From positions 1-64,000 of the forward strand of contig NZ_BBXE01000018.1 of the NCBI RefSeq assembly GCF_001570565.1: a DNA stretch of 64,000 bases. Direction: 5' to 3'. Shown here in pieces: positions 1 to 64,000 of the stretch (its first letter is position 1; each line of letters begins with the position of its first letter). The notes below the pieces were generated by a model. That model saw only the letters and a program-made list of their open reading frames with translations, had not been told where the DNA came from and did no database searches. The DNA comes from Herbidospora yilanensis (lineage in GTDB: Bacteria > Actinomycetota > Actinomycetes > Streptosporangiales > Streptosporangiaceae). Made by a program: the position numbers and the translations under genes.

Positions 1-762
1 GGGGGGACCCCCCCCGCCGTAACGGCGGTCGCGGCTGGCGTAGATCTCGCACGCCTGCCACAGGTCCCGCCGGTCGAAGTCGGGCCACAGGCGGTTCAGG
101 AAGACCATCTCGGCGTACGCCGACTGCCAGAGCAGGAAGTTGCTGGTGCGCTGCTCCCCCGACGACCGGACGAACAGGTCGACGTCGGGGATCTCGGGCT
201 GGTGGAGGTAGCGCGCGAAGGTCTTCTCGTTGACCTTGCCCGGCTTGATCCGCCCGGCCTGGACGTCGGCCGCCAGCTTGAGCGCGGCGTCGACGATCTC
301 GGCCCGGCCGCCGTAGTTGACGCAGAACTGCAGCGTCAGGGTCGAGTTGCCCCTCGTCCGCTGCTCGGCCTCGGTGAGCTCCTGGATGACCGACTTCCAC
401 AACCGCCCCGGACGCCCCGACCAGCGCACCCGCACGCCCATGGCGTCGAGCTCGTCGCGGCGGCGGCGGATGACGTCGCGGTTGAACCCCATCAGGAACC
501 GGACCTCGTCGGGCGACCGCTTCCAGTTCTCCGTCGAGAAGGCGTAGGCCGACAGGTAGGGGATGCCCATCTCGATGGCGCCCTCGATGACGTCGAACAG
601 CGACGCCTCACCCATCTCGTGACCCTTGGTGCGCGGCAGGCCGCGCTGCTTGGCCCAGCGGCCGTTGCCGTCCATGACGATCGCGACGTGGCGGGGGACC
701 AGGTCCGCGGGCAGGGCGGGCGGGGTGGCCCCGGAAGGGTGGGGCGTCGGGGGTCGAACCAT
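1..762 (-). CDS. uppS: Isoprenyl (undecaprenyl) diphosphate synthase, 3' end cut
   Basis: Cis-prenyltransferase that builds the C50/C55 polyprenyl diphosphate lipid carrier for peptidoglycan and wall polymers. Reading the minus strand from an ATG at 762 gives 254 codons running off the left edge with no stop. Visible family motifs are the diphosphate-binding [13 protein letters not shown] near residue 26, [12 protein letters not shown] near 75, [11 protein letters not shown], and the signature [16 protein letters not shown] followed by AYAEMVF near residue 210. The last readable residues (RDRRYGGGG) are the normal C-terminal region, so only a short tail is missing. It lies 45 bp downstream of recO on the same strand, the usual actinobacterial recO-uppS order. 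Function is confident; only the C-terminus is unseen. Confidence 0.95.
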
Positions 763-807
763 GGTCCCTGAGCGTATTCGGTCGGGACCGGAGGTCAGGA
801 CGGCGTT

Positions 808-1554
808 CTAGTCGTTCAGGGCGACGGCCCCGCGTTCGACGTGCTTGAGCGACCTGATCCCGTGTTCCAGGTGCCACTGCAGATACGCCGCCACCAGCCC
901 GCTGCACTCCACCCGGTTCCGGGCCTCCGACGCGTCGGCCGCCTCCCAGTCGCCCCGCAGCAGCGCGATCATCAGCGCGATCGTCTCGGCGGCCGGGACC
1001 GCCGCGCCCGACGGGCGGCAGTTTCCGCACACCACTCCCCCGGCCACGATCGCGAAGGCCCGCACCGCCTCCGCGCCGCACCGGGCGCACTCCGACAGGG
1101 CGGGGGCGTAGCCGGCGACCGCCAGGGAGCGGAGGAAGAAGGCGTCGAGGACGAGCCGGGGCTCGTGGGAGCCGTCGACCAGGGTGCGGAGGCCGCCGAC
1201 CAGCAGGAGGAACTGGCGCAGGGCCGGTTCCTTCTCGCCGAGGGTCAGGCGGTCGGCGGTCTCCAGCATGGCCGTGCCGGCCGTGTAGCGGGGGTAGTCG
1301 GAGACCAGGGGCTCGCCGTAGGGGCGGATGGTCTCGCACTGGGTGACCATGTCGAGGGAGCGGCCGGTGTGGAACTGGACGTCGACGTGGGTGAAGGGTT
1401 CGAGGCGGGCGCCGAAGCGGGACTTGGTCTTGCGGACGCCCTTGGCGACCGCTCTGACCTTGCCGGTGCGTCTGGTCAGGATCGTGATGATGCGGTCGGC
1501 CTCGCCCAGTTTGTGGGTGCGCAGGACGACGCCCTCGTCACGGTAGAGACTCAC
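808..1554 (-). CDS. recO: DNA repair protein RecO
   Basis: RecO loads RecA on SSB-coated single-stranded DNA together with RecR in the RecFOR recombination pathway. The 248-residue product has the family length. The N-terminal OB-fold starts with SLYRDEGVVLRTHKLGEADR, followed by TRRTGKVRAVAKGVR. A C-terminal zinc-finger-like CARCG...CGNC pair lies near residues 165-190. It is co-directional with uppS just downstream. Upstream, 1555-1722 is a divergent promoter region shared with the CDP-alcohol transferase gene. Confidence 0.95.
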   Translation of the reverse strand: MSLYRDEGVVLRTHKLGEADRIITILTRRTGKVRAVAKGVRKTKSRFGARLEPFTHVDVQFHTGRSLDMVTQCETIRPYGEPLVSDYPRYTAGTAMLETADRLTLGEKEPALRQFLLLVGGLRTLVDGSHEPRLVLDAFFLRSLAVAGYAPALSECARCGAEAVRAFAIVAGGVVCGNCRPSGAAVPAAETIALMIALLRGDWEAADASEARNRVECSGLVAAYLQWHLEHGIRSLKHVERGAVALND

Positions 1555-1722
1555 GGCGTCAGCCTACTCGGGTCACGTTTGGTGAAATTTAGGTAAGTAA
1601 CCTCGTGGCGCTGTCTATACGTCCGGTAAACCTGTGGTGCGACGGGTTAACCGAAAGGTCACTAAGCTTTGGCCTCTGCGTGGGTTTCCTCCGCCCGCCG
1701 CATGAACCAGAGAAAGGGTGCC

Positions 1723-3258
1723 ATGACCCGCGTGGTGCTGCTGGGCTCCGAAAACGGAGCGCCCCCGCTGCCGCTCACCGGCCTGCCGGGCTCCCCCATG
1801 GCCTTCCAGCGGCTGATCGACCAGGCCGCGCCTTACGACCCCGAGCCGGTCGTGATCATTCGGCCAGGTCAAGCCGCATCCTACCCAGGAGCCCGGACGG
1901 TGGAGAGCGCCGACCGGGCCGGAGACCTGCGGGCGATCGCCGAGGTGGCCGCGGGGCTGGACGAGGACCTGCTGGTCCTCCCGGCCGATTCGCTGATCCA
2001 CGACGAGCTGATCTACCAGCTTGTGAAGTCCAAGCGGGGCGCCGTCGCGCTGGTCGTCCGCGAAGAGCGCGACCCCGACGCCCCCGAGCCGCCGCCCATC
2101 GAGGAGGCGGTGCCCGAGATCGGGATGAACGTCCTGGAAGGGCGTCCCCAGCGGGCCCGCATCAGCAAGACCCGGGTGATCTCGCAGGGCAGCGCCTACC
2201 ACCAGGTGACCCGGCCCAACGCGGCGCTGCTCGGGCCGCTGCACCTCAAGGCGAGCCAGGTGCCCAACCTGGCCGAGGCCGCCCGCGACCTGGCCGAGTT
2301 CGCCTCGCTCACGGGCCCGGAAGACGGGGTGACCGAGCTGCTGGTGCTGGGGCTGGTCCGCCGCGGGGTGTCCGTCGGGATCCGGGGCCGCCGCGACCTG
2401 TTCTACCGGCAGGTCGACGCCGGGAACGCGCACGAGGCCGTCCAGGAGTTCCTGACCTTCGACGAGGACCGGGCCCGGCTCGACAACGCCGTGAAGGGCG
2501 CCGACGGCTTCTTCACCACCTACTTCGTCAGCACCTACTCGCGCTTCATCGCGCGGTGGGCGGCGCGGCGGGGGCTCACCCCCAACCAGGTCACGCTGAT
2601 CTCGATCGCGCTGGGGCTGCTGGCCGCGGGCGCGTTCGCGACCGGCGGGCGGCCCGGTTACGTCGCCGGCGGCGTGCTGATCTACTTCGCGTTCGTCTTC
2701 GACTGCGTCGACGGGCAGGTCGCCCGGTACGCCCGCAAGTTCGGGGTGCTCGGGGCCTGGCTCGACGCGACGTTCGACCGGTTCAAGGAGTACGCCGTCT
2801 TCGTCGGCCTCGCCGTGGGCGCCACGGTCTCGGGGCAGTTCGGCGACGGCGAGGAGATCTGGACGCTGGCCCTGATCGCGCTGGCGCTCCAGTCGGTCAA
2901 GCACCTGCTCGACTTCTCCTTCGGCGCGGCCAACCGGCGCAAGCCGCCGAACCCGCTGCCGACGCTCGACCTGGCCGTGGCCGACGACCGGCCGCTGCGC
3001 GACGCCCTTGAGGTGCGCAAGGCCACCAGCGGCGGCGCGGTCAAGAACCTGCTGCGGTTGTGGACGAAGGCCGGCAAGTTCCGGACCGTCCACTGGGCCC
3101 GCAAGATGATCGTCTTCCCCATCGGCGAGCGGTTCGCCGCCATCGCCATCGTCACCGCGTTCTTCGACCCGAGGGTCACGTTCCTGGTGCTGATCACCTG
3201 GGGCGGCATCGCGGCCACGTACACCCTGACCGGACGTCTCCTGAGGTCGATGGCATGA
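1723..3258 (+). CDS. CDP-alcohol phosphatidyltransferase with nucleotidyltransferase-like N-terminus
   Basis: Predicted integral membrane enzyme that transfers an alcohol phosphate from a CDP-alcohol; the acceptor is unknown. The 511-residue protein has about 260 N-terminal residues that look like a diverged GT-A-type nucleotidyltransferase (LLVLPADSLIHDELI near residue 85) but without the usual glycine-rich loop. A complete CDP-alcohol phosphotransferase signature follows near residues 327-352: DCVDGQVAR, then G-x3-D-x3-D. Several membrane segments follow. The start at 1723 is chosen because AGAAAGGG precedes the ATG; an ATG at 1669 would add 18 unconserved residues. The stop overlaps the next gene by ATGA. 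The order resembles IPCT/DIPPS-type fusions, but a role in phospho-inositol or polyol lipid synthesis is only inference. Confidence 0.85.
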   Translation: MTRVVLLGSENGAPPLPLTGLPGSPMAFQRLIDQAAPYDPEPVVIIRPGQAASYPGARTVESADRAGDLRAIAEVAAGLDEDLLVLPADSLIHDELIYQLVKSKRGAVALVVREERDPDAPEPPPIEEAVPEIGMNVLEGRPQRARISKTRVISQGSAYHQVTRPNAALLGPLHLKASQVPNLAEAARDLAEFASLTGPEDGVTELLVLGLVRRGVSVGIRGRRDLFYRQVDAGNAHEAVQEFLTFDEDRARLDNAVKGADGFFTTYFVSTYSRFIARWAARRGLTPNQVTLISIALGLLAAGAFATGGRPGYVAGGVLIYFAFVFDCVDGQVARYARKFGVLGAWLDATFDRFKEYAVFVGLAVGATVSGQFGDGEEIWTLALIALALQSVKHLLDFSFGAANRRKPPNPLPTLDLAVADDRPLRDALEVRKATSGGAVKNLLRLWTKAGKFRTVHWARKMIVFPIGERFAAIAIVTAFFDPRVTFLVLITWGGIAATYTLTGRLLRSMA

Positions 3259-3971
3259 TCACGCACCCCCAGCCCGAGCCCGAGGTCCTCGACCCGCACC
3301 TGGAGCGGCAGCGGGTGCAGACCGCGCGCCTGGTGGCCTACCGCGACGACGGCCCGCTGGTCTCCCTGTTGAAGCCCCGGATGGGCCGCGGGCTGCCGCC
3401 GGTGCCGATGACGCTGGCGGCGCTGCTGGCGATCGTCGCCCTGGCGGTGACCGGGTCGCTGACCGAGGGGCCGATGTTGCTGGTCCCCGCCGTGGTGCTG
3501 ACGCTGCTGGTGCTGCCGACGGCCTCGCACGACCACCTGGGGCGCTTCGACTGGCTGACGCCGCCGCTGCTCAGGGCGGCCGAGTTCCTGACGATCATCC
3601 TGATCGGGCTGGCCTCCGGCACCCCCAAGTGGCTGCTGTTCGTGCTGCTCTACATCGTGGGCTACCACACCTACGACACCGTCTACCGGACCCGGCAGAG
3701 CATCTGGCCCCCGGCGTGGATCTTCCAGGCGGGTCTCGGCTGGGAGGTGCGGCTGCTGGTGCTGGGCGTGGGCGCGGCCACCGGCACGCTGACCTGGGTG
3801 GCGGGCGTGCTCACCCTCTACCTGGTGGTGCTGTTCTCGGTCGAGAGCGTCAACAGCTGGGTGCGGCTCGACAAGCAGTCGGCGCTGGCGGTGGCCAACG
3901 CCGAGCAGGACCTGGAGGCCAGCCCCGAGGACGCGGTCGAGGCCGCCACCGGCGAGGCCGAGCCCAACTAG
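3255..3971 (+). CDS. DUF5941-type membrane protein
   Basis: 238-residue protein of unknown function resembling the DUF5941 family. That region accompanies CDP-alcohol phosphatidyltransferases in actinomycetes and is sometimes fused to them; here it is a separate gene coupled by an ATGA overlap. The N-terminal 45 residues are soluble. About five or six hydrophobic segments follow (near 50-85, 95-125, 155-200). A polar Tyr-rich loop, YIVGYHTYDTVYRTRQSIW, lies near residues 133-151. The C-terminus is acidic. The overlap implies co-expression and probably a complex with the upstream enzyme. The stop overlaps the convergent hemerythrin gene's stop by two bases. Confidence 0.75.
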   Translation: MITHPQPEPEVLDPHLERQRVQTARLVAYRDDGPLVSLLKPRMGRGLPPVPMTLAALLAIVALAVTGSLTEGPMLLVPAVVLTLLVLPTASHDHLGRFDWLTPPLLRAAEFLTIILIGLASGTPKWLLFVLLYIVGYHTYDTVYRTRQSIWPPAWIFQAGLGWEVRLLVLGVGAATGTLTWVAGVLTLYLVVLFSVESVNSWVRLDKQSALAVANAEQDLEASPEDAVEAATGEAEPN

Positions 3972-4624
3972 CCGCGCACCAGCGCCGAGCGTTTGGCGTA
4001 GAGGCGCTTCCCCGCCAGGGTCCACGCGATCTTGGCGGGGACGGGCAGGTTGCCCATGAAGTGGGCGCGTTCCTCGGGGGTGGCCTCCTCCAGGATCGCG
4101 CCCAGCACGATCAGCTGCTGCTTCGGCGAGCCGGCCGCCGCCTCCTTGGCGCCGCGCTCCCCCATCTCCTTCCACTCGGCCACCGTGATGTGCCGGGAGA
4201 CCAGCGGCAGGATGTGCTCCTCCTCCTCGCGCAGGTGCTCGTCGAGCGCCAGGTGGTGGTCGGTCAGCAGGTCGGCGAGGCGGTCGCGGACGGCGGGATC
4301 GGCGGTGCGCTCGAACTCGGGCAGCAGGTCGCCGATGCGGCGGATGCTGTCGGCGACGTACTCGTGCTGGTGCTCCATCCGGTTGACCAGGTCGGCCTCC
4401 AGGGTGACCCGGGCGAGCAGCTTGGGCCACAGGAGGTCGTCCTCGTTGGTGTGGTGGCTGTGCAGCCCGTCGGCGTAGCCCCGGTAGTGCTCCGCCATGA
4501 GGGCGGCGCGGGCGACGTCACCGGGCCTGACCCGGCGGAACAGCTCGGGCATCATCTTCGACTCGCGCCGGAAGACCCGGTGGATCATGACCATCTCTTG
4601 GACGTAAGGGCGTTCGTTCGTCAT
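3968..4624 (-). CDS. Hemerythrin HHE-domain protein (copy 1)
   Basis: 218-residue cytoplasmic four-helix protein with hemerythrin-like di-iron ligands: an early His in MIHRVFRRES, HSHHTNEDDLLWPKL near residue 60, MEHQHEYV near 85, DHHLALDEHLREEEEHILP near 120-140. Such proteins bind O2 or NO or sense redox state. The start at 4624 fits the N-terminus of the neighbouring paralogue; longer upstream reading would run into that gene. It is followed head-to-tail by a second copy (5322-4663, upstream in transcription), so a tandem duplication is likely. No signal peptide. Substrate unknown. Confidence 0.85.
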   Translation of the reverse strand: MTNERPYVQEMVMIHRVFRRESKMMPELFRRVRPGDVARAALMAEHYRGYADGLHSHHTNEDDLLWPKLLARVTLEADLVNRMEHQHEYVADSIRRIGDLLPEFERTADPAVRDRLADLLTDHHLALDEHLREEEEHILPLVSRHITVAEWKEMGERGAKEAAAGSPKQQLIVLGAILEEATPEERAHFMGNLPVPAKIAWTLAGKRLYAKRSALVRG

Positions 4625-4662
4625 GCGCTCCAGGGTGGGGCAGGGTACTTGGAGATGATTGG

Positions 4663-5322
4663 TCAGCGTCTTGTAGAGCCGCGTACCAGCACCATGTGCC
4701 GCGCGTAGCGGCGGCGGCCCACCAGGAGCCAGGCCAGCCGGGCGGCCGGGGGCAGGGTGGCGAGCAGGTGGGCGCGTTCGGCCGGGGTGGACTCCTCCAG
4801 CAGGGCGCCGAGGAACAGCAGCAGCTTGTCCATGGGGGTCTCGGTGCCGAACCGGGCCCCGGCGGCGGCGTACTCGGCGACCGTGAGGTGCTCCTCGATC
4901 AGGGTCAGGACGTGCTTCTCCTCGTCGTCGAGGTGTTCGAGCAGGGCCGACCGGTGGTCGGCGTACAGGCCGGCGAGATGGTCGCGCAGGCCGGGGTCGG
5001 CGGTGCGCTCCCATTCGGGCAGCGCCGCGCCGATGCGGTCGAGGCCGGACTGCAAGCGTTCGTGCTGGTGCTCCATGCGGATCACCATGTCGGCCTCCAG
5101 GTCGACCCTGGCCAGCAGTTTGGGCCAGATCAGGTCGTCCTCTCCGCTGTGGTGGTGGTGCAGGCGCTGGGCGTAGTCGCGGTGGTGGGCGGCCAGGATC
5201 GCGGCGCGGGCGACGTCGCCGGCCGCGACGGTGGGCACGAGTTCCGCGAGCACCCGTGACTCGCGGCGGAACACCCGGTGGACCACGAGCATGTCGTGGG
5301 TGTCGGGCCGATCGGCAGACAT
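4663..5322 (-). CDS. Hemerythrin HHE-domain protein (copy 2)
   Basis: 219-residue paralogue of the downstream hemerythrin, alignable end to end: MLVVHRVFRRESRVL, LHHHHSGEDDLIWPKLL, RMEHQHERL and DHRSALLEHLDDEEKHVL occur in the same order. The di-iron ligand set appears complete. The ATG at 5322 has the purine-rich AAGGTAAGAGGATC upstream. The gene is divergent from the BTAD regulator (93-bp intergenic), so the regulator may control it, but no operator could be identified. The C-terminal region (LLFLGALLEESTPAERA) matches the paralogue and probably forms an extra helical domain. Confidence 0.85.
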   Translation of the reverse strand: MSADRPDTHDMLVVHRVFRRESRVLAELVPTVAAGDVARAAILAAHHRDYAQRLHHHHSGEDDLIWPKLLARVDLEADMVIRMEHQHERLQSGLDRIGAALPEWERTADPGLRDHLAGLYADHRSALLEHLDDEEKHVLTLIEEHLTVAEYAAAGARFGTETPMDKLLLFLGALLEESTPAERAHLLATLPPAARLAWLLVGRRRYARHMVLVRGSTRR

Positions 5323-5415
5323 GATCCTCTTACCTTTCTGTCGAGGTCAGGCGACGAATGTCCGCCATGCGGCTTGGGGGTCTCTTGGGATGTTCTGGGG
5401 GTATAACCTGGCCGC

Positions 5416-8400
5416 GTGACCGTTCGTGTACGGGTGCTTGGTCCCCTCCAAGCGGACGTCGACGGGCGTTCCGTGCTCCTCGGCGGGCCACGGCAGCGCG
5501 CCGTGCTCGCCCTCCTGGTCGCCTCACGCGGAGACGTCGTCTCCGTCGACCGCATGATCGAGGACCTGTGGCGCGGGGAGCCCCCGGCCAAGGCGATCGC
5601 GTCGCTCCAGTCCTACGTGGCCAACCTGCGCCGCCTGCTCGAACCCGGCCGTCCGCCGCGTGCCCCCGCCTCGGTGCTGGTGAGCGCCGCCCCCGGATAC
5701 GCCGTCCGCCTCGACGCCGACGCCGTCGACGCCTGGCGGTTCGAACGTTCCGCCGCCGAGGCCCGCGACCTGAGCGCCCGTGACCCCGCCGCCGCCCGCA
5801 CGCTGCTGAGCGACGCCCTGGGCGTCTGGCAGGGCGCGGCGTTCGCCGAGTTCGCCGACGAGGACTGGGCCGTCGCCGAAGCCGCCCGGCTGACCGAGGT
5901 GCGCCTGGTCGCCCAGGAGCTGCTGGTCGAGACCACCCTGCGGTCGGCGCCGCCGGCCGACGCCGTGCCGGCGGCCGAGATGCTGACGCGGCGCGAACCG
6001 CTCCGCGAGGAGGGCTGGCGGCTGCTGGCGCTGGCCCTGTGGGGCAGCGGGCGGCAGGCCGACGCGCTCGCGGCGTTGCGCCGGGCCCGCACCACCCTGG
6101 CCGACGAGCTCGGGCTCGACCCCGGCCCGGCGCTGACCGACCTCGAAGACGCCGTGCTGGCGCAGCGGCTCGACCTGCTCCACGCCGCCACCCGCGCGCC
6201 CGGACCGGCCGGGCACACGCCGGTCACGGTCGCCGCGCCGCGCGCGGCGGAGAACTGGACCGATCCCGCGGGGCCGCTGTTCGTCGGCCGCGACCTCGAA
6301 CTGGCCGAGATCTCCGACGCCGCCGCCCGCGCCGCCGCGGGTGACGCGGGCGTGGTGCTGATCAGCGGCGAGCCGGGGGCCGGGAAGTCGACCCTGATGG
6401 CCCGCATCGCCGACGACCTCGACCCGGCGACGTGGCTGGTCGCGACCGGGCGCTGCCCCGAGACCGAGGGCGCGCCGCCCGCCTGGGCGTGGATCGAGGC
6501 GTTGTCGCCGCTGACCCGGATCGCCCCGCTGAACGAGCACGCCGAGGCGCTGGCCCCGCTGCTCGGCGACGCGCGCCCGCCCTCCGACGACGGCGCCACC
6601 GGCCGGTTCCGCATGCACCGCGCCGCCTGCGCGTGGTTGCGTACGCTGAGCACGACCTCGGGACGGGCCCTGGCGATCGTGCTCGACGACCTCCACCGGG
6701 CCGACGCCGAGACGCTGGGCCTGCTGGTCGCGGTGGCCGAGGAGCTGACCGCCGCGCGGGTGCTGCTGGTGGCCGCCTACCGGCCCTCCGACGTGACCGA
6801 CGCCCAGGAGGACGCGCTGGCCGCGCTCGCCGCCCGCTCCCCCACGCGGCTCCACCTCGACGGGTTGTCCGAGGGCGACGTCGAGCGGCTGGTCACCTCG
6901 GTCTGCGGCCGCGAGGTCGAGGCCGGCACCGTCGCCTGGATCGCCGAGCGCACCGGCGGAAACCCCTTCTACGTACGGGAGAGCGCCCGCCTCCTGGCCT
7001 CGGAGGGCAGCCTGGCGGGGGTGGCCCGCAGTGTTCCCGAAGGGGTCCGCGACGTCCTGCGCCGGCGGCTGGCCCGGTTGCCCGCGCCCGCCGTCACCGT
7101 GCTCCGGCTCGCCGCCGCCGTCGGCCGGGAGGCCGAGGTCGAGGTGCTGGTGGGCGCCGCCGACGCCGACGAGGACGGCGTGCTCGACGCCCTGGAGGCG
7201 GGCGTGCTGACCGGCCTGCTGACCGAGCCGTCGCCGGGCCGGGTGCGGTTCACCCACGCGCTGGTCCGCGACACCCTCTACCACGACCTCTCGCAGGTGC
7301 GGCTCACCCGCATGCACGCCCGCATCGCCGACGCCCTGGCCGCCCTGCACCCCGACGACCACACCGCGCTGGCCCACCACTACGCCCGCGCCGGCACCTC
7401 GGCGACCGCCGAACGCGCCGTCGCCCACTCGGTCAAGGCCGCCGAGCTGGCCACCCGGCGCTACGCCTACGACACCGCCACCGAGCTCTACGAACAGGCG
7501 CTCGTGGCCTTCGATCGGCTGCCGGCCCAGGCGATGGCCGACCGCGACGCCGCCAGGGTCGAGCTGCTGGCCGCGCTGGTCCGCGCCCAGGTGCTGGACG
7601 GCGCGGTGGCGCACGCCCGGGTGACCCGGCAGAAGGCCGTGGAGATCGCCCAGGCGGCGGGCCGCGACGACCTGCTGATCGCCGCGTTCTCGTGCTGGAC
7701 CGAGGCCACCCCGTGGCTCATCCGCCCCTACTCCTACGTCGACGAACGCACCGTCGGCCTGATCACCCGCCTGCTGAAGCGGGCCGACCTCGACCCGGTC
7801 GTGCGGTGCCGCCTGCTGGAGATGATCGTCTCCGAGCTGGAGAACGAGGGCGACCCGCGCAGCGCCGCGGCCGCCGCCGAGCTGGAGGAGCTGGCCGCCA
7901 CGCTCGGCGACCCGGCGATGACGGCGCTGGCCCTCACGGTCCGGATCAAGGAGATCCCGTTCGAGCTGGAGCCGCGGCGGGTCCTCGACCTGTCGGTTCG
8001 GCTGGTCGACCTGGCCACCCGCCACGACCACCTGCTGGCCTACCGCTGGTACGGCGAGTTCGTCGCCACCCGGGCCTGCTGGGTGCTCGGCGACCTGCCC
8101 GGCATGCACCGGCACCTCAAGGCGGCCAACGACCTCGCCGCGGCGTACCAGATGATCGAGGCGCGCGAGGTCGCCAACGTCGCCTACGCGACGCTCCGCC
8201 ATGTGGCCGGTGATCTCGACGGCGCCCTGGCGGCCTACTCCGCCGCCTTCGGCCTGCTGCACCGCAAGGGCTCGCTCAACGCCGAGGGCGCCCACGCACT
8301 GGCGGTCTTCTCGATCCGGCTCACCCAGGACCGGCACGGCGAGTACGCCGACATCGCCTGGGCCCTGCACGAGGAGCACGGCGCGATCGTCGCCGACCTG

Positions 8401-8784
8401 CTGGCGGTGGCGCTCAGCCGCGAGGGCCGCCTGAAGGAGGCCGCCGAGATCCGGGCTCGGCTCGCCCCGATCCGCAAGGACTTCTACTACTCCCTCTACC
8501 TGGGCCTGCGTGCCCTGGCGGTGGTCCAGGTGGGGTCGCGGGAGGAGGCCAGGGAGATCCGGGAGCAACTGCTGCCGCTGCGCGACAGCATGCCGGGCGC
8601 GGCGTCGTTGTCGGTCTCGCTGCGGCCGGTCGCCCACCTGCTGGGCGACCTGGCGGTGCACCTGGGCGACCTCGACGAGGCGGCCGGCCACTACCGGCAC
8701 GCGGCCGAGGTGGCCCGGCTCAGGGGCGCGCCGCTGTGGGTGGCCGACGCGGAGAAGGCGCTGGCCGCGCTCTCGAAGCCCTGA
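5416..8784 (+). CDS. BTAD-domain AAA ATPase transcriptional regulator (AfsR/SARP type)
   Basis: 1122-residue large regulator. Residues 1-90 form an OmpR-type winged helix (VRVLGPLQADVDG, then RQRAVLALLV and VDRMIEDLWRGEPP). Residues about 97-245 are the bacterial transcriptional activation domain. An ATPase domain has Walker A GEPGAGKS near residue 318 and Walker B AIVLDDLHRAD near 420. The C-terminal half is Ala/Leu-rich helical TPR-like repeats. The start is GTG 5416, where the wHTH begins at residue 2. Such proteins activate secondary-metabolite or export genes; the adjacent co-directional MMPL exporter is the obvious candidate target. The ligand is unknown. Confidence 0.9.
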   Translation: MTVRVRVLGPLQADVDGRSVLLGGPRQRAVLALLVASRGDVVSVDRMIEDLWRGEPPAKAIASLQSYVANLRRLLEPGRPPRAPASVLVSAAPGYAVRLDADAVDAWRFERSAAEARDLSARDPAAARTLLSDALGVWQGAAFAEFADEDWAVAEAARLTEVRLVAQELLVETTLRSAPPADAVPAAEMLTRREPLREEGWRLLALALWGSGRQADALAALRRARTTLADELGLDPGPALTDLEDAVLAQRLDLLHAATRAPGPAGHTPVTVAAPRAAENWTDPAGPLFVGRDLELAEISDAAARAAAGDAGVVLISGEPGAGKSTLMARIADDLDPATWLVATGRCPETEGAPPAWAWIEALSPLTRIAPLNEHAEALAPLLGDARPPSDDGATGRFRMHRAACAWLRTLSTTSGRALAIVLDDLHRADAETLGLLVAVAEELTAARVLLVAAYRPSDVTDAQEDALAALAARSPTRLHLDGLSEGDVERLVTSVCGREVEAGTVAWIAERTGGNPFYVRESARLLASEGSLAGVARSVPEGVRDVLRRRLARLPAPAVTVLRLAAAVGREAEVEVLVGAADADEDGVLDALEAGVLTGLLTEPSPGRVRFTHALVRDTLYHDLSQVRLTRMHARIADALAALHPDDHTALAHHYARAGTSATAERAVAHSVKAAELATRRYAYDTATELYEQALVAFDRLPAQAMADRDAARVELLAALVRAQVLDGAVAHARVTRQKAVEIAQAAGRDDLLIAAFSCWTEATPWLIRPYSYVDERTVGLITRLLKRADLDPVVRCRLLEMIVSELENEGDPRSAAAAAELEELAATLGDPAMTALALTVRIKEIPFELEPRRVLDLSVRLVDLATRHDHLLAYRWYGEFVATRACWVLGDLPGMHRHLKAANDLAAAYQMIEAREVANVAYATLRHVAGDLDGALAAYSAAFGLLHRKGSLNAEGAHALAVFSIRLTQDRHGEYADIAWALHEEHGAIVADLLAVALSREGRLKEAAEIRARLAPIRKDFYYSLYLGLRALAVVQVGSREEAREIREQLLPLRDSMPGAASLSVSLRPVAHLLGDLAVHLGDLDEAAGHYRHAAEVARLRGAPLWVADAEKALAALSKP

Positions 8785-8865
8785 AGGTTCTCCAAGCGCG
8801 TCCCAAGAGACGGCCAAGCGGCCGGGCCCACCGTGGGGTGTACCGATTACGAGAGGACACCCCCG

Positions 8866-10968
8866 ATGTCACGCTTGCTCGGCCGCCTTGGTGGCGCGGC
8901 CGCCGCACATCCGTGGCGCACGCTCGCCGTCTGGCTGGTCGCGCTCGTCGCCGCGACCGGCCTGTCGATGGCCGCGGGCGGCACCCCCCACGACGACTAC
9001 GACGTGCCCGGCATCCCGTCCCAGGACGGCAAGGCCTTCCTGGAGGAGCACTTCCCCGCCATGGCCGGCGCCGGATCCCGGGTCGTCGTCCACGGCGACG
9101 GCGAGGTGCCGCCGGACCTGCTGGCCACGCTGGCCGACCGGCTCACCGCGATGCCCCACGTCTCCCGCGTCGCCCCGCCGCGTCTGTCGGCCGACGGCGA
9201 CACCGCGCTGATCGAGATCGGCTACTCGGTGCCGGTCACCGACTTCCAGGGCTCCGAGGCCGTGGACGCCCTCACCGACGCCGCCGCCCCCGCCGAGAAG
9301 GCCGGGTTCACGGTCGCGTTCGGCGGCGAGGTGCCGGAGAACGTCTCGGCGCCGAGCGGCACCGCCGAGGTGGTCGGCGTCGTCGCCGCCCTGGTCATCC
9401 TGGTCGCCGGGCTCGGTTCGCTGGTCGCGGCCGGGTTGCCGATCCTGGTCGCCCTGATGGGCCTGGGCGTCGGCACCGCGCTGGTCACCCTGCTGGCCGC
9501 GCTGACCGAGATCTCCACCATCGCCCCGACGATCGCCACGATGGTCGGCCTCGGGGTCGGCATCGACTACGCGTTGTTCCTGGTCAGCCGCCATGTCGAA
9601 GGGCTGCGGGCGAGCCTGTCGCCGAAGGAGGCGGCGGCCCGCGCGACCGCGACCGCCGGGACCTCGGTGCTGATGGCGGGCCTGACCGTGCTGGTCTCGC
9701 TGCTCGGGCTGAACCTGTCCACGCTGCCGGTCTACGCGTCGTTCGCGTACGCCACCTTCGCCACCGTCGGGGCCGTCATGATCGCCTCGATCACGCTGGT
9801 CCCGGCGATGCTGGGCCTGGCGGGCCGCCGGGTGCTGCCGCGCCGGGAACGGCTGGGCCTGGCGCGGCCCGTGGTCCGGGCTCCGCGCACCGCCCGGTGG
9901 GCCGCGTGGGTGGGCGAGCGCCCGGTCCGGTCGGCGCTGGTCGCGGTCGTGGTGCTGCTGGCGCTGGCCGCGCCGACGCTGGGCATGCGCACCTGGCCGC
10001 AGGACGCCGGCACCCAGCCCGAGAGCAAGACCACCCGCGTCGCCTACGACCTCGTCGCGGCGGAGTTCGGCCCCGGCGCGAACGGCCCGATCGTGCTGGC
10101 CATGGACGCCTCGCTGGCCTCGGACGTCGCCGCGCGGCTGCCGGCCGTCCCCGGCGTCACGGCGGTGGCCCCGCCGATCACGCAGGGCCGGGCCGCCGTG
10201 ATCACCGTCGAACCGGCGACGGGGCCGCAGGACGAGCGGACCACCGAGCTCGTGCGGCACCTGCGGGCGACCCTCCCCGACGGGGTCATGGTGACCGGCG
10301 TGGTGGCGGTGTTCGGCGACATCTCCGACCGCCTGGCCGAACGGCTCTGGGTGGTGGTCGCGTTCGTGGTGGCGCTGTCGCTGCTGCTGCTGACCGTGCT
10401 GTTCCGGGCGCCGGTCGTCGCCCTCAAGGCCGCGGTGATGAACCTGCTGTCGGTCGCGGCGGCGTACGGGGTGATCACGGCGGTGTTCCAGACCGACGCC
10501 GGCGCCGCCCTGGTCGGCCTGCCGCACGGCGGCGCGGTGTCGAGCTGGGTGCCGATCCTGATGTTCACCGTGTTGTTCGGCCTGTCGATGGACTACGAGG
10601 TGTTCCTGCTGTCCCGGATCCGGGAGGACTATCTCGCCACCGGCGACGCCAGGGGCAGCGTGATCCGCGGCCTGGCCTCGACCGGCCGGGTGATCTCCAG
10701 CGCCGCCGCGATCATGGTGGCGGTGTTCGTCGGCTTCGCGCTCGACCCCGACGTGACCGTCAAGACGACCGGGGTGGGCATGGCGGCGGCGGTGCTGATC
10801 GACGCGACGCTCGTGCGGCTGGTGCTGGTCCCGGCCACGATGGCGCTGCTCGGGCGGGCCAACTGGTGGTCGCCGCGCTGGCTCGACCGGCTGCTGCCGG
10901 AGATGCGCCACCACGACGGGGCCCCGATTGTCAGCCGGTCTAACGAATCAGTACTAATCAACAAATAA
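8866..10968 (+). CDS. MMPL/RND-superfamily transporter
   Basis: 700-residue inner-membrane transporter with the two-fold MMPL layout: TM1 at residues 20-40, a periplasmic porter domain, TM2-6 from about 165, a second loop, then TM7-12. The two signature helices GVGIDYALFLVSRH (near 235) and FGLSMDYEVFLLSRIRED (near 570) are both intact. MMPL proteins export lipids, siderophores or drugs by proton antiport. The ATG at 8866 has GAGAGGA upstream; an in-frame upstream start adds residues that are not typical of the family. It is 81 bp after the BTAD regulator gene and probably under its control. The AT-rich 3' tail marks the boundary to the XRE block. Confidence 0.92.
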   Translation: MSRLLGRLGGAAAAHPWRTLAVWLVALVAATGLSMAAGGTPHDDYDVPGIPSQDGKAFLEEHFPAMAGAGSRVVVHGDGEVPPDLLATLADRLTAMPHVSRVAPPRLSADGDTALIEIGYSVPVTDFQGSEAVDALTDAAAPAEKAGFTVAFGGEVPENVSAPSGTAEVVGVVAALVILVAGLGSLVAAGLPILVALMGLGVGTALVTLLAALTEISTIAPTIATMVGLGVGIDYALFLVSRHVEGLRASLSPKEAAARATATAGTSVLMAGLTVLVSLLGLNLSTLPVYASFAYATFATVGAVMIASITLVPAMLGLAGRRVLPRRERLGLARPVVRAPRTARWAAWVGERPVRSALVAVVVLLALAAPTLGMRTWPQDAGTQPESKTTRVAYDLVAAEFGPGANGPIVLAMDASLASDVAARLPAVPGVTAVAPPITQGRAAVITVEPATGPQDERTTELVRHLRATLPDGVMVTGVVAVFGDISDRLAERLWVVVAFVVALSLLLLTVLFRAPVVALKAAVMNLLSVAAAYGVITAVFQTDAGAALVGLPHGGAVSSWVPILMFTVLFGLSMDYEVFLLSRIREDYLATGDARGSVIRGLASTGRVISSAAAIMVAVFVGFALDPDVTVKTTGVGMAAAVLIDATLVRLVLVPATMALLGRANWWSPRWLDRLLPEMRHHDGAPIVSRSNESVLINK

Positions 10969-10975
10969 CTGCATA

Positions 10976-10985
10976 TGCACGTGCA
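10976..10985. promoter_or_regulatory. Palindrome TGCACGTGCA upstream of the XRE gene
   Basis: Perfect 10-bp palindrome TGCACGTGCA embedded in ATGCACGTGCAG. The same 12 bases recur at 12003-12014 before the DUF397 gene. It lies about 108 bp before the XRE coding start in an AT-rich intergenic stretch. Inference: an operator bound by the XRE protein. A separate inverted pair, CTTGGCA...TGCCAAG, lies between the palindrome and the gene. Confidence 0.5.
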
Positions 10986-11093
10986 GGTGGCGGCTCTTGG
11001 CATTTTCACATGAATGCGGCACTGTTTGCCAAGGGCCGCTGATGCGACAATGATGCACTGGTTAAGGAAATGCCCGACCTGTGACGTACCCGT

Positions 11094-11996
11094 GTGGAGA
11101 CTGTCGTGACCGCTGAACCGCACCACCCCGGCGTGCTCTCGTACTCCCGTGGTGGCCCCACGGTGCTGCGCATCCTCCTGGGCGCCCAGCTCCGGCGGCT
11201 CCGGCGGGCCAAGGGCATCTCTCCCGAGGACGCCGGTCACGTCATCCGGGCCTCCCACGCGAAGATCAGCCGCCTGGAGCTCGGCCGGGTCAGCTTCAAG
11301 GAACGCGACGTCGCCGACCTGCTCACCCTCTACGGCGTGACCAACGCCGTCGACCGCGACGCGATGATCACCCTGGCCCGGCAGGCCAACTCGCCGGGCT
11401 GGTGGCACAAGTACAGCGACCTGCTCCCCTCGTGGTTCGAGATGTACGTCGGCCTGGAGGAGGCCGCCTCGGTGATCCGGGCCTACGAGGTCCAGTTCGT
11501 CCACGGGCTGCTCCAGACCCCCGACTACGCCCGCGCGGTCATCCTGCTCGGCAACGGCGGCGCCCCCGAGGAGGAGATCGATCGCCGCGTCGCCCTCCGC
11601 ATGACCCGGCAGGCCCGCCTGGAGGGCCCCGACGCGGTCAAGCTGTGGACGGTCATCGACGAGGCCGCCCTGCGCCGCCCGCTCGGCGGCCGCGACGTGA
11701 TGCGCGCCCAGATCGACCACCTGCTGGAGATGAGCGAGCACCCGAACATCACGCTCCAGATCGTGCCGTTCGAACGCGGCGGCCACGCGGCGGCCGGCGG
11801 CCCCTTCACGATCCTGCGCTTCGACGAGCGCGAACTGCCCGACGTGGTTTACCTCGAACAGCTCACCAGCGCCCTTTACCTGGAGAAACTCGACGAAGTG
11901 GACCGTTACATGCAGGTCATGAACAGCCTGTGCGTGGAGGCCCACCAGGCCCGGCAGACACACGATCTCCTGACGGAGATTCGCACCTCTCTGTAA
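11094..11996 (+). CDS. XRE-family HTH regulator with DUF5753 domain
   Basis: 300-residue DNA-binding protein. An XRE helix-turn-helix occupies residues about 25-85 (LRRLRRAKGISPEDAGHVI, then ASHAKISRLELGR). It is followed by the DUF5753 ligand-like domain from about 110 (YEVQFVHGLLQTPDYARAVI; VPFERGGHAAAGGPFTILRF; VVYLEQLTSALYLE). This is the Scr1/WhiJ-associated type abundant in streptomycetes and relatives. Start GTG 11094 is nominal; GTG 11106 is also in frame and neither has a strong Shine-Dalgarno sequence. The DUF397 gene follows 60 bp downstream, forming the usual regulator/small-protein pair. Both genes have the same palindrome upstream, pointing to autoregulation. Confidence 0.88.
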   Translation: METVVTAEPHHPGVLSYSRGGPTVLRILLGAQLRRLRRAKGISPEDAGHVIRASHAKISRLELGRVSFKERDVADLLTLYGVTNAVDRDAMITLARQANSPGWWHKYSDLLPSWFEMYVGLEEAASVIRAYEVQFVHGLLQTPDYARAVILLGNGGAPEEEIDRRVALRMTRQARLEGPDAVKLWTVIDEAALRRPLGGRDVMRAQIDHLLEMSEHPNITLQIVPFERGGHAAAGGPFTILRFDERELPDVVYLEQLTSALYLEKLDEVDRYMQVMNSLCVEAHQARQTHDLLTEIRTSL

Positions 11997-12003
11997 TCTC
12001 CGA

Positions 12004-12029
12004 TGCACGTGCAGATGACCTACTAGGGT
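12004..12029 (+). promoter_or_regulatory. Palindrome and candidate promoter of the DUF397 gene
   Basis: TGCACGTGCA (12004-12013) repeats the upstream site exactly. TAGGGT at 12024-12029 is a plausible actinomycete -10 box. At 17-bp spacing the -35 would fall on about 12001-12006, so the palindrome overlaps the -35/spacer, as expected for a repressor site. The DUF397 ATG is 27 bp further on, preceded by GAGAGGG. Confidence 0.45.
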
Positions 12030-12056
12030 GGCCCTCTGAACCAATGAGAGGGTGCG

Positions 12057-12284
12057 ATGGGATACGTTCCGAATTCCGGTCAGCTGCGGCACGTCGTCTG
12101 GAAGAAGAGCAGTCACAGCAACCCGAACGGAAGCTGCGTGGAGTTCGCCCGCCTCCCCGACGGCACCACGGCCCTGCGCAACTCCCGCGACCCCGAGGGC
12201 CCGGCGCTGGTCTTCGGCGCCGAGGCGCTGACCGCGATGCTCACCGAGATCAAGTCGGGCCGCCTCGACCACCTGCTCGGCTAG
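12057..12284 (+). CDS. DUF397 small protein
   Basis: 75-residue protein with the family landmarks: WKKSSHSNPNGSCVEFARL near residues 16-34, then TALRNSRDPEGPALVF. DUF397 proteins are partners of XRE-DUF5753 regulators in developmental and antibiotic-control loci and in toxin/antitoxin-like pairs; their biochemical activity is not established. The ATG at 12057 follows GAGAGGG with a short spacer. The stop is 3 bp inside the decayed ABC-2 gene on the opposite strand. Confidence 0.88.
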   Translation: MGYVPNSGQLRHVVWKKSSHSNPNGSCVEFARLPDGTTALRNSRDPEGPALVFGAEALTAMLTEIKSGRLDHLLG

Positions 12285-12700
12285 GCGTTCTCCCGGCCGG
12301 ACACGCGCGTCGCCAGGGGGAGCGCGACCGCGGGGAACAGCGCCACCGCCACGACCGCCGGCCCGGCCTCTCCGCCGACCCGGCGAAGAGTGCCCGCAGG
12401 GCGTCGACGACATGGCGGAACGGGGTGGCCTGGGAGGCGACGTCCAGCCAGAGGGCGCCCTCCATGGGGAGCAGCGCCCCCGGCGGCAGCAGCGGGGGCA
12501 CCACCGCCGTGCCGGCGACCGGCGGGAACAACTCGCCGCCGAGCGTGCGGGCCGCCCCGCACGAGAGCCGCCGCGAGCTCCGGCGCCATGCTGATCACCA
12601 GCACGAGCGGGACCACTCCGAAAACGATCACAAAAGCGTTACGGAGCCTTTCGCGCGGATAATGCGCCGCCACAACAAACGCAGTCATCCGATGACCCAC
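12281..12700 (-). pseudogene. Decayed ABC-2 type (DrrB-like) permease
   Basis: On the minus strand, permease-like segments appear in order but in different frames. The N-terminal TAFVVAAHYPRERLRNAFVI then VFGVVPLVLVISMAPE is in one frame (12700 leftwards). FRHVVDALRALFAG, preceded by a hydrophobic stretch starting FPPVAGTAVVPPLL, is in a second frame around 12400-12531. AVVAVALFPAVALPLATRVS returns to the first frame at the end (12281-12350). About 140 codons remain against roughly 250 for the family, so part of the middle is deleted as well as frameshifted. Assignment is by residue pattern only. No ATPase partner gene lies nearby. Confidence 0.45.
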
Positions 12701-13024
12701 TTCTTGTCACCCTGCTTTTCGGGACGCCTGGCCATCAAGATCGTTTGCACTCGGGGCAACCGTCCGATGAAGGCGTCCGGAAAAATCCGCACACATATTT
12801 CTTCACAACTACGACCCTCTTTTCTCCGCTTCCGCGGCTTCATCCTTCGGGCCGGACCCGTCACCGCCGGGGAGGGCCGAGGAGGTCATCGCATTCTTCG
12901 AGATCGCCCGAGCGAACCGGATCCGCCTGTTCGGCGGGCCGCGGGGCGGCGAGTACAACCTGAACAGAGCCGCCGGGACCCGATCAGTGACACCACCGAC
13001 GGCACGTTCGAGCCGGACGCGCGT
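12701..13024. other. Gene-poor, lower-GC stretch
   Basis: No convincing intact gene. GC drops around 12660-12830. One plus-strand frame from about 12879 reads like coding sequence for about 35 codons (EEVIAFFEIARANRIRLFG then GPRGGEYNLNRAAG) but has no start, no upstream domain and no recognisable family. It is probably a remnant. With the broken permease next to it, this looks like a degraded accessory segment. Confidence 0.4.
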
Positions 13025-14746
13025 CTACGGGCGGGGAGTGCCGGTGGGGGTCGTGCGGGGGGAGGCCGGGAGTAGTCCGGCGTGGTGGAGGTGGACGCGG
13101 GCGGCGGCGATGGCCTCGGGGGTGGTGTTCAGGATCCGGCCGGCGGCGTCGAGGCGGGCGATCACGCCCAGGGCGTGCAGCGGCTGGTGGTGGCCGTCGC
13201 GGATGCCGGAGACGTAGACGGTGATGCCGCGCCGCTGGAGTCGTTCGATCGCGTCGGCCAGCACCAGGGCGCCGCTGGCGTCGATGGTGGTGACCCGGGA
13301 CATGCGCAGGATGACGACCGAGATGTCGGCGACCTTCGACAACTGGAGCAGGAAGCGGTGGGCGGCGGCGAAGAACAGAGGGCCGTCCAGCCGGTAGGCG
13401 ACGATGTGCTCGGTGAGCAGCGCGTGCTCCTCCTCTGTGTGATCGTCCGGCAGATCCGGCCGCAGCGGCATGGCGTCCAGGCGCACGTCGCGGGCCACCG
13501 CACGCAGGGCCAGCGCGCCGGCCACGATCAGGCCCAGGATGACGGCCTGCACGAGGTCCAGGGCCAGCGTCGCGACCGCGGTGAGCGCCAGCACCACCGC
13601 GTCGCCCCGGGTCGAGCGCATCATCGCCACGACCGATCCGGCCTCCACCATGCGGATGGCCGTGGCCAGCAACACCCCGGCAAGCGCGGCCAGCGGGATC
13701 TGGGCGACCAGGTCCGCCGCGGCGAAGACGATCGCCGCCAGGATGGCGGCGTGCGCGAGCGCGGCCAGCCGGGAGGAGGCCCCGGAGCGCACGTTGACGG
13801 CCGTCCGGGCGATCGCGCCCGTCGCCGGAACCCCGCCGAACAGCGGTGCGGCCAGGTTGGCCAGCCCTTGGCCGAACAGTTCACGGTCCGGGTCGTGCCG
13901 GTGCCGGACGCTCATGCCGTCGGCGACGGCGGCTGACAGCAGGGACTCCAGAGCCGCCAGCGCGGCCACCGCGACGGCGGGGGCGACAAGAGAGCCCAGC
14001 GCCCCGATGTCGAGGAAGTTCAGAGACGGGGCGGGCAGTCCGGCGGGCAGCGCCCCGATCCGGGCCACGTCCAGGTCGGCCAGTTCCGCCATGCCGGTGG
14101 CGGCGGCCACCGCGATCAGCGAGAACGGCACGGTCGGCCGCCATCGCGCACCGGCCAGCATGAGCATGGCGACCCCTGCCGCGATGACCGGCGCCCGCCA
14201 GTCGGGCTCGGCCAGGAAGTCGCGGGCGGCCTGCCCGGCCACCATGACGACCTTCTCGCCGTCGCCCGGGCTCACGCCGAGCGCGGCGGGAATCTGCTGC
14301 AGGCCGATCACGCAGGCGATGCCCACGGTGAAGCCCTCGACCACGGGAGCGGGGATCAAGGCCATGTACTTACCGGCCCGGGCCAGCGCCAGTCCCAGGA
14401 GCATGAGCCCTGCCAGCATTCCGACGGCCAGCACGCCGGACGCGCCATGCGCGTGCACGATCGGCACCAGCACCACCGTCATCGCCCCGGTCGGGCCGGA
14501 CACCTGGAGCACCGATCCGCCGAAGAACGCGGCCACCGCTCCGGCGACCACCGCGGTGGCCAGACCGGCCTCCGCGCCCAGTCCCGAGGAGATGCCGAAT
14601 CCGAGCGCCAGCGGAAGCGCGACGATCGCCACGGTCAGGCCCGCCAGCAGGTCCCGGCGCGGATGACGGCGCATGGCGGCGAGTTCGGCGCGCTGGGGCA
14701 GAACCGATCGGAGACGTCCCCAGCCGGCCGTGATCTGGCTCTTCAC
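13025..14746 (-). CDS. SulP-family anion transporter with STAS domain
   Basis: 573-residue membrane transporter for sulfate, bicarbonate or a related anion. The SulP core begins near residue 30 (RRDLLAGLTVAIVALPLALGF) and has about 10-12 hydrophobic helices, with the conserved FFGGSVLQVSGPTGAM near 90-105. The C-terminal STAS domain (about 440-545) has VILRMSRVTTIDASGALVL, including the DAS motif. The ATG at 14746 overlaps the ArsR stop (ATGA), so translation is coupled to that regulator. Pairing with ArsR suggests control by a metal, sulfur species or stress signal. The anion cannot be named from sequence. Confidence 0.9.
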   Translation of the reverse strand: MKSQITAGWGRLRSVLPQRAELAAMRRHPRRDLLAGLTVAIVALPLALGFGISSGLGAEAGLATAVVAGAVAAFFGGSVLQVSGPTGAMTVVLVPIVHAHGASGVLAVGMLAGLMLLGLALARAGKYMALIPAPVVEGFTVGIACVIGLQQIPAALGVSPGDGEKVVMVAGQAARDFLAEPDWRAPVIAAGVAMLMLAGARWRPTVPFSLIAVAAATGMAELADLDVARIGALPAGLPAPSLNFLDIGALGSLVAPAVAVAALAALESLLSAAVADGMSVRHRHDPDRELFGQGLANLAAPLFGGVPATGAIARTAVNVRSGASSRLAALAHAAILAAIVFAAADLVAQIPLAALAGVLLATAIRMVEAGSVVAMMRSTRGDAVVLALTAVATLALDLVQAVILGLIVAGALALRAVARDVRLDAMPLRPDLPDDHTEEEHALLTEHIVAYRLDGPLFFAAAHRFLLQLSKVADISVVILRMSRVTTIDASGALVLADAIERLQRRGITVYVSGIRDGHHQPLHALGVIARLDAAGRILNTTPEAIAAARVHLHHAGLLPASPRTTPTGTPRP

Positions 14747-15087
14747 GCGCCTGTCTCGGCCTTCTCGCCACGCAGTTCGCTCAGGAGCTCGTTCTGTCCT
14801 GACAACTTCTCGGTCAGCAGTTCACGGGCGGCCCGCAGGAGCCCGGCCACCTGGCCACCCGCCAGTGCGTACACCACTGTGGCTCCATCTCGCTGGGCGC
14901 TCACCAGGCCGGAGCGGCGCAACACCGCCAGATGCTGGGACAGTCCCGTCGGCTCGACGTCGATCGCGGCGAGCAGGTCGCGGACCGGCGTCGGGCCGTC
15001 CTGGAGGAGTTCCAGCACGCGGATCCGCACCGGGTGGCCCAGCAGGCGGAACAACTCCGCCTTGGCCTGATAGAGGGGAACCGACAT
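14743..15087 (-). CDS. ArsR-family winged-helix repressor
   Basis: 114-residue regulator with a typical ArsR fold: FRLLGHPVRIRVLELLQDGP, then the recognition helix region EPTGLSQHLAVLRRSGLVS and the wing RDGATVVYAL. There is no cysteine, so the classical CxC arsenic/cadmium sensing site is absent; an alternative site or another signal must be used. The ATG at 15087 is chosen because GGAGGCGTG precedes it; upstream reading only yields Pro/Arg-rich out-of-frame sequence. It is coupled to SulP (ATGA) and to the upstream 66-residue gene (TGATG). The likely operator is the inverted repeat at 15336-15363. Confidence 0.88.
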   Translation of the reverse strand: MSVPLYQAKAELFRLLGHPVRIRVLELLQDGPTPVRDLLAAIDVEPTGLSQHLAVLRRSGLVSAQRDGATVVYALAGGQVAGLLRAARELLTEKLSGQNELLSELRGEKAETGA

Positions 15088-15287
15088 CACGCCTCCGCCG
15101 CCTTGGAGTCGATGTCTCCGTTGTCGGGGAGGGGCAGGGAATGGGCCTGTGCCAGCCGTCGTACGTCGTCCCACTCTTCCTCCGCCAGCAGAACGGCATG
15201 GGCGTCACCGTTTCCGCGTGCGGCCAGCAGCGCTTGGCGGGCCCTCTGGGCCCGCTCTCGGATCGCTGCGGCGAAGGCTGTGCTCAC
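15087..15287 (-). CDS. Small helical protein, first gene of the arsR-sulP operon
   Basis: 66-residue, charged, probably helical protein beginning GTG-AGC-ACA (MSTAFAAAIRERAQRARQAL) and containing AVLLAEEEWDDVRRLAQAHS. No family recognised. Its TGA overlaps the arsR ATG (TGATG), which supports a translated, coupled gene. It sits just downstream of the operator-like inverted repeat. A regulatory or antitoxin-like role is possible but unsupported. Confidence 0.6.
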   Translation of the reverse strand: MSTAFAAAIRERAQRARQALLAARGNGDAHAVLLAEEEWDDVRRLAQAHSLPLPDNGDIDSKAAEA

Positions 15288-15335
15288 AACACTCTTCCTC
15301 GTCGCTCGGCCGCGGGACCGGAAGGATCCGCGGTT

Positions 15336-15363
15336 TCGTAATTGCGATTTTTCGCAATTACGA
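15336..15363. promoter_or_regulatory. 12-4-12 inverted repeat, candidate ArsR operator
   Basis: TCGTAATTGCGA - TTTT - TCGCAATTACGA: two perfect 12-bp arms around a 4-nt TTTT centre, strikingly AT-rich for this genome. It lies between the arsR-sulP operon (minus, starts 15287) and the Lrp gene (plus, starts 15426), so it could control both directions. AT-rich long dyads of this form are typical of ArsR/SmtB-family operators. In the minus-strand transcript it could also form a hairpin, but no gene ends here. Confidence 0.65.
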
Positions 15364-15425
15364 TAGTTTATCGGCGCGTCCGGCGCGTCCCGCCAACGGG
15401 GGACGTGGTTTCAGGCGGTATACAG

Positions 15426-15863
15426 ATGCTCGTGAAGCTGGACGAGCTAGACCGGGCGATCATCGGGGCCCTCGTGGACGACGCCCGGGCGACATATGCG
15501 GAAATCGGCGGGCAGGTCGGGCTCTCGGCCCCGGCCGTCAAACGGCGGGTCGACCGGCTGGTCCAGCAGGGGGCCATCACCGGGTTCACCGCCCGCGTCG
15601 AGCCCTCCGCCCTCGGGTGGACCACCGAGGCCTACGTCGAACTGTTCTGCCGGGGCAAGACCTCCCCCGCCGAGATCGGGCTGGCCGTCTCCCGGCACCC
15701 GGAGGTGGTGTCGGCCTGCACGGTGACCGGCGAGGCGGACGCGCTGCTGCACGTCCGCGCCACCGACGTCCGGCACGTCGAGCAGGTCATCGAGCGGATC
15801 GCCGCCGAGCCGTTCGTCACCCGGACGAAAAGCGCGATCGTGCTCACCCGGCTCATCACCTGA
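15426..15863 (+). CDS. Lrp/AsnC-family regulator
   Basis: 145-residue regulator. The N-terminal AsnC HTH runs LDELDRAIIGALVDDARATY, then EIGGQVGLSAPAVKRRVDRL. A RAM ligand domain follows (PEVVSACTVTGEADALLHVRA). Upstream in-frame codons exist from 15342, but they run through the inverted repeat and lack family similarity, so ATG 15426 is preferred. It is the first gene before the arginine-dihydrolase-like/rocD pair, with a 131-bp gap. Lrp proteins commonly control amino-acid catabolism genes next to them, so arginine or ornithine is the likely effector (inference). Confidence 0.88.
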   Translation: MLVKLDELDRAIIGALVDDARATYAEIGGQVGLSAPAVKRRVDRLVQQGAITGFTARVEPSALGWTTEAYVELFCRGKTSPAEIGLAVSRHPEVVSACTVTGEADALLHVRATDVRHVEQVIERIAAEPFVTRTKSAIVLTRLIT

Positions 15864-15994
15864 GCAACAAATCACCGCAGACCGCCTCAAGAACGCAAGA
15901 GACCGCGTTAAGGACGCAATGTCGCCGCATTGGAGCCCAGGTCGCCTGTTCCTAGTCTGAGAGCAGTTGCCCCAGCTCACCGCCGGAGACGTGC

Positions 15995-16837
15995 GTGAAG
16001 ACACCCGCTTACGAGACGACGACCACCACCCGCGAGCGGGTGGCCACGGTACGTCATTTCCTTATGTGCCGGCCGGAATTCTTCGCCGTCACGTACACGA
16101 TCAACCCCTGGATGGATCCGGCCGCCGGGGCCAGCGCCGAGAAGGCCCTTGAGCAGTGGGACGCCCTGAAGGCCGCCTACGAGTCGCTGGGCCACCGGGT
16201 GAGCCTGATCGACCCGATCGACGGGCTGCCCGACATGGTGTTCGCCGCCAACGGCGCCCTCGTGGTCGACGCGCACGTCTACGGCGCGCGGTTCGCGCAC
16301 GCCGAGCGGGCCGACGAGGGCCCGGCCTACGCCAAGTGGTTCGCCGAGCTCGGCCTGCCGGTCAAGGAGGCCGGCTTCACCAACGAGGGCGAGGGCGACT
16401 TCCTCACGCTCGACGAGGTGATCCTGGCCGGCACCGGCTTCCGGACCGACGTGGCCGCCCACATGGAGGCGCAGGAGTTCCTGGGCCGCCCGGTGATCAC
16501 GCTGCGGCTGGTCGACCCGAGGTTCTACCACCTCGACACGGCGCTGTTCCCGCTCGACGGGCACAACGTCGCCTACTACCCGGGCGCCTTCTCCGAGGGC
16601 AGCCTGCGGGTGCTGCGGCGGATGTTCCCCGACGCGATCATCGCCTCGGAGGAGGACGCGCTGGTGCTGGGGCTGAACGCCGTCTCCGACGGCAAGAATG
16701 TGATCGTCAACGCCGAGGCCGCCGGGCTCAGCGCCGAACTGGAGCGGAGCGGCTACTCGGTCGTCCCGGTCGACCTGTCGGAACTGCGCAAGGCCGGCGG
16801 CGGCCCCAAGTGCTGCACCCTGGAGATCCGCCTTTGA
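15995..16837 (+). CDS. Amidinotransferase-fold guanidino hydrolase (arginine dihydrolase / DDAH-like)
   Basis: 280-residue pentein-fold enzyme usually annotated as dimethylargininase. Motifs: RHFLMCRPEFF, INPWM (Asn37), PDMVFAANGALV (Asn86), FYHLDT (His179), and KCCTL near the C-terminus with the probable nucleophile Cys273. The Asn pair, with 49-residue spacing, is the arrangement I recall for cyanobacterial arginine dihydrolase ArgZ/AgrE, which converts arginine to ornithine, CO2 and ammonia. The next gene, rocD, consumes ornithine and overlaps the stop, so an arginine dihydrolase role fits better than methylarginine hydrolysis. That choice is inference. Confidence 0.85.
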   Translation: MKTPAYETTTTTRERVATVRHFLMCRPEFFAVTYTINPWMDPAAGASAEKALEQWDALKAAYESLGHRVSLIDPIDGLPDMVFAANGALVVDAHVYGARFAHAERADEGPAYAKWFAELGLPVKEAGFTNEGEGDFLTLDEVILAGTGFRTDVAAHMEAQEFLGRPVITLRLVDPRFYHLDTALFPLDGHNVAYYPGAFSEGSLRVLRRMFPDAIIASEEDALVLGLNAVSDGKNVIVNAEAAGLSAELERSGYSVVPVDLSELRKAGGGPKCCTLEIRL

Positions 16838-18027
16838 ACACGCGAGACATGATCGAGCTGGCCGAGAGCCGGAGCGCGCACAACTACCACCCGCTGCCCG
16901 TGGTGATCGCCTCCGCCGAGGGCGCCTGGGTCACCGACGTCGAGGGCAAGCGCTATCTCGACTGCCTGGCCGGATATTCGTCGCTGAACTTCGGCCACGG
17001 CAACCCGGTGATCCTGGCGGCGGCCCACGCCCAGCTCGACCGGGTCACCCTGACCAGCCGCGCCTTCTTCAACGACCGGTTCGGCGCGTTCGCGGCCGGG
17101 CTGGCGGAGTTGTGCGGCAAGGACATGATCCTGCCGATGAACACCGGCGCCGAGGCCGTGGAGACCGCGATCAAGGTCGCCCGCAAGTGGGGCCGCGACG
17201 TGAAGGGCGTCACCGAGCCCAACATCGTCGTGATGGAGGACAACTTCCACGGCCGCACCACCACGATCGTCAGCTTCTCCACCGACCCCGACGCGCACGA
17301 CGGCTTCGGCCCGTACACGCCCGGGTTCCGGGTCGTGAAGTACGGCTCCGCCGACGCGATCGCCGACGCGATCGACGAGAACACCGTGGCCGTGCTGCTG
17401 GAGCCGATCCAGGGCGAGGCCGGGGTGCTGGTCCCGCCGGACGGCTACCTCCGCCAGGTCAGGGAGCTCTGCACCGAGCGCGGCATCCTCATGATCGCCG
17501 ACGAGATCCAGTCGGGCCTGGGCCGCACCGGCGGCACCTTCGCCTGCGACCACGAGAACGTGGTCCCGGACATGTACGTCCTGGGCAAGGCGCTGGGCGG
17601 CGGCGTCGTCCCGGTGAGCGCGGTCGCGGCCGACGCCGACGTGCTGGGCGTGATCAAGCCAGGTCAGCACGGGTCGACGTTCGGCGGCAACCCGCTGGCC
17701 TGCGCGGTCGGCGAGACCGTGGTCAACCTGCTGAAGACCGGCGAATACCAGGCCCGCGCCCGCGAGCTCGAATCGGTCCTGTTCGAGGGCCTGCGGGCGC
17801 TGCCGGGCGTCACCGCCGTACGCGGCCGGGGCCTGTGGGCGGGGGTCGACATCGACCCGTCGCTGGCCACCGGCCGGCAGGTGTGCGAGCGCCTGATGGC
17901 ACGCGGCGTGCTGGCCAAGGACACCCACGGGAGCACGATCCGGCTGGCCCCGCCCCTGGTGGTCGAGGCCCGCGAGATCGAGTGGGCGCTGGCGCGATTG
18001 GAGGCGGTGCTCACCGGATCGGAGTGA
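16834..18027 (+). CDS. rocD: Ornithine aminotransferase
   Basis: 397-residue PLP-dependent class III aminotransferase that converts ornithine plus 2-oxoglutarate to glutamate semialdehyde and glutamate. Visible: AHNYHPLPVVI, DCLAGYSSLNFGHGNP, MNTGAEAVETAIK, LLEPIQGEAGV, IADEIQSGLGRTG, and YVLGKALGGGVVP with the PLP lysine. Length matches the family. The TTG start at 16834 is preferred: GGAG lies 7 nt upstream and it overlaps the previous stop by TTGA. ATG 16849 is the alternative. The operon with the guanidino hydrolase forms an arginine-to-proline/glutamate route. Its last 17 bp overlap the convergent PhoD gene. Confidence 0.95.
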   Translation: MNTRDMIELAESRSAHNYHPLPVVIASAEGAWVTDVEGKRYLDCLAGYSSLNFGHGNPVILAAAHAQLDRVTLTSRAFFNDRFGAFAAGLAELCGKDMILPMNTGAEAVETAIKVARKWGRDVKGVTEPNIVVMEDNFHGRTTTIVSFSTDPDAHDGFGPYTPGFRVVKYGSADAIADAIDENTVAVLLEPIQGEAGVLVPPDGYLRQVRELCTERGILMIADEIQSGLGRTGGTFACDHENVVPDMYVLGKALGGGVVPVSAVAADADVLGVIKPGQHGSTFGGNPLACAVGETVVNLLKTGEYQARARELESVLFEGLRALPGVTAVRGRGLWAGVDIDPSLATGRQVCERLMARGVLAKDTHGSTIRLAPPLVVEAREIEWALARLEAVLTGSE

Positions 18028-19579
18028 GCTCCACCCGGGAGACCTCCTTGAGTTTCGGCGGGTCGTCGAGGACGGTCGGCGTCTCCCACCGGACCACGTG
18101 CCTGCCGTCCTCGTGAGTGAGGGTGGCCAGCGCGTTGGGAAACCAGGGGCCGTCGGTGATGCGCCACTTCACCGGCGGCCTCGGGAGCTTGGCCGTCTTG
18201 GCGATCAGGCCGCCGATCACCGTGGCCACCCCGAACTGGGCGATCACGTTGGCCAGGCGCAGGGTGCGGCTGAGCGGGTTGCGGATCGGCGAGCAGACGA
18301 GCTGGTAGATCGGCAGCCCCCTGACCCGGGCGACGTAGGAGTAGTGCACGTCGCCCGACAGCAGCATGACCGTGGTGCCCGAGGCGGCCAGCATCGTCAG
18401 CAGGCGGTCGAAGGAGCGCCGGAAGGCCGCCCAGTGTTCCAGGTCGACGGCCTGCCGGGCCTTCTCCATGAACCGGGCCACCGTCTTGCCCCAGGCCCCG
18501 TCGCACAGGGCCTCGTTCCAGGTCTCGATGTGGTGGATGCCGGCCGGGAGCAGGATCGGCACCGACGACCCGACCAGCACCCGCGCGGGCGGGTCGGCCA
18601 GCGCCTCCTCCAGCCACGCCCATTCGGTCGCGTCGAGCATCGACCGCTCGCGCGGCTCCAGATGGCGGGCGCACCGCGAGTCGAGCATGATCAGCCGGGT
18701 GTCGCCGAAGTCGCGCGCGTAGCTCCACCGGCTGGTCGACGGGTCGGCGTCGGCCTGCCGGGCGAACGCGTCGAGCACCGCCGCGCCGTCGCCCTCGCCC
18801 GCCCGGATCTTCGTGTAGACCTCGTCGGCGGCCCGTTCGGCCGGGGACAGGTTGCCCAGGTGCTGGTAGACCCAGTAGGCCCCCAGCCCGGCCACGACCC
18901 GGCGCGGCCACCAGGACACCTGGGCCATCTGGGCCCGCCAGTCCTTGCTGGTGTTCCAGTCGTCGCGCAGGTCGTGGTCGTCGAAGATCATGGTGGTCGG
19001 CACGGTCGAGAGCAGCCACCGGATCTCCGGGTCGTTCCACGCCTGGCGGTAGAGCTCGGCGTACTCCTCGAAGTCGGCGATCTCGCCGACGGGCTCCTGG
19101 TCGCCCCGGCGGGCCTTTATGTAGTCGAGCATCTCCCGTGACGGCTCGTCGGCGTACACCTGGTCGCCGAGCATGATGAGCAGGTCGGGGAGCTCGTCGT
19201 GGACGGTCAGGGCGTGCCCGAAGGCGAAGAGGGTGTCGACGCCGTGGGTGATCGTGTGGGGCGTGTCGTGGGGGACGCTGGTCCGGCACGAGCCGAAGAC
19301 GACCTTGTTCAGCCGGTCGACGGGACGGATGACGCTGGGGTCCATCGTCTCCAGCGGCCACACCGCCTCGTCGCCGAGGTGGATCTGGTAGGGGACGGGT
19401 TCGCTCACCGGGACGTCCACTATCGCGTAGTGGTGCCCGTGCACCGTGAAGGTGCGTTCTGTTGACTGTTCGGCGCCCGCAGTGACGGTGACCGCGCAGG
19501 GGTCGCTGGTCTCCACCCAGATGGACGCGGTGGTCGCGTCGACGTGGCGGAGGAGGGGGCCGATCACTAGTTGTGCCAC
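18011..19579 (-). CDS. PhoD-like metallophosphatase
   Basis: 522-residue PhoD-family phosphodiesterase/phosphatase. An N-terminal beta domain (LLRHVDATTASIWVET) is followed by the catalytic domain: VVFGSCRTS, LIMLGDQVYAD, MIFDDHDLRDDWN, and MLLSGDVHYSYVA near residue 400. These match the Asp/His metal-binding blocks. No twin-arginine signal is visible, unlike secreted PhoD, so this is probably a cytoplasmic variant. GTG 19579 is the likely start, with AGGAG immediately before it; the spacing is very short and a second in-frame GTG lies 12 nt downstream. It is the third gene of the SRPBCC-epimerase operon (17-bp gap). Confidence 0.85.
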   Translation of the reverse strand: MAQLVIGPLLRHVDATTASIWVETSDPCAVTVTAGAEQSTERTFTVHGHHYAIVDVPVSEPVPYQIHLGDEAVWPLETMDPSVIRPVDRLNKVVFGSCRTSVPHDTPHTITHGVDTLFAFGHALTVHDELPDLLIMLGDQVYADEPSREMLDYIKARRGDQEPVGEIADFEEYAELYRQAWNDPEIRWLLSTVPTTMIFDDHDLRDDWNTSKDWRAQMAQVSWWPRRVVAGLGAYWVYQHLGNLSPAERAADEVYTKIRAGEGDGAAVLDAFARQADADPSTSRWSYARDFGDTRLIMLDSRCARHLEPRERSMLDATEWAWLEEALADPPARVLVGSSVPILLPAGIHHIETWNEALCDGAWGKTVARFMEKARQAVDLEHWAAFRRSFDRLLTMLAASGTTVMLLSGDVHYSYVARVRGLPIYQLVCSPIRNPLSRTLRLANVIAQFGVATVIGGLIAKTAKLPRPPVKWRITDGPWFPNALATLTHEDGRHVVRWETPTVLDDPPKLKEVSRVELTPIR

Positions 19580-19591
19580 TCTCCTAGTGAT
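19563..19591 (-). promoter_or_regulatory. Inverted repeat enclosing the PhoD start codon
   Basis: ATCACTAG (19563-19570) and CTAGTGAT (19584-19591) are a perfect 8-bp inverted repeat. In the minus-strand mRNA the arms would pair with a 13-nt loop holding most of the AGGAG and the GTG start. This could modulate translation of the third gene in the operon. It is seen directly; the function is inference. Confidence 0.35.
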
Positions 19592-19596
19592 ACCGC

Positions 19597-20493
19597 TTAT
19601 CTCGGGATGGATGCCACCAGGGCCTCGTCGATCGGCGTCGGCGTCATCCCGAAGGTCTTCTCGAAGTCGCCGGAGTCCAGCAGGAACGGCGCCTCGAACT
19701 GGTAGAGGGTCTCCCGCAGCTCCTTCATCTTCGGCGAGGCCCAGCCCATGGCGTGGAAGACCGCCCGCGGCACCCGCACGATCCGGGGCCGCCGGGCGCC
19801 CGCGAGCGCGGCCGACCGTTCGGCGACCTCGCGGAAGGTCAGCGCCTCGGAGGTCGGCACGTGCCAGGGCCGCCCCCAGGCCCGTTCGTCGGCGCCGGCG
19901 ATCACCAGGGCGCGGGCGACGTCGGGCAGGTAGGTCCACGAGTGCGGGACGCCGGGGTCGCTCAGCACGACCACGGGCCGGTTCTCGGCGGCGGGGCGGA
20001 TGACCTGGGTGGTCAGGTAGGCCTCCCCGGTCGAGCCGGGTCCGAAGTAGTCGGAGCCGCGGATCTCGGTGGTCCTGATCCCGGCGGCCAGCGCCCCCTC
20101 CCACATCTCGGCCCGCACCCGCCCCTTGACGTGGGTGGCGGCCAGCGGGAGGTCTTCGGTCATGGGGCCGGAGACGGGGCCGTAGGCGTAGAGGTTCCCG
20201 AGGATCACCAGCACCGCGCCGGTCTCCCGGGCGGCGCGCACCATCGCGGCGTGCATCGGCGGCCAGTCGAGCGGCCAGCGGTGATAGGGCGGGTTGACGC
20301 AGTTGTAGATCACGTCGGCCCCGTCGCAGGCCCGCAGCAGCGCCTCGGCGTCGGCCGCGCTGGCGGCGATCTTCACGGCCCCGGCGGCGCCCGACCCCGA
20401 CCGCGAGACCTGGACGACCTGGTGCCCCTCGGCCAGCAGCAGCTCGGCGAGCTGACCGCCGACCTGGCCGGCCCCGATGACGACGTGTCTCAT
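19597..20493 (-). CDS. NAD(P)-dependent epimerase/dehydratase family protein
   Basis: 298-residue atypical short-chain dehydrogenase. The N-terminal Rossmann motif is VVIGAGQVGGQLAELLL, with DVIYNCVNPPYHRW near residue 65, LVILGNLYAYG near 105 (Tyr of the active-site region), and TEIRGSDYFGPG. The nucleotide-binding loop is GAGQVGG rather than the usual GxxGxxG. It overlaps the SRPBCC gene stop by ATGA. Substrate unknown; similar proteins act on small nucleoside-sugar or ketone substrates. Confidence 0.85.
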   Translation of the reverse strand: MRHVVIGAGQVGGQLAELLLAEGHQVVQVSRSGSGAAGAVKIAASAADAEALLRACDGADVIYNCVNPPYHRWPLDWPPMHAAMVRAARETGAVLVILGNLYAYGPVSGPMTEDLPLAATHVKGRVRAEMWEGALAAGIRTTEIRGSDYFGPGSTGEAYLTTQVIRPAAENRPVVVLSDPGVPHSWTYLPDVARALVIAGADERAWGRPWHVPTSEALTFREVAERSAALAGARRPRIVRVPRAVFHAMGWASPKMKELRETLYQFEAPFLLDSGDFEKTFGMTPTPIDEALVASIPR

Positions 20494-20930
20494 TTCTCGG
20501 CCTCCTTCTTGATCGCGCTGAGGAAACGTTCGTGTCCGGCGCGCAGCTTCGCGGCCGGGTAGAGCAGCCCGGCCAGCGGCCCGGCGAGGGATTCGGAGAT
20601 GGTCAGGCGGGTGCGCCCGCCGGGCAGCGGCTCGACGACGTTGCGGTCGACCGCCTTGTAGACGCCGAGCGCCACCCCGCTCCAGGTGAGCTCGCGGCCC
20701 TCGGTCACGACGGCGAACCGGGAGCGGATCCGGACGCCGCCCAGCCGCCACCGGTACCGCTCGCCCGGGGTGATCTCCCCCAGTTCGAGCACCCGGTGCT
20801 CGGGCCACCAGCGCCGCCAGCCGCGCAGGTCGGACAGCAGCGCCCAGACCTCGGCGGGGGGAACGTCGATCTCGATCGAGGAGGTGTTCCGCACCGGAGC
20901 GTGCGCCTCGAAGCTCTGCAGGTCTCTCAT
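20490..20930 (-). CDS. SRPBCC/polyketide-cyclase-like protein
   Basis: 146-residue START-like fold protein (SIEIDVPPAEVWALLSDL, WWPEHRVLELGEITPGERY, NVVEPLPGGRTRLTISE). Such proteins bind hydrophobic ligands. It is the first gene of the SRPBCC-epimerase-PhoD operon, with its ATG directly abutting the first TetR-type palindrome, so the operon is probably repressed by the divergent TetR protein. Confidence 0.85.
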   Translation of the reverse strand: MRDLQSFEAHAPVRNTSSIEIDVPPAEVWALLSDLRGWRRWWPEHRVLELGEITPGERYRWRLGGVRIRSRFAVVTEGRELTWSGVALGVYKAVDRNVVEPLPGGRTRLTISESLAGPLAGLLYPAAKLRAGHERFLSAIKKEAEK

Positions 20931-20979
20931 GAGAGCAATGCTCTCTCTTTAGAGCATCGCTCGTCAAGAGCACTGCTCT
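20931..20979. promoter_or_regulatory. Two TetR-type operator palindromes
   Basis: GAGAGCAATGCTCTC (20931-20945) is a perfect 15-bp palindrome around one central base. AGAGCACTGCTCT (20967-20979) repeats its core as a 13-bp palindrome. A third half-site AGAGCA with GCTC lies between (20951-20962). The centres are 35 bp apart. They fill the 82-bp gap between the divergent SRPBCC and TetR genes, which is the expected place for autoregulated TetR operators. Confidence 0.75.
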
Positions 20980-21012
20980 CTTTTCTGTACGCCGCTCTGT
21001 TACGCTGCGGAG

Positions 21013-21681
21013 ATGAGCGCAGCCAAGACCGCGCGGGAACGCGTGCGGGCCGAGATGGTCCGCGAGATCACCGACATCGCCCGCACCCACCTGGCCAGGG
21101 ACGGCGCGGCCGGGTTGTCGCTACGGGCGATCGCCCGCGAGATGGGCATGGCGTCGTCGGCGATCCACCGCTACTTCCCGACCAAGGACGACCTGCTCAC
21201 CGCCCTGATCATCGACGGCTACAACGCCCTCGGCGACGCGGCCGAGGCGTCCCAGCGCGACCAGGACCCCACCGGCCGCTGGCTGGCCCTCTGCCACGCC
21301 GTCCGCGACTTCGCGCTCGGCCGCCCCCACGAGTACGCCCTGCTCTACGGCTCCCCCGTGCCCGGATACCGGGCTCCGGCCGACACCGTCGGCCCCGCCC
21401 TGCGGACGACCCTCGTCTGCGGGCGGATCATCGCCGACGCCGGCCCGACGCCGCCCGACCCCACCCCGCCGCCGGCCCTGCTCGCCCCCGACGTCGAGGC
21501 CCTCCGGCAGGTCATGCCCGGCGTCTCCGACGTCGCGGTCACCCGTGCGGTCACCGCGTGGACGGCCCTGTTCGGCGCGGTCAGCTTCGAGTTGTTCGGC
21601 CAGTTCGACAACACGATCACGCACCGCCGCGAGTTCTTCGACCACGGCATGCGGTCGCTCGCGAGATACCTCGGTTTGTAA
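21013..21681 (+). CDS. TetR/AcrR-family regulator
   Basis: 222-residue repressor. The N-terminal HTH runs LSLRAIAREMGMASSAIHRY, then FPTKDDLLTALI (about residues 35-65). A C-terminal ligand and dimerisation domain follows (TAWTALFGAVSFELFGQFDN). It is divergent from the SRPBCC operon across the paired palindromes. The ligand cannot be deduced; Pro-rich linker PTPPDPTPPP near residue 145. Confidence 0.9.
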   Translation: MSAAKTARERVRAEMVREITDIARTHLARDGAAGLSLRAIAREMGMASSAIHRYFPTKDDLLTALIIDGYNALGDAAEASQRDQDPTGRWLALCHAVRDFALGRPHEYALLYGSPVPGYRAPADTVGPALRTTLVCGRIIADAGPTPPDPTPPPALLAPDVEALRQVMPGVSDVAVTRAVTAWTALFGAVSFELFGQFDNTITHRREFFDHGMRSLARYLGL

Positions 21682-21743
21682 CACCCCGTTCACGATCAGT
21701 GACAAAACCGGTGCGATAGTGGACACCAGGCTCCGCGAAAACA

Positions 21744-21774
21744 CGGCGACATGCCCCTAAACGGGACATCGCCG
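21744..21774 (+). terminator. Hairpin after the TetR gene
   Basis: CGGCGACATGCCC and GGGACATCGCCG form an imperfect stem (outer CGGCGA/TCGCCG perfect, one mismatch and one bulge inside) with a short CTAAAC loop, 63 bp after the tetR stop. There is no T-tract, so termination or a leader role for the next gene are both possible. Confidence 0.4.
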
Positions 21775-21849
21775 TGATCCAACTTCACGACAATGGTGGA
21801 CATCACCCGTCAATGGCGACGGCTGATCGATCCGAGAGGCACCACCACT

Positions 21850-22821
21850 ATGACCGTCACGGAAATCCCGACAGCGCCGTCGGCCCCGCTGGCCTCCGCC
21901 CAGCACCACCTCGCCGAGGCCGCCCGTTTCCTCGCCCTCGACGAGGGCCTGCACCACCTGCTCGCCACGCCCCGCCGATCGCTGACCGTCTCGGTCCCGG
22001 TCCGCCGCGAAGACGGCCGGATCGAGGTGATCGAGGGCTACCGGGTCCAGCACAACCTGTCGCGCGGCCCTGCCAAGGGCGGCGTCCGGTTCCATCCCGC
22101 CACCGACCTCGGCGAGGTCACCGCCCTGGCCATGGGCCTGACCTGGAAGTGCGCCCTGGCCGGGCTGCCCTACGGCGGCGCGAAGGGCGGCGTGGCCGTC
22201 GACCCGGCCGTGCTGACCGAGCGGGAGCTCGACCGGCTGACCCGCCGCTACACCCACGAGATCCAGCCGCTGGCGGGCCGCGACATCCCGCTCACCTCCG
22301 CGCGGCCCGACCTGGCCGAGGCCGTGGCGCTCGGCGTGCGGGTGCTGCTCGGCCCCGGCGGGGGCCGCACGGTCGCCGTCCACGGGTCGGGCGCGGTCGC
22401 GGCCATGGTGACCGCCAAGCTGGCCGAGGCCCGGTTCACGGTCGCCGGCGGCGGGCTGGGCGCCGACGCCGACGTGCTGGTGCTCACCACCGGCACGATC
22501 ACCGCCCACAACGCCACGGAGGTCCGGGCCGGGACGGTCGTCGAGGCCGCCAACGGCCCGATCACCCCGGCGGCCGACCAGATCCTGGCCGGTCGGGGCT
22601 GCGTGGTCGTGCCCGACCTGCTCGGGAACGCCGGCGGCGTGATCGCCTCCCACAGCGAATGGACGGTCGGCGATCTCGACTCCCGGCTGCGCGAACACCT
22701 GGAGCCCGCCTACCGGCAGGTCGCGGCGTTGTCACGCGACAAGGGCCTGACCCTGCGCCAGGCCGCCCACGTGATCGCCGTCGGCAGGGTGGCGGCCGCC
22801 TGCCGGTCGAGAAGCCGCTGA
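21850..22821 (+). CDS. Compact Glu/Leu/Phe/Val dehydrogenase-like protein
   Basis: 323-residue relative of glutamate dehydrogenase; normal members are about 415. The substrate domain is well kept: YRVQHNLSRGPAKGGVRFHP, then AMGLTWKCALAGLPYGGAKGGV with both active-site lysine positions. After EIQPLAGRDIP the segment that normally carries the catalytic Asp (PAPDVxT) and the ALGGSxGRxxATG loop is gone. The Rossmann fold is shortened between AVHGSGAVAAM and DADVLVLTT. The C-terminal blocks EAANGPITPAADQIL and VVPDLLGNAGGVIASHSEW are intact. All losses are in frame. Probably inactive as a classical GDH or altered. ATG 21850 follows GAGAGG at an 11-nt spacing. Confidence 0.8.
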   Translation: MTVTEIPTAPSAPLASAQHHLAEAARFLALDEGLHHLLATPRRSLTVSVPVRREDGRIEVIEGYRVQHNLSRGPAKGGVRFHPATDLGEVTALAMGLTWKCALAGLPYGGAKGGVAVDPAVLTERELDRLTRRYTHEIQPLAGRDIPLTSARPDLAEAVALGVRVLLGPGGGRTVAVHGSGAVAAMVTAKLAEARFTVAGGGLGADADVLVLTTGTITAHNATEVRAGTVVEAANGPITPAADQILAGRGCVVVPDLLGNAGGVIASHSEWTVGDLDSRLREHLEPAYRQVAALSRDKGLTLRQAAHVIAVGRVAAACRSRSR

Positions 22822-22827
22822 CCGGGT

Positions 22828-23721
22828 CTACCGGCCGACCTCGTCGACGATCCGCTCGCACAGGCGGTGCGTCTCCAGCGCGTCGCCCGCGTCGAGCAGC
22901 CTGCCCTCGCCGACCGCCTCAAGGAAGGCGAGGCAGGCCCCGCGGAACCCGCGCTGCGTGCCGACGGGGACCCAGTCGGGACGCCGTCTCCGCACCTCGC
23001 CGCCTGCGGTGAAGGCGACCTCCTCGCCGAGGTCGAGCACCTTGCGCTTCTCGCCCCGGCCGATGACCTCGCAGGTCTCCTCGGTCTGGCCGCTCACCCG
23101 GGACATGATCCCGAGGGCGGTGAACCCGTCGCCGGACAGTTCGAGCACGACGTGCTCCAGCAGGCCGCCGGTCTTCCGGAACCGCACCGACGTCGCGGTG
23201 ACCTCGCCCGGGGCCAGGAACCGGAGCGTGTCGGCGACGTGGATGAAGTCGTCGTACACCATCGTGCGCGGGTCTTCCGGCCGGGTGTTCCGGTTCTTCT
23301 GGAGGACGACCAGGTCGCGCGGGAGTTCCAGGAGGGCGGTGAGGCCGGGGGCGTGGCGCCGGTTGAAGCCGACCATGAGCGGCACCCCGCGCTCGCGCGC
23401 CAGCTCCACGAGCCGTTCGCAGTCCTCCAGCCGGTAGGCGAGCGGCTTGTCGACGAAGACCGGCACCCCCGCCTCCAGCAGCTCGGTCACGATCGCCGGG
23501 TGGGCCTCGGTGGCGGTGTGCACGAACGCCGCGTCGGCTCCCCCGCCGACGACCTCGGCCACCGAGGTGTGCCGCCGGGTCACCCGGTAGGCGTCGCCCA
23601 GCTCGCGCAGCGTCTCGGGGTTCCGGGTGCAGAGGATCAGCTCGGCCCCCTCGACGGCGCCGAGCACCGGCAGGTACGCCTTCCGGGCGATGTCGCCCAG
23701 ACCGATCACCGCGATCCTCAT
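22828..23721 (-). CDS. Gfo/Idh/MocA-family oxidoreductase
   Basis: 297-residue NAD(P)-dependent oxidoreductase: Rossmann IAVIGLGDIARKAYLPVL at the N-terminus, FVDKPLAYRLEDCERLVELA with the EKP-type lysine near residue 93, and VGFNRRHAP. The C-terminal domain is slightly short. Substrates of the family are sugars, inositols or imines; not determinable here. It converges with the GDH-like gene (6-bp gap) and diverges from the FAD oxidoreductase gene across 70 bp. Confidence 0.88.
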   Translation of the reverse strand: MRIAVIGLGDIARKAYLPVLGAVEGAELILCTRNPETLRELGDAYRVTRRHTSVAEVVGGGADAAFVHTATEAHPAIVTELLEAGVPVFVDKPLAYRLEDCERLVELARERGVPLMVGFNRRHAPGLTALLELPRDLVVLQKNRNTRPEDPRTMVYDDFIHVADTLRFLAPGEVTATSVRFRKTGGLLEHVVLELSGDGFTALGIMSRVSGQTEETCEVIGRGEKRKVLDLGEEVAFTAGGEVRRRRPDWVPVGTQRGFRGACLAFLEAVGEGRLLDAGDALETHRLCERIVDEVGR

Positions 23722-23791
23722 GGCCCGAAGGTTACCCTCCGGAAACCGGCGGGCCACATGGGGGCAATGCGGCAAGTGTTCACTTCCCGCC

Positions 23792-24928
23792 ATGAGCTCA
23801 CACGCCGTGGTGATCATCGGGGGTGGGCTGGAAGGCCTGTCGATCGCCGCCGCGCTGACCGCCCGAGGGCAACGCGACGTGCTCGTCCTGGAGCGCCGGA
23901 CCACCGGCTCGGGCGGCACCGCCAAGTCGAGCGGGCTGGTCCGGTGCCACTACGAGTGCGCCACCCTGACCGCGATGGCCTGGGAGGGCATCGGCTTCTT
24001 CGAACGCCACCCCGGCCTCGGCTTCCGGCAGACCGGTCACATCGTGGGCGTCGGCGAGGAGTCGGCCGCCGCGCTGCGCGCCAACGTGGCCCGCCGCCAG
24101 GACCTCGGCGTCGACGTCGCGACGGTCACCCACGACGACGTGGCGGCTCTGTGGCCCGGCCTGGAGACCAAGGACTTCGCCGCCTTCGCCTTCGAACCCC
24201 GCGGCGGCCACGGCGACCCGGTCGCGACCTGCCGCCACTTCGCCGTCGCGGCCCAGCGCGGCGGCGCCCGCATCCTGGAGCACACCAGGGTCGCCGCCCT
24301 CCTGGGCGACTCCTCCTCGATCGCGGGTGTACGCCTGGCCGACGGCCGCGTCGTCGGCGCGCGCGCCGTGATCGTCGCCGCCGGAGCCTGGACCGCCGAC
24401 CTGGTGGCCCCCCTCGGCGTCACCCTGCCCGTCGGCGCGATGCGCGAGCCCATCGTGATCGCCGCCCCCGGCGCCCCCGTCGGCCCCGTCCCCGCCTTCA
24501 CCGACCTGGTCGGCATGCAGTACGTCCGCCACGATAACAACGGCCGCCTGCTCATCGGCTCCCACACGGGCGCCGAGCTCACCACCCCCGACGGCTACCT
24601 CAACAAGGCCACCGACGTGGAGCTCGAACGCGCGGCGGCCAGGTTCACCACCCGCTTCCCCGCCTTCCCCGACGTCGTCTTCCCGCGGTCCTACGCGGCC
24701 TGCTACGACATCACGCCCGACCTCGCCCCGCTCGTCGGCCCGGCGGGGCCCGAAGGGCTCTACGTGGCGGCCGGCTTCGGCGGCCACGGCTTCGCGATCT
24801 CCCCGGCGGTGGGCCGGATGGCGGCGGAGATGGTCCTCGGTCAGTCCGCGCCCCCGCCGGACCTCTCCCCGAGCCGGTTCACGGCACCGCCGGGACGTCT
24901 CCCCGGGCCGGCCGGCTCTCTGTCGTGA
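23792..24928 (+). CDS. FAD-dependent oxidoreductase (DAO / sarcosine-oxidase-like)
   Basis: 378-residue flavoenzyme. The N-terminal FAD-binding fold is AVVIIGGGLEGLSIAAALTA, with VLERRTTGSGGTAKSSG near residue 33, VIVAAGAWTADLV near 200, and the C-terminal FAD contact YVAAGFGGHGFAISPAVGRM. This is the D-amino-acid oxidase / sarcosine oxidase / glycerol-3-phosphate dehydrogenase clan; oxidation of a secondary or amino-acid amine is likely. ATG 23792 starts just before the Rossmann strand. No operon partner in the same direction. Confidence 0.88.
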   Translation: MSSHAVVIIGGGLEGLSIAAALTARGQRDVLVLERRTTGSGGTAKSSGLVRCHYECATLTAMAWEGIGFFERHPGLGFRQTGHIVGVGEESAAALRANVARRQDLGVDVATVTHDDVAALWPGLETKDFAAFAFEPRGGHGDPVATCRHFAVAAQRGGARILEHTRVAALLGDSSSIAGVRLADGRVVGARAVIVAAGAWTADLVAPLGVTLPVGAMREPIVIAAPGAPVGPVPAFTDLVGMQYVRHDNNGRLLIGSHTGAELTTPDGYLNKATDVELERAAARFTTRFPAFPDVVFPRSYAACYDITPDLAPLVGPAGPEGLYVAAGFGGHGFAISPAVGRMAAEMVLGQSAPPPDLSPSRFTAPPGRLPGPAGSLS

Positions 24929-25022
24929 CGGTGGCGGCGTGGCGCGGCCGGTTGGCGCCGGATGCGGCGCGGGCCGGCGGCGGCGGGTGGTGCCGGGGTG
25001 GGCGGAGCCGTGACCGAAAGGA

Positions 25023-25056
25023 GAAAGGCGCGGGATCGACGGACCCCGCGCCTTTC
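25023..25056 (-). terminator. Terminator downstream of leuA
   Basis: GAAAGGCGCGGG and CCCGCGCCTTTC form a perfect 12-bp stem with a 10-nt loop, 7 bp beyond the leuA stop. In the minus direction it is followed by TCTCCTTTCGG. It probably also stops readthrough from the convergent FAD oxidoreductase gene. Confidence 0.8.
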
Positions 25057-25063
25057 GGCGGAC

Positions 25064-26910
<1,847 letters not shown>

Positions 26911-26970
26911 GTCCGAGGCTACCAGAGCCCCCGGAGTGGCCTCCCCGAGAGGACCAATAGAGTGGGGATC

Positions 26971-27213
26971 ATGCAGGACAACGAGATTCTCGGCCGCATC
27001 GGCGACCTCATCGACGAAGAACACCAGCTCCGCGCCCGCATCTCCGCCGGGCAGGCCACCACCGACGAACGCGGCCGCATCAAGCACCTAGAAGAGTCCC
27101 TCGACCAGTGCTGGGACCTGCTCCGCCAGCGGCGGGCCCGGCGCGGCGCCGGCGAGAACCCCGACGGCGCGGTGGCCCGCCCCGTCTCCGAGGTCGAGGG
27201 CTACCAGCAGTAA
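26971..27213 (+). CDS. DUF2630 small protein
   Basis: 80-residue acidic/basic helical protein of the DUF2630 type: EILGRIGDLIDEEHQLRARI, RGRIKHLEESLDQCWDLLRQ, then a basic RRARRGAG. Predicted antiparallel helices, function unknown. ATG 26971 gives the family N-terminus; it may share a short divergent promoter with leuA. GNAT genes follow 42 bp later. Confidence 0.85.
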   Translation: MQDNEILGRIGDLIDEEHQLRARISAGQATTDERGRIKHLEESLDQCWDLLRQRRARRGAGENPDGAVARPVSEVEGYQQ

Positions 27214-27255
27214 ATTCGGTCGCTTTCGAGCGCCTCTCGGGGGTGGACTGGCCCG

Positions 27256-28209
27256 ATGGACATCGTCCCCCTCGATTTCGCGGCCGAGCCGGGCAGGCTG
27301 GCCGAATACCACACGCTGATGGCAGACGTCTTCGCGCCCGGGCCGAGGATGCCCGCCCCCCTGTTCCGGCTGGTGGCCGAACGCGGCTGGCGCGCGACGC
27401 CCGCCGAGACCTGGCTGGCCGTCGACGACGGCCGGGTGATCGGCGGCGTGACCCTCCACCTGCCCGACGACGCCAACGCCCACGTGGCGCTCGTCCGGTT
27501 CCTCTCGGTGGACGCCGCGTACCGCCGCCGGGGGGTGGGGAGCGCACTGCTGGCCCACGCCACCGGCCGGGCCCGGTCGGAGGGGCGCGTGATGATCCTG
27601 ATCGAGATCGCCGAGGGCGGCCCAGGCGCGGCCTTCGCGCGGGCCAAGGGGATGCGCGAGGTCGCCTCCCAGGCCCGGCGGGTGCTCGACCTCGCCGCCT
27701 TCGCCGCGCCGGAGCGGGAGGTCCCCGGCTACCGGCTGGAGTTCCTGCGCGGCCGCAGCCCCGAGGCGCTGACCGGAGACATGATCACGCTCATGGAGGT
27801 CATGAACGACGCGCCCCTCGACGACCTGGCGATCAACGACGAGAGCTGGACCCCCGCCTCCGTGCGGCAGATGGAGGAGGCCTGGGACCTGGCCTGCCAG
27901 GACGTCTTCACGGTGGTCGCCCGCGCCGGCGACGGCTCGCCCGCCGCCTTCACCCGCCTGTTCGCCGGCCTCGGGGAAGCCGGCGGCTGGGCCCGGCAGA
28001 CCGACACCGCCGTGCTCCGCGCCCATCGGGGCCGGGGCCTCGGCAGGTGGGTCAAGGAGGCCAACACGGCCTGGCTGAAGCGGACCCGCCCCGACCTCAC
28101 CCGCGTGATCACCTGGAACGCCGTCTCGAACCGCCACATGATCGCCATCAACGAGGCGCTGGGCTACCGGTTGCTCGACGTCTGGCACGTATGGGAGCTC
28201 CGCGTATGA
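27256..28209 (+). CDS. GNAT-family acetyltransferase (copy 1)
   Basis: 317-residue tandem-GNAT protein. The N-terminal half has the acetyl-CoA loop YRRRGVGSALLAHA near residue 94. The C-terminal half has GGWARQTDTAVLRAHRGRGLG (a second CoA-binding loop) and TWNAVSNRHMIAINEALGYR. The two-domain layout is like mycothiol-synthase-type GNATs, but the substrate is unknown. It overlaps the next GNAT gene by ATGA and is similar to it along its length, indicating duplication. Confidence 0.85.
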   Translation: MDIVPLDFAAEPGRLAEYHTLMADVFAPGPRMPAPLFRLVAERGWRATPAETWLAVDDGRVIGGVTLHLPDDANAHVALVRFLSVDAAYRRRGVGSALLAHATGRARSEGRVMILIEIAEGGPGAAFARAKGMREVASQARRVLDLAAFAAPEREVPGYRLEFLRGRSPEALTGDMITLMEVMNDAPLDDLAINDESWTPASVRQMEEAWDLACQDVFTVVARAGDGSPAAFTRLFAGLGEAGGWARQTDTAVLRAHRGRGLGRWVKEANTAWLKRTRPDLTRVITWNAVSNRHMIAINEALGYRLLDVWHVWELRV

Positions 28210-29153
28210 CGCCCGACATCGTCCCCCTCGATTTCGGCGCCTCCCCCGAGCTGGCGGCCGGCTACCACCGGGTGGCCGGCCACCTGCACGCGCCCGGACC
28301 GCCCATGTCACCCCACCTGTTCCGGTTGTGGGTGGAGCGCGGCTGGCGATCGGTCCCCTCGGAGACCTTCCTCGCCCTCGACGACGGCCGGGTGATCGGC
28401 GGCGTGACCCTGCACCTGTTCGACCGCGACCGCCTCGGCGACGTGCTGATCCGCGTCCTCGAAGTGGCCCCCGGGTGGCGGGGCCGGGGTGTGGGCTCGG
28501 CGCTGCTCGGCGTCGCCCGCGAGCGCGCCCGCGCCCTCGGCCGCTCGAAGCTGGTCGTCGAGGCGAAGGACGACGGGTTCCTGGCCCGCCACGGCTTCCG
28601 CGCCGTCTACACCGAGGCCAGGCGGGTGCTGCACCGGTCGCGCCACGCGGGGCCGCTGCCCGGCCCGCCCGGCTACACCTTCGAGACGACCGTCGGCCCC
28701 ACCCCGCCCGGCCGCCTGGCCGAGATGGTGCCCCTGCTGGACGCGATGAACGACGCCCCGACCGACGACCACGAGGTCGACGCCGAGCGGTGGACCACCG
28801 GCCTGATCCGCGGCTACGAGGACACCTGGGAACCGGCCCGGCAGACCGTCTACACCACGGTCGCCCGCGCCGCCGACGGCGAGGCCGCGGCGTTCACCCG
28901 GATCTTCGTCGACGCCGACGAGCCTGGAGGCTGGGCCCGGCAGACCGACACGGCCGTGCTCAAGGGGCACCGCGGCCAGAACCTGGGATACCACGTCAAG
29001 CTGTGCAACACCGCCCGGATGTTCGCGGCCGAACCCGCCGTCGAACGCGTGATCACCTGGAACGCGGTCTCGAACCGCCACATGATCGCCATCAACGAGC
29101 GCCTGGGCTACGAGCTCCTGGACGTGTGGCACGTCTGGGAACTGCGCACCTGA
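28206..29153 (+). CDS. GNAT-family acetyltransferase (copy 2)
   Basis: 315-residue paralogue of the preceding protein. The start block DIVPLDFGASPELAAGYH, the GVTLHLF strand, WRGRGVGSALLGVA, GGWARQTDTAVLKGHRG and TWNAVSNRHMIAINERLGYE all line up with copy 1. The second CoA loop is altered (GHRGQNLGYHVK against AHRGRGLGRWVK). Translationally coupled to copy 1. A large terminator-like nested hairpin follows. Confidence 0.85.
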   Translation: MTPDIVPLDFGASPELAAGYHRVAGHLHAPGPPMSPHLFRLWVERGWRSVPSETFLALDDGRVIGGVTLHLFDRDRLGDVLIRVLEVAPGWRGRGVGSALLGVARERARALGRSKLVVEAKDDGFLARHGFRAVYTEARRVLHRSRHAGPLPGPPGYTFETTVGPTPPGRLAEMVPLLDAMNDAPTDDHEVDAERWTTGLIRGYEDTWEPARQTVYTTVARAADGEAAAFTRIFVDADEPGGWARQTDTAVLKGHRGQNLGYHVKLCNTARMFAAEPAVERVITWNAVSNRHMIAINERLGYELLDVWHVWELRT

Positions 29154-29167
29154 CGGAGAAAAAAGGG

Positions 29168-29225
29168 GGACCCGCCGGGCCGGCCCGGACTGTGCCACCA
29201 AGTCCGGGAGAGGCCCGACGGGTCC
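29168..29225. terminator. Nested hairpin between the GNAT and urt operons
   Basis: Outer arms GACCCGCCGGGCC (29169-29181) and GGCCCGACGGGTC (29212-29224) pair with one mismatch. Inside them CCCGGACT (29184-29191) and AGTCCGGG (29201-29208) pair perfectly. Preceded by AAAAAAGGGGG. A bidirectional terminator between converging operons is the simplest reading. Confidence 0.7.
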
Positions 29226-29290
29226 TGACTTAGACGCTACCCTTCTTCTGGCCGTTGAGCTGCGCCGTTACTGAGAACTGTCAAGAACGG

Positions 29291-29980
29291 TCAGACGGCC
29301 AGCAGTTTACGGGCCTCCTCTCCCTGGAGGTCGGCGGCCGTCCCGGCGTGGACGACATGGCCTCCGTCGAGGATCAGGTAGCGATCGGCCAGCCTCATGG
29401 CGAGGTCGAGATACTGCTCCACGAGGAGGACGGCGATTCCCGAGGCGTGCAGCGTCTCGATCGCCTCCTCGATCTCGATGATGATCGACGGCTGGATGCC
29501 CTCGGTCGGCTCGTCGAGGATCAGGAGCTTGGGCTTGGTCACCAGGGCCCGCGCGATGGCGAGCTGCTGCTGCTGACCGCCGGACAGGAAGCCGGCCCGG
29601 CGCTTCAGCAGCGGTTTGAGGCGGGGGAACACGTCGAGCGCCTCGTCGAGCGCCGACTGGGGGTTCCCCGACGCCTCCAGCGTCACCAGCAGGTTGCCGA
29701 GGACGCTGAGCTGGGGGAAGGTCTCGTGGCCCTGGGGGACGTACCCCATGCCGAGCTTGACCCTCTCGTGGGGCTTCATCTTGGTGACGTCGTGGCCCTC
29801 GAAGGTCACCGTCCCGCCGGTCGCCGGGATGACGCCCATGATCGTGTTGAGCAGGGTCGTCTTGCCGACGCCGTTGCGCCCCATGACGCAGACGAGCTGC
29901 CCCGGTTCGACGGCCAGCCCGACGCCGAAGAGCACCCGGGCGCGGCCGTATCCGGCCTCCAAACTGTCAACTGACAACAT
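29291..29980 (-). CDS. urtE: Urea ABC transporter ATP-binding protein UrtE
   Basis: 229-residue ABC ATPase of the LivF/UrtE type: Walker A GRNGVGKTTLL, signature FLSGGQQQQLAIARAL, Walker B LLILDEPTEGIQPSI. The GRNGVGKTT and TEGIQPS variants are typical of UrtE. It overlaps urtD by 14 bp and is the last gene of urtABCDE. The urease operon diverges from the other end of this cluster, supporting urea as substrate. Confidence 0.93.
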   Translation of the reverse strand: MLSVDSLEAGYGRARVLFGVGLAVEPGQLVCVMGRNGVGKTTLLNTIMGVIPATGGTVTFEGHDVTKMKPHERVKLGMGYVPQGHETFPQLSVLGNLLVTLEASGNPQSALDEALDVFPRLKPLLKRRAGFLSGGQQQQLAIARALVTKPKLLILDEPTEGIQPSIIIEIEEAIETLHASGIAVLLVEQYLDLAMRLADRYLILDGGHVVHAGTAADLQGEEARKLLAV

Positions 29981-30728
29981 CGTGTGCGGCCTCCTCGCGC
30001 GCGCGACCCAGATAGACCTCTTGTACCCGCGGATCGGCCCGCACTTCGTCGACAGATCCCTCGATCAGGAGTTTTCCCTCGTGGAGGACGGTGACGGTGG
30101 ACGCGTACCGCCGGAGGAAGTCCATGTCGTGCTCGATCACGATGACCGTGTGGTCCTTGGCGATCTCGGTCAGCAGCTCGCCCGTGCGGGCCCGCTCGTC
30201 GGCCGACATGCCCGCCACCGGCTCGTCGAGCAGCAGCAGGCGGGGGCCCTGGGCGATCAGCATGCCGATCTCCAGCCACTGCCGCTGCCCGTGGGAGAGC
30301 ACGCCCGCCTTCTTCTGCGCGAGTTCCCCGAGCCCGGTCGTCTCCAGCGCCTCGGCGACCTTCTCGGTCACCCCCTTGCGCCGGGCCAGCAGCGAGACCA
30401 GCGGCCGGCGGAACGAGGCCGCCAGGTCGAGGTTCTCCAGGACGGTCAGCTCCTCGAAGACCACCGAGGTCTGGAAGGTGCGCCCGATGCCGAGCCGTAC
30501 CCGCTGGTGCTCCCGCTTGCCGTTGATGACCGACCCGTCGAAGCCGACCGTGCCGGTCGTCGGCTTGGTCAGGCCCGTGATGATGTCGATCAGGGTGGTC
30601 TTCCCGGCGCCGTTGGGGCCGATCAGGAAACGCAGTTCCCCGTGGTCGACGGTGAAGTTCACCCCGTCGAGCGCCCGGAACCCGTCGAAGACGACCGAGA
30701 CGTCGCGGACCTCCAGCAGGGCCGTCAT
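29967..30728 (-). CDS. urtD: Urea ABC transporter ATP-binding protein UrtD
   Basis: 253-residue LivG/UrtD-type ATPase: ELRFLIGPNGAGKTTLIDII Walker A, VLSHGQRQWLEIGMLIAQ signature (the SHGQ variant typical of UrtD), LLLLDEPVAGMS Walker B, VIEHDMDFLRR switch His. The ATG at 30728 overlaps the urtC stop by ATGA. Works with UrtE as the heteromeric ATPase pair. Confidence 0.93.
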   Translation of the reverse strand: MTALLEVRDVSVVFDGFRALDGVNFTVDHGELRFLIGPNGAGKTTLIDIITGLTKPTTGTVGFDGSVINGKREHQRVRLGIGRTFQTSVVFEELTVLENLDLAASFRRPLVSLLARRKGVTEKVAEALETTGLGELAQKKAGVLSHGQRQWLEIGMLIAQGPRLLLLDEPVAGMSADERARTGELLTEIAKDHTVIVIEHDMDFLRRYASTVTVLHEGKLLIEGSVDEVRADPRVQEVYLGRAREEAAHDVVS

Positions 30729-31795
30729 GCCGCCACGTCCTTCCTGCGGAAGAATCCGATGATCCCCTTCGGCGCCAGGCCGATGACCAGGATGAACAGC
30801 GCCCCCTGGAGGTAGAGCCACGCGTCGGGCAACTCCTCGCTGAAGTAGGTCTTGGCGTAGCCCATCAGGACCGCGCCGAGCACGGCCCCGGCGAGCGCGA
30901 ACCGCCCGCCGACGGCCACCGCGACGACGAGTTCCAGTGACGGCACGACGCCCAGCAGCGCCGGCGAGATGATCCCGACGACCGGCACGAACAACGCGCC
31001 CGCGATGCCGGCCATGACCGCCGAGATCGTGAACGTGATCGTCTTCACGGTGGCCGGGTTGTAGCCGAGGAACCGCACCCGGTCCTCGCCGTCGCGCACC
31101 GCGAGCAGCAGCCGCCCGAACCGGGACCGCTGGAGTTGCCAGGCCCCGACGAACAGGACGCCGAGCACGATCGCGACGGTGAAGTAGAGCCCGCGCTGGG
31201 TCGAGTCGGCGGCGACGTCCCGGCCGAAGAACTCGAAGAAGTTGGTCAGGCCGTTGGTGCCGCCGGTCAGCCCCTGCTGGCCGACGAGGAGGATGACCAT
31301 CGCCGCCGCGAGGGCCTGGGTGAGGATCGCGAAGTAGGCGCCCCGCACCCGTTGCCGGAACACGAGCGTGCCGAGCAGCCAGGCGACCGCCCCGGGCACG
31401 ACCACCACCATGGCGATGGCGAAGACCGGGTTGCGGAACGGCTCCCACAGGGCCGGCAGCGTCTCGACGCCGCTCCAGACCATGAAGTCGGGCAGGCCGT
31501 CGCCGGCGTCGTTGAGCTTGAGGTGCATGCCCATGGCGTAGCCGCCGAGGCCGAAGAACACCCCCTGCCCGAGGGTCAGCATGCCGCCCTGGCCCCAGGC
31601 CAGGCCGATGCCGAGGGCGACGATCGCGTAGGTGAGGTACTTGGCCAGCAGCCCCAGCCGGAACGGCTCCAGCACCAGCGGCATGACCACGAGCCCGATG
31701 ACCGCGACGAGCGCGAAGAGGGCGGGCCCGCGCCAGTCGCGCGGCTCCTTGACGGGGGCCTCGGCGACGGGGGGCTTCTCGAGTGTGGCTGTCAT
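30725..31795 (-). CDS. urtC: Urea ABC transporter permease UrtC
   Basis: 356-residue LivM-type permease. About ten hydrophobic helices; GIGLAWGQGGMLTLGQGVFFG near residue 70 and the LGYNPATVKTITFTISAVMA coupling region near 250, both typical of UrtC. Soluble N-terminal 25 residues. ATGA overlaps with urtB upstream and urtD downstream imply strict co-translation. Confidence 0.93.
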   Translation of the reverse strand: MTATLEKPPVAEAPVKEPRDWRGPALFALVAVIGLVVMPLVLEPFRLGLLAKYLTYAIVALGIGLAWGQGGMLTLGQGVFFGLGGYAMGMHLKLNDAGDGLPDFMVWSGVETLPALWEPFRNPVFAIAMVVVVPGAVAWLLGTLVFRQRVRGAYFAILTQALAAAMVILLVGQQGLTGGTNGLTNFFEFFGRDVAADSTQRGLYFTVAIVLGVLFVGAWQLQRSRFGRLLLAVRDGEDRVRFLGYNPATVKTITFTISAVMAGIAGALFVPVVGIISPALLGVVPSLELVVAVAVGGRFALAGAVLGAVLMGYAKTYFSEELPDAWLYLQGALFILVIGLAPKGIIGFFRRKDVAA

Positions 31796-32658
31796 GTCAG
31801 CGCCCTTGAACGGAGGACGAACAGGCCCTGCGGCCGGAACTGGAGGAAGGCGATGATCACCGCGAACACGATCACCTTGGCCAGGCTGGCGTTGGTCCAG
31901 AACTCCGCGTACGAGTTCAGCAGCCCCAGCGCGAGCGCCGCGATGACCGCGCCCCGGAGCTGACCGAGGCCGCCCGCGACGACCACGAGGAACGCGTCGA
32001 CGATGTAGTAGGTGCCGAGCGTCGGCCCCACCGGGCCGATCAGGGTCAGCGCCACCCCGGCGATCCCGGCCAGCCCCGACCCGATGAAGAAGGTCCGCTG
32101 GTCGACCCGGCCGGTGTTGATGCCGCTGGTCGCGGCGAGCTGCCGGTTCTGCATCACGGCCTGCATCCGGCGTCCCTGCGCGCTGCGGTTCATGTAGACC
32201 CAGATCGCCACGACCGAGCCCACGGCCAGCAACAGGATGAACAGCCGGTTGTAGGGCATCGGCCCGAGCGCACCCTGCAACCACGTGGGCGACAGCACCT
32301 GCACGTTCGGCGCCCCGAACAGGTCCCGCGCCACCTGCTGGAGGACGAGCGAGACGCCCCAGGTCAGCAGCAGCGTGTCGAGCGGGCGCCCGTAGAAGTG
32401 CCGGATCGCCGTCCGTTCGAGGATCAGCCCCATCAGCCCCGCCACCAGGAACGCCACCGGCAGCGCCACCAGCACCGCGTTCCGGCCGGCGAAGTCCTGC
32501 AGCAGGTAGGCCGTGTACGCCCCGGCCATGATGAACTCGCCGTGGGCCATGTTGATCACGCCCATCTGCCCGAACGTGAACGTCAGGCCGAGCGCGATGA
32601 GCAGCAGGACCGCCCCGATCGACAGTCCGATCGGCAACTGGTTGAGGATTCCCTCCAC
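31792..32658 (-). CDS. urtB: Urea ABC transporter permease UrtB
   Basis: 288-residue LivH-type permease: IALGLTFTFGQMGVINMAHG near residue 22, MQNRQLAATSGINTGRVDQ cytoplasmic coupling loop near 168, VVVAGGLGQLRGAVIAALAL near 225. The ASGINTGRVDQ-type loop is typical of UrtB over generic LivH. ATG at 32658 follows AGAAAGGGGG. Partner of UrtC. Confidence 0.93.
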   Translation of the reverse strand: MEGILNQLPIGLSIGAVLLLIALGLTFTFGQMGVINMAHGEFIMAGAYTAYLLQDFAGRNAVLVALPVAFLVAGLMGLILERTAIRHFYGRPLDTLLLTWGVSLVLQQVARDLFGAPNVQVLSPTWLQGALGPMPYNRLFILLLAVGSVVAIWVYMNRSAQGRRMQAVMQNRQLAATSGINTGRVDQRTFFIGSGLAGIAGVALTLIGPVGPTLGTYYIVDAFLVVVAGGLGQLRGAVIAALALGLLNSYAEFWTNASLAKVIVFAVIIAFLQFRPQGLFVLRSRALT

Positions 32659-32719
32659 CCTGCCCCCTTTCTGGAAGTACGGTCCCGGGGCGCCCGCGCG
32701 ACGCCCCGGGAAGTCGGCG

Positions 32720-33949
32720 TCAGGAGGCGAGGCTCCCGGCCCACGGATACGACTTCAGGTAGGGGTCGGGCTTGATCGGCTCACCCGAGTTCCAGACCTC
32801 CTTGATCAGCCCGTCGGGCTGGATGATGCCGATGCGGGCCGTCTTGTACATGTGCTGCGTCTCGCCGTCGATGGTGACCAGGCCCTCGGGACGCTCCAGC
32901 GCGATCCCGCCGGAGGCCTTCTTCACCGCCTCGACCTCGGTGGTGCCGGCCTTCTTGACCGCCTCGGCCCAGAGGTAGACCGCGTTGTAGCCGGCCTCCA
33001 TCGGGTCGGAGGTGACCTTCGCGTCGCCGTATTTCGCCTTGAACGCGGCGACGAACTTCGTGTTCGCCGCGTTCTCGGTGGTCTGGTAGTAGTTCCACGC
33101 CACCGGGTGGCCGACGATGTTGTCGACGCCGATTCCGGTGACCTCCTCCTCGGCCACGGAAACCGAAAGCACCGGCATCGACTCGGCCGTCACACCGGCG
33201 CTCTTCAACTGCTTGAAGAAGGCCACGTTGCTGTCGCCGTTCAACGTGTTGAAAACGGCGTCGGGCTTGGCCTGAACGACCTTGTTGGTCAATGTGGAGT
33301 ATTCGGTGTGGCCGAGCGGGGTGTATTCCTCGCCCAGGATCGTCATTCCGTTCGCGGCGGCGTAGGCCTTGATGATTTTGTTGGCCGTACGCGGGAAGAC
33401 GTAGTCGCTGCCGACCAGGAAGATCTTGGTCTTGCCCTGTTCCTTCAGGTAGTCGAGACCCGGGATGATCTGCTGGTTGGTCGTCGCGCCGGTGTAGAAG
33501 ATGTACGGGGACGACTCAAGGCCCTCGTACTGGACCGGATACCAGAGCAGCGCCTTGTGGCGCTCGAAGACCGGGAGCATCGCCTTGCGCGAGGCCGACG
33601 TCCAGCCGCCGAAGACGGTGGCGACCTTGTCCTGGCTGATCAGCTTGTTGGCCTTCTCGGCGAAGGTCGGCCAGTCGGAGGCGCCGTCCTCGACCACCGG
33701 TTCGAGCTTCTTGCCGAGCACGCCGCCCGCGGCGTTGATCTCCTCGATCGCGAGCAGCTCGGCGTCGCGGACCGTGACCTCGCTGATGGCCATCGTGCCG
33801 CTCAGCGAGTGCAGCAGGCCGACCTTGATGGTGTCGCCGCCCGCCGCGGCCCCGCCACCGGTCGTGCTCTCGGTCGGGTCACCGCCGCACGCGGCCAGAA
33901 CCAGCACCAGACCCGCGCCCACCGCGGTCCGTAAGAATGCGTTGCGCAA
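32720..33949 (-). CDS. urtA: Urea ABC transporter substrate-binding lipoprotein UrtA
   Basis: 409-residue periplasmic-type binding protein with a lipoprotein signal ([10 protein letters not shown] lipobox). Mature blocks: [66 protein letters not shown], as in UrtA/FmdD proteins. The TTG at 33949 is chosen because AGGAGG lies 7 nt upstream and the signal peptide then begins MRNAFLRT; an upstream in-frame start would precede the SD. First gene of the operon. Confidence 0.94.
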
Positions 33950-34180
33950 TGAATTTCCTCCTTGCCGATACGGCCCCCGCACCGACCCATCTGCCGCAAA
34001 GGTGATCGAGCGCGATTTCCCGGGAAAATCGGTGAGGTTAATAGCCGATTACCGAAACTTCACTCAATCAATGAACGCGGCGGACGGCGCTATCATTGAC
34101 CGGGAGCGCCGGAAAACTCGGAAACGCGTCCGTCATCGCGCGGAAACGCCATTGAAACCGATCTTTCTTAGGGTCCGGCC
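33950..34180. promoter_or_regulatory. Divergent urt / ure promoter region
   Basis: 231-bp AT-richer gap between urtA (minus) and ureA (plus). It contains the near-palindrome CGATTTCCCGGGAAAATCG (34012-34030) and an AT-rich stretch GTTAATAGCCGATTACCGAAAC (34037-34058). ACTAAGAAAGATC-type AT content precedes ureA. Nitrogen control (GlnR) is expected for such loci, but no clean GlnR repeat spacing was seen. No ORF. Confidence 0.5.
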
Positions 34181-34483
34181 ATGCGGCTCACCCCACACGA
34201 GCAGGAACGCCTGCTCATTCACGTAGCGGCCGGCGTCGCGCGCGACCGGATGGACCGGGGCCTGCGCCTGAACCATCCGGAGGCCACCGCGATCATCGCC
34301 TCGTTCCTGCTCGAAGGGGCCCGCGACGGCCAGTCGGTCGCCGAACTCATGGACGCGGGCCGCAAGGTCCTGCGCCGTCAGGACGTCATGGAGGGCGTGC
34401 CGGAAATGCTGGACTCCGTGCAGATCGAGGCGACCTTCCCCGACGGCACCAAGCTCGTCACCGTCCACCACCCCATCTCTTGA
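34181..34483 (+). CDS. ureA: Urease gamma subunit
   Basis: 100-residue UreA of exact family length: [60 protein letters not shown], and the C-terminal [10 protein letters not shown]. The terminal TGA lies inside TTGACC, the end of the downstream IS200/IS605-type element, so the element appears to supply or coincide with the stop. The normal ureA-ureB adjacency is broken by about 1 kb. Confidence 0.95.
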
Positions 34484-34600
34484 CCTCTCCCCATCGCAGG
34501 GGTTCTCACGGTCACCCGCGAGAATTCCCGTTTCACCGCCGGCCGCCCGCCAGAGAGGAGTCTCCCTTGGGGTCTTACACCAGCTCCGCAGGCGTTTCAC
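34480..34600 (-). ncRNA. Putative omega-RNA (reRNA) at the element right end
   Basis: Immediately after the tnpB stop, the minus strand carries two hairpins typical of TnpB guide RNAs: TTCTCGCGG...CCGTGAGAA (one mismatch) and CCCC-TGCGAT-GGGG, then AGAGGTCAA at the element border. In active systems the guide is the flanking sequence past this border; here that would be GAGATGGGGTGGTGGACGG, antisense to the end of ureA. The RNA probably also overlaps the 3' end of tnpB. Expression not shown. Confidence 0.45.
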
Positions 34601-35376
34601 CTCTCGGCCAGCCCGGCCGCGAGGATGTTCTCGGCCGCGTTCACGTCTCGGTCGTGAGAGGCGCCGCAGGCCGAGCACCGTTTGCTGGAGGGAAACCAGC
34701 GGTCGACGACGATCAGCTCCCGCCCATACCAGGCGGCTTTGTCAGCCAGCGTCGAGCGCAGTTCCCGCCATCCCGCATCGCTGATCGTGCGTGCGAGCGA
34801 TCGGTTCTTGACCATGCTGGCGACGTTCAGATCTTCCACGGCGATCACTTGGTTCTCGCGAACCAGCCGTGTGGTGACCTTGTGCGAATGATCTCGCCTG
34901 CGATCGGCGGTTCTGGCCTGGATCCGGGCGACGACCTGTTTGGCTCTGGCCCGGTTGCCGCTGCCTTTGGGCAGCGGTCGCGACCACACGATGTCCAGCG
35001 GAGCGTCCATCTTGGCCCGGGTCAGCCTGCCTCCACGCCAACGGAACGCCGAACGGGTGTACTCGGCGGAAGCCCGCGACCGCTTCCGAGACTTGAACGC
35101 CGGGTTCCCGAACGCCACGTGAAGATGTCGCAGGGCCTGCCGCAGCGGAACACACGACACCTCACTGAGAAAACTCAGCTCCTTCGTGCGTTTCCATGCC
35201 GTCAACCTGGCCGGGGACTGCATGTAGGAGGTCCTTTCGCCCTCCACCCGATAAGCATGGATCCGTTCCTCCAAGGCCTTGTTGTAGACCAGACGTACAC
35301 AACCGAACGTCCGGGACAACTCCTCTGCCTGCTCGGAGGCCGGATGGAAGCGGTACCTGTAAGCCCGCTTCACCAT
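34597..35376 (-). pseudogene. tnpB: Internally deleted TnpB (IS605 OrfB family)
   Basis: 259-residue open frame from ATG 35376; intact TnpB is about 380-420. Kept: N-terminal MVKRAYRYRFHPASEQAEEL, SAEYTRSAFRWRGGRL, RuvC-II VIAVEDLNVASMV, DRWFPSSKRCSACG, and RuvC-III HDRDVNAAENILAAGL. Missing: a stretch after AFG (normally FFAGRxxYP), about 85-90 residues between WSRPLPKG and GNRARAKQ including the RuvC-I GxDxG Asp, and the second CxxCG half of the zinc ribbon. All three losses keep the frame. Cleavage activity should be lost; RNA or DNA binding might remain. In-frame codons extend upstream to 35427 but lack family similarity. Confidence 0.7.
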
Positions 35377-35459
35377 CTTCGCCACGATCGGCAATCCAGC
35401 CCGGATCGAGCGGAAAATAGAACACATGTTCGATCTTGTGATGCCAGCCTGTATCTCCT

Positions 35460-35479
35460 CTCCCGCCCGCAGGCGGGAG
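35460..35479. repeat. Left-end subterminal hairpin of the IS element
   Basis: CTCCCGCC - CGCA - GGCGGGAG, a perfect 8-bp stem with 4-nt loop upstream of tnpB. IS200/IS605 transposases recognise such subterminal hairpins. It also lies 23 bp before the ureB start, so it forms part of the ureB leader. Confidence 0.7.
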
Positions 35480-35501
35480 TATCCACCCTTTGGGAGCGTT
35501 G

Positions 35502-35820
35502 ATGACCGTCCCCGGAGAGATCATCCCGGGCGAGACGCCCGTCCCGCTGAACCCGGGGCGTGAGCGGGTGACCGTGCGTGTGGTGAACACCGCCGACCGG
35601 CCCGTCCAGGTGGGCTCCCACTACCATTTCGCCGCCGCCAACCCGGGGCTCGACTTCGACCGCGAGGCCGCCTGGGGCCACCGGCTCGACGTGCCGGCGG
35701 GCACCGCCGTCCGGTTCGAGCCGGGCGTCGAGCGTGACGTCACCCTGGTGCCCATCACCGGGAAGCGGGTCGTGCCCGGCCTGCGCTCCGAATGGGCCGG
35801 CCCTCTCGACGGGAGCCCCC

Positions 35821-35828
<8 letters not shown>
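35502..35828 (+). CDS. ureB: Urease beta subunit
   Basis: 108-residue Ure[77 protein letters not shown] 35502 has GGGAG 7 nt upstream, so it keeps its own ribosome site despite the insertion between it and ureA. The stop overlaps ureC by 8 bp. Part of the UreABC trimer-of-trimers. Confidence 0.96.
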
Positions 35829-37548
<1,720 letters not shown>

Positions 37549-37558
37549 GAAAACGACC

Positions 37559-38362
37559 ATGGACGGAACGGCTGCCGGAGGACCCGCCGTGAACGGCGCG
37601 GCCCCCGGGATGCCGCCCACACACGGTCTGGCCGGTCTTCTGCTGCTCGCCGACTCGCGGTTGCCCGCGGGCGGCCACGCCCATTCGGGCGGCGCGGAGG
37701 AGGCCTGCCGCACCGGCGCGATCTCCGGCCCCGAGGACCTGGCGCGGTTCCTCCGGGGCCGGCTCGCGACGGCGGGCCGGGTGGCGGCGGCCCTGGCCTG
37801 GTCCGCGTGCGTGGCGGCCCATGACCCGAAATTTCCGGACATGAGGCGGCCGAACTCCCACAACACGGCTCCGGACGGGCACGCACATGCGGCCGATGCC
37901 GCCACCGCCTGGCGGCTGCTGGACGCCGAGGCCGACGCCCGGATCGCCTCTCCCGCCCAGCGGCTGGCCAGCCGCACCCAGGGCCGTCTCCTGGTCAGGA
38001 CCGCGAAACGCGTCTGGCCGTCCACGGCGCTCGGCACCCTGGCCGGGGCCGTCCCCGACGGCGCCCACCACCCGATCGCCCTCGGCGCCGCCGCCCAGGC
38101 CGCCGGGTGCACTCCGGCCCAGGCCGCCATGGCCGCCGCCTACACGTCCGTCACCGGTGCGGCCACGGCCGCGGTCAGGCTGCTGGGGCTCGACCCGGTG
38201 ACCGTGCACCGCGTCCTGGCCGAACTCCCCCTGGCGGACCTCACCGACTCGGTCATCGCCGAACAGCACGACTGGTCAGCGCTACCCGCGCACGCCGCCC
38301 CCGCTCTCGATCTGCTGGCCGAACAGCACCTACGTACGGAGGTAAGGCTCTTTGTCAGCTAA
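37559..38362 (+). CDS. ureF: Urease accessory protein UreF
   Basis: 267-residue helical accessory protein that links UreD and UreG in nickel delivery. [20 protein letters not shown] near residue 27 is the family start. [20 protein letters not shown] lies near the C-terminus. Between about residues 85 and 115 it has an extra His/Pro/Asn-rich segment ([20 protein letters not shown]), which makes it longer than typical UreF (about 225-240). Overlaps ureG by 11 bp. Confidence 0.92.
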
Positions 38363-39029
38363 CCACGATGACCACCACGACGCGCCCGACGGGCACGGCC
38401 GGGCGCTGCGCCTGGGCATCGGCGGCCCGGTCGGGAGCGGCAAGACCGCTCTCACCGCGGCGCTCTGCCGGAGCCTCGGCCCGTCGCTGCGCCTGGGCGT
38501 GGTGACGAACGACATCTACACGACCGAGGACGCCGACTTCCTGCGCAGAGCCGGCGTCATCGACCCCGACCGGATCATGGCCGTGCAGACGGGCTGCTGC
38601 CCGCACACCGCGATCCGCGACGACATCGCCGCCAACGTCGACGCCGTCGAGACCCTGGAGGAGCGCTTCGGCCCCCTCGACCTGGTCATCGTCGAGTCGG
38701 GCGGCGACAACCTGACCGCGACGTTCAGCCGGGGCCTGGCCGACCGCCAGATCTTCGTCCTGGACGTCTCCGGCGGCGACAAGGTCCCCCGCAAGGGCGG
38801 CCCCGGCGTCACGTCGGCCGACCTGCTGGTCGTCAACAAGACCGACCTGGCCCCGATGGTCGGCGCCGACCTCACGGTCATGTCCCGCGACGCGGCGGCC
38901 GTCCGGGAGGGCAAGCCGGTGTTGTTCACCTCGATCCGCGAGGACAGGGGTGCCCATTCGGTCGCCGAATGGGTCGCCGGCATCGTCGAGTCGTGGCGGC
39001 ACCAGCACTCCCACAGCCACCTGTCATGA
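38352..39029 (+). CDS. ureG: Urease accessory GTPase UreG
   Basis: 225-residue SIMIBI GTPase powering nickel insertion. P-loop [32 protein letters not shown], metal-binding [13 protein letters not shown] (CPH), [26 protein letters not shown]. His-rich ends ([13 protein letters not shown] and [10 protein letters not shown]) are probable nickel-storage tails. The TTG start at 38352 has GGAGG upstream and lies inside ureF. Overlaps ureD by ATGA. Confidence 0.96.
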
Positions 39030-39832
39030 CGAAAGCGCTGGTCCGGGCCCGTGCGATCCTCCGCACGGGCCTGGACGACCGGGGCCTCACCCGCATCGAG
39101 ACCATGCGCTCCGACCCGCCCCTGACCCTGCGCCAGACCGCGCCGGGCGAGATCCATCTCGTCTCCACGGGCGCCGGCCCGCTGGGCGGCGACCACCTCC
39201 GCCTCGACATCGAGGTCGCCGAGGGCACCTCCCTGACGGTCCGCTCCATCGCGAGCACGCTGGTGCTGCCCGGCACCGGCCGCTCCCTGATGGAGATCCA
39301 CGTCGACGTGGCCTCCGGCGCCACCCTCGTCTTCGCCCCCGAGCCGACGGTCCTGGCGGCCGGCTGCGACCACCGGATGACCACGACCATCGCACTGGCC
39401 CCGGACGCGTCCCTCTTCTGGCGCGAGGAGATCGTCTTCGGCCGCCACGGCGAGCGGCCCGGCCGCTGCCACTCCCGCTTCGACGCGACGGTCGGCGGCC
39501 GCCCCCTGCTCCGCCAGGAGTTCGTCGTGGGCGACCCGGAATCCGACGGCAGCCCAGCGGTGTTCGGTACGGCCCGCTGCGTCGGCAGCACCCTCATCAC
39601 GACCGAAACCCCGGCGGACGAGCCGAAAAGCGACCCCAGGGAGGCGGAAGTCGCCGAAGGGGTCGCCGTGCTCCCGCTGGCCGGTCCCGGCACTCTCGTC
39701 TCGGCGCTCGCCGCCGACGCCGTCGAACTCCGCGCCCGGCTCTCCTGGGGAGAGAGCCGCGTGTCCATTCAGGCAGATTCGCCAGCGCGAGCCACCGTCG
39801 GCCTCCGGCCGCCGGCGTCTCGCTTCCCCTAG
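39026..39832 (+). CDS. ureD: Urease accessory protein UreD
   Basis: 268-residue UreD/UreH scaffold that binds the apo-urease. [40 protein letters not shown] and [20 protein letters not shown] are recognisable. The start [10 protein letters not shown] is set by the ATGA overlap with ureG; in-frame sequence upstream lies inside ureG. Last gene of the urease operon; sequence is less conserved than its neighbours, as usual for UreD. Confidence 0.92.
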
Positions 39833-39841
39833 GGTGGAGAG

Positions 39842-40321
39842 GTGGCAACCGCACATCCCTCCAGACCGGATCGAAGCGGGACAAGCGCCTTATTGGGCGT
39901 GGCCGTCGTCGCCGCCGGGCTCGCCCTCGCCGTCACCGGTGTGCTGCCCTGGGCCGGAATAAGCGCCACCTTCGGGGTCGTCAACGCCGACCTGACCTCC
40001 GTCCACGGAACCGAAGACGGGGCCGGATGGTGGGTGATGGGGTCGGGCGTCGTCGCCGCCGGGCTGGGCGCGCTGGGCATCTCGCGCAGCCGGATCATCA
40101 CCGGCCTGGCCATCCTGCCGGGCGCGGTCGCGGCGTTCTCGCTGGCCATGTTCCTGACCAGGCCCCATGGGTTCGACCGGCTCACGATGGCCATCCCCGG
40201 CCTGGTCAGGGTCGAACCCGTGATCCTCTACGGCTGGTGGGCCGGCCTGGGCGCCTCGATCGTGCTCGCCGCGCTGGCCTGCGTGGCGCTCATGAGGCGC
40301 CGCCCGCCGGATCAGTCGTAG
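39842..40321 (+). CDS. Small tetraspan membrane protein, unknown
   Basis: 159-residue protein with about four hydrophobic segments (near residues 17-38, 65-82, 86-105, 131-150) and a short basic C-terminus. Extracytoplasmic loops contain GTEDGAGWWVMG and RPHGFDRLTMAIPG. Starts at GTG 39842 with GGAGAG upstream, only 9 bp after ureD, so it may be read with the urease operon. No family recognised. The 3' end overlaps era by 10 bp, convergent. Confidence 0.7.
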   Translation: MATAHPSRPDRSGTSALLGVAVVAAGLALAVTGVLPWAGISATFGVVNADLTSVHGTEDGAGWWVMGSGVVAAGLGALGISRSRIITGLAILPGAVAAFSLAMFLTRPHGFDRLTMAIPGLVRVEPVILYGWWAGLGASIVLAALACVALMRRRPPDQS

Positions 40322-41226
40322 AAGCCGAGCCGGCGCAACTGCTTCGGGTCGCGCTGCCACTCCTTGGCGACCTTGACCCGCAGGTCGAGGTAGACGCGGC
40401 TGCCGAGCAGCGCCTCGATCTGCTTGCGGGCCCTGCTCCCCACGTCTTTCAGCCGCGAGCCGCCGGGACCGATGACGATGGCCTTCTGCGAGTCGCGTTC
40501 GACGAACATGAAGGCGTACACGTCGAGCAGGTCGTCGCGCCCCTCACGGGGGCCCATCTCCTCGACGACCACCGCGATCGAGTGGGGCAGCTCGTCGCGC
40601 ACGCCCTCCAGGGCCGCCTCGCGGATCAGCTCGGCGACCAGCACCTGCTCGGGCTCGTCGGTCAGCTCGCCGCCGGCGTAGAGGGGCGGCGACTCGGGCA
40701 GGCGCTCGATCAGCAGGTCGGCCAGCACGTCGAGCTGGTCGTCGCCCTTCGCCGACACCGGCACGATCTCGGCGAACTCGGCGAGCTGCGACACGGCGAG
40801 CAGCTGCTTGGCGACCTCCTCGCGGGAGGCCAGGTCACACTTGGTGACCACCGCGACCACGGGCGTCTTCTTGACCGCGCCGAGCTTCTCGGCGATGAAC
40901 CGGTCGCCCTTCCCGATGGGCTCGTTGGCCGGGACGCAGAACCCCAGCACGTCGACCTCGGTCAGCGTGGAGAGCACCAGGCTGTCGAGCCGCTCCCCCA
41001 GGAGGGTGCGGGGCCGGTGGAGGCCGGGGGTGTCGACGATGACGAGCTGCGCGTCGGGCCGGTGGACGATGCCGCGGATCACCCGCCGGGTGGTCTGAGG
41101 CTTGGAGGAGGTGATCGCGACCTTGGTGCCGACCAGGGCGTTCATCAAGGTCGACTTGCCCACGTTGGGCCGCCCCACGAACGCGGCGAACCCCGCGCGG
41201 AACTCAGACGCCGACCGATCAGACAT
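40312..41226 (-). CDS. era: GTPase Era
   Basis: 304-residue ribosome-assembly GTPase that binds the 3' end of 16S rRNA. G1 VGRPNVGKSTLMNALVG, G2 region SKPQTTRRVIRGI, G3 VDTPGLHRPR, G4 TKCDL; C-terminal KH domain with AIVIGPGGSRLKDVG and the final VKVAKEWQRDPKQLRRLGF. Normal length. The ATG overlaps the upstream cytidine-deaminase-like gene by 8 bp. Confidence 0.97.
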   Translation of the reverse strand: MSDRSASEFRAGFAAFVGRPNVGKSTLMNALVGTKVAITSSKPQTTRRVIRGIVHRPDAQLVIVDTPGLHRPRTLLGERLDSLVLSTLTEVDVLGFCVPANEPIGKGDRFIAEKLGAVKKTPVVAVVTKCDLASREEVAKQLLAVSQLAEFAEIVPVSAKGDDQLDVLADLLIERLPESPPLYAGGELTDEPEQVLVAELIREAALEGVRDELPHSIAVVVEEMGPREGRDDLLDVYAFMFVERDSQKAIVIGPGGSRLKDVGSRARKQIEALLGSRVYLDLRVKVAKEWQRDPKQLRRLGFYD

Positions 41227-41548
41227 AACGGCCCTTCAGCGAGCCGTCGGCGCCCGCGTGGAACAGGATGGCGTTGCCCAGGTCCTCCACCGCCGACAGG
41301 TCTTCCCGGGCGGGCTCCTCGGCGTCGTTGACGAGCGCCGCGGCCTCCAGGCCCTGGGCCCCGCTCGACACCGCCGTCGCCACCGCGACCTGCACGGCGG
41401 TCAGCCGCAGCGAGGGCAGGTTCACGTCGGTCGCGACATAGGTCCGGCCGGTCTCGTCACGGACGGCGGCGCCTTCGGCGGTGCCGTTCCTGGCCCTGGC
41501 CGACCGCGCCAGGGTGAGGATCTTTTGGTCTTCAGGGTCGAGCGTCAC
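41219..41548 (-). CDS. Cytidine-deaminase-like protein lacking catalytic residues
   Basis: 109-residue actinobacterial family often labelled cytidine deaminase (LDPEDQKILTLARSARARNG, GAAVRDETGRTYVATDVNL, LRLTAVQVAVATAVSSG). The zinc-binding HAE/CAE and PCxxC motifs of true deaminases are absent, so catalysis is unlikely. Coupled to era (8-bp overlap) and to the lipoprotein gene upstream (ATGA). The conserved link to era hints at a ribosome-related role, unproven. Confidence 0.8.
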   Translation of the reverse strand: MTLDPEDQKILTLARSARARNGTAEGAAVRDETGRTYVATDVNLPSLRLTAVQVAVATAVSSGAQGLEAAALVNDAEEPAREDLSAVEDLGNAILFHAGADGSLKGRYV

Positions 41549-42201
41549 AGGTCAAGGGTAGCGACCTTGCGGGACACCAATCGGGCCAGTTCCTCGGTCG
41601 TGCGGGCGTCGGCGCCGCTCATGCCGGCGTTCACCAGGCCGATCACCGCCCCGCCCTGCCGGGCCACGATCAGGTGCATCTCGTAGGGATAGCCGCCGAC
41701 CCGCCCGACCAGGCGGCGCGCGACGCCGCCGCCTACGAGCACCTTCTCCGAGACCGCGAGCGGGGCCACCGTCAGCCGGTTGACCTCGCCGGGGGCCTGG
41801 TCGCGGGCCGTGGTGCAGGCGCGGGAGGCCTTGGCCAGGGCGTCCATCTGCTCGGCGGCCTCGCGGGAGCCGTAGAGGGCGAGTGAGACGGCGGCCGTCT
41901 GGCCGACGCCCTCGCCCAGGTAGCTGGCGGTGGTGGCGGCGGTCAGGCCCTTGCGGGCGGGCCGGCCGGCCATCAGGTTGAACAGGCGGCGGCACTCCTG
42001 CACGACCGGCTTGAACGGTTCCTCCCAGCCGGGCCGCGACCGGGTCGCGAAACCGCGCGGGATCTCGTCGAGATCGGCGAACAGCGCCTTGATCTTGAGC
42101 GCCTGCGGGGTGGAGCGGACGTCGCCGACGGGGGCCGAGCCGCACCCGGCGACGGCGGCGGCGAGCAGACAGCAGGCGATGGTCAGTCTCGCCACGCGCA
42201 T
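41545..42201 (-). CDS. Predicted lipoprotein
   Basis: 218-residue exported protein with a lipoprotein signal (TIACCLLAAAVAGCGS, lipidated Cys near 20). The mature part resembles PknH-sensor-like or LpqN-type extracytoplasmic domains in size, but no family is certain. It contains YGSREAAEQMDALAKASRAC and a C-terminal GGAVIGLVNAGMSGADARTT. ATGA overlap with the downstream gene puts it first in the era operon here, which is not usual for the backbone. Confidence 0.75.
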   Translation of the reverse strand: MRVARLTIACCLLAAAVAGCGSAPVGDVRSTPQALKIKALFADLDEIPRGFATRSRPGWEEPFKPVVQECRRLFNLMAGRPARKGLTAATTASYLGEGVGQTAAVSLALYGSREAAEQMDALAKASRACTTARDQAPGEVNRLTVAPLAVSEKVLVGGGVARRLVGRVGGYPYEMHLIVARQGGAVIGLVNAGMSGADARTTEELARLVSRKVATLDL

Positions 42202-42259
42202 TTTCAGGTCCCCCCGTCGACATCCCCCGGGCTACATTCCCGAATGGCGACGGGCCTAA

Positions 42260-42301
42260 AAACATCATTAGGGGGCTCTCGCCGGACGAGAGCCCCCTAA
42301 T
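42260..42301 (-). terminator. Strong hairpin terminator with no assigned gene
   Basis: ATTAGGGGGCTCTCG (42267-42281), loop CCGGA, CGAGAGCCCCCTAAT (42287-42301): a perfect 15-bp stem. In the minus direction it is followed by GATGTTTTTAGG, a T-tract. Yet no recognised minus-strand gene lies upstream of it; it sits between genes diverging at 42201 and 42505. Confidence 0.75.
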
Positions 42302-42504
42302 CGATGATCCCCCTCAGATCAGCCGGTGCGCCGCGAACCCCTCCCGGCGCACCGATCGACCCCTTGTTCGGCGCCCCGAACCCCTCCCGGACGCCTTGAG
42401 GAAAGAATGCCGGAGATGACTTGCAAGTCGCTTAAAGAACGCTTGCGGAGAAACTCCCTGTCGGATGCAAGACACACCCAAGCAGCTGAGAGCATTCTTG
42501 GCAC
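42302..42504 (-). ncRNA. Possible small transcript ending at the orphan terminator
   Basis: This lower-GC intergenic stretch would be transcribed leftwards into the terminator at 42301. A 65-codon minus frame (42314-42511) spans it, but its third positions lack the genome's G/C bias, so a non-coding RNA is more likely than a peptide. An ACTTGCAAGT palindrome lies at 42419-42428. No family or promoter identified; apart from this the 303-bp gap holds nothing recognisable. Confidence 0.3.
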
Positions 42505-42894
42505 GTGACAACCGCGCTCGCCCACCACCGACGCCTCTTGCAGGAGTACGTCGGCAGCGCCCGGCTCATGTCCCTGTCCGCCGTCGACGGCGATGGGGCA
42601 CCGGCGCTCCTCCCCCTGCCCTTCCACGCGGCCTTCGGCCCCGACCGGCTCCTGTTCATCGCCCACCGCGACCGCCCGCTGGTGGCCGGCCTGGCCGTTC
42701 GACCGAAGGTGGCGGGCTCGATCATCGCCGGAGAGGGGCGCGGCGTGACCTTCGCGGGCCTGGCCACCGCCGCCGAGTCACCCGACCCGGTCAGGCTGGC
42801 CCCGGGCGAGCGGCTCTACCGGATCGACGTCACCGAGTGGTTACTCTTCGACGAGCACGCCTACGAGTACCGCGTCCACCCGATCAGGACGTAG
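42505..42894 (+). CDS. PNPOx-like FMN/F420 split-barrel protein
   Basis: 129-residue protein of the pyridoxamine-5'-phosphate-oxidase-like fold: LMSLSAVDGDGAPALLPLPF, RDRPLVAGLAVRPKVAGSII, a C-terminal strand set ending YRVHPIRT. Such proteins bind FMN, F420 or heme. GTG 42505 is the start. No partner gene; probably monocistronic. Confidence 0.65.
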   Translation: MTTALAHHRRLLQEYVGSARLMSLSAVDGDGAPALLPLPFHAAFGPDRLLFIAHRDRPLVAGLAVRPKVAGSIIAGEGRGVTFAGLATAAESPDPVRLAPGERLYRIDVTEWLLFDEHAYEYRVHPIRT

Positions 42895-42990
42895 GAACCC
42901 GCCGATTCACGGCTGATACCCGGCTGAGGCGGGGCGGCCGTCCGGTCCGCGTATTCTGCATCGGACCTGTTCGCGCGTCATTGGAGATCG

Positions 42991-43653
42991 ATGTCGGTTT
43001 CGGTGCTCCTGGTCGAGGACGACGAGGTGATCCGCAGAAGCGTCGGCATGGCTTTGGAGCGCTACGGCTACCGCGTCGCCTCGGCGGCCGACGGCCTGAC
43101 CGGCCTGGAGCGGTTCCGATCCGGCGGCCACGACCTCCTGCTGCTCGACGTGATGCTGCCCGGCCTCGACGGCATCGGACTGTGCCGCCGGGTCCGCGAG
43201 ACCAGCCTGGTCCCGATCCTGATGATGTCGGCGCGCGGCGACGCCCTGGACGTGGTGTCCGGGCTGGAGGCCGGGGCCGACGACTACGTGGTCAAGCCCG
43301 CCGACACCTCCGTGCTGGTGGCCAGGATCCGGGCACTGCTGCGCCGGGCCACGCCCGCCCCCGGCACCCCCCGTCTCGTCTTCGGCGACCTGACCGTCGA
43401 CCCCGAGGCGCTGGAGGTGTACGTCGCGGGCGAGCGGATCTCCCTGGCGCCCACCGAGTTGCGGCTGCTGCTGGAGTTCGCCGCCAATCCCGGCATCGTC
43501 CTGGACCGTCAGACGCTCCTGCGCGACGTCTGGGACTACGGCTGGGACGGCGACAGCCGGGTCGTCGACCTGTGCGTCCAGCGGCTGCGCAGGAAGATCG
43601 GCGCCGACCGGGTCGAGACGGTCCGCGGGTTCGGCTACAAGCTGCGGCGCTGA
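42991..43653 (+). CDS. OmpR-family response regulator (VanR/CseB-like)
   Basis: 220-residue regulator. The receiver domain has VLLVEDDEVIRRSVGMALE (acidic pocket), LLLLDVMLPGLDG with phospho-acceptor Asp53, MMSARGDALD and DDYVVKPAD (Lys). The C-terminal winged helix has APTELRLLLEFAANPGIVLD and VVDLCVQRLRRKIG. The KPAD in place of KPF is slightly unusual. Followed one base later by its histidine kinase and then a VanY-like gene. Confidence 0.93.
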   Translation: MSVSVLLVEDDEVIRRSVGMALERYGYRVASAADGLTGLERFRSGGHDLLLLDVMLPGLDGIGLCRRVRETSLVPILMMSARGDALDVVSGLEAGADDYVVKPADTSVLVARIRALLRRATPAPGTPRLVFGDLTVDPEALEVYVAGERISLAPTELRLLLEFAANPGIVLDRQTLLRDVWDYGWDGDSRVVDLCVQRLRRKIGADRVETVRGFGYKLRR

Positions 43654-43654
43654 G

Positions 43655-44812
43655 ATGTCCCCCTGGAGATCCCTGCGCTGGCAGATCGCCGCCCTGGTCG
43701 CCGTGGCGTCCGGCGTGGTGGCGCTGGCCGTCGGCCTCCTGGTCCACCGGAGCACCTTCGACCGCTCACTGAACCTCGGCAGAGACCGGGCCCTGACCGC
43801 CCTGATGGCCGACCCGGCCGACCCGGGCCCGCTCCCGGCCGCGCTGGCCGCCCAGATCGGCGGGCCGGACACCTACGTCACCTGGTACGACGACCGCGAC
43901 CCCGACGTCCCGTGGATGTGGGCGGCCACCACCGCCAAGGCCGTCAGGATCGACATGGGCGGGGAGCTCCGCAACCTGCGCGCCCTCGACCGCCACATCG
44001 TGCTCGCTTCGCTGGGCGTCCTGGGCCTGGTGGTGCCGCTGGCGGCGCTGGCCGCCGAACTGCCCAACCACCGCCTCAGGCGGGTCGCCCGCACCGCCCG
44101 CCGCGTCGCCGACGGCGACCTGGAGGCCCGCACCTCGGCCGGACGCGGCGGCGACGAGATCACCGGCATCGCCGCCGCCGTCGACACGATGGCCGCGGCC
44201 CTGCACGACCGCCTGCGCACCGAGCAGCGGTTCACCGCCGACGTCGCCCACGAGCTGCGCACCCCGCTGACGGGCCTGGTCACCTCGGCCGAGCTCCTGC
44301 CCGAGGGGGAGGCGACCGACCTGGTGCGCGACCGGGTCCGCGTCCTGCGCACCCTCGTGGAGAACCTGCTGGAGATCTCCCGCCTGGACGCGGGCGCCGA
44401 ATCCGCCGACCGGGTGGAGGTTCCGCTGGGCCGCTTCGCCGGCGACTGCGTGCACCGCACGGGCCTGGCGGCCGAGGTGACCGTGCACGGCGACCCGATC
44501 GCCGTGACCGACCCCCGCCGCCTCGACCGCATCCTCGCCAACCTGGTCGTCAACGCCCACCGCCACGGGAGGGCCCCGGTCGAGGTGCGTGTGGCGGGCA
44601 CGACGATCACCGTCCGCGACCACGGGCCCGGTTTTCCCGCCTCGCTGCTCGCGGAGGGGCCGCGACGGTTCCGGACCGGGGCGAGCGAGCGCGGCCGAGG
44701 GCACGGCCTGGGGCTGACCATCGCCGCCGGGCAGGCCCGGGTCATCGGCGCCCGGCTCGGGTTCGCCAACGCTCCGGAGGGCGGCGCGGTCGCCACCGTG
44801 CGACTGAACTGA
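43655..44812 (+). CDS. Sensor histidine kinase (VanS/CseC-like)
   Basis: 385-residue membrane kinase. TM1 at residues 9-28, an extracytoplasmic sensor of about 80 residues (TYVTWYDDRDPDVPWMW), TM2 about 113-132, HAMP (RVARTARRVADGDLEART), H-box FTADVAHELRTPL with His199, N-box NLVVNAHRHG, G-boxes DHGPGFP and RGHGLGLTIA. Complete. Start ATG 43655 directly after the regulator stop (TGAGATG). The Trp/Asp-rich sensor could bind a wall precursor or antibiotic; unknown. Confidence 0.93.
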   Translation: MSPWRSLRWQIAALVAVASGVVALAVGLLVHRSTFDRSLNLGRDRALTALMADPADPGPLPAALAAQIGGPDTYVTWYDDRDPDVPWMWAATTAKAVRIDMGGELRNLRALDRHIVLASLGVLGLVVPLAALAAELPNHRLRRVARTARRVADGDLEARTSAGRGGDEITGIAAAVDTMAAALHDRLRTEQRFTADVAHELRTPLTGLVTSAELLPEGEATDLVRDRVRVLRTLVENLLEISRLDAGAESADRVEVPLGRFAGDCVHRTGLAAEVTVHGDPIAVTDPRRLDRILANLVVNAHRHGRAPVEVRVAGTTITVRDHGPGFPASLLAEGPRRFRTGASERGRGHGLGLTIAAGQARVIGARLGFANAPEGGAVATVRLN

Positions 44813-44917
44813 TACACGGCCGAGCGACCGCCGAAACGCGGCCCCCGCGGGACTGACACCTGCGCCGACCAGCCTGAACGCATCCACCCGATGCCGATCA
44901 GGAACGGACGTTCACCC

Positions 44918-45424
44918 ATGCGCCGCCGACTGGTGCCCCTGCTGCTCATTCTCACGACCGCCTGCGTGGCCCTGCCGGACGACCCGGTCGGCGTGGCGGA
45001 CGGCTTCGTGGCCGACGGAGCGCACATCTCCCCGTTCGACACGGAGTTGCCCGCGATCACGAACCTGGACCCCGCCCTGCTGCGGGCCGTGCGCTCGGCC
45101 GCCCGCGACGCCGCCGCCGACGGCGTCCCGCTGTTCCTCACCACCGCCTGGCGCAGCGAGCGCTACCAGCGGAAGCTGTACGACGAGGCGATCACCGAGT
45201 ATGGGAGCGAGCAGGAGGCCCGCCGCTTCGTCAGCACCCCCGACCGCTCCCGTCACGTCACCGGCGACGCCGTCGACGTCGGCCCCACCGACGCCGACGA
45301 CTGGCTCAACCGGCACGGCGCCGGGTACGGCCTCTGCCAGACGTACACGAACGAGATCTGGCACTTCGAACTGGCCACCGAGCCGGGCGGCGACTGCCCT
45401 CCGATGCGGCCGGACGCGTCGTGA
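44918..45424 (+). CDS. VanY-like D-Ala-D-Ala carboxypeptidase, exported
   Basis: 168-residue zinc peptidase of the M15/VanY type. The N-terminal signal MRRRLVPLLLILTTAC suggests a lipoprotein or exported enzyme. Metal site: SRHVTGDAVDVG (His, Asp) and EIWHFEL (His and the catalytic Glu before it); TTAWRSERYQRKLYDE precedes it. ATG 44918 gives a clean signal peptide; ATG 44891 would add nine residues without a Shine-Dalgarno. It trims terminal D-Ala from peptidoglycan stems and follows the two-component genes. Confidence 0.88.
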   Translation: MRRRLVPLLLILTTACVALPDDPVGVADGFVADGAHISPFDTELPAITNLDPALLRAVRSAARDAAADGVPLFLTTAWRSERYQRKLYDEAITEYGSEQEARRFVSTPDRSRHVTGDAVDVGPTDADDWLNRHGAGYGLCQTYTNEIWHFELATEPGGDCPPMRPDAS

Positions 45425-45425
45425 G

Positions 45426-46697
45426 TCAGTGCCGCGCGACCGCGTCGTCGTCGACGCGCCGGACCACCACCGTGCTGATGCGGTTGCGGCGTCCCGCGAG
45501 TTCGTCGGCCCTCAGCCGCAGCCCGGCCACCGTCGCCTCGGAGCCCGCGATCGGCACGCGGCCGAGCGCGTGGGCCAGCAGGCCGCCCACGGTGTCGACG
45601 TCCTCCGACTCGATCTCGGTGTCGAACAGCTCCTCCAGCTCCCACACCGGCAGCCGGGCGGTGACCCGGACGGCGCCGTCGTCGAGGTGCTCGACGCGGG
45701 GGGCCTCCTGGTCGTATTCGTCGGCGATCTCGCCGACGATCTCCTCGATGACGTCCTCGATCGTGACCAGCCCGGCGGTGCCGCCGTATTCGTCGATCAC
45801 GATCGCCAGGTGGATCTGCCGGGCCTGCATGTCGCGCAGCAGGTCGTCGATGGGCTTGCTCTCCGGGACGTAGGTCGCCGGGCGCATCAGCTCCTCGACC
45901 GCGCCCTCGTCGTCGCCGGTCTCCTGGATGCGGCGGACGATGTCTTTCAGGTAGGCGATGCCGATGACGTCGTCCTCGTTCTCGCCCGTCACCGGGACCC
46001 GGGAGAAGCCGCTGCGCAGCGCCAGCGACAGCGCCTGTTCGAGGGTCTTGTGGCGTTCGATGAAGACCATGTCGGTGCGGGGCACCATGACCTCGCGCAC
46101 CAGCGTGTCGCCCAGCTCGAACACCGAGTGGATCATCTCGCGCTCGTCGGGCTCGATGACCCGCCGCTCCTCGGCCAGGTCGACCAGGTCGCGCAGCTCG
46201 GCCTCGGAGGTGAACGGCCCCTCGCGGAAGCCCTTGCCGGGCGTGACCGCGTTGCCGAGCAGGATCAGCAGCGTCGGCAGCGGCCCGAAGATCCGGGTCA
46301 GCCCGTAGACGACGGGCGCGCTGGCCAGCGCGATCGGCTCGGCGTGCTGGCGCCCGAGTGTGCGCGGGGAGACGCCGACGATGACGTAGGCGATGACGAT
46401 CATGGCCCCGGCCGCCGCCGTGTAGGCCTGGCCCGTGTCGCCCAGCCAGTCGATGAACAGCAGCGTCGCGATCACGGTCGCGCCGAGCTCGCAGCTCATC
46501 CGCAGGAGCAGCAGCAGGTTCAGGTAGCGCGGGGGGTCGGCCACGATGGCCTGGAGGCGGTTCGCGCCGCGGCGCCCGTCTTTGACGAACTCCTCGGCGC
46601 GCACACGCGAGATCCGGGTGAGCGCCGTCTCCGCGCTCGCGAGCAGGCCGCCGCCGATGATGAGGGCGACGGCCGAGATCAACCAGCCGTTACTCAT
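45426..46697 (-). CDS. CNNM/CorC-HlyC family transporter
   Basis: 423-residue membrane protein: DUF21 helices at residues 5-170 (ISAVALIIGGGLLASAETAL, IVGVSPRTLGRQHAEPIALA), then two CBS domains (VREVMVPRTDMVFIERHKTL; IVIDEYGGTAGLVTIEDVIE) and a CorC/HlyC C-terminal domain. The family is linked to Mg2+ or Co2+ efflux. Follows ybeY with a 5-bp gap, the conserved actinobacterial order. Confidence 0.93.
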   Translation of the reverse strand: MSNGWLISAVALIIGGGLLASAETALTRISRVRAEEFVKDGRRGANRLQAIVADPPRYLNLLLLLRMSCELGATVIATLLFIDWLGDTGQAYTAAAGAMIVIAYVIVGVSPRTLGRQHAEPIALASAPVVYGLTRIFGPLPTLLILLGNAVTPGKGFREGPFTSEAELRDLVDLAEERRVIEPDEREMIHSVFELGDTLVREVMVPRTDMVFIERHKTLEQALSLALRSGFSRVPVTGENEDDVIGIAYLKDIVRRIQETGDDEGAVEELMRPATYVPESKPIDDLLRDMQARQIHLAIVIDEYGGTAGLVTIEDVIEEIVGEIADEYDQEAPRVEHLDDGAVRVTARLPVWELEELFDTEIESEDVDTVGGLLAHALGRVPIAGSEATVAGLRLRADELAGRRNRISTVVVRRVDDDAVARH

Positions 46698-46702
46698 GGT
46701 TC

Positions 46703-47163
46703 CTAAGGGGCTGTTTTACGCCACGACTCCAGCAGCTCGCCCTGGAGGCCGAACATCTCGGCGTGCTCCTCGGGCTCGGCGTGGTCGTAGCCCAGCAGAT
46801 GAAGGATGCCGTGGGTGCACAACAAATCGAGTTCGTCCTGCGTCGGATGGCCCGCCTCGGCGGCCTGCCGGGCCGCCACCGTCGGGCAGAGGACGACGTC
46901 GCCGAGCAGCGCGGGGTCGGGCGAGGCGTCGTCGTTGCGGCCCTGGCCGGGCCGGAGCTCGTCCATGGGGAAGGCCAGCACGTCGGTCGGGCCGGGCTCG
47001 CCCATCCACTGCTCGTGGAGGGCGGTCATCGCGGCCTCGTCGACGACCAGGATGGACAACTCGGCCAGGGAGTTGATGCCCATCTGGCCGAGGACGTGCC
47101 CGGCGAGGGCGACGAGGCGGTTCTCGTCGACCTCGGTGCCGGACTCGTTGTTGACCTCGATCG

Positions 47164-47167
<4 letters not shown>
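46703..47167 (-). CDS. ybeY: rRNA maturation RNase YbeY
   Basis: 154-residue zinc endoribonuclease for 16S rRNA 3'-end processing and ribosome quality control. [16 protein letters not shown]-terminus, [12 protein letters not shown], and the metal motif [20 protein letters not shown] (three His). ATGA overlap with phoH upstream. Works with Era and RNases in ribosome assembly; era is about 5.5 kb away in the same conserved gene string. Confidence 0.95.
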
Positions 47168-48186
<1,019 letters not shown>

Positions 48187-48245
48187 GGGCGGCCTCGTCG
48201 GGCCTGCTCGCCTCCCTATTAACCGCTGTCAATGGTAGCCGTCCG

Positions 48246-48587
48246 CTACCCCATCTGGAGCGTCAGCGGCGCCCCGCCCAGCAGGTGGAGGTGGGCGTGG
48301 AAGACGCTCTGCCCCGAGTCGGGCCCGGTGTTCAGGACCAGCCGGTAGCCGGACTCGGCGATGCCCTCGGCGACCGCGACGGCCTTCGCCGTTTTGATCA
48401 CCTCGTCGGCGAGACCAGCCTCCGCCAGTTCCCCCGCGTCGCGCACATGGTTTTTCGGTACGACCAGAACATGCGTGGGGGCATGGGGGTTGATGTCACG
48501 GAAGGCAAGTGTGGCGTCGGTCTCGTACACGACCGTCGCGGGTATCTCACGAGCCACGATTCCGCAGAACAGGCACTCATTCTTCAC
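48246..48587 (-). CDS. HIT-family nucleotide hydrolase (HINT type)
   Basis: 113-residue histidine-triad protein: CLFCGIVAREIPATVVYETD, HAPTHVLVVPKNHV, and the triad HAHLHLLGG (HxHxH) preceded by SGQSVF. Hydrolyses nucleoside phosphoramidates or adenylates. GTG 48587 is the start (GTG AAG AAT GAG). Upstream of phoH on the same strand with a 59-bp gap, as in the conserved order. Confidence 0.94.
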   Translation of the reverse strand: MKNECLFCGIVAREIPATVVYETDATLAFRDINPHAPTHVLVVPKNHVRDAGELAEAGLADEVIKTAKAVAVAEGIAESGYRLVLNTGPDSGQSVFHAHLHLLGGAPLTLQMG

Positions 48588-48716
48588 GGGGGAAGCCTAG
48601 CGTTGCCAATCGGTAATCCCCGGAATGTCCCGTGCAAAGATCTGCCCGGATAGGGTTTATGTGCGAGACTGCACCGTCAACCAATCCCCTGTGTCGGGCG
48701 AGGACACAACTGGGTC

Positions 48717-49322
48717 ATGCCCCCTAATGATTCGGAAGAACGTAAACCCCCTGGCAAGGACGAGCGTCCTACTGATGTGACCACCGAGACCCTCGTGGCC
48801 GACAGGTCGCTGGGCACGGTGCCGGTCGGGTGGGATGCCGACATGGCCGTTACGGCGCTTTACAGCGCCCACTATCGGTCACTGGTGCGTCTCGCGGTGC
48901 TGCTGGTCCGCGATGTGGCCAGCGCCGAAGAAGTCGTGCAGGACGCGTTCGTCGCCATCCATGGCGCCTGGCGCAGGCTGCGCGACCCCGACAAGGCACT
49001 TGCGTACCTGCGACAGTCGGTCGTCAACCGTTCGCGCTCCGTGCTGCGCCATCGAGCCGTCGTGGAGAAGTACGCCCCCAAGGGCCTCCCCGACGCGCCG
49101 AGCGCCGAGAACGGCGCCATCGGCGAGCTTGAGCGCACCGCGGTGATCGAGGCGCTGCGCGCCCTGCCCCAGCGGCAGCGCGAGGCGCTGGTCCTGCGTT
49201 ACTACGGCGACCTGTCCGAGGCCGAGATCGCCCACGCCATGGGCATCTCCAAAGGCGCGGTGAAGAGTCACACCGCCAGAGGCATGGCCTCATTACGTCA
49301 AGTGCTGGAGAAGTTCTCATGA
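48717..49322 (+). CDS. ECF-type RNA polymerase sigma factor (SigE-like family)
   Basis: 201-residue sigma factor. A polar 40-residue N-terminal extension precedes region 2 (LYSAHYRSLVRLAVLLVRDV, AEEVVQDAFVAIHGAWRRL) and region 4 (ALPQRQREALVLRYYGDLSE, IAHAMGISKGAVKSHTARGM). ATG 48717 is nominal; GTG 48777 would remove the extension and is possible. It overlaps the next gene by ATGA, the typical sigma/partner coupling. Inserted between conserved HIT and rsmE genes. Confidence 0.92.
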   Translation: MPPNDSEERKPPGKDERPTDVTTETLVADRSLGTVPVGWDADMAVTALYSAHYRSLVRLAVLLVRDVASAEEVVQDAFVAIHGAWRRLRDPDKALAYLRQSVVNRSRSVLRHRAVVEKYAPKGLPDAPSAENGAIGELERTAVIEALRALPQRQREALVLRYYGDLSEAEIAHAMGISKGAVKSHTARGMASLRQVLEKFS

Positions 49323-50026
49323 CCATCCCCCCCGACGAGCACGGCGACCTCCTCCGCCGTGTCATGCGCGCGGAGGCGGACTCGGTCGTGCCGTCTCCCG
49401 ACGGACTGGAGATAATCCGCCACCGCATCGAGAACCGCGGCCTCCGCGGTCTGCTGTGGTGGCGCATAGGTGCGTCCGTGGCCGCCGCCGCCCTGGTGGC
49501 CGGAATCGTGGTCGTCTCGGTTCCTCAGATACGCGACAACGTGGGCATCATCGAGGTCAACACCGGAACCGAGCAGCCCCCCGCGGGAGAGCTGCCGAGT
49601 GCCGGCTCGACCGCCCAGCCGCCGCCGACCCAGGACCAGCCCGGGATCTCGATCACCACGCAGAATCCCACCCGGCCCGCGGAGACGACGCCCCCGGCGG
49701 CCTCGTCCGCCCCGTCGCAGCCCGCCGCCGCGCCGCCGCCCGAACCGTCGTCCGACCCGTGCGTCACCCCGGAGCCGACCCCGGCCCCCGACCCGGCCAC
49801 CGCGGCGAAGTGCCCGACGCAGGAGGCCAACCCGAGCTCGGGACCCACGACGAAGCCGAACCCGGGCGGGACCAAGTCCCCGTCCAAGCCGTCTCCCACC
49901 CCGACGGCCGACGCCCCCAGCCCGACCCCCACAGGCTGCGGCGACAACTGTCCGACCCCGACGCCCGCCCCGTCTCCCGCGGAGACGCCGTCGACGACGG
50001 TGGAGGTCTCGGCCCCGGCGTCCTGA
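49319..50026 (+). CDS. Membrane-anchored Pro/Thr-rich protein, possible anti-sigma partner
   Basis: 235-residue protein: about 47 cytoplasmic residues (PDEHGDLLRRVMRAEADSVV), one TM segment at about 50-70 (IGASVAAAALVAGIVVVSVP), then a long extracytoplasmic Pro/Ser/Thr-rich tail with four cysteines (CVTPEP, KCPTQ, GCGDNCP). No zinc HxxxCxxC motif is visible. Coupled to the sigma gene, so a sigma-regulating role is likely by position only. The tail may span the wall. Confidence 0.75.
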   Translation: MTIPPDEHGDLLRRVMRAEADSVVPSPDGLEIIRHRIENRGLRGLLWWRIGASVAAAALVAGIVVVSVPQIRDNVGIIEVNTGTEQPPAGELPSAGSTAQPPPTQDQPGISITTQNPTRPAETTPPAASSAPSQPAAAPPPEPSSDPCVTPEPTPAPDPATAAKCPTQEANPSSGPTTKPNPGGTKSPSKPSPTPTADAPSPTPTGCGDNCPTPTPAPSPAETPSTTVEVSAPAS

Positions 50027-50037
50027 GCCTGTCGCGG

Positions 50038-50084
50038 CGGGCCTCCCCGGAACGTGCCAAGCACGCACCGAGGGGGCCCGTTTT
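50038..50084 (+). terminator. Terminator after the sigma operon
   Basis: CGGGCCTCCCC pairs with GGGGGCCCG (one bulge) around an inner CGTGC-CAA-GCACG hairpin, followed by TTTTCGCTTT. It begins 11 bp after the stop of the Pro/Thr-rich gene. A good plus-strand intrinsic terminator. Confidence 0.7.
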
Positions 50085-50125
50085 CGCTTTCCGGCGATTC
50101 GGCGGCGGCGATTGACGGCGAAACG

Positions 50126-50147
50126 GGAAATGCCCCGGGACATTTCC
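50126..50147. repeat. 22-bp near-palindrome between convergent operons
   Basis: GGAAATG (50126-50132), CCCCGGGA, CATTTCC (50141-50147); the arms are perfect, and only one base pair in the whole 22 bp breaks symmetry. It lies 33 bp beyond the rsmE stop on the minus strand and probably serves as that operon's terminator, although no T-tract follows. Confidence 0.5.
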
Positions 50148-50180
50148 GAAACATTGGGCGCGAAAGCGTAAGTGCCGCGT

Positions 50181-50906
50181 CTACCAGCGGCCGGTGCGGG
50201 CCATCAGGACCGCGGCCGCCGCGACCCCCGCCGTCGAGGTGCGCAGCACCGTCGGCCCCAGGAGCGCCGGAAGCGCCCCGGCCGCGCGGAAGCGGGTGAT
50301 CTCCTCGTCGGACACGCCGCCCTCCGGGCCCACCACCAGGACGATGTCGCCCTTCTCTGGCAGTTCGACCCGGGAGAGCGGCTCGGCCGCCTCCTCGTGG
50401 AGCACCACGGCCAGGGCGGCGGCTTCGAGCAGCGCCGCCACCTGGTTCGTGGTGGCCGGTTCCAGGACCTCGGGCAGGTGGAAGCGCCGGGCCTGCTTGC
50501 CCGCCTCACGCGCCGTCGAGCGCCAGCGGGCCAGCGACCTGGCCGCGCGGTCGCCCTTCCACTGGGTGATCGACCGGGAGGCCGACCAGGGCACGATCGC
50601 GTCGACCCCCGCCTCGGTCATCATCTCGACCGCCAGCTCGCCCCGGTCGCCCTTCGGCAACCCCTGCACGACCACCAGGCGGGGTGCGGGCGGCGGGATC
50701 TCGTACACGCGAAGGACGGTCAGGTCGAGGTGGTCTCTCCCGGCCGCGTCGACCGTGCACTCGGCCACCCGGCCGGCGCCGTCGGTGACGTCGACGCGCT
50801 CGCCCGCCGTGATGCGGCGCACGGCCGCCGCGTGGCGGCCCTCGGGCCCGGCCAGGGTCAGGCGCGGGCCCGGGGTGACCTCACCCAGGAAGACGGGGAC
50901 GGTCAT
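50181..50906 (-). CDS. rsmE: 16S rRNA m3U1498 methyltransferase RsmE
   Basis: 241-residue SPOUT methyltransferase. N-terminal PUA-like domain ([20 protein letters not shown]); C-terminal knot with [40 protein letters not shown] and [20 protein letters not shown], the SAM-binding trefoil signature. ATG 50906 overlaps the dnaJ stop by ATGA. Last gene of the hrcA operon. Confidence 0.95.
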
Positions 50907-52033
50907 CGGCCGTTGAAGGCGTCCTTGAGGCGGGAGAAGAAGCCCTGCTGGCCCGGGGCGAACTTGCCGGGCGGGCGCTCCTCGCCGCGCAACTGGGACA
51001 ACTTCCGGAGCAGTTCCTCCTGCTCGGGGTCGAGCTTGAGGGGGGTCTCGACGTTGACGTGGATCAGCAGGTCGCCCCGGCCGCTCTCGTTGAGGCGCTG
51101 GACGCCCCGCGCGTAGAGGGGGATGACCTGGCCCGACTGGGTGCCGGGGCGGACGTCGATCTGTTCGGGGCCGTCGAGGGTCTCCATGGTCAGCGAGGTG
51201 CCCAGGGCGGCGGCCGTCATGGGGATCGAGACGGTGCAGTGGAGGTCGTCGCCGCGGCGTTCGAAGGTCGGGTGGGGGCGCTCCACGATCTCCAGGAACA
51301 GGTCGCCGGGCGGGCCGCCGCCGGGGCCGACCTCGCCCTCGCCCGCGAGCTGGATGTGGGTGCCGTCTTCGACGCCCGCCGGGATGCGGACCTTGATGGT
51401 CCGGCGGGTGCGCACGCGGCCGTCGCCGGAGCACTCCTGGCAGGGGTGGCGGATGACGCTGCCGAAGCCGCCGCACTGGGGGCAGGGGCGCGACGTCATG
51501 ACCTGGCCCAGGAACGAACGGGTCACCTGGGAGACCTCGCCCCGGCCGTGGCACATGTCGCAGGTGTCGGGGTGGGTGCCGGCCGCGGCGCCGGAGCCCT
51601 GGCAGACCTCGCAGAGGATCGCGGTGTCGACCACGAGCTCGCGGGTGGTGCCGAAGCCCGACTCGGCCAGGTCGAGTTCGACCCGGATCGTCGCGTTACG
51701 GCCCCGGCGGGCCCGCGAACGGGGGCCGCGGGAGGCGGAGGCCGTGCCGAAGAAGGCGTCCATGATGTCGCTGAACGGGAAGCCCGCGCCGAAGCCGGCG
51801 CCGGCGCCGGCCGCGCCGCCGAAGGGGTCGCCGCCCATGTCGTGCATCTGGCGCTTCTGGGGGTCGGAGAGCACCTCGTAGGCCGCGGTGATCTCCTTGA
51901 AGCGCTCCTGCGTCGCCGGGTCGGGGTTGACGTCGGGATGCAGTTCACGGGCCAGCCGTCGGTAGGCCTTCTTGATCTCTTCCTGGCTCGCGTCGCGGCG
52001 TACGCCGAGGGTGGCGTAATAGTCCTTGGCCAC
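50903..52033 (-). CDS. dnaJ: Chaperone DnaJ
   Basis: 376-residue Hsp40. J domain with HPD ([11 protein letters not shown]) at about residue 32, Gly/Phe region ([18 protein letters not shown]), four CxxCxGxG zinc motifs ([32 protein letters not shown]) and the C-terminal substrate domain. Starts with GTG 52033 directly after the hrcA TAA. HrcA/CIRCE control makes this the hrcA-linked DnaJ (DnaJ2 type). Confidence 0.97.
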
Positions 52034-53047
52034 TTATGACCCCGCCAGGATCTGGCCGACATAGCGCGCGACCGCGCGCACCGCACCCATCGTCACCGGA
52101 TAATCCATTCGCGTCGGGCCCAGCACTCCGAGCCGGGCCAGTTCCTTGTCTCCCGCGCCGTATCCGGCGGCCACGATCGAGGTGCCGCGCAGACCGGTGT
52201 AGGGGTTCTCCGAGCCGATCCGGACGGTCAGCTCGGACAGGTCGTCGGTCTCGCCGAGGAGGCGCATCAGGACGACCTGCTCCTCCAGGGCCTCCAGCAC
52301 GTCGCGCAGGCCGATGGTGAAATCGGCGGCGGCGAGGTTGGCGGCCCCGGCGAACACGATCTTCTCTTCGTGCCGTTCGACCAGGGTCTCCAGGATCACC
52401 GAGAGGATCGTGGCGGCCACCGGCCGGTCTTCGGGGGACAGCCGTTCGGGCAGCGCGGCCACGGTCTCGGGGACCTTGGCCAGCCCGCAGCCGTCGAGCG
52501 CCGCGTTGAGCACGGCGCGCAGGTGGGACACCCGGTCGTCGGCGATCACCTCGGGCAGGTCGACCACCCGCTGCTCGACGCGCCCGGTGTTGGTGATCAG
52601 GACCAGCATCACCCGCGTCTCGGCCAGCGGCACGATCTCCACGTGACGGACCGTCGAGCGGGTCAGGGACGGGTATTGCACGACCGCGACGTGCCGGGTG
52701 AGCTGCGCGAGCAGCCGGACGGTCCGGGTGACGATCTCGTCGAGGTCGAGTGTGCCGGCCAGGAACGTCTCGATGGCCCGCCGCTCGGCTCCCGAGAGGG
52801 GCTTGACCTGGGACAACCGGTCGACGAACAGCCGGTAGCCCTTGTCGGTCGGCACCCGCCCCGCGCTCGTGTGGGGCTGGTGGATGTAGCCGCCGTCTTC
52901 GAGGGCCGCCATGTCGTTGCGGATGGTGGCCGGCGAGACTCCGAGGTTGTGCCGGTCGGCCAGCGCCTTGGAGCCCACGGGCTCGTTGGTGGAGACGTAG
53001 TCTTCGACGATCGCCCGCAGTACCGCCAGCTTCCGGTCGTCAAGCAC
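52034..53047 (-). CDS. hrcA: Heat-inducible transcription repressor HrcA
   Basis: 337-residue repressor of groE/dnaJ-type operons: [20 protein letters not shown], the DNA-binding [18 protein letters not shown] and [20 protein letters not shown], then the GAF-like domain ([38 protein letters not shown]). GTG 53047 is chosen: GGGAGGTGAG lies just upstream and the CIRCE operator sits 14-38 bp before it, whereas in-frame upstream codons would translate CIRCE. Confidence 0.96.
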
Positions 53048-53060
53048 GGTCTCACCTCCC

Positions 53061-53085
53061 TGGCACTCCGTGTTCCCGAGTGCCA
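53061..53085 (-). promoter_or_regulatory. CIRCE operator
   Basis: TGGCACTC - 9 nt - GAGTGCCA, a perfect 8-bp inverted repeat with the CIRCE spacing of 9, close to the actinobacterial CIRCE consensus TTGGCACTC-N9-GAGTGCTAA. It lies directly before hrcA, so HrcA represses its own hrcA-dnaJ-rsmE operon under non-stress conditions. Confidence 0.93.
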
Positions 53086-53187
53086 AGTGTACGGCCACCG
53101 CTCCCAGGGTGCGATAACACAACCGGGCACGGCCGGAACAAGCCGACTGCAAATACGTCGCAAGTCGCGCATTACACAATCTCCCCT

Positions 53188-53847
53188 ATGACCGCTCAAT
53201 ATGGCCAGAACCATGGCCAGCAGCCCCACCCTTACTACGGCGCCCCCCAGTCCCCCTACGGCGCTCCGCCCCCTCAGGGCCCCGTCCGCCCGAGGATCCT
53301 GTGGATCGTTCTGTCCTGGGTGTTCTTCATCGTCACGCTCGTCGTCGGCGCCGTGATCTTCGCCGCGGGCGTCGGCTCGACCATCGCCAACATCGGCGAG
53401 ATCGCCCCCTCCTCGTCCTTCCAGGGCGGCGAGACCGTCAAGGTGAACCTCAATCCGGCCGACAGCCCCGCCATCTGGGCCGCCGCCGGGCAACCGACCG
53501 ATGTCCAGTGCCAGGTCACGGGAGGTGACGCCAGTCAGCAGATCACGCTGGAGAAGGCGACCGGCTCGCAGACCCTCAGCTACAACGGCACCGATTGGGA
53601 GATGCTCTTCACGATCGGCGTCCCGGCCGCCGGCGAATACCAGGTCGCCTGCGACGGCGACGGCGTCACGTTCGGCGTCGGCAAGCAGCTCCTGTCCGCC
53701 GCCGGCGGCGCGATGGGCGGCATGCTGGGCGGCATGGCGGCCTTCATCGGCCTGGCGGGTCTCGGCTTCCTGACCGCCGTGATCACCACCATCGTCGTGC
53801 TGGTGCGGCGCTCCCGCGCCCGCCGCCGGATGATGGGCATGTACTAA
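53188..53847 (+). CDS. Two-TM membrane protein with Pro/Tyr-rich N-terminus
   Basis: 219-residue protein. Residues 1-35 are Gln/Pro/Tyr-rich (YYGAPQSPYGAPPPQGP). TM1 is at about 38-62 (ILWIVLSWVFFIVTLVVGAV). An extracytoplasmic beta-rich domain with two Cys follows (VQCQVTG, YQVACDGDG), then TM2 at about 180-207 and a basic tail. ATG 53188 has no clear Shine-Dalgarno; a leaderless start about 10 bp after a TACACA-like -10 is possible. Unknown function. Confidence 0.75.
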   Translation: MTAQYGQNHGQQPHPYYGAPQSPYGAPPPQGPVRPRILWIVLSWVFFIVTLVVGAVIFAAGVGSTIANIGEIAPSSSFQGGETVKVNLNPADSPAIWAAAGQPTDVQCQVTGGDASQQITLEKATGSQTLSYNGTDWEMLFTIGVPAAGEYQVACDGDGVTFGVGKQLLSAAGGAMGGMLGGMAAFIGLAGLGFLTAVITTIVVLVRRSRARRRMMGMY

Positions 53848-53857
53848 CGTTCGCGGC

Positions 53858-54664
53858 ATGTACGAGCGGGACGTGCTCTCCGGAGACTGGCGGCGCCCCA
53901 AGAAGGGGACGATCCCGCAGATCCCAGCCGAGCTCGACCTCGTGGTCGAGTGGGCCGACGACGGGTTCTGCGGGGCGGTGGTGGCCTGCGACAAGGAGGC
54001 CGTCACCCTGGAGGACCGGTTCGGGCGACGACGGTTGTTCCCCCTGGAACCCGCCGCCTTCCTCCTGGAGGGGAAGCCCGTCACGCTCGTCCGTCCCCAG
54101 GCCAGGCCGCAGGGCCCGAGGCGCAGCGCCTCGGGTTCCATCGCGGTCGAGGGCCTGAGGGCCCAGGTGGCCAAGGAGAGCAGGATCTACGTCGAGGGCG
54201 TGCACGACGCCGCGCTCGTGGAGAAGATCTGGGGCCACGACCTCCGGGTGGAGGGCGTGGTCGTCGAATACCTCGAAGGCGTCGACCACCTGCCCGAGAT
54301 CGTCGCCGAGTTCGCGCCGGAGCCCGGCCGGCGGCTCGGCGTGCTGGTCGACCATCTCGTCCCCGGCTCCAAGGAGAGCCGGATCGCCGCCCAGGTGGCG
54401 GGCCCCCACGTGCTGGTGACGGGCCATCCGTTCGTGGACGTCTGGCAGGCCGTCAAGCCCGCGGCCCTGGGCATCGGGGCGTGGCCGCAGGTGCCGCGCG
54501 GCATCCCGTGGAAAGAAGGCGTCATCGCCGCCCTGGGCTGGCGGATGGAGCCGCCGGACGCGTGGCGGCACATCCTCGGCCGGGTGAACAGCTACGCCGA
54601 CCTGGAGCCCGAGTTGCTGGGCCGGGTCGAGGAGCTCATCGACTTCGTCACGTCAGATCTCTGA
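53858..54664 (+). CDS. DUF3097 family protein
   Basis: 268-residue conserved actinobacterial protein (RPKKGTIPQIPAELDLVVEW, RIYVEGVHDAALVEKIWGHD, LLVDHLVPGSKESRI-type block near 165, TGHPFVDVWQAVKPAALGIG). The VEGVHDAALVEK and DHLVPGSKE blocks resemble a Toprim-like fold, an inference. Follows the two-TM gene by 10 bp. Its last 17 bp overlap hemW, convergent. Confidence 0.82.
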   Translation: MYERDVLSGDWRRPKKGTIPQIPAELDLVVEWADDGFCGAVVACDKEAVTLEDRFGRRRLFPLEPAAFLLEGKPVTLVRPQARPQGPRRSASGSIAVEGLRAQVAKESRIYVEGVHDAALVEKIWGHDLRVEGVVVEYLEGVDHLPEIVAEFAPEPGRRLGVLVDHLVPGSKESRIAAQVAGPHVLVTGHPFVDVWQAVKPAALGIGAWPQVPRGIPWKEGVIAALGWRMEPPDAWRHILGRVNSYADLEPELLGRVEELIDFVTSDL

Positions 54665-55865
54665 CGACCGCGTCGGCCAGCAGGCGGCCCTGGAGGGTGA
54701 GCACCGCACGGCCCTTCTTGAACGCCTCGACGTCGAGCAGCCCGCCCGCGAGCGCCTTGGCCGCCGCCGGCCTGACCTCCTTGGCCAGGTCGGCGAGGGG
54801 GTAGCCGTCGACCAGGCGGAGTTCGAGCATGACGCGTTCGAGGGTGCGCTCCTCGGCCGTGGTCTGCTCCCGCGCGTGGGCGGGCGAGTGGCCCTGGGCG
54901 AGGCGGGCGGCGTAGGACGAGGGGTGTTTGACGTTCCACCAGCGCACCCCGCCGACGTGGCTGTGGGCGCCCGGTCCGGCGCCCCACCAGTCGGCGCCCG
55001 ACCAGTAGAGCAGGTTGTGGCGGCAGCGGGCCTTCTCGCTGGTGGCCCAGTTGGAGACCTCGTACCAGGAGAAGCCGGCCTTGGTCAGGAGTTCGTCGGC
55101 GATCAGGTAGCGGTCGGCGGCGACGTCGTCGTCGGGCATGGGCAGGTCGCCGCGCCGGATGCGGGTGGCCAGGCGGGTGCCGGTCTCGACGATCAGGGAG
55201 TAGGCCGACACGTGGTCGGGCCCGGCCGCGATGGCCGCTTCGAGCGAGGCCCGCCAGTCGTCGTCGGTCTCGCCCGGGGTGCCGTAGATCAGGTCGAGGT
55301 TGACGTGGCCGAACCCCGCCTCCTTCGCCTCCTGCACGGCCTGGGCCGCGCGCCCCGGCGTGTGCCGCCGGTCGAGCACCCGCAGCACGTGGTCGCGCGC
55401 GCTCTGCATGCCGAAGGAGACGCGGTTGATGCCGCCCTCGCGGAGCACGGCCAGTTCGCGCGGGCCGACCGATTCGGGGTTGGCCTCGGTCGTGACCTCG
55501 GCGTCGAGGTCGAGCCCGAACTCCTCGTGGACGGCCCGGAGGATGCGTACAAGATCGTCAGGAGGCAGCAGCGTCGGGGTGCCGCCGCCGAAGAACACCG
55601 TCGAGACCGGCAGGTCGGCGTCGCCCAGCACCCGCCGGGCCAGCCGGATCTCCTCGATCGCGGTGTCGGCGTAAGCGCTTTGCGAGGCCCCGGACCCCAG
55701 CTCCGACGCCGTGTAGGTGTTGAAGTCGCAGTAGCCGCAGCGGGTCGCGCAGAAGGGGACGTGCACATAGAAACCGAACGGGCGCTCGCCCAGGGCGGCG
55801 AGCGCCGCGGACGGCAGTTCACCGGACGTGGGGACGGGTTCACCGTCGGGGAGCACGGAGGGCAT
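54648..55865 (-). CDS. hemW: Radical SAM heme chaperone HemW
   Basis: 405-residue radical SAM protein related to coproporphyrinogen dehydrogenase but acting as a heme chaperone. The cluster motif is CATRCGYCDF (CxxxCxYC, without the extra C of HemN), VHVPF before it, FGGGTPTLLPPDDL, FGMQSARDHVLRVLDRRHT, YSLIVETGT. ATG 55865 (PSVLPDGEPVP) is preferred over longer in-frame starts. Sits between lepA and hrcA, the conserved order. Confidence 0.94.
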   Translation of the reverse strand: MPSVLPDGEPVPTSGELPSAALAALGERPFGFYVHVPFCATRCGYCDFNTYTASELGSGASQSAYADTAIEEIRLARRVLGDADLPVSTVFFGGGTPTLLPPDDLVRILRAVHEEFGLDLDAEVTTEANPESVGPRELAVLREGGINRVSFGMQSARDHVLRVLDRRHTPGRAAQAVQEAKEAGFGHVNLDLIYGTPGETDDDWRASLEAAIAAGPDHVSAYSLIVETGTRLATRIRRGDLPMPDDDVAADRYLIADELLTKAGFSWYEVSNWATSEKARCRHNLLYWSGADWWGAGPGAHSHVGGVRWWNVKHPSSYAARLAQGHSPAHAREQTTAEERTLERVMLELRLVDGYPLADLAKEVRPAAAKALAGGLLDVEAFKKGRAVLTLQGRLLADAVVRDLT

Positions 55866-55935
55866 CCGCCCAGTCTGCCCGATGCCGGGAGGTTCATTGA
55901 CGCGGTCACCTGGGCCCATTTATGATCCCGGCAAA

Positions 55936-55958
55936 CTTACAGGAAACTTTCCTATAAG
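55936..55958. promoter_or_regulatory. Inverted repeat upstream of the chitinase gene
   Basis: CTTACAGGAAA - C - TTTCCTATAAG: 23 nt with 11-bp arms and one mismatch, the core AGGAAACTTTCCT perfect. It is centred 39 bp before the GTG of the secreted chitinase and between that gene and divergent hemW. Likely an operator for carbon-source control; it does not match the DasR consensus. Confidence 0.6.
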
Positions 55959-55985
55959 AAGTGCCTCCTAGCAGCGGAGACAACA

Positions 55986-57251
55986 GTGCCGAGACTTCGC
56001 ACCCCCCTTCTGTTAGCCCTGGTGGCGGGCCTCGTCGCCACCGCCGCGCCCGTTCCCGCCCAGGCCTCGACCGGCAGCTCGGGATACAAGCGGGTGGCCT
56101 ATTTCATCCAGTGGGGCATCTACGGCCGCGACTACCACGTCAAGGACATGGTGACGACCGGCGCCGCCGCCAAGCTCACCCACGTCAACTACGCCTTCGG
56201 CTTCGTCAACCAGGGCGGCGAGTGCTACTCGGCCGACCCGTGGGCCGACTGGCAGCGCCCCGTCCCGGCCGAGCAGAGCGTCGACGGCGTGGCCGACGAC
56301 GGCACCGGCGCCATCGCCGGCAACCTCAACCAGCTCAAGAAGCTGAAGGCCAAGTACCCGAGCCTCAAGGTCCTCATCTCGCTGGGCGGCTGGACCGGCT
56401 CCAAGTGGTTCTCCGACGCCGTCCTCACCCCCGAGGCCCGCACCAAGCTGGCCGCCTCCTGCGTCGACCTGTGGCTGAAGGGCAACCTGCCCGGCGCCGC
56501 CCCCGGCGCGGGCGCGGGCGTCTTCGACGGCATCGACCTCGACTGGGAGTGGCCCGGCTCGTCCGGCGAGGTCGGCAACGTGATCCGCCCCGAGGACAAG
56601 CAGAACTTCACGCTGTTCCTGGCCGAGCTGCGCAGCCAGATGAACGCCTACAACAAGAAGCACGAGCTCACCGCCTTCCTCCCCGCCGCCGCCGCCAAGA
56701 TCGACGCCGGCTTCGAGGTCAAGAAGGTCTTCTCCTACCTCGACTTCGCCACCGTCCAGGGCTACGACCTGCACGGCTCGTGGGAGCAGGTGACCGGCCA
56801 CAACGGCAACCTGTTCACCGACCGCAGGGACCCCAACACGGTCAAGTTCAGCGTCGACCAGACGGTCAAGGACTACCTGAGCCGCGGCGCCCCCAAGAAG
56901 AAGATCGTCGTCGGCGTCCCGTTCTACGGCCAGGGCTGGACCGGCGTCACCGCCGGCGGCAACGGCCTCTGGAAGCCCGCCACCGGCCCCGCCCCCGGCA
57001 AGTGGGCCAACGGCACCGACGACTACAAGGACATCGTCACCAAACCCGGCAAGCGCCACCGCGACCTGCTGACCGGCGCGTTGTGGCTGTACGACGGCAA
57101 CGAGTTCTGGTCCTACGACGACCCGATCTCACTGGTCGAGAAGGCGGCGTACATCCGCCTGAAGGGCCTCGGCGGCGCGATGATGTGGTCGATCGACCAG
57201 GACGACGACAAGGCGTCCCTGACGACCGCGCTCTACAAGGTCCTGCGCTGA
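55986..57251 (+). CDS. Secreted GH18 chitinase
   Basis: 421-residue secreted glycoside hydrolase. Signal peptide at residues 1-27 (PLLLALVAGLVATAAPVPAQ). The GH18 barrel has KVLISLGGWTGSKWF and the catalytic GVFDGIDLDWEWP (DxxDxDxE). VQGYDLHGSW and GGAMMWSIDQDD are C-terminal barrel strands. No chitin-binding or FnIII domain, so a single-domain enzyme. GTG 55986 has GGAG 6 nt upstream. Probably substrate-induced through the upstream palindrome. Confidence 0.94.
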   Translation: MPRLRTPLLLALVAGLVATAAPVPAQASTGSSGYKRVAYFIQWGIYGRDYHVKDMVTTGAAAKLTHVNYAFGFVNQGGECYSADPWADWQRPVPAEQSVDGVADDGTGAIAGNLNQLKKLKAKYPSLKVLISLGGWTGSKWFSDAVLTPEARTKLAASCVDLWLKGNLPGAAPGAGAGVFDGIDLDWEWPGSSGEVGNVIRPEDKQNFTLFLAELRSQMNAYNKKHELTAFLPAAAAKIDAGFEVKKVFSYLDFATVQGYDLHGSWEQVTGHNGNLFTDRRDPNTVKFSVDQTVKDYLSRGAPKKKIVVGVPFYGQGWTGVTAGGNGLWKPATGPAPGKWANGTDDYKDIVTKPGKRHRDLLTGALWLYDGNEFWSYDDPISLVEKAAYIRLKGLGGAMMWSIDQDDDKASLTTALYKVLR

Positions 57252-57262
57252 CCCGAACGACG

Positions 57263-57297
57263 AGGGCCGGAGCGCAACTGGGTCGCGCTCCGGCCCT
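57263..57297 (+). terminator. Chitinase terminator
   Basis: AGGGCCGGAGCGC (57263-57275), 9-nt loop, GCGCTCCGGCCCT (57285-57297): a perfect 13-bp stem followed by TTCTCTC, 11 bp after the stop. Also blocks readthrough from lepA in the other direction. Confidence 0.9.
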
Positions 57298-57434
57298 TTC
57301 TCTCGTCTCGTGTACGTCTCCACGACCGGCGGCAGACCGGACACGGTGAGTTTCAGATGGCCAGACCCCGGTCTCGCCGGCGAGATACTCGCGGACCAGC
57401 CTGAGCACCTCGGCCACGCAGGGAGCTCATGGCC

Positions 57435-59264
57435 CTACTTCTTGGCCTTTTCGGCGCCGCTGGAGTCGGTGCTCAGCGCGGCCACGAAGGCCTCCTGGGG
57501 GACCTCCACGCGGCCGACCATCTTCATGCGCTTCTTGCCCTCCTTCTGCTTCTCCAGCAGCTTGCGCTTGCGGGAGATGTCGCCGCCGTAGCACTTCGCG
57601 AGCACGTCCTTCCGGATCGCGCGGATGTTCTCGCGGGCGATCACGCGGGCGCCGATGGCCGCCTGGATGGGGACCTCGAACTGCTGCCTCGGGATCAGGT
57701 CTTTGAGCTTCTTGGCCATGTCGACGCCGTAGGCGTAGGCCTTCTCGCGGTGGACGATGGCCGAGAAGGCGTCGACGGCCTCGCCCTGGAGGAGGATGTC
57801 GACCTTGACCAGGTCGGAGTCCTGCTCGCCGGAGGGCTCGTAGTCGAGGGAGGCGTAGCCCCGGGTCTTCGACTTGAGCTGGTCGAAGAAGTCGAAGATG
57901 ATCTCGCCGAGGGGCAGGGTGTAGCGGATCTCGACGCGGTCTTCGCTCAGGTAGTCCATGCCCTGGAGGGCGCCGCGGCGGCCCTGGCAGAGCTCCATGA
58001 TGGCCCCGATGAACTCGGCGGGGGCCAGGACGGTCGCCTTCACGGTCGGCTCGTAGATCTCGGCGATCTTGCCCTCGGGGAACTCCGAGGGGTTGGTCAC
58101 CGTGTGCTCGGTGCCGTCTTCCATGATGACGCGGTAGATGACGTTGGGGGCGGTCGAGATCAGGGCCAGGTTGAACTCGCGCTCCAGGCGCTCGCGCACG
58201 ATCTCCATGTGGAGCAGGCCGAGGAAGCCGCAGCGGAAGCCGAAGCCCAGGGCCGCCGACGACTCGGGCTCGTAGACCAGGGCCGCGTCGTTGAGGCGGA
58301 GCTTGTCGAGGGCCTCGCGGAGCTCGGGGAAGTCGTCGCCGTCGATCGGGTAGAGGCCCGAGTAGACCATCGGCCGGGGGTGCTCGTAGCCGCCGAGCGC
58401 GTCGTCGGCCGGCTTGACGGCCGAGGTGACCGTGTCGCCCACCCGGGACTGGCGGACGTCCTTCACGCCGGTGATCAGGTAGCCCACCTCGCCGACGCCG
58501 AGGCCGAGGGGCGACGGCAGCGGCTCGGGGCTGATGACGCCGATCTCCAGCGTCTCGTGCTGGGCGCGGGTCGACATCATGAGGATGCGCTCGCGCTTGC
58601 CGAGGTGGCCGTCCATCACGCGGACGTAGGTGACCACGCCCCGGTAGGTGTCGTAGACCGAGTCGAAGATGAGGGCCCGCGCGGGGGCGTCGGCGTCGCC
58701 GACCGGGGCGGGGATCGTGTCGACGACGTGGTCGAGCAGCTCCTTGACGCCCACGCCGGTCTTGCCCGAGACGCGCAGCACGTCGGAGGGGTCGCAGCCG
58801 ATCAGGCCGGCCAGCTCCTCGGCGTACTTCTCCGGCTGGGCGGCCGGGAGGTCGATCTTGTTGAGGACCGGGATGATGTTGAGGTCGGCGTTCATGGCCA
58901 GGTAGAGGTTGGCCAGCGTCTGGGCCTCGATGCCCTGGGCGGCGTCGACCAGCAGGACCGCGCCCTCGCACGCCTGGAGCGACCGCGACACCTCATAGGT
59001 GAAGTCGACGTGGCCGGGCGTGTCGATCATGTTGAGCACGTGGCCGTTCCAGGGCAGCCGGACCGCCTGGGACTTGATGGTGATGCCGCGCTCGCGCTCG
59101 ATGTCCATCCGGTCGAGGTATTGGGCGCGCATGGACCGGTCGTCGACCACACCGGTGATCTGGAGCATCCGGTCGGCAAGCGTTGACTTGCCATGGTCGA
59201 TGTGCGCGATGATGCAGAAATTGCGGATCAACGCGGGGTCGGTCTGGCCGGTCTGAGTGCGCAC
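57435..59264 (-). CDS. lepA: Elongation factor 4 (LepA)
   Basis: 609-residue translational GTPase that acts on stalled or mistranslocated ribosomes. G1 [18 protein letters not shown]2 RERGITIK, G3 [16 protein letters not shown]4 NKIDL; domains II-V continue to the LepA-specific C-terminal domain ([40 protein letters not shown]). GTG 59264 gives the usual short tail before DPALIRNF; an ATG at 59325 is possible. Conserved neighbours hemW and rpsT. Confidence 0.96.
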
Positions 59265-59338
59265 CGAAGTCCGTTTCAACTGGGATTGAGGCGATCGACG
59301 GCTGGCGGAGCAGCCACCCTCCATGGTCGCATGTCCCC

Positions 59339-60343
59339 ATGCTTGCCTCGACCACCCGCCGCCGTGTGCTGCTCGGCCTGTCGATTCTCCTCGCCGTTCC
59401 CCTCGTGCCGGCGGTGACCGGCATGGCCGTATTACGACTCGACTACCTGGGCACTCCCTCGGCCACGGCACGCTCGGCGGGGACCGACGCGTTGTGGATG
59501 GGGCACATGTGGGTCGACGGGCGGCGTACCGAGAAGGATCTCGAAGCGCTGAAGCCGCGTCTCACCCACATGCGCGACGTGTTCGTGCACTCCGGGCCCT
59601 ATGGCTCCGACGGGCGGCTCGACCCGGCCCTCCACCCGGGGTCGCGCGACTTCCTCTCCTGGGCGCGCGCCCACCTGCCGGGGGTGCGGGTGCTGCCGTG
59701 GCTGGGGCAGACGGTCAACGAGGACGACGCGGGCTTCCTCGACCTCGACGACCCGGCCACCCGGGCGAACATCATCGCGGGGGCGCGCGAGATCGTCGCG
59801 CTCGGCTACGACGGCGTCCACTACAACTTCGAGCCCGTCATGGACGGCGACGCCTCCTATCTGAGGCTTCTTGAGGAGACGCGGCAGGCCGTCCCGAACG
59901 CCCGGATCTCCGTCGCGAGCCACCAGATCGAGCCCTTCCCCGGGGCGGTGACGGGCTGGAACGCCGTGGTCGGGCACGGGAAGTACTGGTCGGAGGGCTA
60001 CTTCGCGAAGGTGGCCGAGCGGGTCGACCAGGTCGCGATCATGACCTACGACTCGTGGACGCCTCTCCAGACCGTGTACGGCGGCTGGGTCGCCCGCCAG
60101 GCGCGCAAGGCCTTCGCGCTGGCCCCCGAATCGACGGGCGTGCTGATCGGCGCCCCGGCCTACCACGACCACAAACTCGGCCTCACCGATTACGCCGAGA
60201 GTGTGGAGATGGCCGCCGAAGGGCTCCGGCTGGTGATCAGCGAGACTCCGCGCGAGGACACCGGACTGGCCCTCTACGTCGACTTCGCCGCCACGGAGGA
60301 GGATTGGAGGGAGTACCGCGAGTCATGGGTGCTGGTATCCTAG
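59339..60343 (+). CDS. Membrane-anchored GH18-like TIM-barrel protein
   Basis: 334-residue protein with an N-terminal TM anchor or signal ([20 protein letters not shown]) and a GH18-like barrel: [28 protein letters not shown] (catalytic-type Glu kept, but the DxDxE is altered to HYNFE), [24 protein letters not shown]. Probably a glycosidase or lectin-like relative with a changed active site. Diverges from lepA by 74 bp. It ends 78 bp before rpsT, whose promoter may lie in its 3' end (TATCCT at 60336). Confidence 0.75.
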
Positions 60344-60421
60344 ACAACTGCGTATGGCACGCCCTCTCACCGAGCCAGCGCGACCCATACCGAAACCCAG
60401 ACTTCATTTCGAGGCTTCTTC

Positions 60422-60691
60422 GTGGCGAACATCAAGTCCCAGATCAAGCGCAACCGGCAGAACGAAAAGGCCCGGCAGCGCAACAAGGCCGTCAAGTCGT
60501 CCCTCAAGACGGCTGTCCGCAAGTTCCGCGAGGCCGCCGAGTCCGGTGACGCCGCCGCGGCGTCCGCGGCGATGCAGGCGGCCAGCCGCCAGCTCGACAA
60601 GGCCGTGAGCAAGGGCGTCATCCACAAGAACCAGGCCGCCAACCGCAAGTCGGCGATCGCCAAGCGCGCCGCCGCCCTCGCGGCCGGCTAA
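60422..60691 (+). CDS. rpsT: 30S ribosomal protein S20
   Basis: 89-residue basic helical ribosomal protein: [61 protein letters not shown] 60422 is the start. The leader 60344-60421 contains complementary GTATGG and CCATAC segments that could form a hairpin. A terminator follows the gene. Confidence 0.98.
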
Positions 60692-60717
60692 AGGTCTGCG
60701 TTCAAGCGACATCCGGA

Positions 60718-60750
60718 AGCCGTGTCCCGACAGCGTCGGGCGCGGCTTTC
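60718..60750 (+). terminator. rpsT terminator
   Basis: AGCCGTGTCCCGAC pairs with GTCGGGCGCGGCT (one bulge, one G-T pair), loop AGC, then TTTCGTCGTTG. It begins 26 bp after the rpsT stop. Intrinsic terminator. Confidence 0.8.
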
Positions 60751-60910
60751 GTCGTTGTCGGGATTCAACCCGTAAAATGTCACGTTTTCGATATCACATT
60801 GGCATCGCCGCAGCGTACCGGCTAGGTCACCGTCTTCCCTGACCGGCCGTCAAGAGGGCCCGCTCCCCTATCGTGTGCCGCACAACGGCAAAAACGATGG
60901 GAGTCGGTAC

Positions 60911-63900
60911 ATGCGGGGGCGTATTCCGCTGGTCCTGCGACGCGCGCTCAGCCAGCCGCTCCTCCTCGTCGCCGCGTTCGGTTCGATCCTGCTGGCCACC
61001 ACGGCGCTCGTGGCGCTGATCATGTACGCCGTCACCGTCGCCGAGGTCGGCGTCCGGCGGACCATGGAGACGGCCCCGATCCGGACCACCTCGGCCAAGG
61101 TCACCACGCCGGTCGACGCGACGACCTTCCCCCAGCGCGACGCCCTCGTCCGGGCGCAGCTCGGCAAGACCTACGGCGACGTGCCCGCCGAGGTCACGGT
61201 CGGCATCCGGTCCGACTCCTACGCGATGCCCGGCCAGGAGAAGCTGGAGCAGCCCGAGCTGACGCGGTTCGCCACCTACGAGAACCTCGACCGGCACGCC
61301 CAGCTCGTCGAGGGCGCCTGGCCGGCGGCCTCGCCGACGGGGGCCGTCGAGGTCGTGTTGTCGCAACCGGCCGCGCAGGAGATGAACCTGACCAGCGGCG
61401 CCACCTTCACGGTCGTGGGGCGGCTCGACGCCAAGCCGGTCGACGTGAAGGTCAGCGGGATCTACCAGCTCACCGACCCCTACAGCGACCGGTGGAACGG
61501 CGACGAACTGCTGCGGCGGGGAGCGGAGATCCGCAACTACACGACGTACGGGCCGATGATGGTGGCGCCGGAGACGTTCGTGCAGCGGTTCGCGACGAAC
61601 GTGACGGCGACCTGGTTCGCGGTGCCCGACCTGCGGAACCTGCCGCGTGAGGAGCTGCGGCCGTTCGCCGGCGCGGTGGCCGCCCTCAACGACGACCTCA
61701 AGCGCGAGTGCCCGGGCTGCGCGGCGATCAGCAACCTGCCCGAGATGCTCGGCCAGCTCGACCAGGCCGCGCTGGTGGCCCGCTCGACGATGCTGGTGCC
61801 GGTGCTGCAACTGCTGGTGCTGGCGGCGTACGCGCTGATGCTGACGGCGCGGCTGCTGGCCGACCACCGGCGGATGGAGGTCGCGCTGCTGCGCTCGCGC
61901 GGCGCGGGCTCGCTGCGGCTGGGGCTGCTGGCGGGGGCCGAGTCGCTGCTGGTGGCGCTGCCGTGCGCCATCATCGCCCCGTTCCTGGCCCCGCCCGTGC
62001 TGACGCTGGTCGGGTCGCTGCCGTGGTTGCGGGCCACCGGGGTGCGGCTGACGCCCACGCCCGACCTGTCGACGTTCCTGATCTCGGCGGGGGTCGCGCT
62101 CGCGTGCGCCGTCCTGCTGGCGCTGCCGGCGTGGCGGGGGGCGCGGCGGACGTACATAGAAGAACAGTCGGCCCGCGGGCGCGGCGAGAAGCAGGGCATC
62201 GTCCAGCGCGCCGGGGGCGACCTGGTCCTGCTGGTCGTCGCAGCGCTCGCGGTCTGGCAGCTCCAGCGGTACGGCTCTCCGGTCACCTCCACGACGAGCG
62301 GCGGTCTCGGCATCGACCCGCTGATCGTGACGGGACCGGCACTGGCCCTTCTGTGCGGGGGCATGCTGGGCCTGCGGCTCGTCCCGATCGTCTCGGGCAT
62401 CGCCGAACGGTGGACGAGCCGCAGGTCCAGCCTCGCGCCGGCGCTGGGCGCCTGGCAGGTCAGCCGCCGCCCGCTGCGCTACTCGGGCCCCGTGCTGCTG
62501 CTGACGATGGCCATCGCGATCGGCGTGGTGTCGATCGCGACGGCGGCGACCTGGCGGGGGTCCCAGGAGGACCAGGCACGCCACATCGCCGCCGCCGACC
62601 TGCGGGTCGCCGGGCCCATCGCGGGCGCCGAACTCGGCACGCTCGGCCGGGCGGGCACCTACGCCGCGCTGCCCGGCGTCACCGGGATCAGCCCGGTCTA
62701 CCGGGGCACGGTCGAACTCGGCGGCGACGACGCGGTGTTCCTGGCCGCCGACGCCGGACGCCTCGACGGGCTGCTGCACCTGCGCCCCGACCTGACCCCG
62801 ATGACCGTGCCGGAGCTCGCGGGCGAGTTGTCCTCGGCCCGACCCGACCCGGCCTCGATCACGATCCCCGGCGAGCCCGGCGCCCTGACGCTCGGCACCC
62901 GGCTCACCCTCGACGACCCGGCCCTCGCGGACGCCTACCGGAGCATCCCGCTGCGCCTGGTGGTCCGCGACCGTCTCGGCACCCGGACCGAGGTCTGGAC
63001 CGGCCTGCTCGCGCCCGACGGCCGCCACCACCGGGTCACGGCCGATCTGAAGGCGCTGGGCGGGCGCTCCGGCACGATCGCCTACCCGCTGACGCTTGAG
63101 GGCGTGCTGCTCGACGTGCCGATCCCGCCCGAGGGCAGCCCGATCACCCTGGCCGTCGACGCCGTCACCACCGACGCCGGGACCACGCTGGAGGCGCCCT
63201 CCTGGACGGTCGCCCAGCGCGGCAAGCAGAACCTCGACAAGCCCTCGGTCACGCCCGGCGGGTTCCTGACGCTGACGACCGGCCGGCCCGCCCCCCACCC
63301 GGCCGACGCGCCGTTCGAATGGGAGCACATCGCGCTGCTGCCCGGCCCGGCGGCCACGACCACGCTGCCGGTCGCGGTCACCGCCGACCTCGCCGCCAGC
63401 TCGAAGCTCGTGATCGGCAAGACCACGACCATGGCGATCGACGGCACGCCGACCCCGGTGACGCCCGTCGCCGTCCTGGACGCGATGCCCGGGACCGAGG
63501 GCGCGCAGCCGGCCGTGCTGGCCGACCTGGAGACCGTCCAGGCGCGGGACCTCGCGGGGGCGTACACCCCCCATTCCGCCACGGAGTGGTGGCTCGCCAC
63601 CGACGGCCCGCGGGCCGAGGCGGAGATGAGAAGGCACCTCGACTGGGACCAGACGATCGTGTCGCGGGCGGCGCTGACCCGCCAGCTCCAGGACGACCCG
63701 CTGGCCAGCGGCCTGCAGGGCGCGCTGATCCTGGGCTTCGCGGCGGCGCTGGTCTTCGCGGTGCTCGGCTTCCTCGTCAACGCGGCCGTCGCGGCCCGCG
63801 AACGCGCCACCGAGTTCGCGCTGCTGCGCGCGCTCGGGGTGAGCTTCAACCAGGTCTTCGGGCTGCTCGCCGTCGAGCAGACCTTCATCATCGGGTTGTC

Positions 63901-64000
63901 CCTGCTGGGCGGTACGGCTCTCGCCGTCGCCGTGGCCACCCTCGTCGTGCCGCACATCGTGCTCACCGGGCAGGCGACGGCCGTGACGCCCGGAGTGCTG
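60911..64000 (+). CDS. FtsX-like ABC transporter permease, 3' end cut
   Basis: At least 1030 residues of a large MacB/FtsX-type permease with two TM modules, running off the right edge. N-terminal TM (LLVAAFGSILLATTALVALI), a periplasmic core, TM2-4 near residues 295-420 (LLVLAAYALMLTARLLADHR; LLRSRGAGSLRLGLLAG is the FtsX cytoplasmic loop), a second module from about 435, periplasmic core 2, and the last TM set from about 935 (FALLRALGVSFNQVFGLLAV). ATG 60911 has GGAG upstream. It likely pairs with an ATPase gene beyond the window. Confidence 0.92.
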   Translation, partial: MRGRIPLVLRRALSQPLLLVAAFGSILLATTALVALIMYAVTVAEVGVRRTMETAPIRTTSAKVTTPVDATTFPQRDALVRAQLGKTYGDVPAEVTVGIRSDSYAMPGQEKLEQPELTRFATYENLDRHAQLVEGAWPAASPTGAVEVVLSQPAAQEMNLTSGATFTVVGRLDAKPVDVKVSGIYQLTDPYSDRWNGDELLRRGAEIRNYTTYGPMMVAPETFVQRFATNVTATWFAVPDLRNLPREELRPFAGAVAALNDDLKRECPGCAAISNLPEMLGQLDQAALVARSTMLVPVLQLLVLAAYALMLTARLLADHRRMEVALLRSRGAGSLRLGLLAGAESLLVALPCAIIAPFLAPPVLTLVGSLPWLRATGVRLTPTPDLSTFLISAGVALACAVLLALPAWRGARRTYIEEQSARGRGEKQGIVQRAGGDLVLLVVAALAVWQLQRYGSPVTSTTSGGLGIDPLIVTGPALALLCGGMLGLRLVPIVSGIAERWTSRRSSLAPALGAWQVSRRPLRYSGPVLLLTMAIAIGVVSIATAATWRGSQEDQARHIAAADLRVAGPIAGAELGTLGRAGTYAALPGVTGISPVYRGTVELGGDDAVFLAADAGRLDGLLHLRPDLTPMTVPELAGELSSARPDPASITIPGEPGALTLGTRLTLDDPALADAYRSIPLRLVVRDRLGTRTEVWTGLLAPDGRHHRVTADLKALGGRSGTIAYPLTLEGVLLDVPIPPEGSPITLAVDAVTTDAGTTLEAPSWTVAQRGKQNLDKPSVTPGGFLTLTTGRPAPHPADAPFEWEHIALLPGPAATTTLPVAVTADLAASSKLVIGKTTTMAIDGTPTPVTPVAVLDAMPGTEGAQPAVLADLETVQARDLAGAYTPHSATEWWLATDGPRAEAEMRRHLDWDQTIVSRAALTRQLQDDPLASGLQGALILGFAAALVFAVLGFLVNAAVAARERATEFALLRALGVSFNQVFGLLAVEQTFIIGLSLLGGTALAVAVATLVVPHIVLTGQATAVTPGVL

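Follow-up and report, generated by a model that had tools for sequence, protein, structure and literature searches.

IStrons are tnpB elements with a self-splicing intron. The element described here, found between the urease genes ureA and ureB of Herbidospora yilanensis, resembles them in that a tnpB element spares the gene it enters at the level of RNA or translation, but it rebuilds a stop codon, a ribosome-binding site and a start codon, and no splicing is involved. With the tnpB-only IS605 elements (IS1341 type) it shares the domains of OrfB/TnpB, a tetranucleotide target 3′ of which it inserts without duplication, and a right-end RNA that resembles a guide scaffold. It differs from them in that the TCAT target is used as an ATGA start codon, the left end carries an outward-facing Shine-Dalgarno-like sequence, and TnpB has undergone deletions. 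Two other described groups are relevant to these deletions. Passages of a report on Haloquadratum (PMC3119063) describe core-deleted IS605-type elements and PATEs, in which internal deletions, some of them flanked by repeats, leave the ends in place. The H. yilanensis copy is likewise an IS605-type element with internal deletions and remaining ends, but it differs from those depicted in these passages in keeping the reading frame and most of the gene. The TldRs are described, in excerpts of PMC13418256, as arising through RuvC mutation. The element is similar to them, as they appear there, in encoding a nuclease-dead TnpB relative accompanied by a scaffold-like RNA. It is unlike them in that the domain was deleted, not mutated, the transposon ends are intact, and no conserved partner gene or lineage was found in the genomes searched.

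The urease locus and its insertion

The window, i.e., the whole stretch of 64,000 nucleotides that was analysed, belongs to a genome of 7.85 Mb. The original prediction had placed an IS605-type element that splits ureA from ureB at 34480-35501, and the alignment of its ends with those of relatives and the empty sites in congeners gave exactly these coordinates. The features of the locus are as follows.

34480..35501, minus strand: whole element, tnpB-only IS605/IS1341-type, 1,022 bp, without target duplication (end alignment, empty sites in six congeners)
34181..34483, plus strand: ureA (urease gamma), intact; Pfam Urease_gamma
35502..35828, plus strand: ureB (urease beta), intact; Pfam Urease_beta
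35502..35505, minus strand: TCAT target (TAM-like), the reverse complement of the ATGA start of ureB
35492..35496, plus strand: GGGAG, a Shine-Dalgarno-like site from the left end of the element, 5 nt before the ureB ATG (35502)
34480..34483, plus strand: TTGA of the right end, which gives ureA its TGA stop (34481-34483) in frame

The left end is at 35501, immediately after the TCAT, and the right end, reading ...GGTCAA, stops at 34480. Three Pfam models above their cut-offs, conserved ends and a fixed target without duplication identify the element as a member of the IS605/IS1341 type. The absence of a target duplication was established by empty sites in congeners for this element and for three other family copies. 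In all six other Herbidospora genomes examined, one per species, ureA and ureB overlap by ATGA and the junction is uninterrupted. The last ureA codon is TCT in the window and TCA (four) or ACA (two) in these congeners. Pairing with the anti-Shine-Dalgarno sequence before ureB is -7.6 kcal/mol with the element, compared with -0.7 kcal/mol for the pre-insertion sequence. An Rfam scan of 34100-35900 returned a sole match, mir-718, whose 27.1 bits lie far below the cut-off of 55 and which was attributed to chance.

The element inserted 3′ of the minus-strand TCAT, exactly into the ATGA by which the stop of ureA and the start of ureB overlap. The sequence shows that this event left both frames whole: the ureB side keeps its ATGA and has gained GGGAG, and the terminal TTGA now provides the ureA stop. 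The translational coupling of ureA and ureB was probably replaced by independent initiation.

The shortened TnpB and the right-end RNA

Pfam identified HTH_OrfB_IS605, the C-terminal part of OrfB_IS605 and Cas12f1-like_TNB in the open reading frame at 35427..34597 (minus strand). In a frameshift-aware alignment the gene differed from its intact relatives by exactly three deletions, all multiples of 3, and contained no stop. These results agree with the original prediction, which had described three frame-keeping deletions with loss of RuvC-I and of half of the zinc ribbon, and had stated that the N-terminal part and the right-end hairpins remain.

34597..35385, minus strand: tnpB carrying the three in-frame deletions; its conserved start is the GTG at 35385, and a longer open reading frame starts at ATG 35427
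35103..35104, minus strand: joint of the 24-nt deletion (AFGN/PAF), from alignment to relatives
34968..34969, minus strand: joint of the 240-nt deletion (LP/KGS), RuvC-I with the catalytic Asp gone; from alignment, including that of intact relatives with ISDra2 TnpB structures
34668..34669, minus strand: joint left by the 54-nt deletion, which took away half of the zinc ribbon; from alignment
34480..34620, minus strand: region of the right-end, guide-scaffold-like RNA; scores 128 bits against covariance model R1
34449..34479, minus strand: putative guide, antisense to the 3′ end of ureA; TCAA, not TCAT, adjoins it

We take the remaining motifs IAVEDL and HDRDVN to be RuvC-II and RuvC-III, respectively. 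Neither the RuvC D-E-D triad nor the zinc ribbon of an active TnpB nuclease is complete in this protein. The largest deletion removed 80 residues across the WED/RuvC joint, so the protein does not show the TldR trait of a dead nuclease in an otherwise kept fold. The AF2 model of the short TnpB had a pLDDT of 53.2 and a pTM of 0.34 and was devoid of RuvC strands, and the intact control was poor too (60.5 and 0.42), which makes the predicted fold uninformative. With these three deletions the nuclease is broken and very probably dead.

Model R1 was built from 38 relatives. The window right end ranks 33rd of 40 loci (window included, most of them outside the model), which score between 98 and 180 bits. 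The right ends of the out-of-frame copies L199 and L200 reach 158 and 163 bits, respectively, and that of the badly degraded L198 reaches 134. Since frameshifted copies such as L199 and L200 keep their right-end RNA too, the preservation of this region says nothing on function. One column that is invariant in 38 of 38 relatives is altered in the window, where CAGGAA has become CGGGAA. The guide was correctly foreseen to be antisense to the 3′ end of ureA; its length is our assumption. The 16-nt pattern composed of TCAT and 12 guide nucleotides has no exact match in the H. yilanensis genome, and up to 3 mismatches yielded 27 matches, compared with 26 for the reversed pattern. TCAT followed by the first 8 guide nucleotides was found at two sites, C13:677941 and C45:22255, which is chance level. 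At the empty site of the congeners TCAT is present, but guide position 6 differs in 6 of 6 and position 2 in two.

The survival of one open frame through three deletions had been taken as an outcome that random decay would rarely produce. Direct repeats in tnpB showed that this rarity was overstated. Among repeats located 10-300 nt apart in 78 intact relatives, the in-frame share rose with repeat length, being 37% for exactly 2 nt, 40% for 3, 46% for 4, 52% for 5, 57% for at least 6, 70% for at least 8 and 81% for at least 10 nt; in shuffled genes it was 34% at 6 nt or more. With these shares, all three deletions would fall in frame with a probability of about 5-19% if repeats of 2 to 6 nt were used, and in about a third of cases with repeats of at least 8 nt; the naive figure is 4%. 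The window joints cannot be read exactly, the nearest intact copy being about 79% identical. The low end of the range may apply because the joints of L055 and L057, which have intact copies at 88-89% identity, have only 2-3 nt in common.

Deletions of both kinds occur elsewhere in the family. In-frame deletions were found in L055 (126 nt), L056 (135), L057 (216), L059 (165), L220 (123), L161 (36, plus an extra 7-nt insertion) and L153 (96), and out-of-frame deletions in L199 (11 nt), L200 (341) and L153 (22); L055-L059 and L220 were taken from lists in which similarity to the window protein set the order, and this favours in-frame copies. In the set collected with an N-terminal probe (L135-L204), the two in-frame deletions of L153 and L161 compare with the three out-of-frame ones of L153, L199 and L200, in a tally that leaves aside rows scoring below 1000, contig ends, a 12-nt deletion/33-nt insertion pair in L145 and the 217-nt out-of-frame gap of L163. 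L055, L056, L057 and L059 each have an open tnpB with a single internal in-frame deletion, at differing positions, and a background-like omega. L220, on a viral contig from IMG/VR, is a family copy with its own deletion.

The search for the same shortened TnpB in relatives, suggested together with the original prediction, gave no second copy among the loci and candidates covered. The same three deletions are present in no other locus among 151 aligned (window included) and 59 more, and a 47-residue probe across the largest joint, run on 297 family genomes with at most 23 candidates scored in each, matched end to end only in the window. A conserved lineage tied to a non-transposon gene, as expected of a TldR, was not seen: the form is present in 0 of 6 congeners and in 1 of 297 family genomes, its own. 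Selection was analysed with a custom codon model (50 taxa, F3x4, branch-specific omega, FastTree topology). The omega of the window branch, 0.165, was the highest of 22 tips tested (the next was 0.146), with a background of 0.092; 2ΔlnL was 4.7 versus the background and 31.0 versus omega = 1. Most of this branch was passed as a constrained TnpB, and the excess omega would fit a neutral share that we estimate at roughly 8%. Three of the 69 surviving invariant positions, which were defined from 74 intact copies, are changed in the window protein (Q82R, L131R and Y303D). In those 74 copies the median number of changes is 0 and the maximum 3 in 93 positions, and the other five deleted copies have 0-2 (from 0 of 78 to 2 of 80). 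Both tests are weak for recent deaths, because a sister copy with a broken C-terminus (C13:255k) has an omega of 0.095, i.e., the background value, and the other deleted copies break few positions.

Readings of the element

Y1 transposase (Y1_Tnp, PF01797) had no match in the H. yilanensis genome and one match in one of the six other Herbidospora genomes. Elements of the tnpB-only type depend on this enzyme to move, though not for their classification, and the present copy is in this sense a stranded one. The H. yilanensis genome holds further remains of the family. A sister tnpB, placed by the 50-taxon tree, lies at C13:254815-255911 (L032, L153) and has a 96-nt in-frame and a 22-nt out-of-frame deletion; a solo right end retaining about 17 tnpB codons lies at C13:518964-519098 (L212), and C13:246k holds a piece of a related tnpB. 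Three full-length TnpBs of this genome, at C29, C33 and C34, are distant (30-34% identity). Lacking a Y1 transposase, the element would have been stranded after its insertion into the ATGA overlap, and the three deletions would then have inactivated the TnpB nuclease and, probably, the protein as well. We consider it likely, with good confidence, that what is now seen is a recent, nearly harmless relic devoid of RNA-guided activity. This is the best reading because no Y1 transposase was found, wrecks are present in the same genome and core deletion is known in IS605-type elements. The original prediction had allowed for a simple relic as its alternative, and the empty congener sites, the wrecks and the missing transposase bear it out. 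That close strains might lack the element had been named as evidence against a function, and this proved to be the case at the level of congeners (6 of 6 empty), in a comparison of one genome per species. The differing deletions of other copies, the highest branch omega and the changed invariant positions also point to a relic. An open frame after three deletions and an omega far below 1 count against it; they fit a recent death and would fit a constrained protein as well.

These last two observations are part of what a minimal TldR-like repressor would explain, in which the short TnpB binds the right-end RNA and a target without cutting. The loss of the catalytic Asp and the retention of the N-terminal part and of a scaffold-like RNA would also be expected of it, and a short guide might use the two sites with TCAT and 8 nt. 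However, no second locus of the same form was found among the aligned loci and the 297 family genomes, near matches to TCAT and the guide are no commoner than those of the reversed pattern, the congener sites are empty, the transposon ends are intact, and 3 of 69 invariant positions are changed. In addition, the protein has lost 80 residues across the WED/RuvC joint, as opposed to the RuvC mutation described for TldRs in the excerpts of PMC13418256, and the structural model, poor like its control, has no RuvC strands. This reading, which the original prediction had raised, fails most tests that could be run; it is not supported and we regard it as most improbable. Scarcely more credible is a function of the RNA only, either serving another TnpB in trans or acting as an antisense RNA on the ureA mRNA. 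The right-end RNA is well preserved, it reads antisense to ureA, and three full-length TnpBs are available in the genome, but these are distant, the sole close relative found there is itself broken, the otherwise invariant column is changed, and the antisense orientation follows from the insertion habit of the family. The element might instead be kept because its left end alters ureB translation, making initiation uncoupled and stronger, with the dead tnpB as a passenger. The gain in anti-Shine-Dalgarno pairing over the displaced sequence agrees with this possibility, which we consider improbable, if somewhat less so than the other two; the element is found in one genome only, so nothing shows selection, and a 1-kb antisense insert may lower the downstream mRNA.

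Insertion at start codons across the family

The relic shares its mode of insertion with the sampled copies of its family. These lie 3′ of TCAT, which corresponds to ATGA start codons on the opposite strand, and carry a Shine-Dalgarno-like sequence in the left end. A first set consisted of 68 insertions, window included, from 81 loci (L055-L134); the ends of the other 13 (L056, L057, L059, L064, L065, L066, L069, L074, L077, L127, L129, L131 and L133) were not found. The open reading frames that start outward from TCAT had a median of 294.5 codons at the 68 sites and 67 at 1,170 control ATGAs in the flanks. By codon-position GC, 45 of the 68 docked ATGAs were start-like, compared with 148 of the 1,170 controls (Fisher p 1.6e-22). 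These sites are not all independent, as L067 and L088 represent one insertion inherited by two species. The copies concerned, L088 in H. sakaeratensis and L067/L294 in H. galbida, share the insertion at the same start codon and both have an intact tnpB; Y1 transposase was not found in either genome (G001, G003). A second set (L135-L202) gave 12 start-like ATGAs out of 18, versus 5 of 36 controls, and median open reading frames of 307.5 versus 52 codons. It was obtained from 70 loci after leaving out 8 with a low alignment score, 27 with ends not found or short flanks and 17 that repeated the first set, and its sites are partly related to that set (L135 resembles L081). The viral loci are a weak set: the pattern detected no left end in 21 of 29, and among the other eight there are two that open into reading frames of only 29 and 39 codons.

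When 20 docked open reading frames, taken at random from the 67 outside the window and cut at 400 codons, were searched with Pfam, 16 had a domain, and in 14 of these the match began at profile position 7 or earlier. L070 and L095 may be internal starts. A Shine-Dalgarno sequence is present in the left end at 67 of the 68 sites, and the mean anti-Shine-Dalgarno pairing was -9.7 kcal/mol for the element end, -7.0 for the displaced sequence and -5.1 for the controls, the element being stronger at 53 of 68; this count and these energies are partly built in, as the left-end pattern demands CTCC for most loci. The start-codon enrichment and the empty sites are independent of that pattern. Empty sites in congeners fixed the exact ends of three other insertions, all without duplication, and at the L088 site one of the six congeners (L294) has the insertion too. 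An upstream stop overlaps the ATGA at 23 of 68 sites, and therefore the terminal TTGA, derived from TCAA ends, restores the stop. Because the family docks at ATGA start codons with a TCAT target, the guide region is antisense to the stretch just upstream of the docked gene's start.

The docking habit may stem from a choice of target, from the persistence of insertions that do no harm, or from ends that have been shaped for it. No report of it was found in one collection of open-access papers, including passages of PMC7290912 and PMC9956272. We tentatively propose, at somewhat less than even chance, that the family ends act as a translational adaptor selected for such landing: TCAT would direct the element to ATGA starts, the left end would supply a Shine-Dalgarno sequence that on average surpasses the native one in strength, and TTGA would restore the upstream stop at ATGA overlaps, so that the element hides in operons sparing both proteins and its guide watches a conserved start.

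The H. yilanensis copy illustrates how a dead TnpB can pass for a domesticated one, with an open frame and a kept guide RNA. Frame-keeping deletions in this GC-rich gene occur so often that they argue only weakly for a function. The start-codon docking of the family is the part of the finding that deserves attention. Docking at start codons with an own ribosome-binding site would explain the low-cost life of tnpB elements inside operons, and it would give a biological reason for the TCAT target/TAM.
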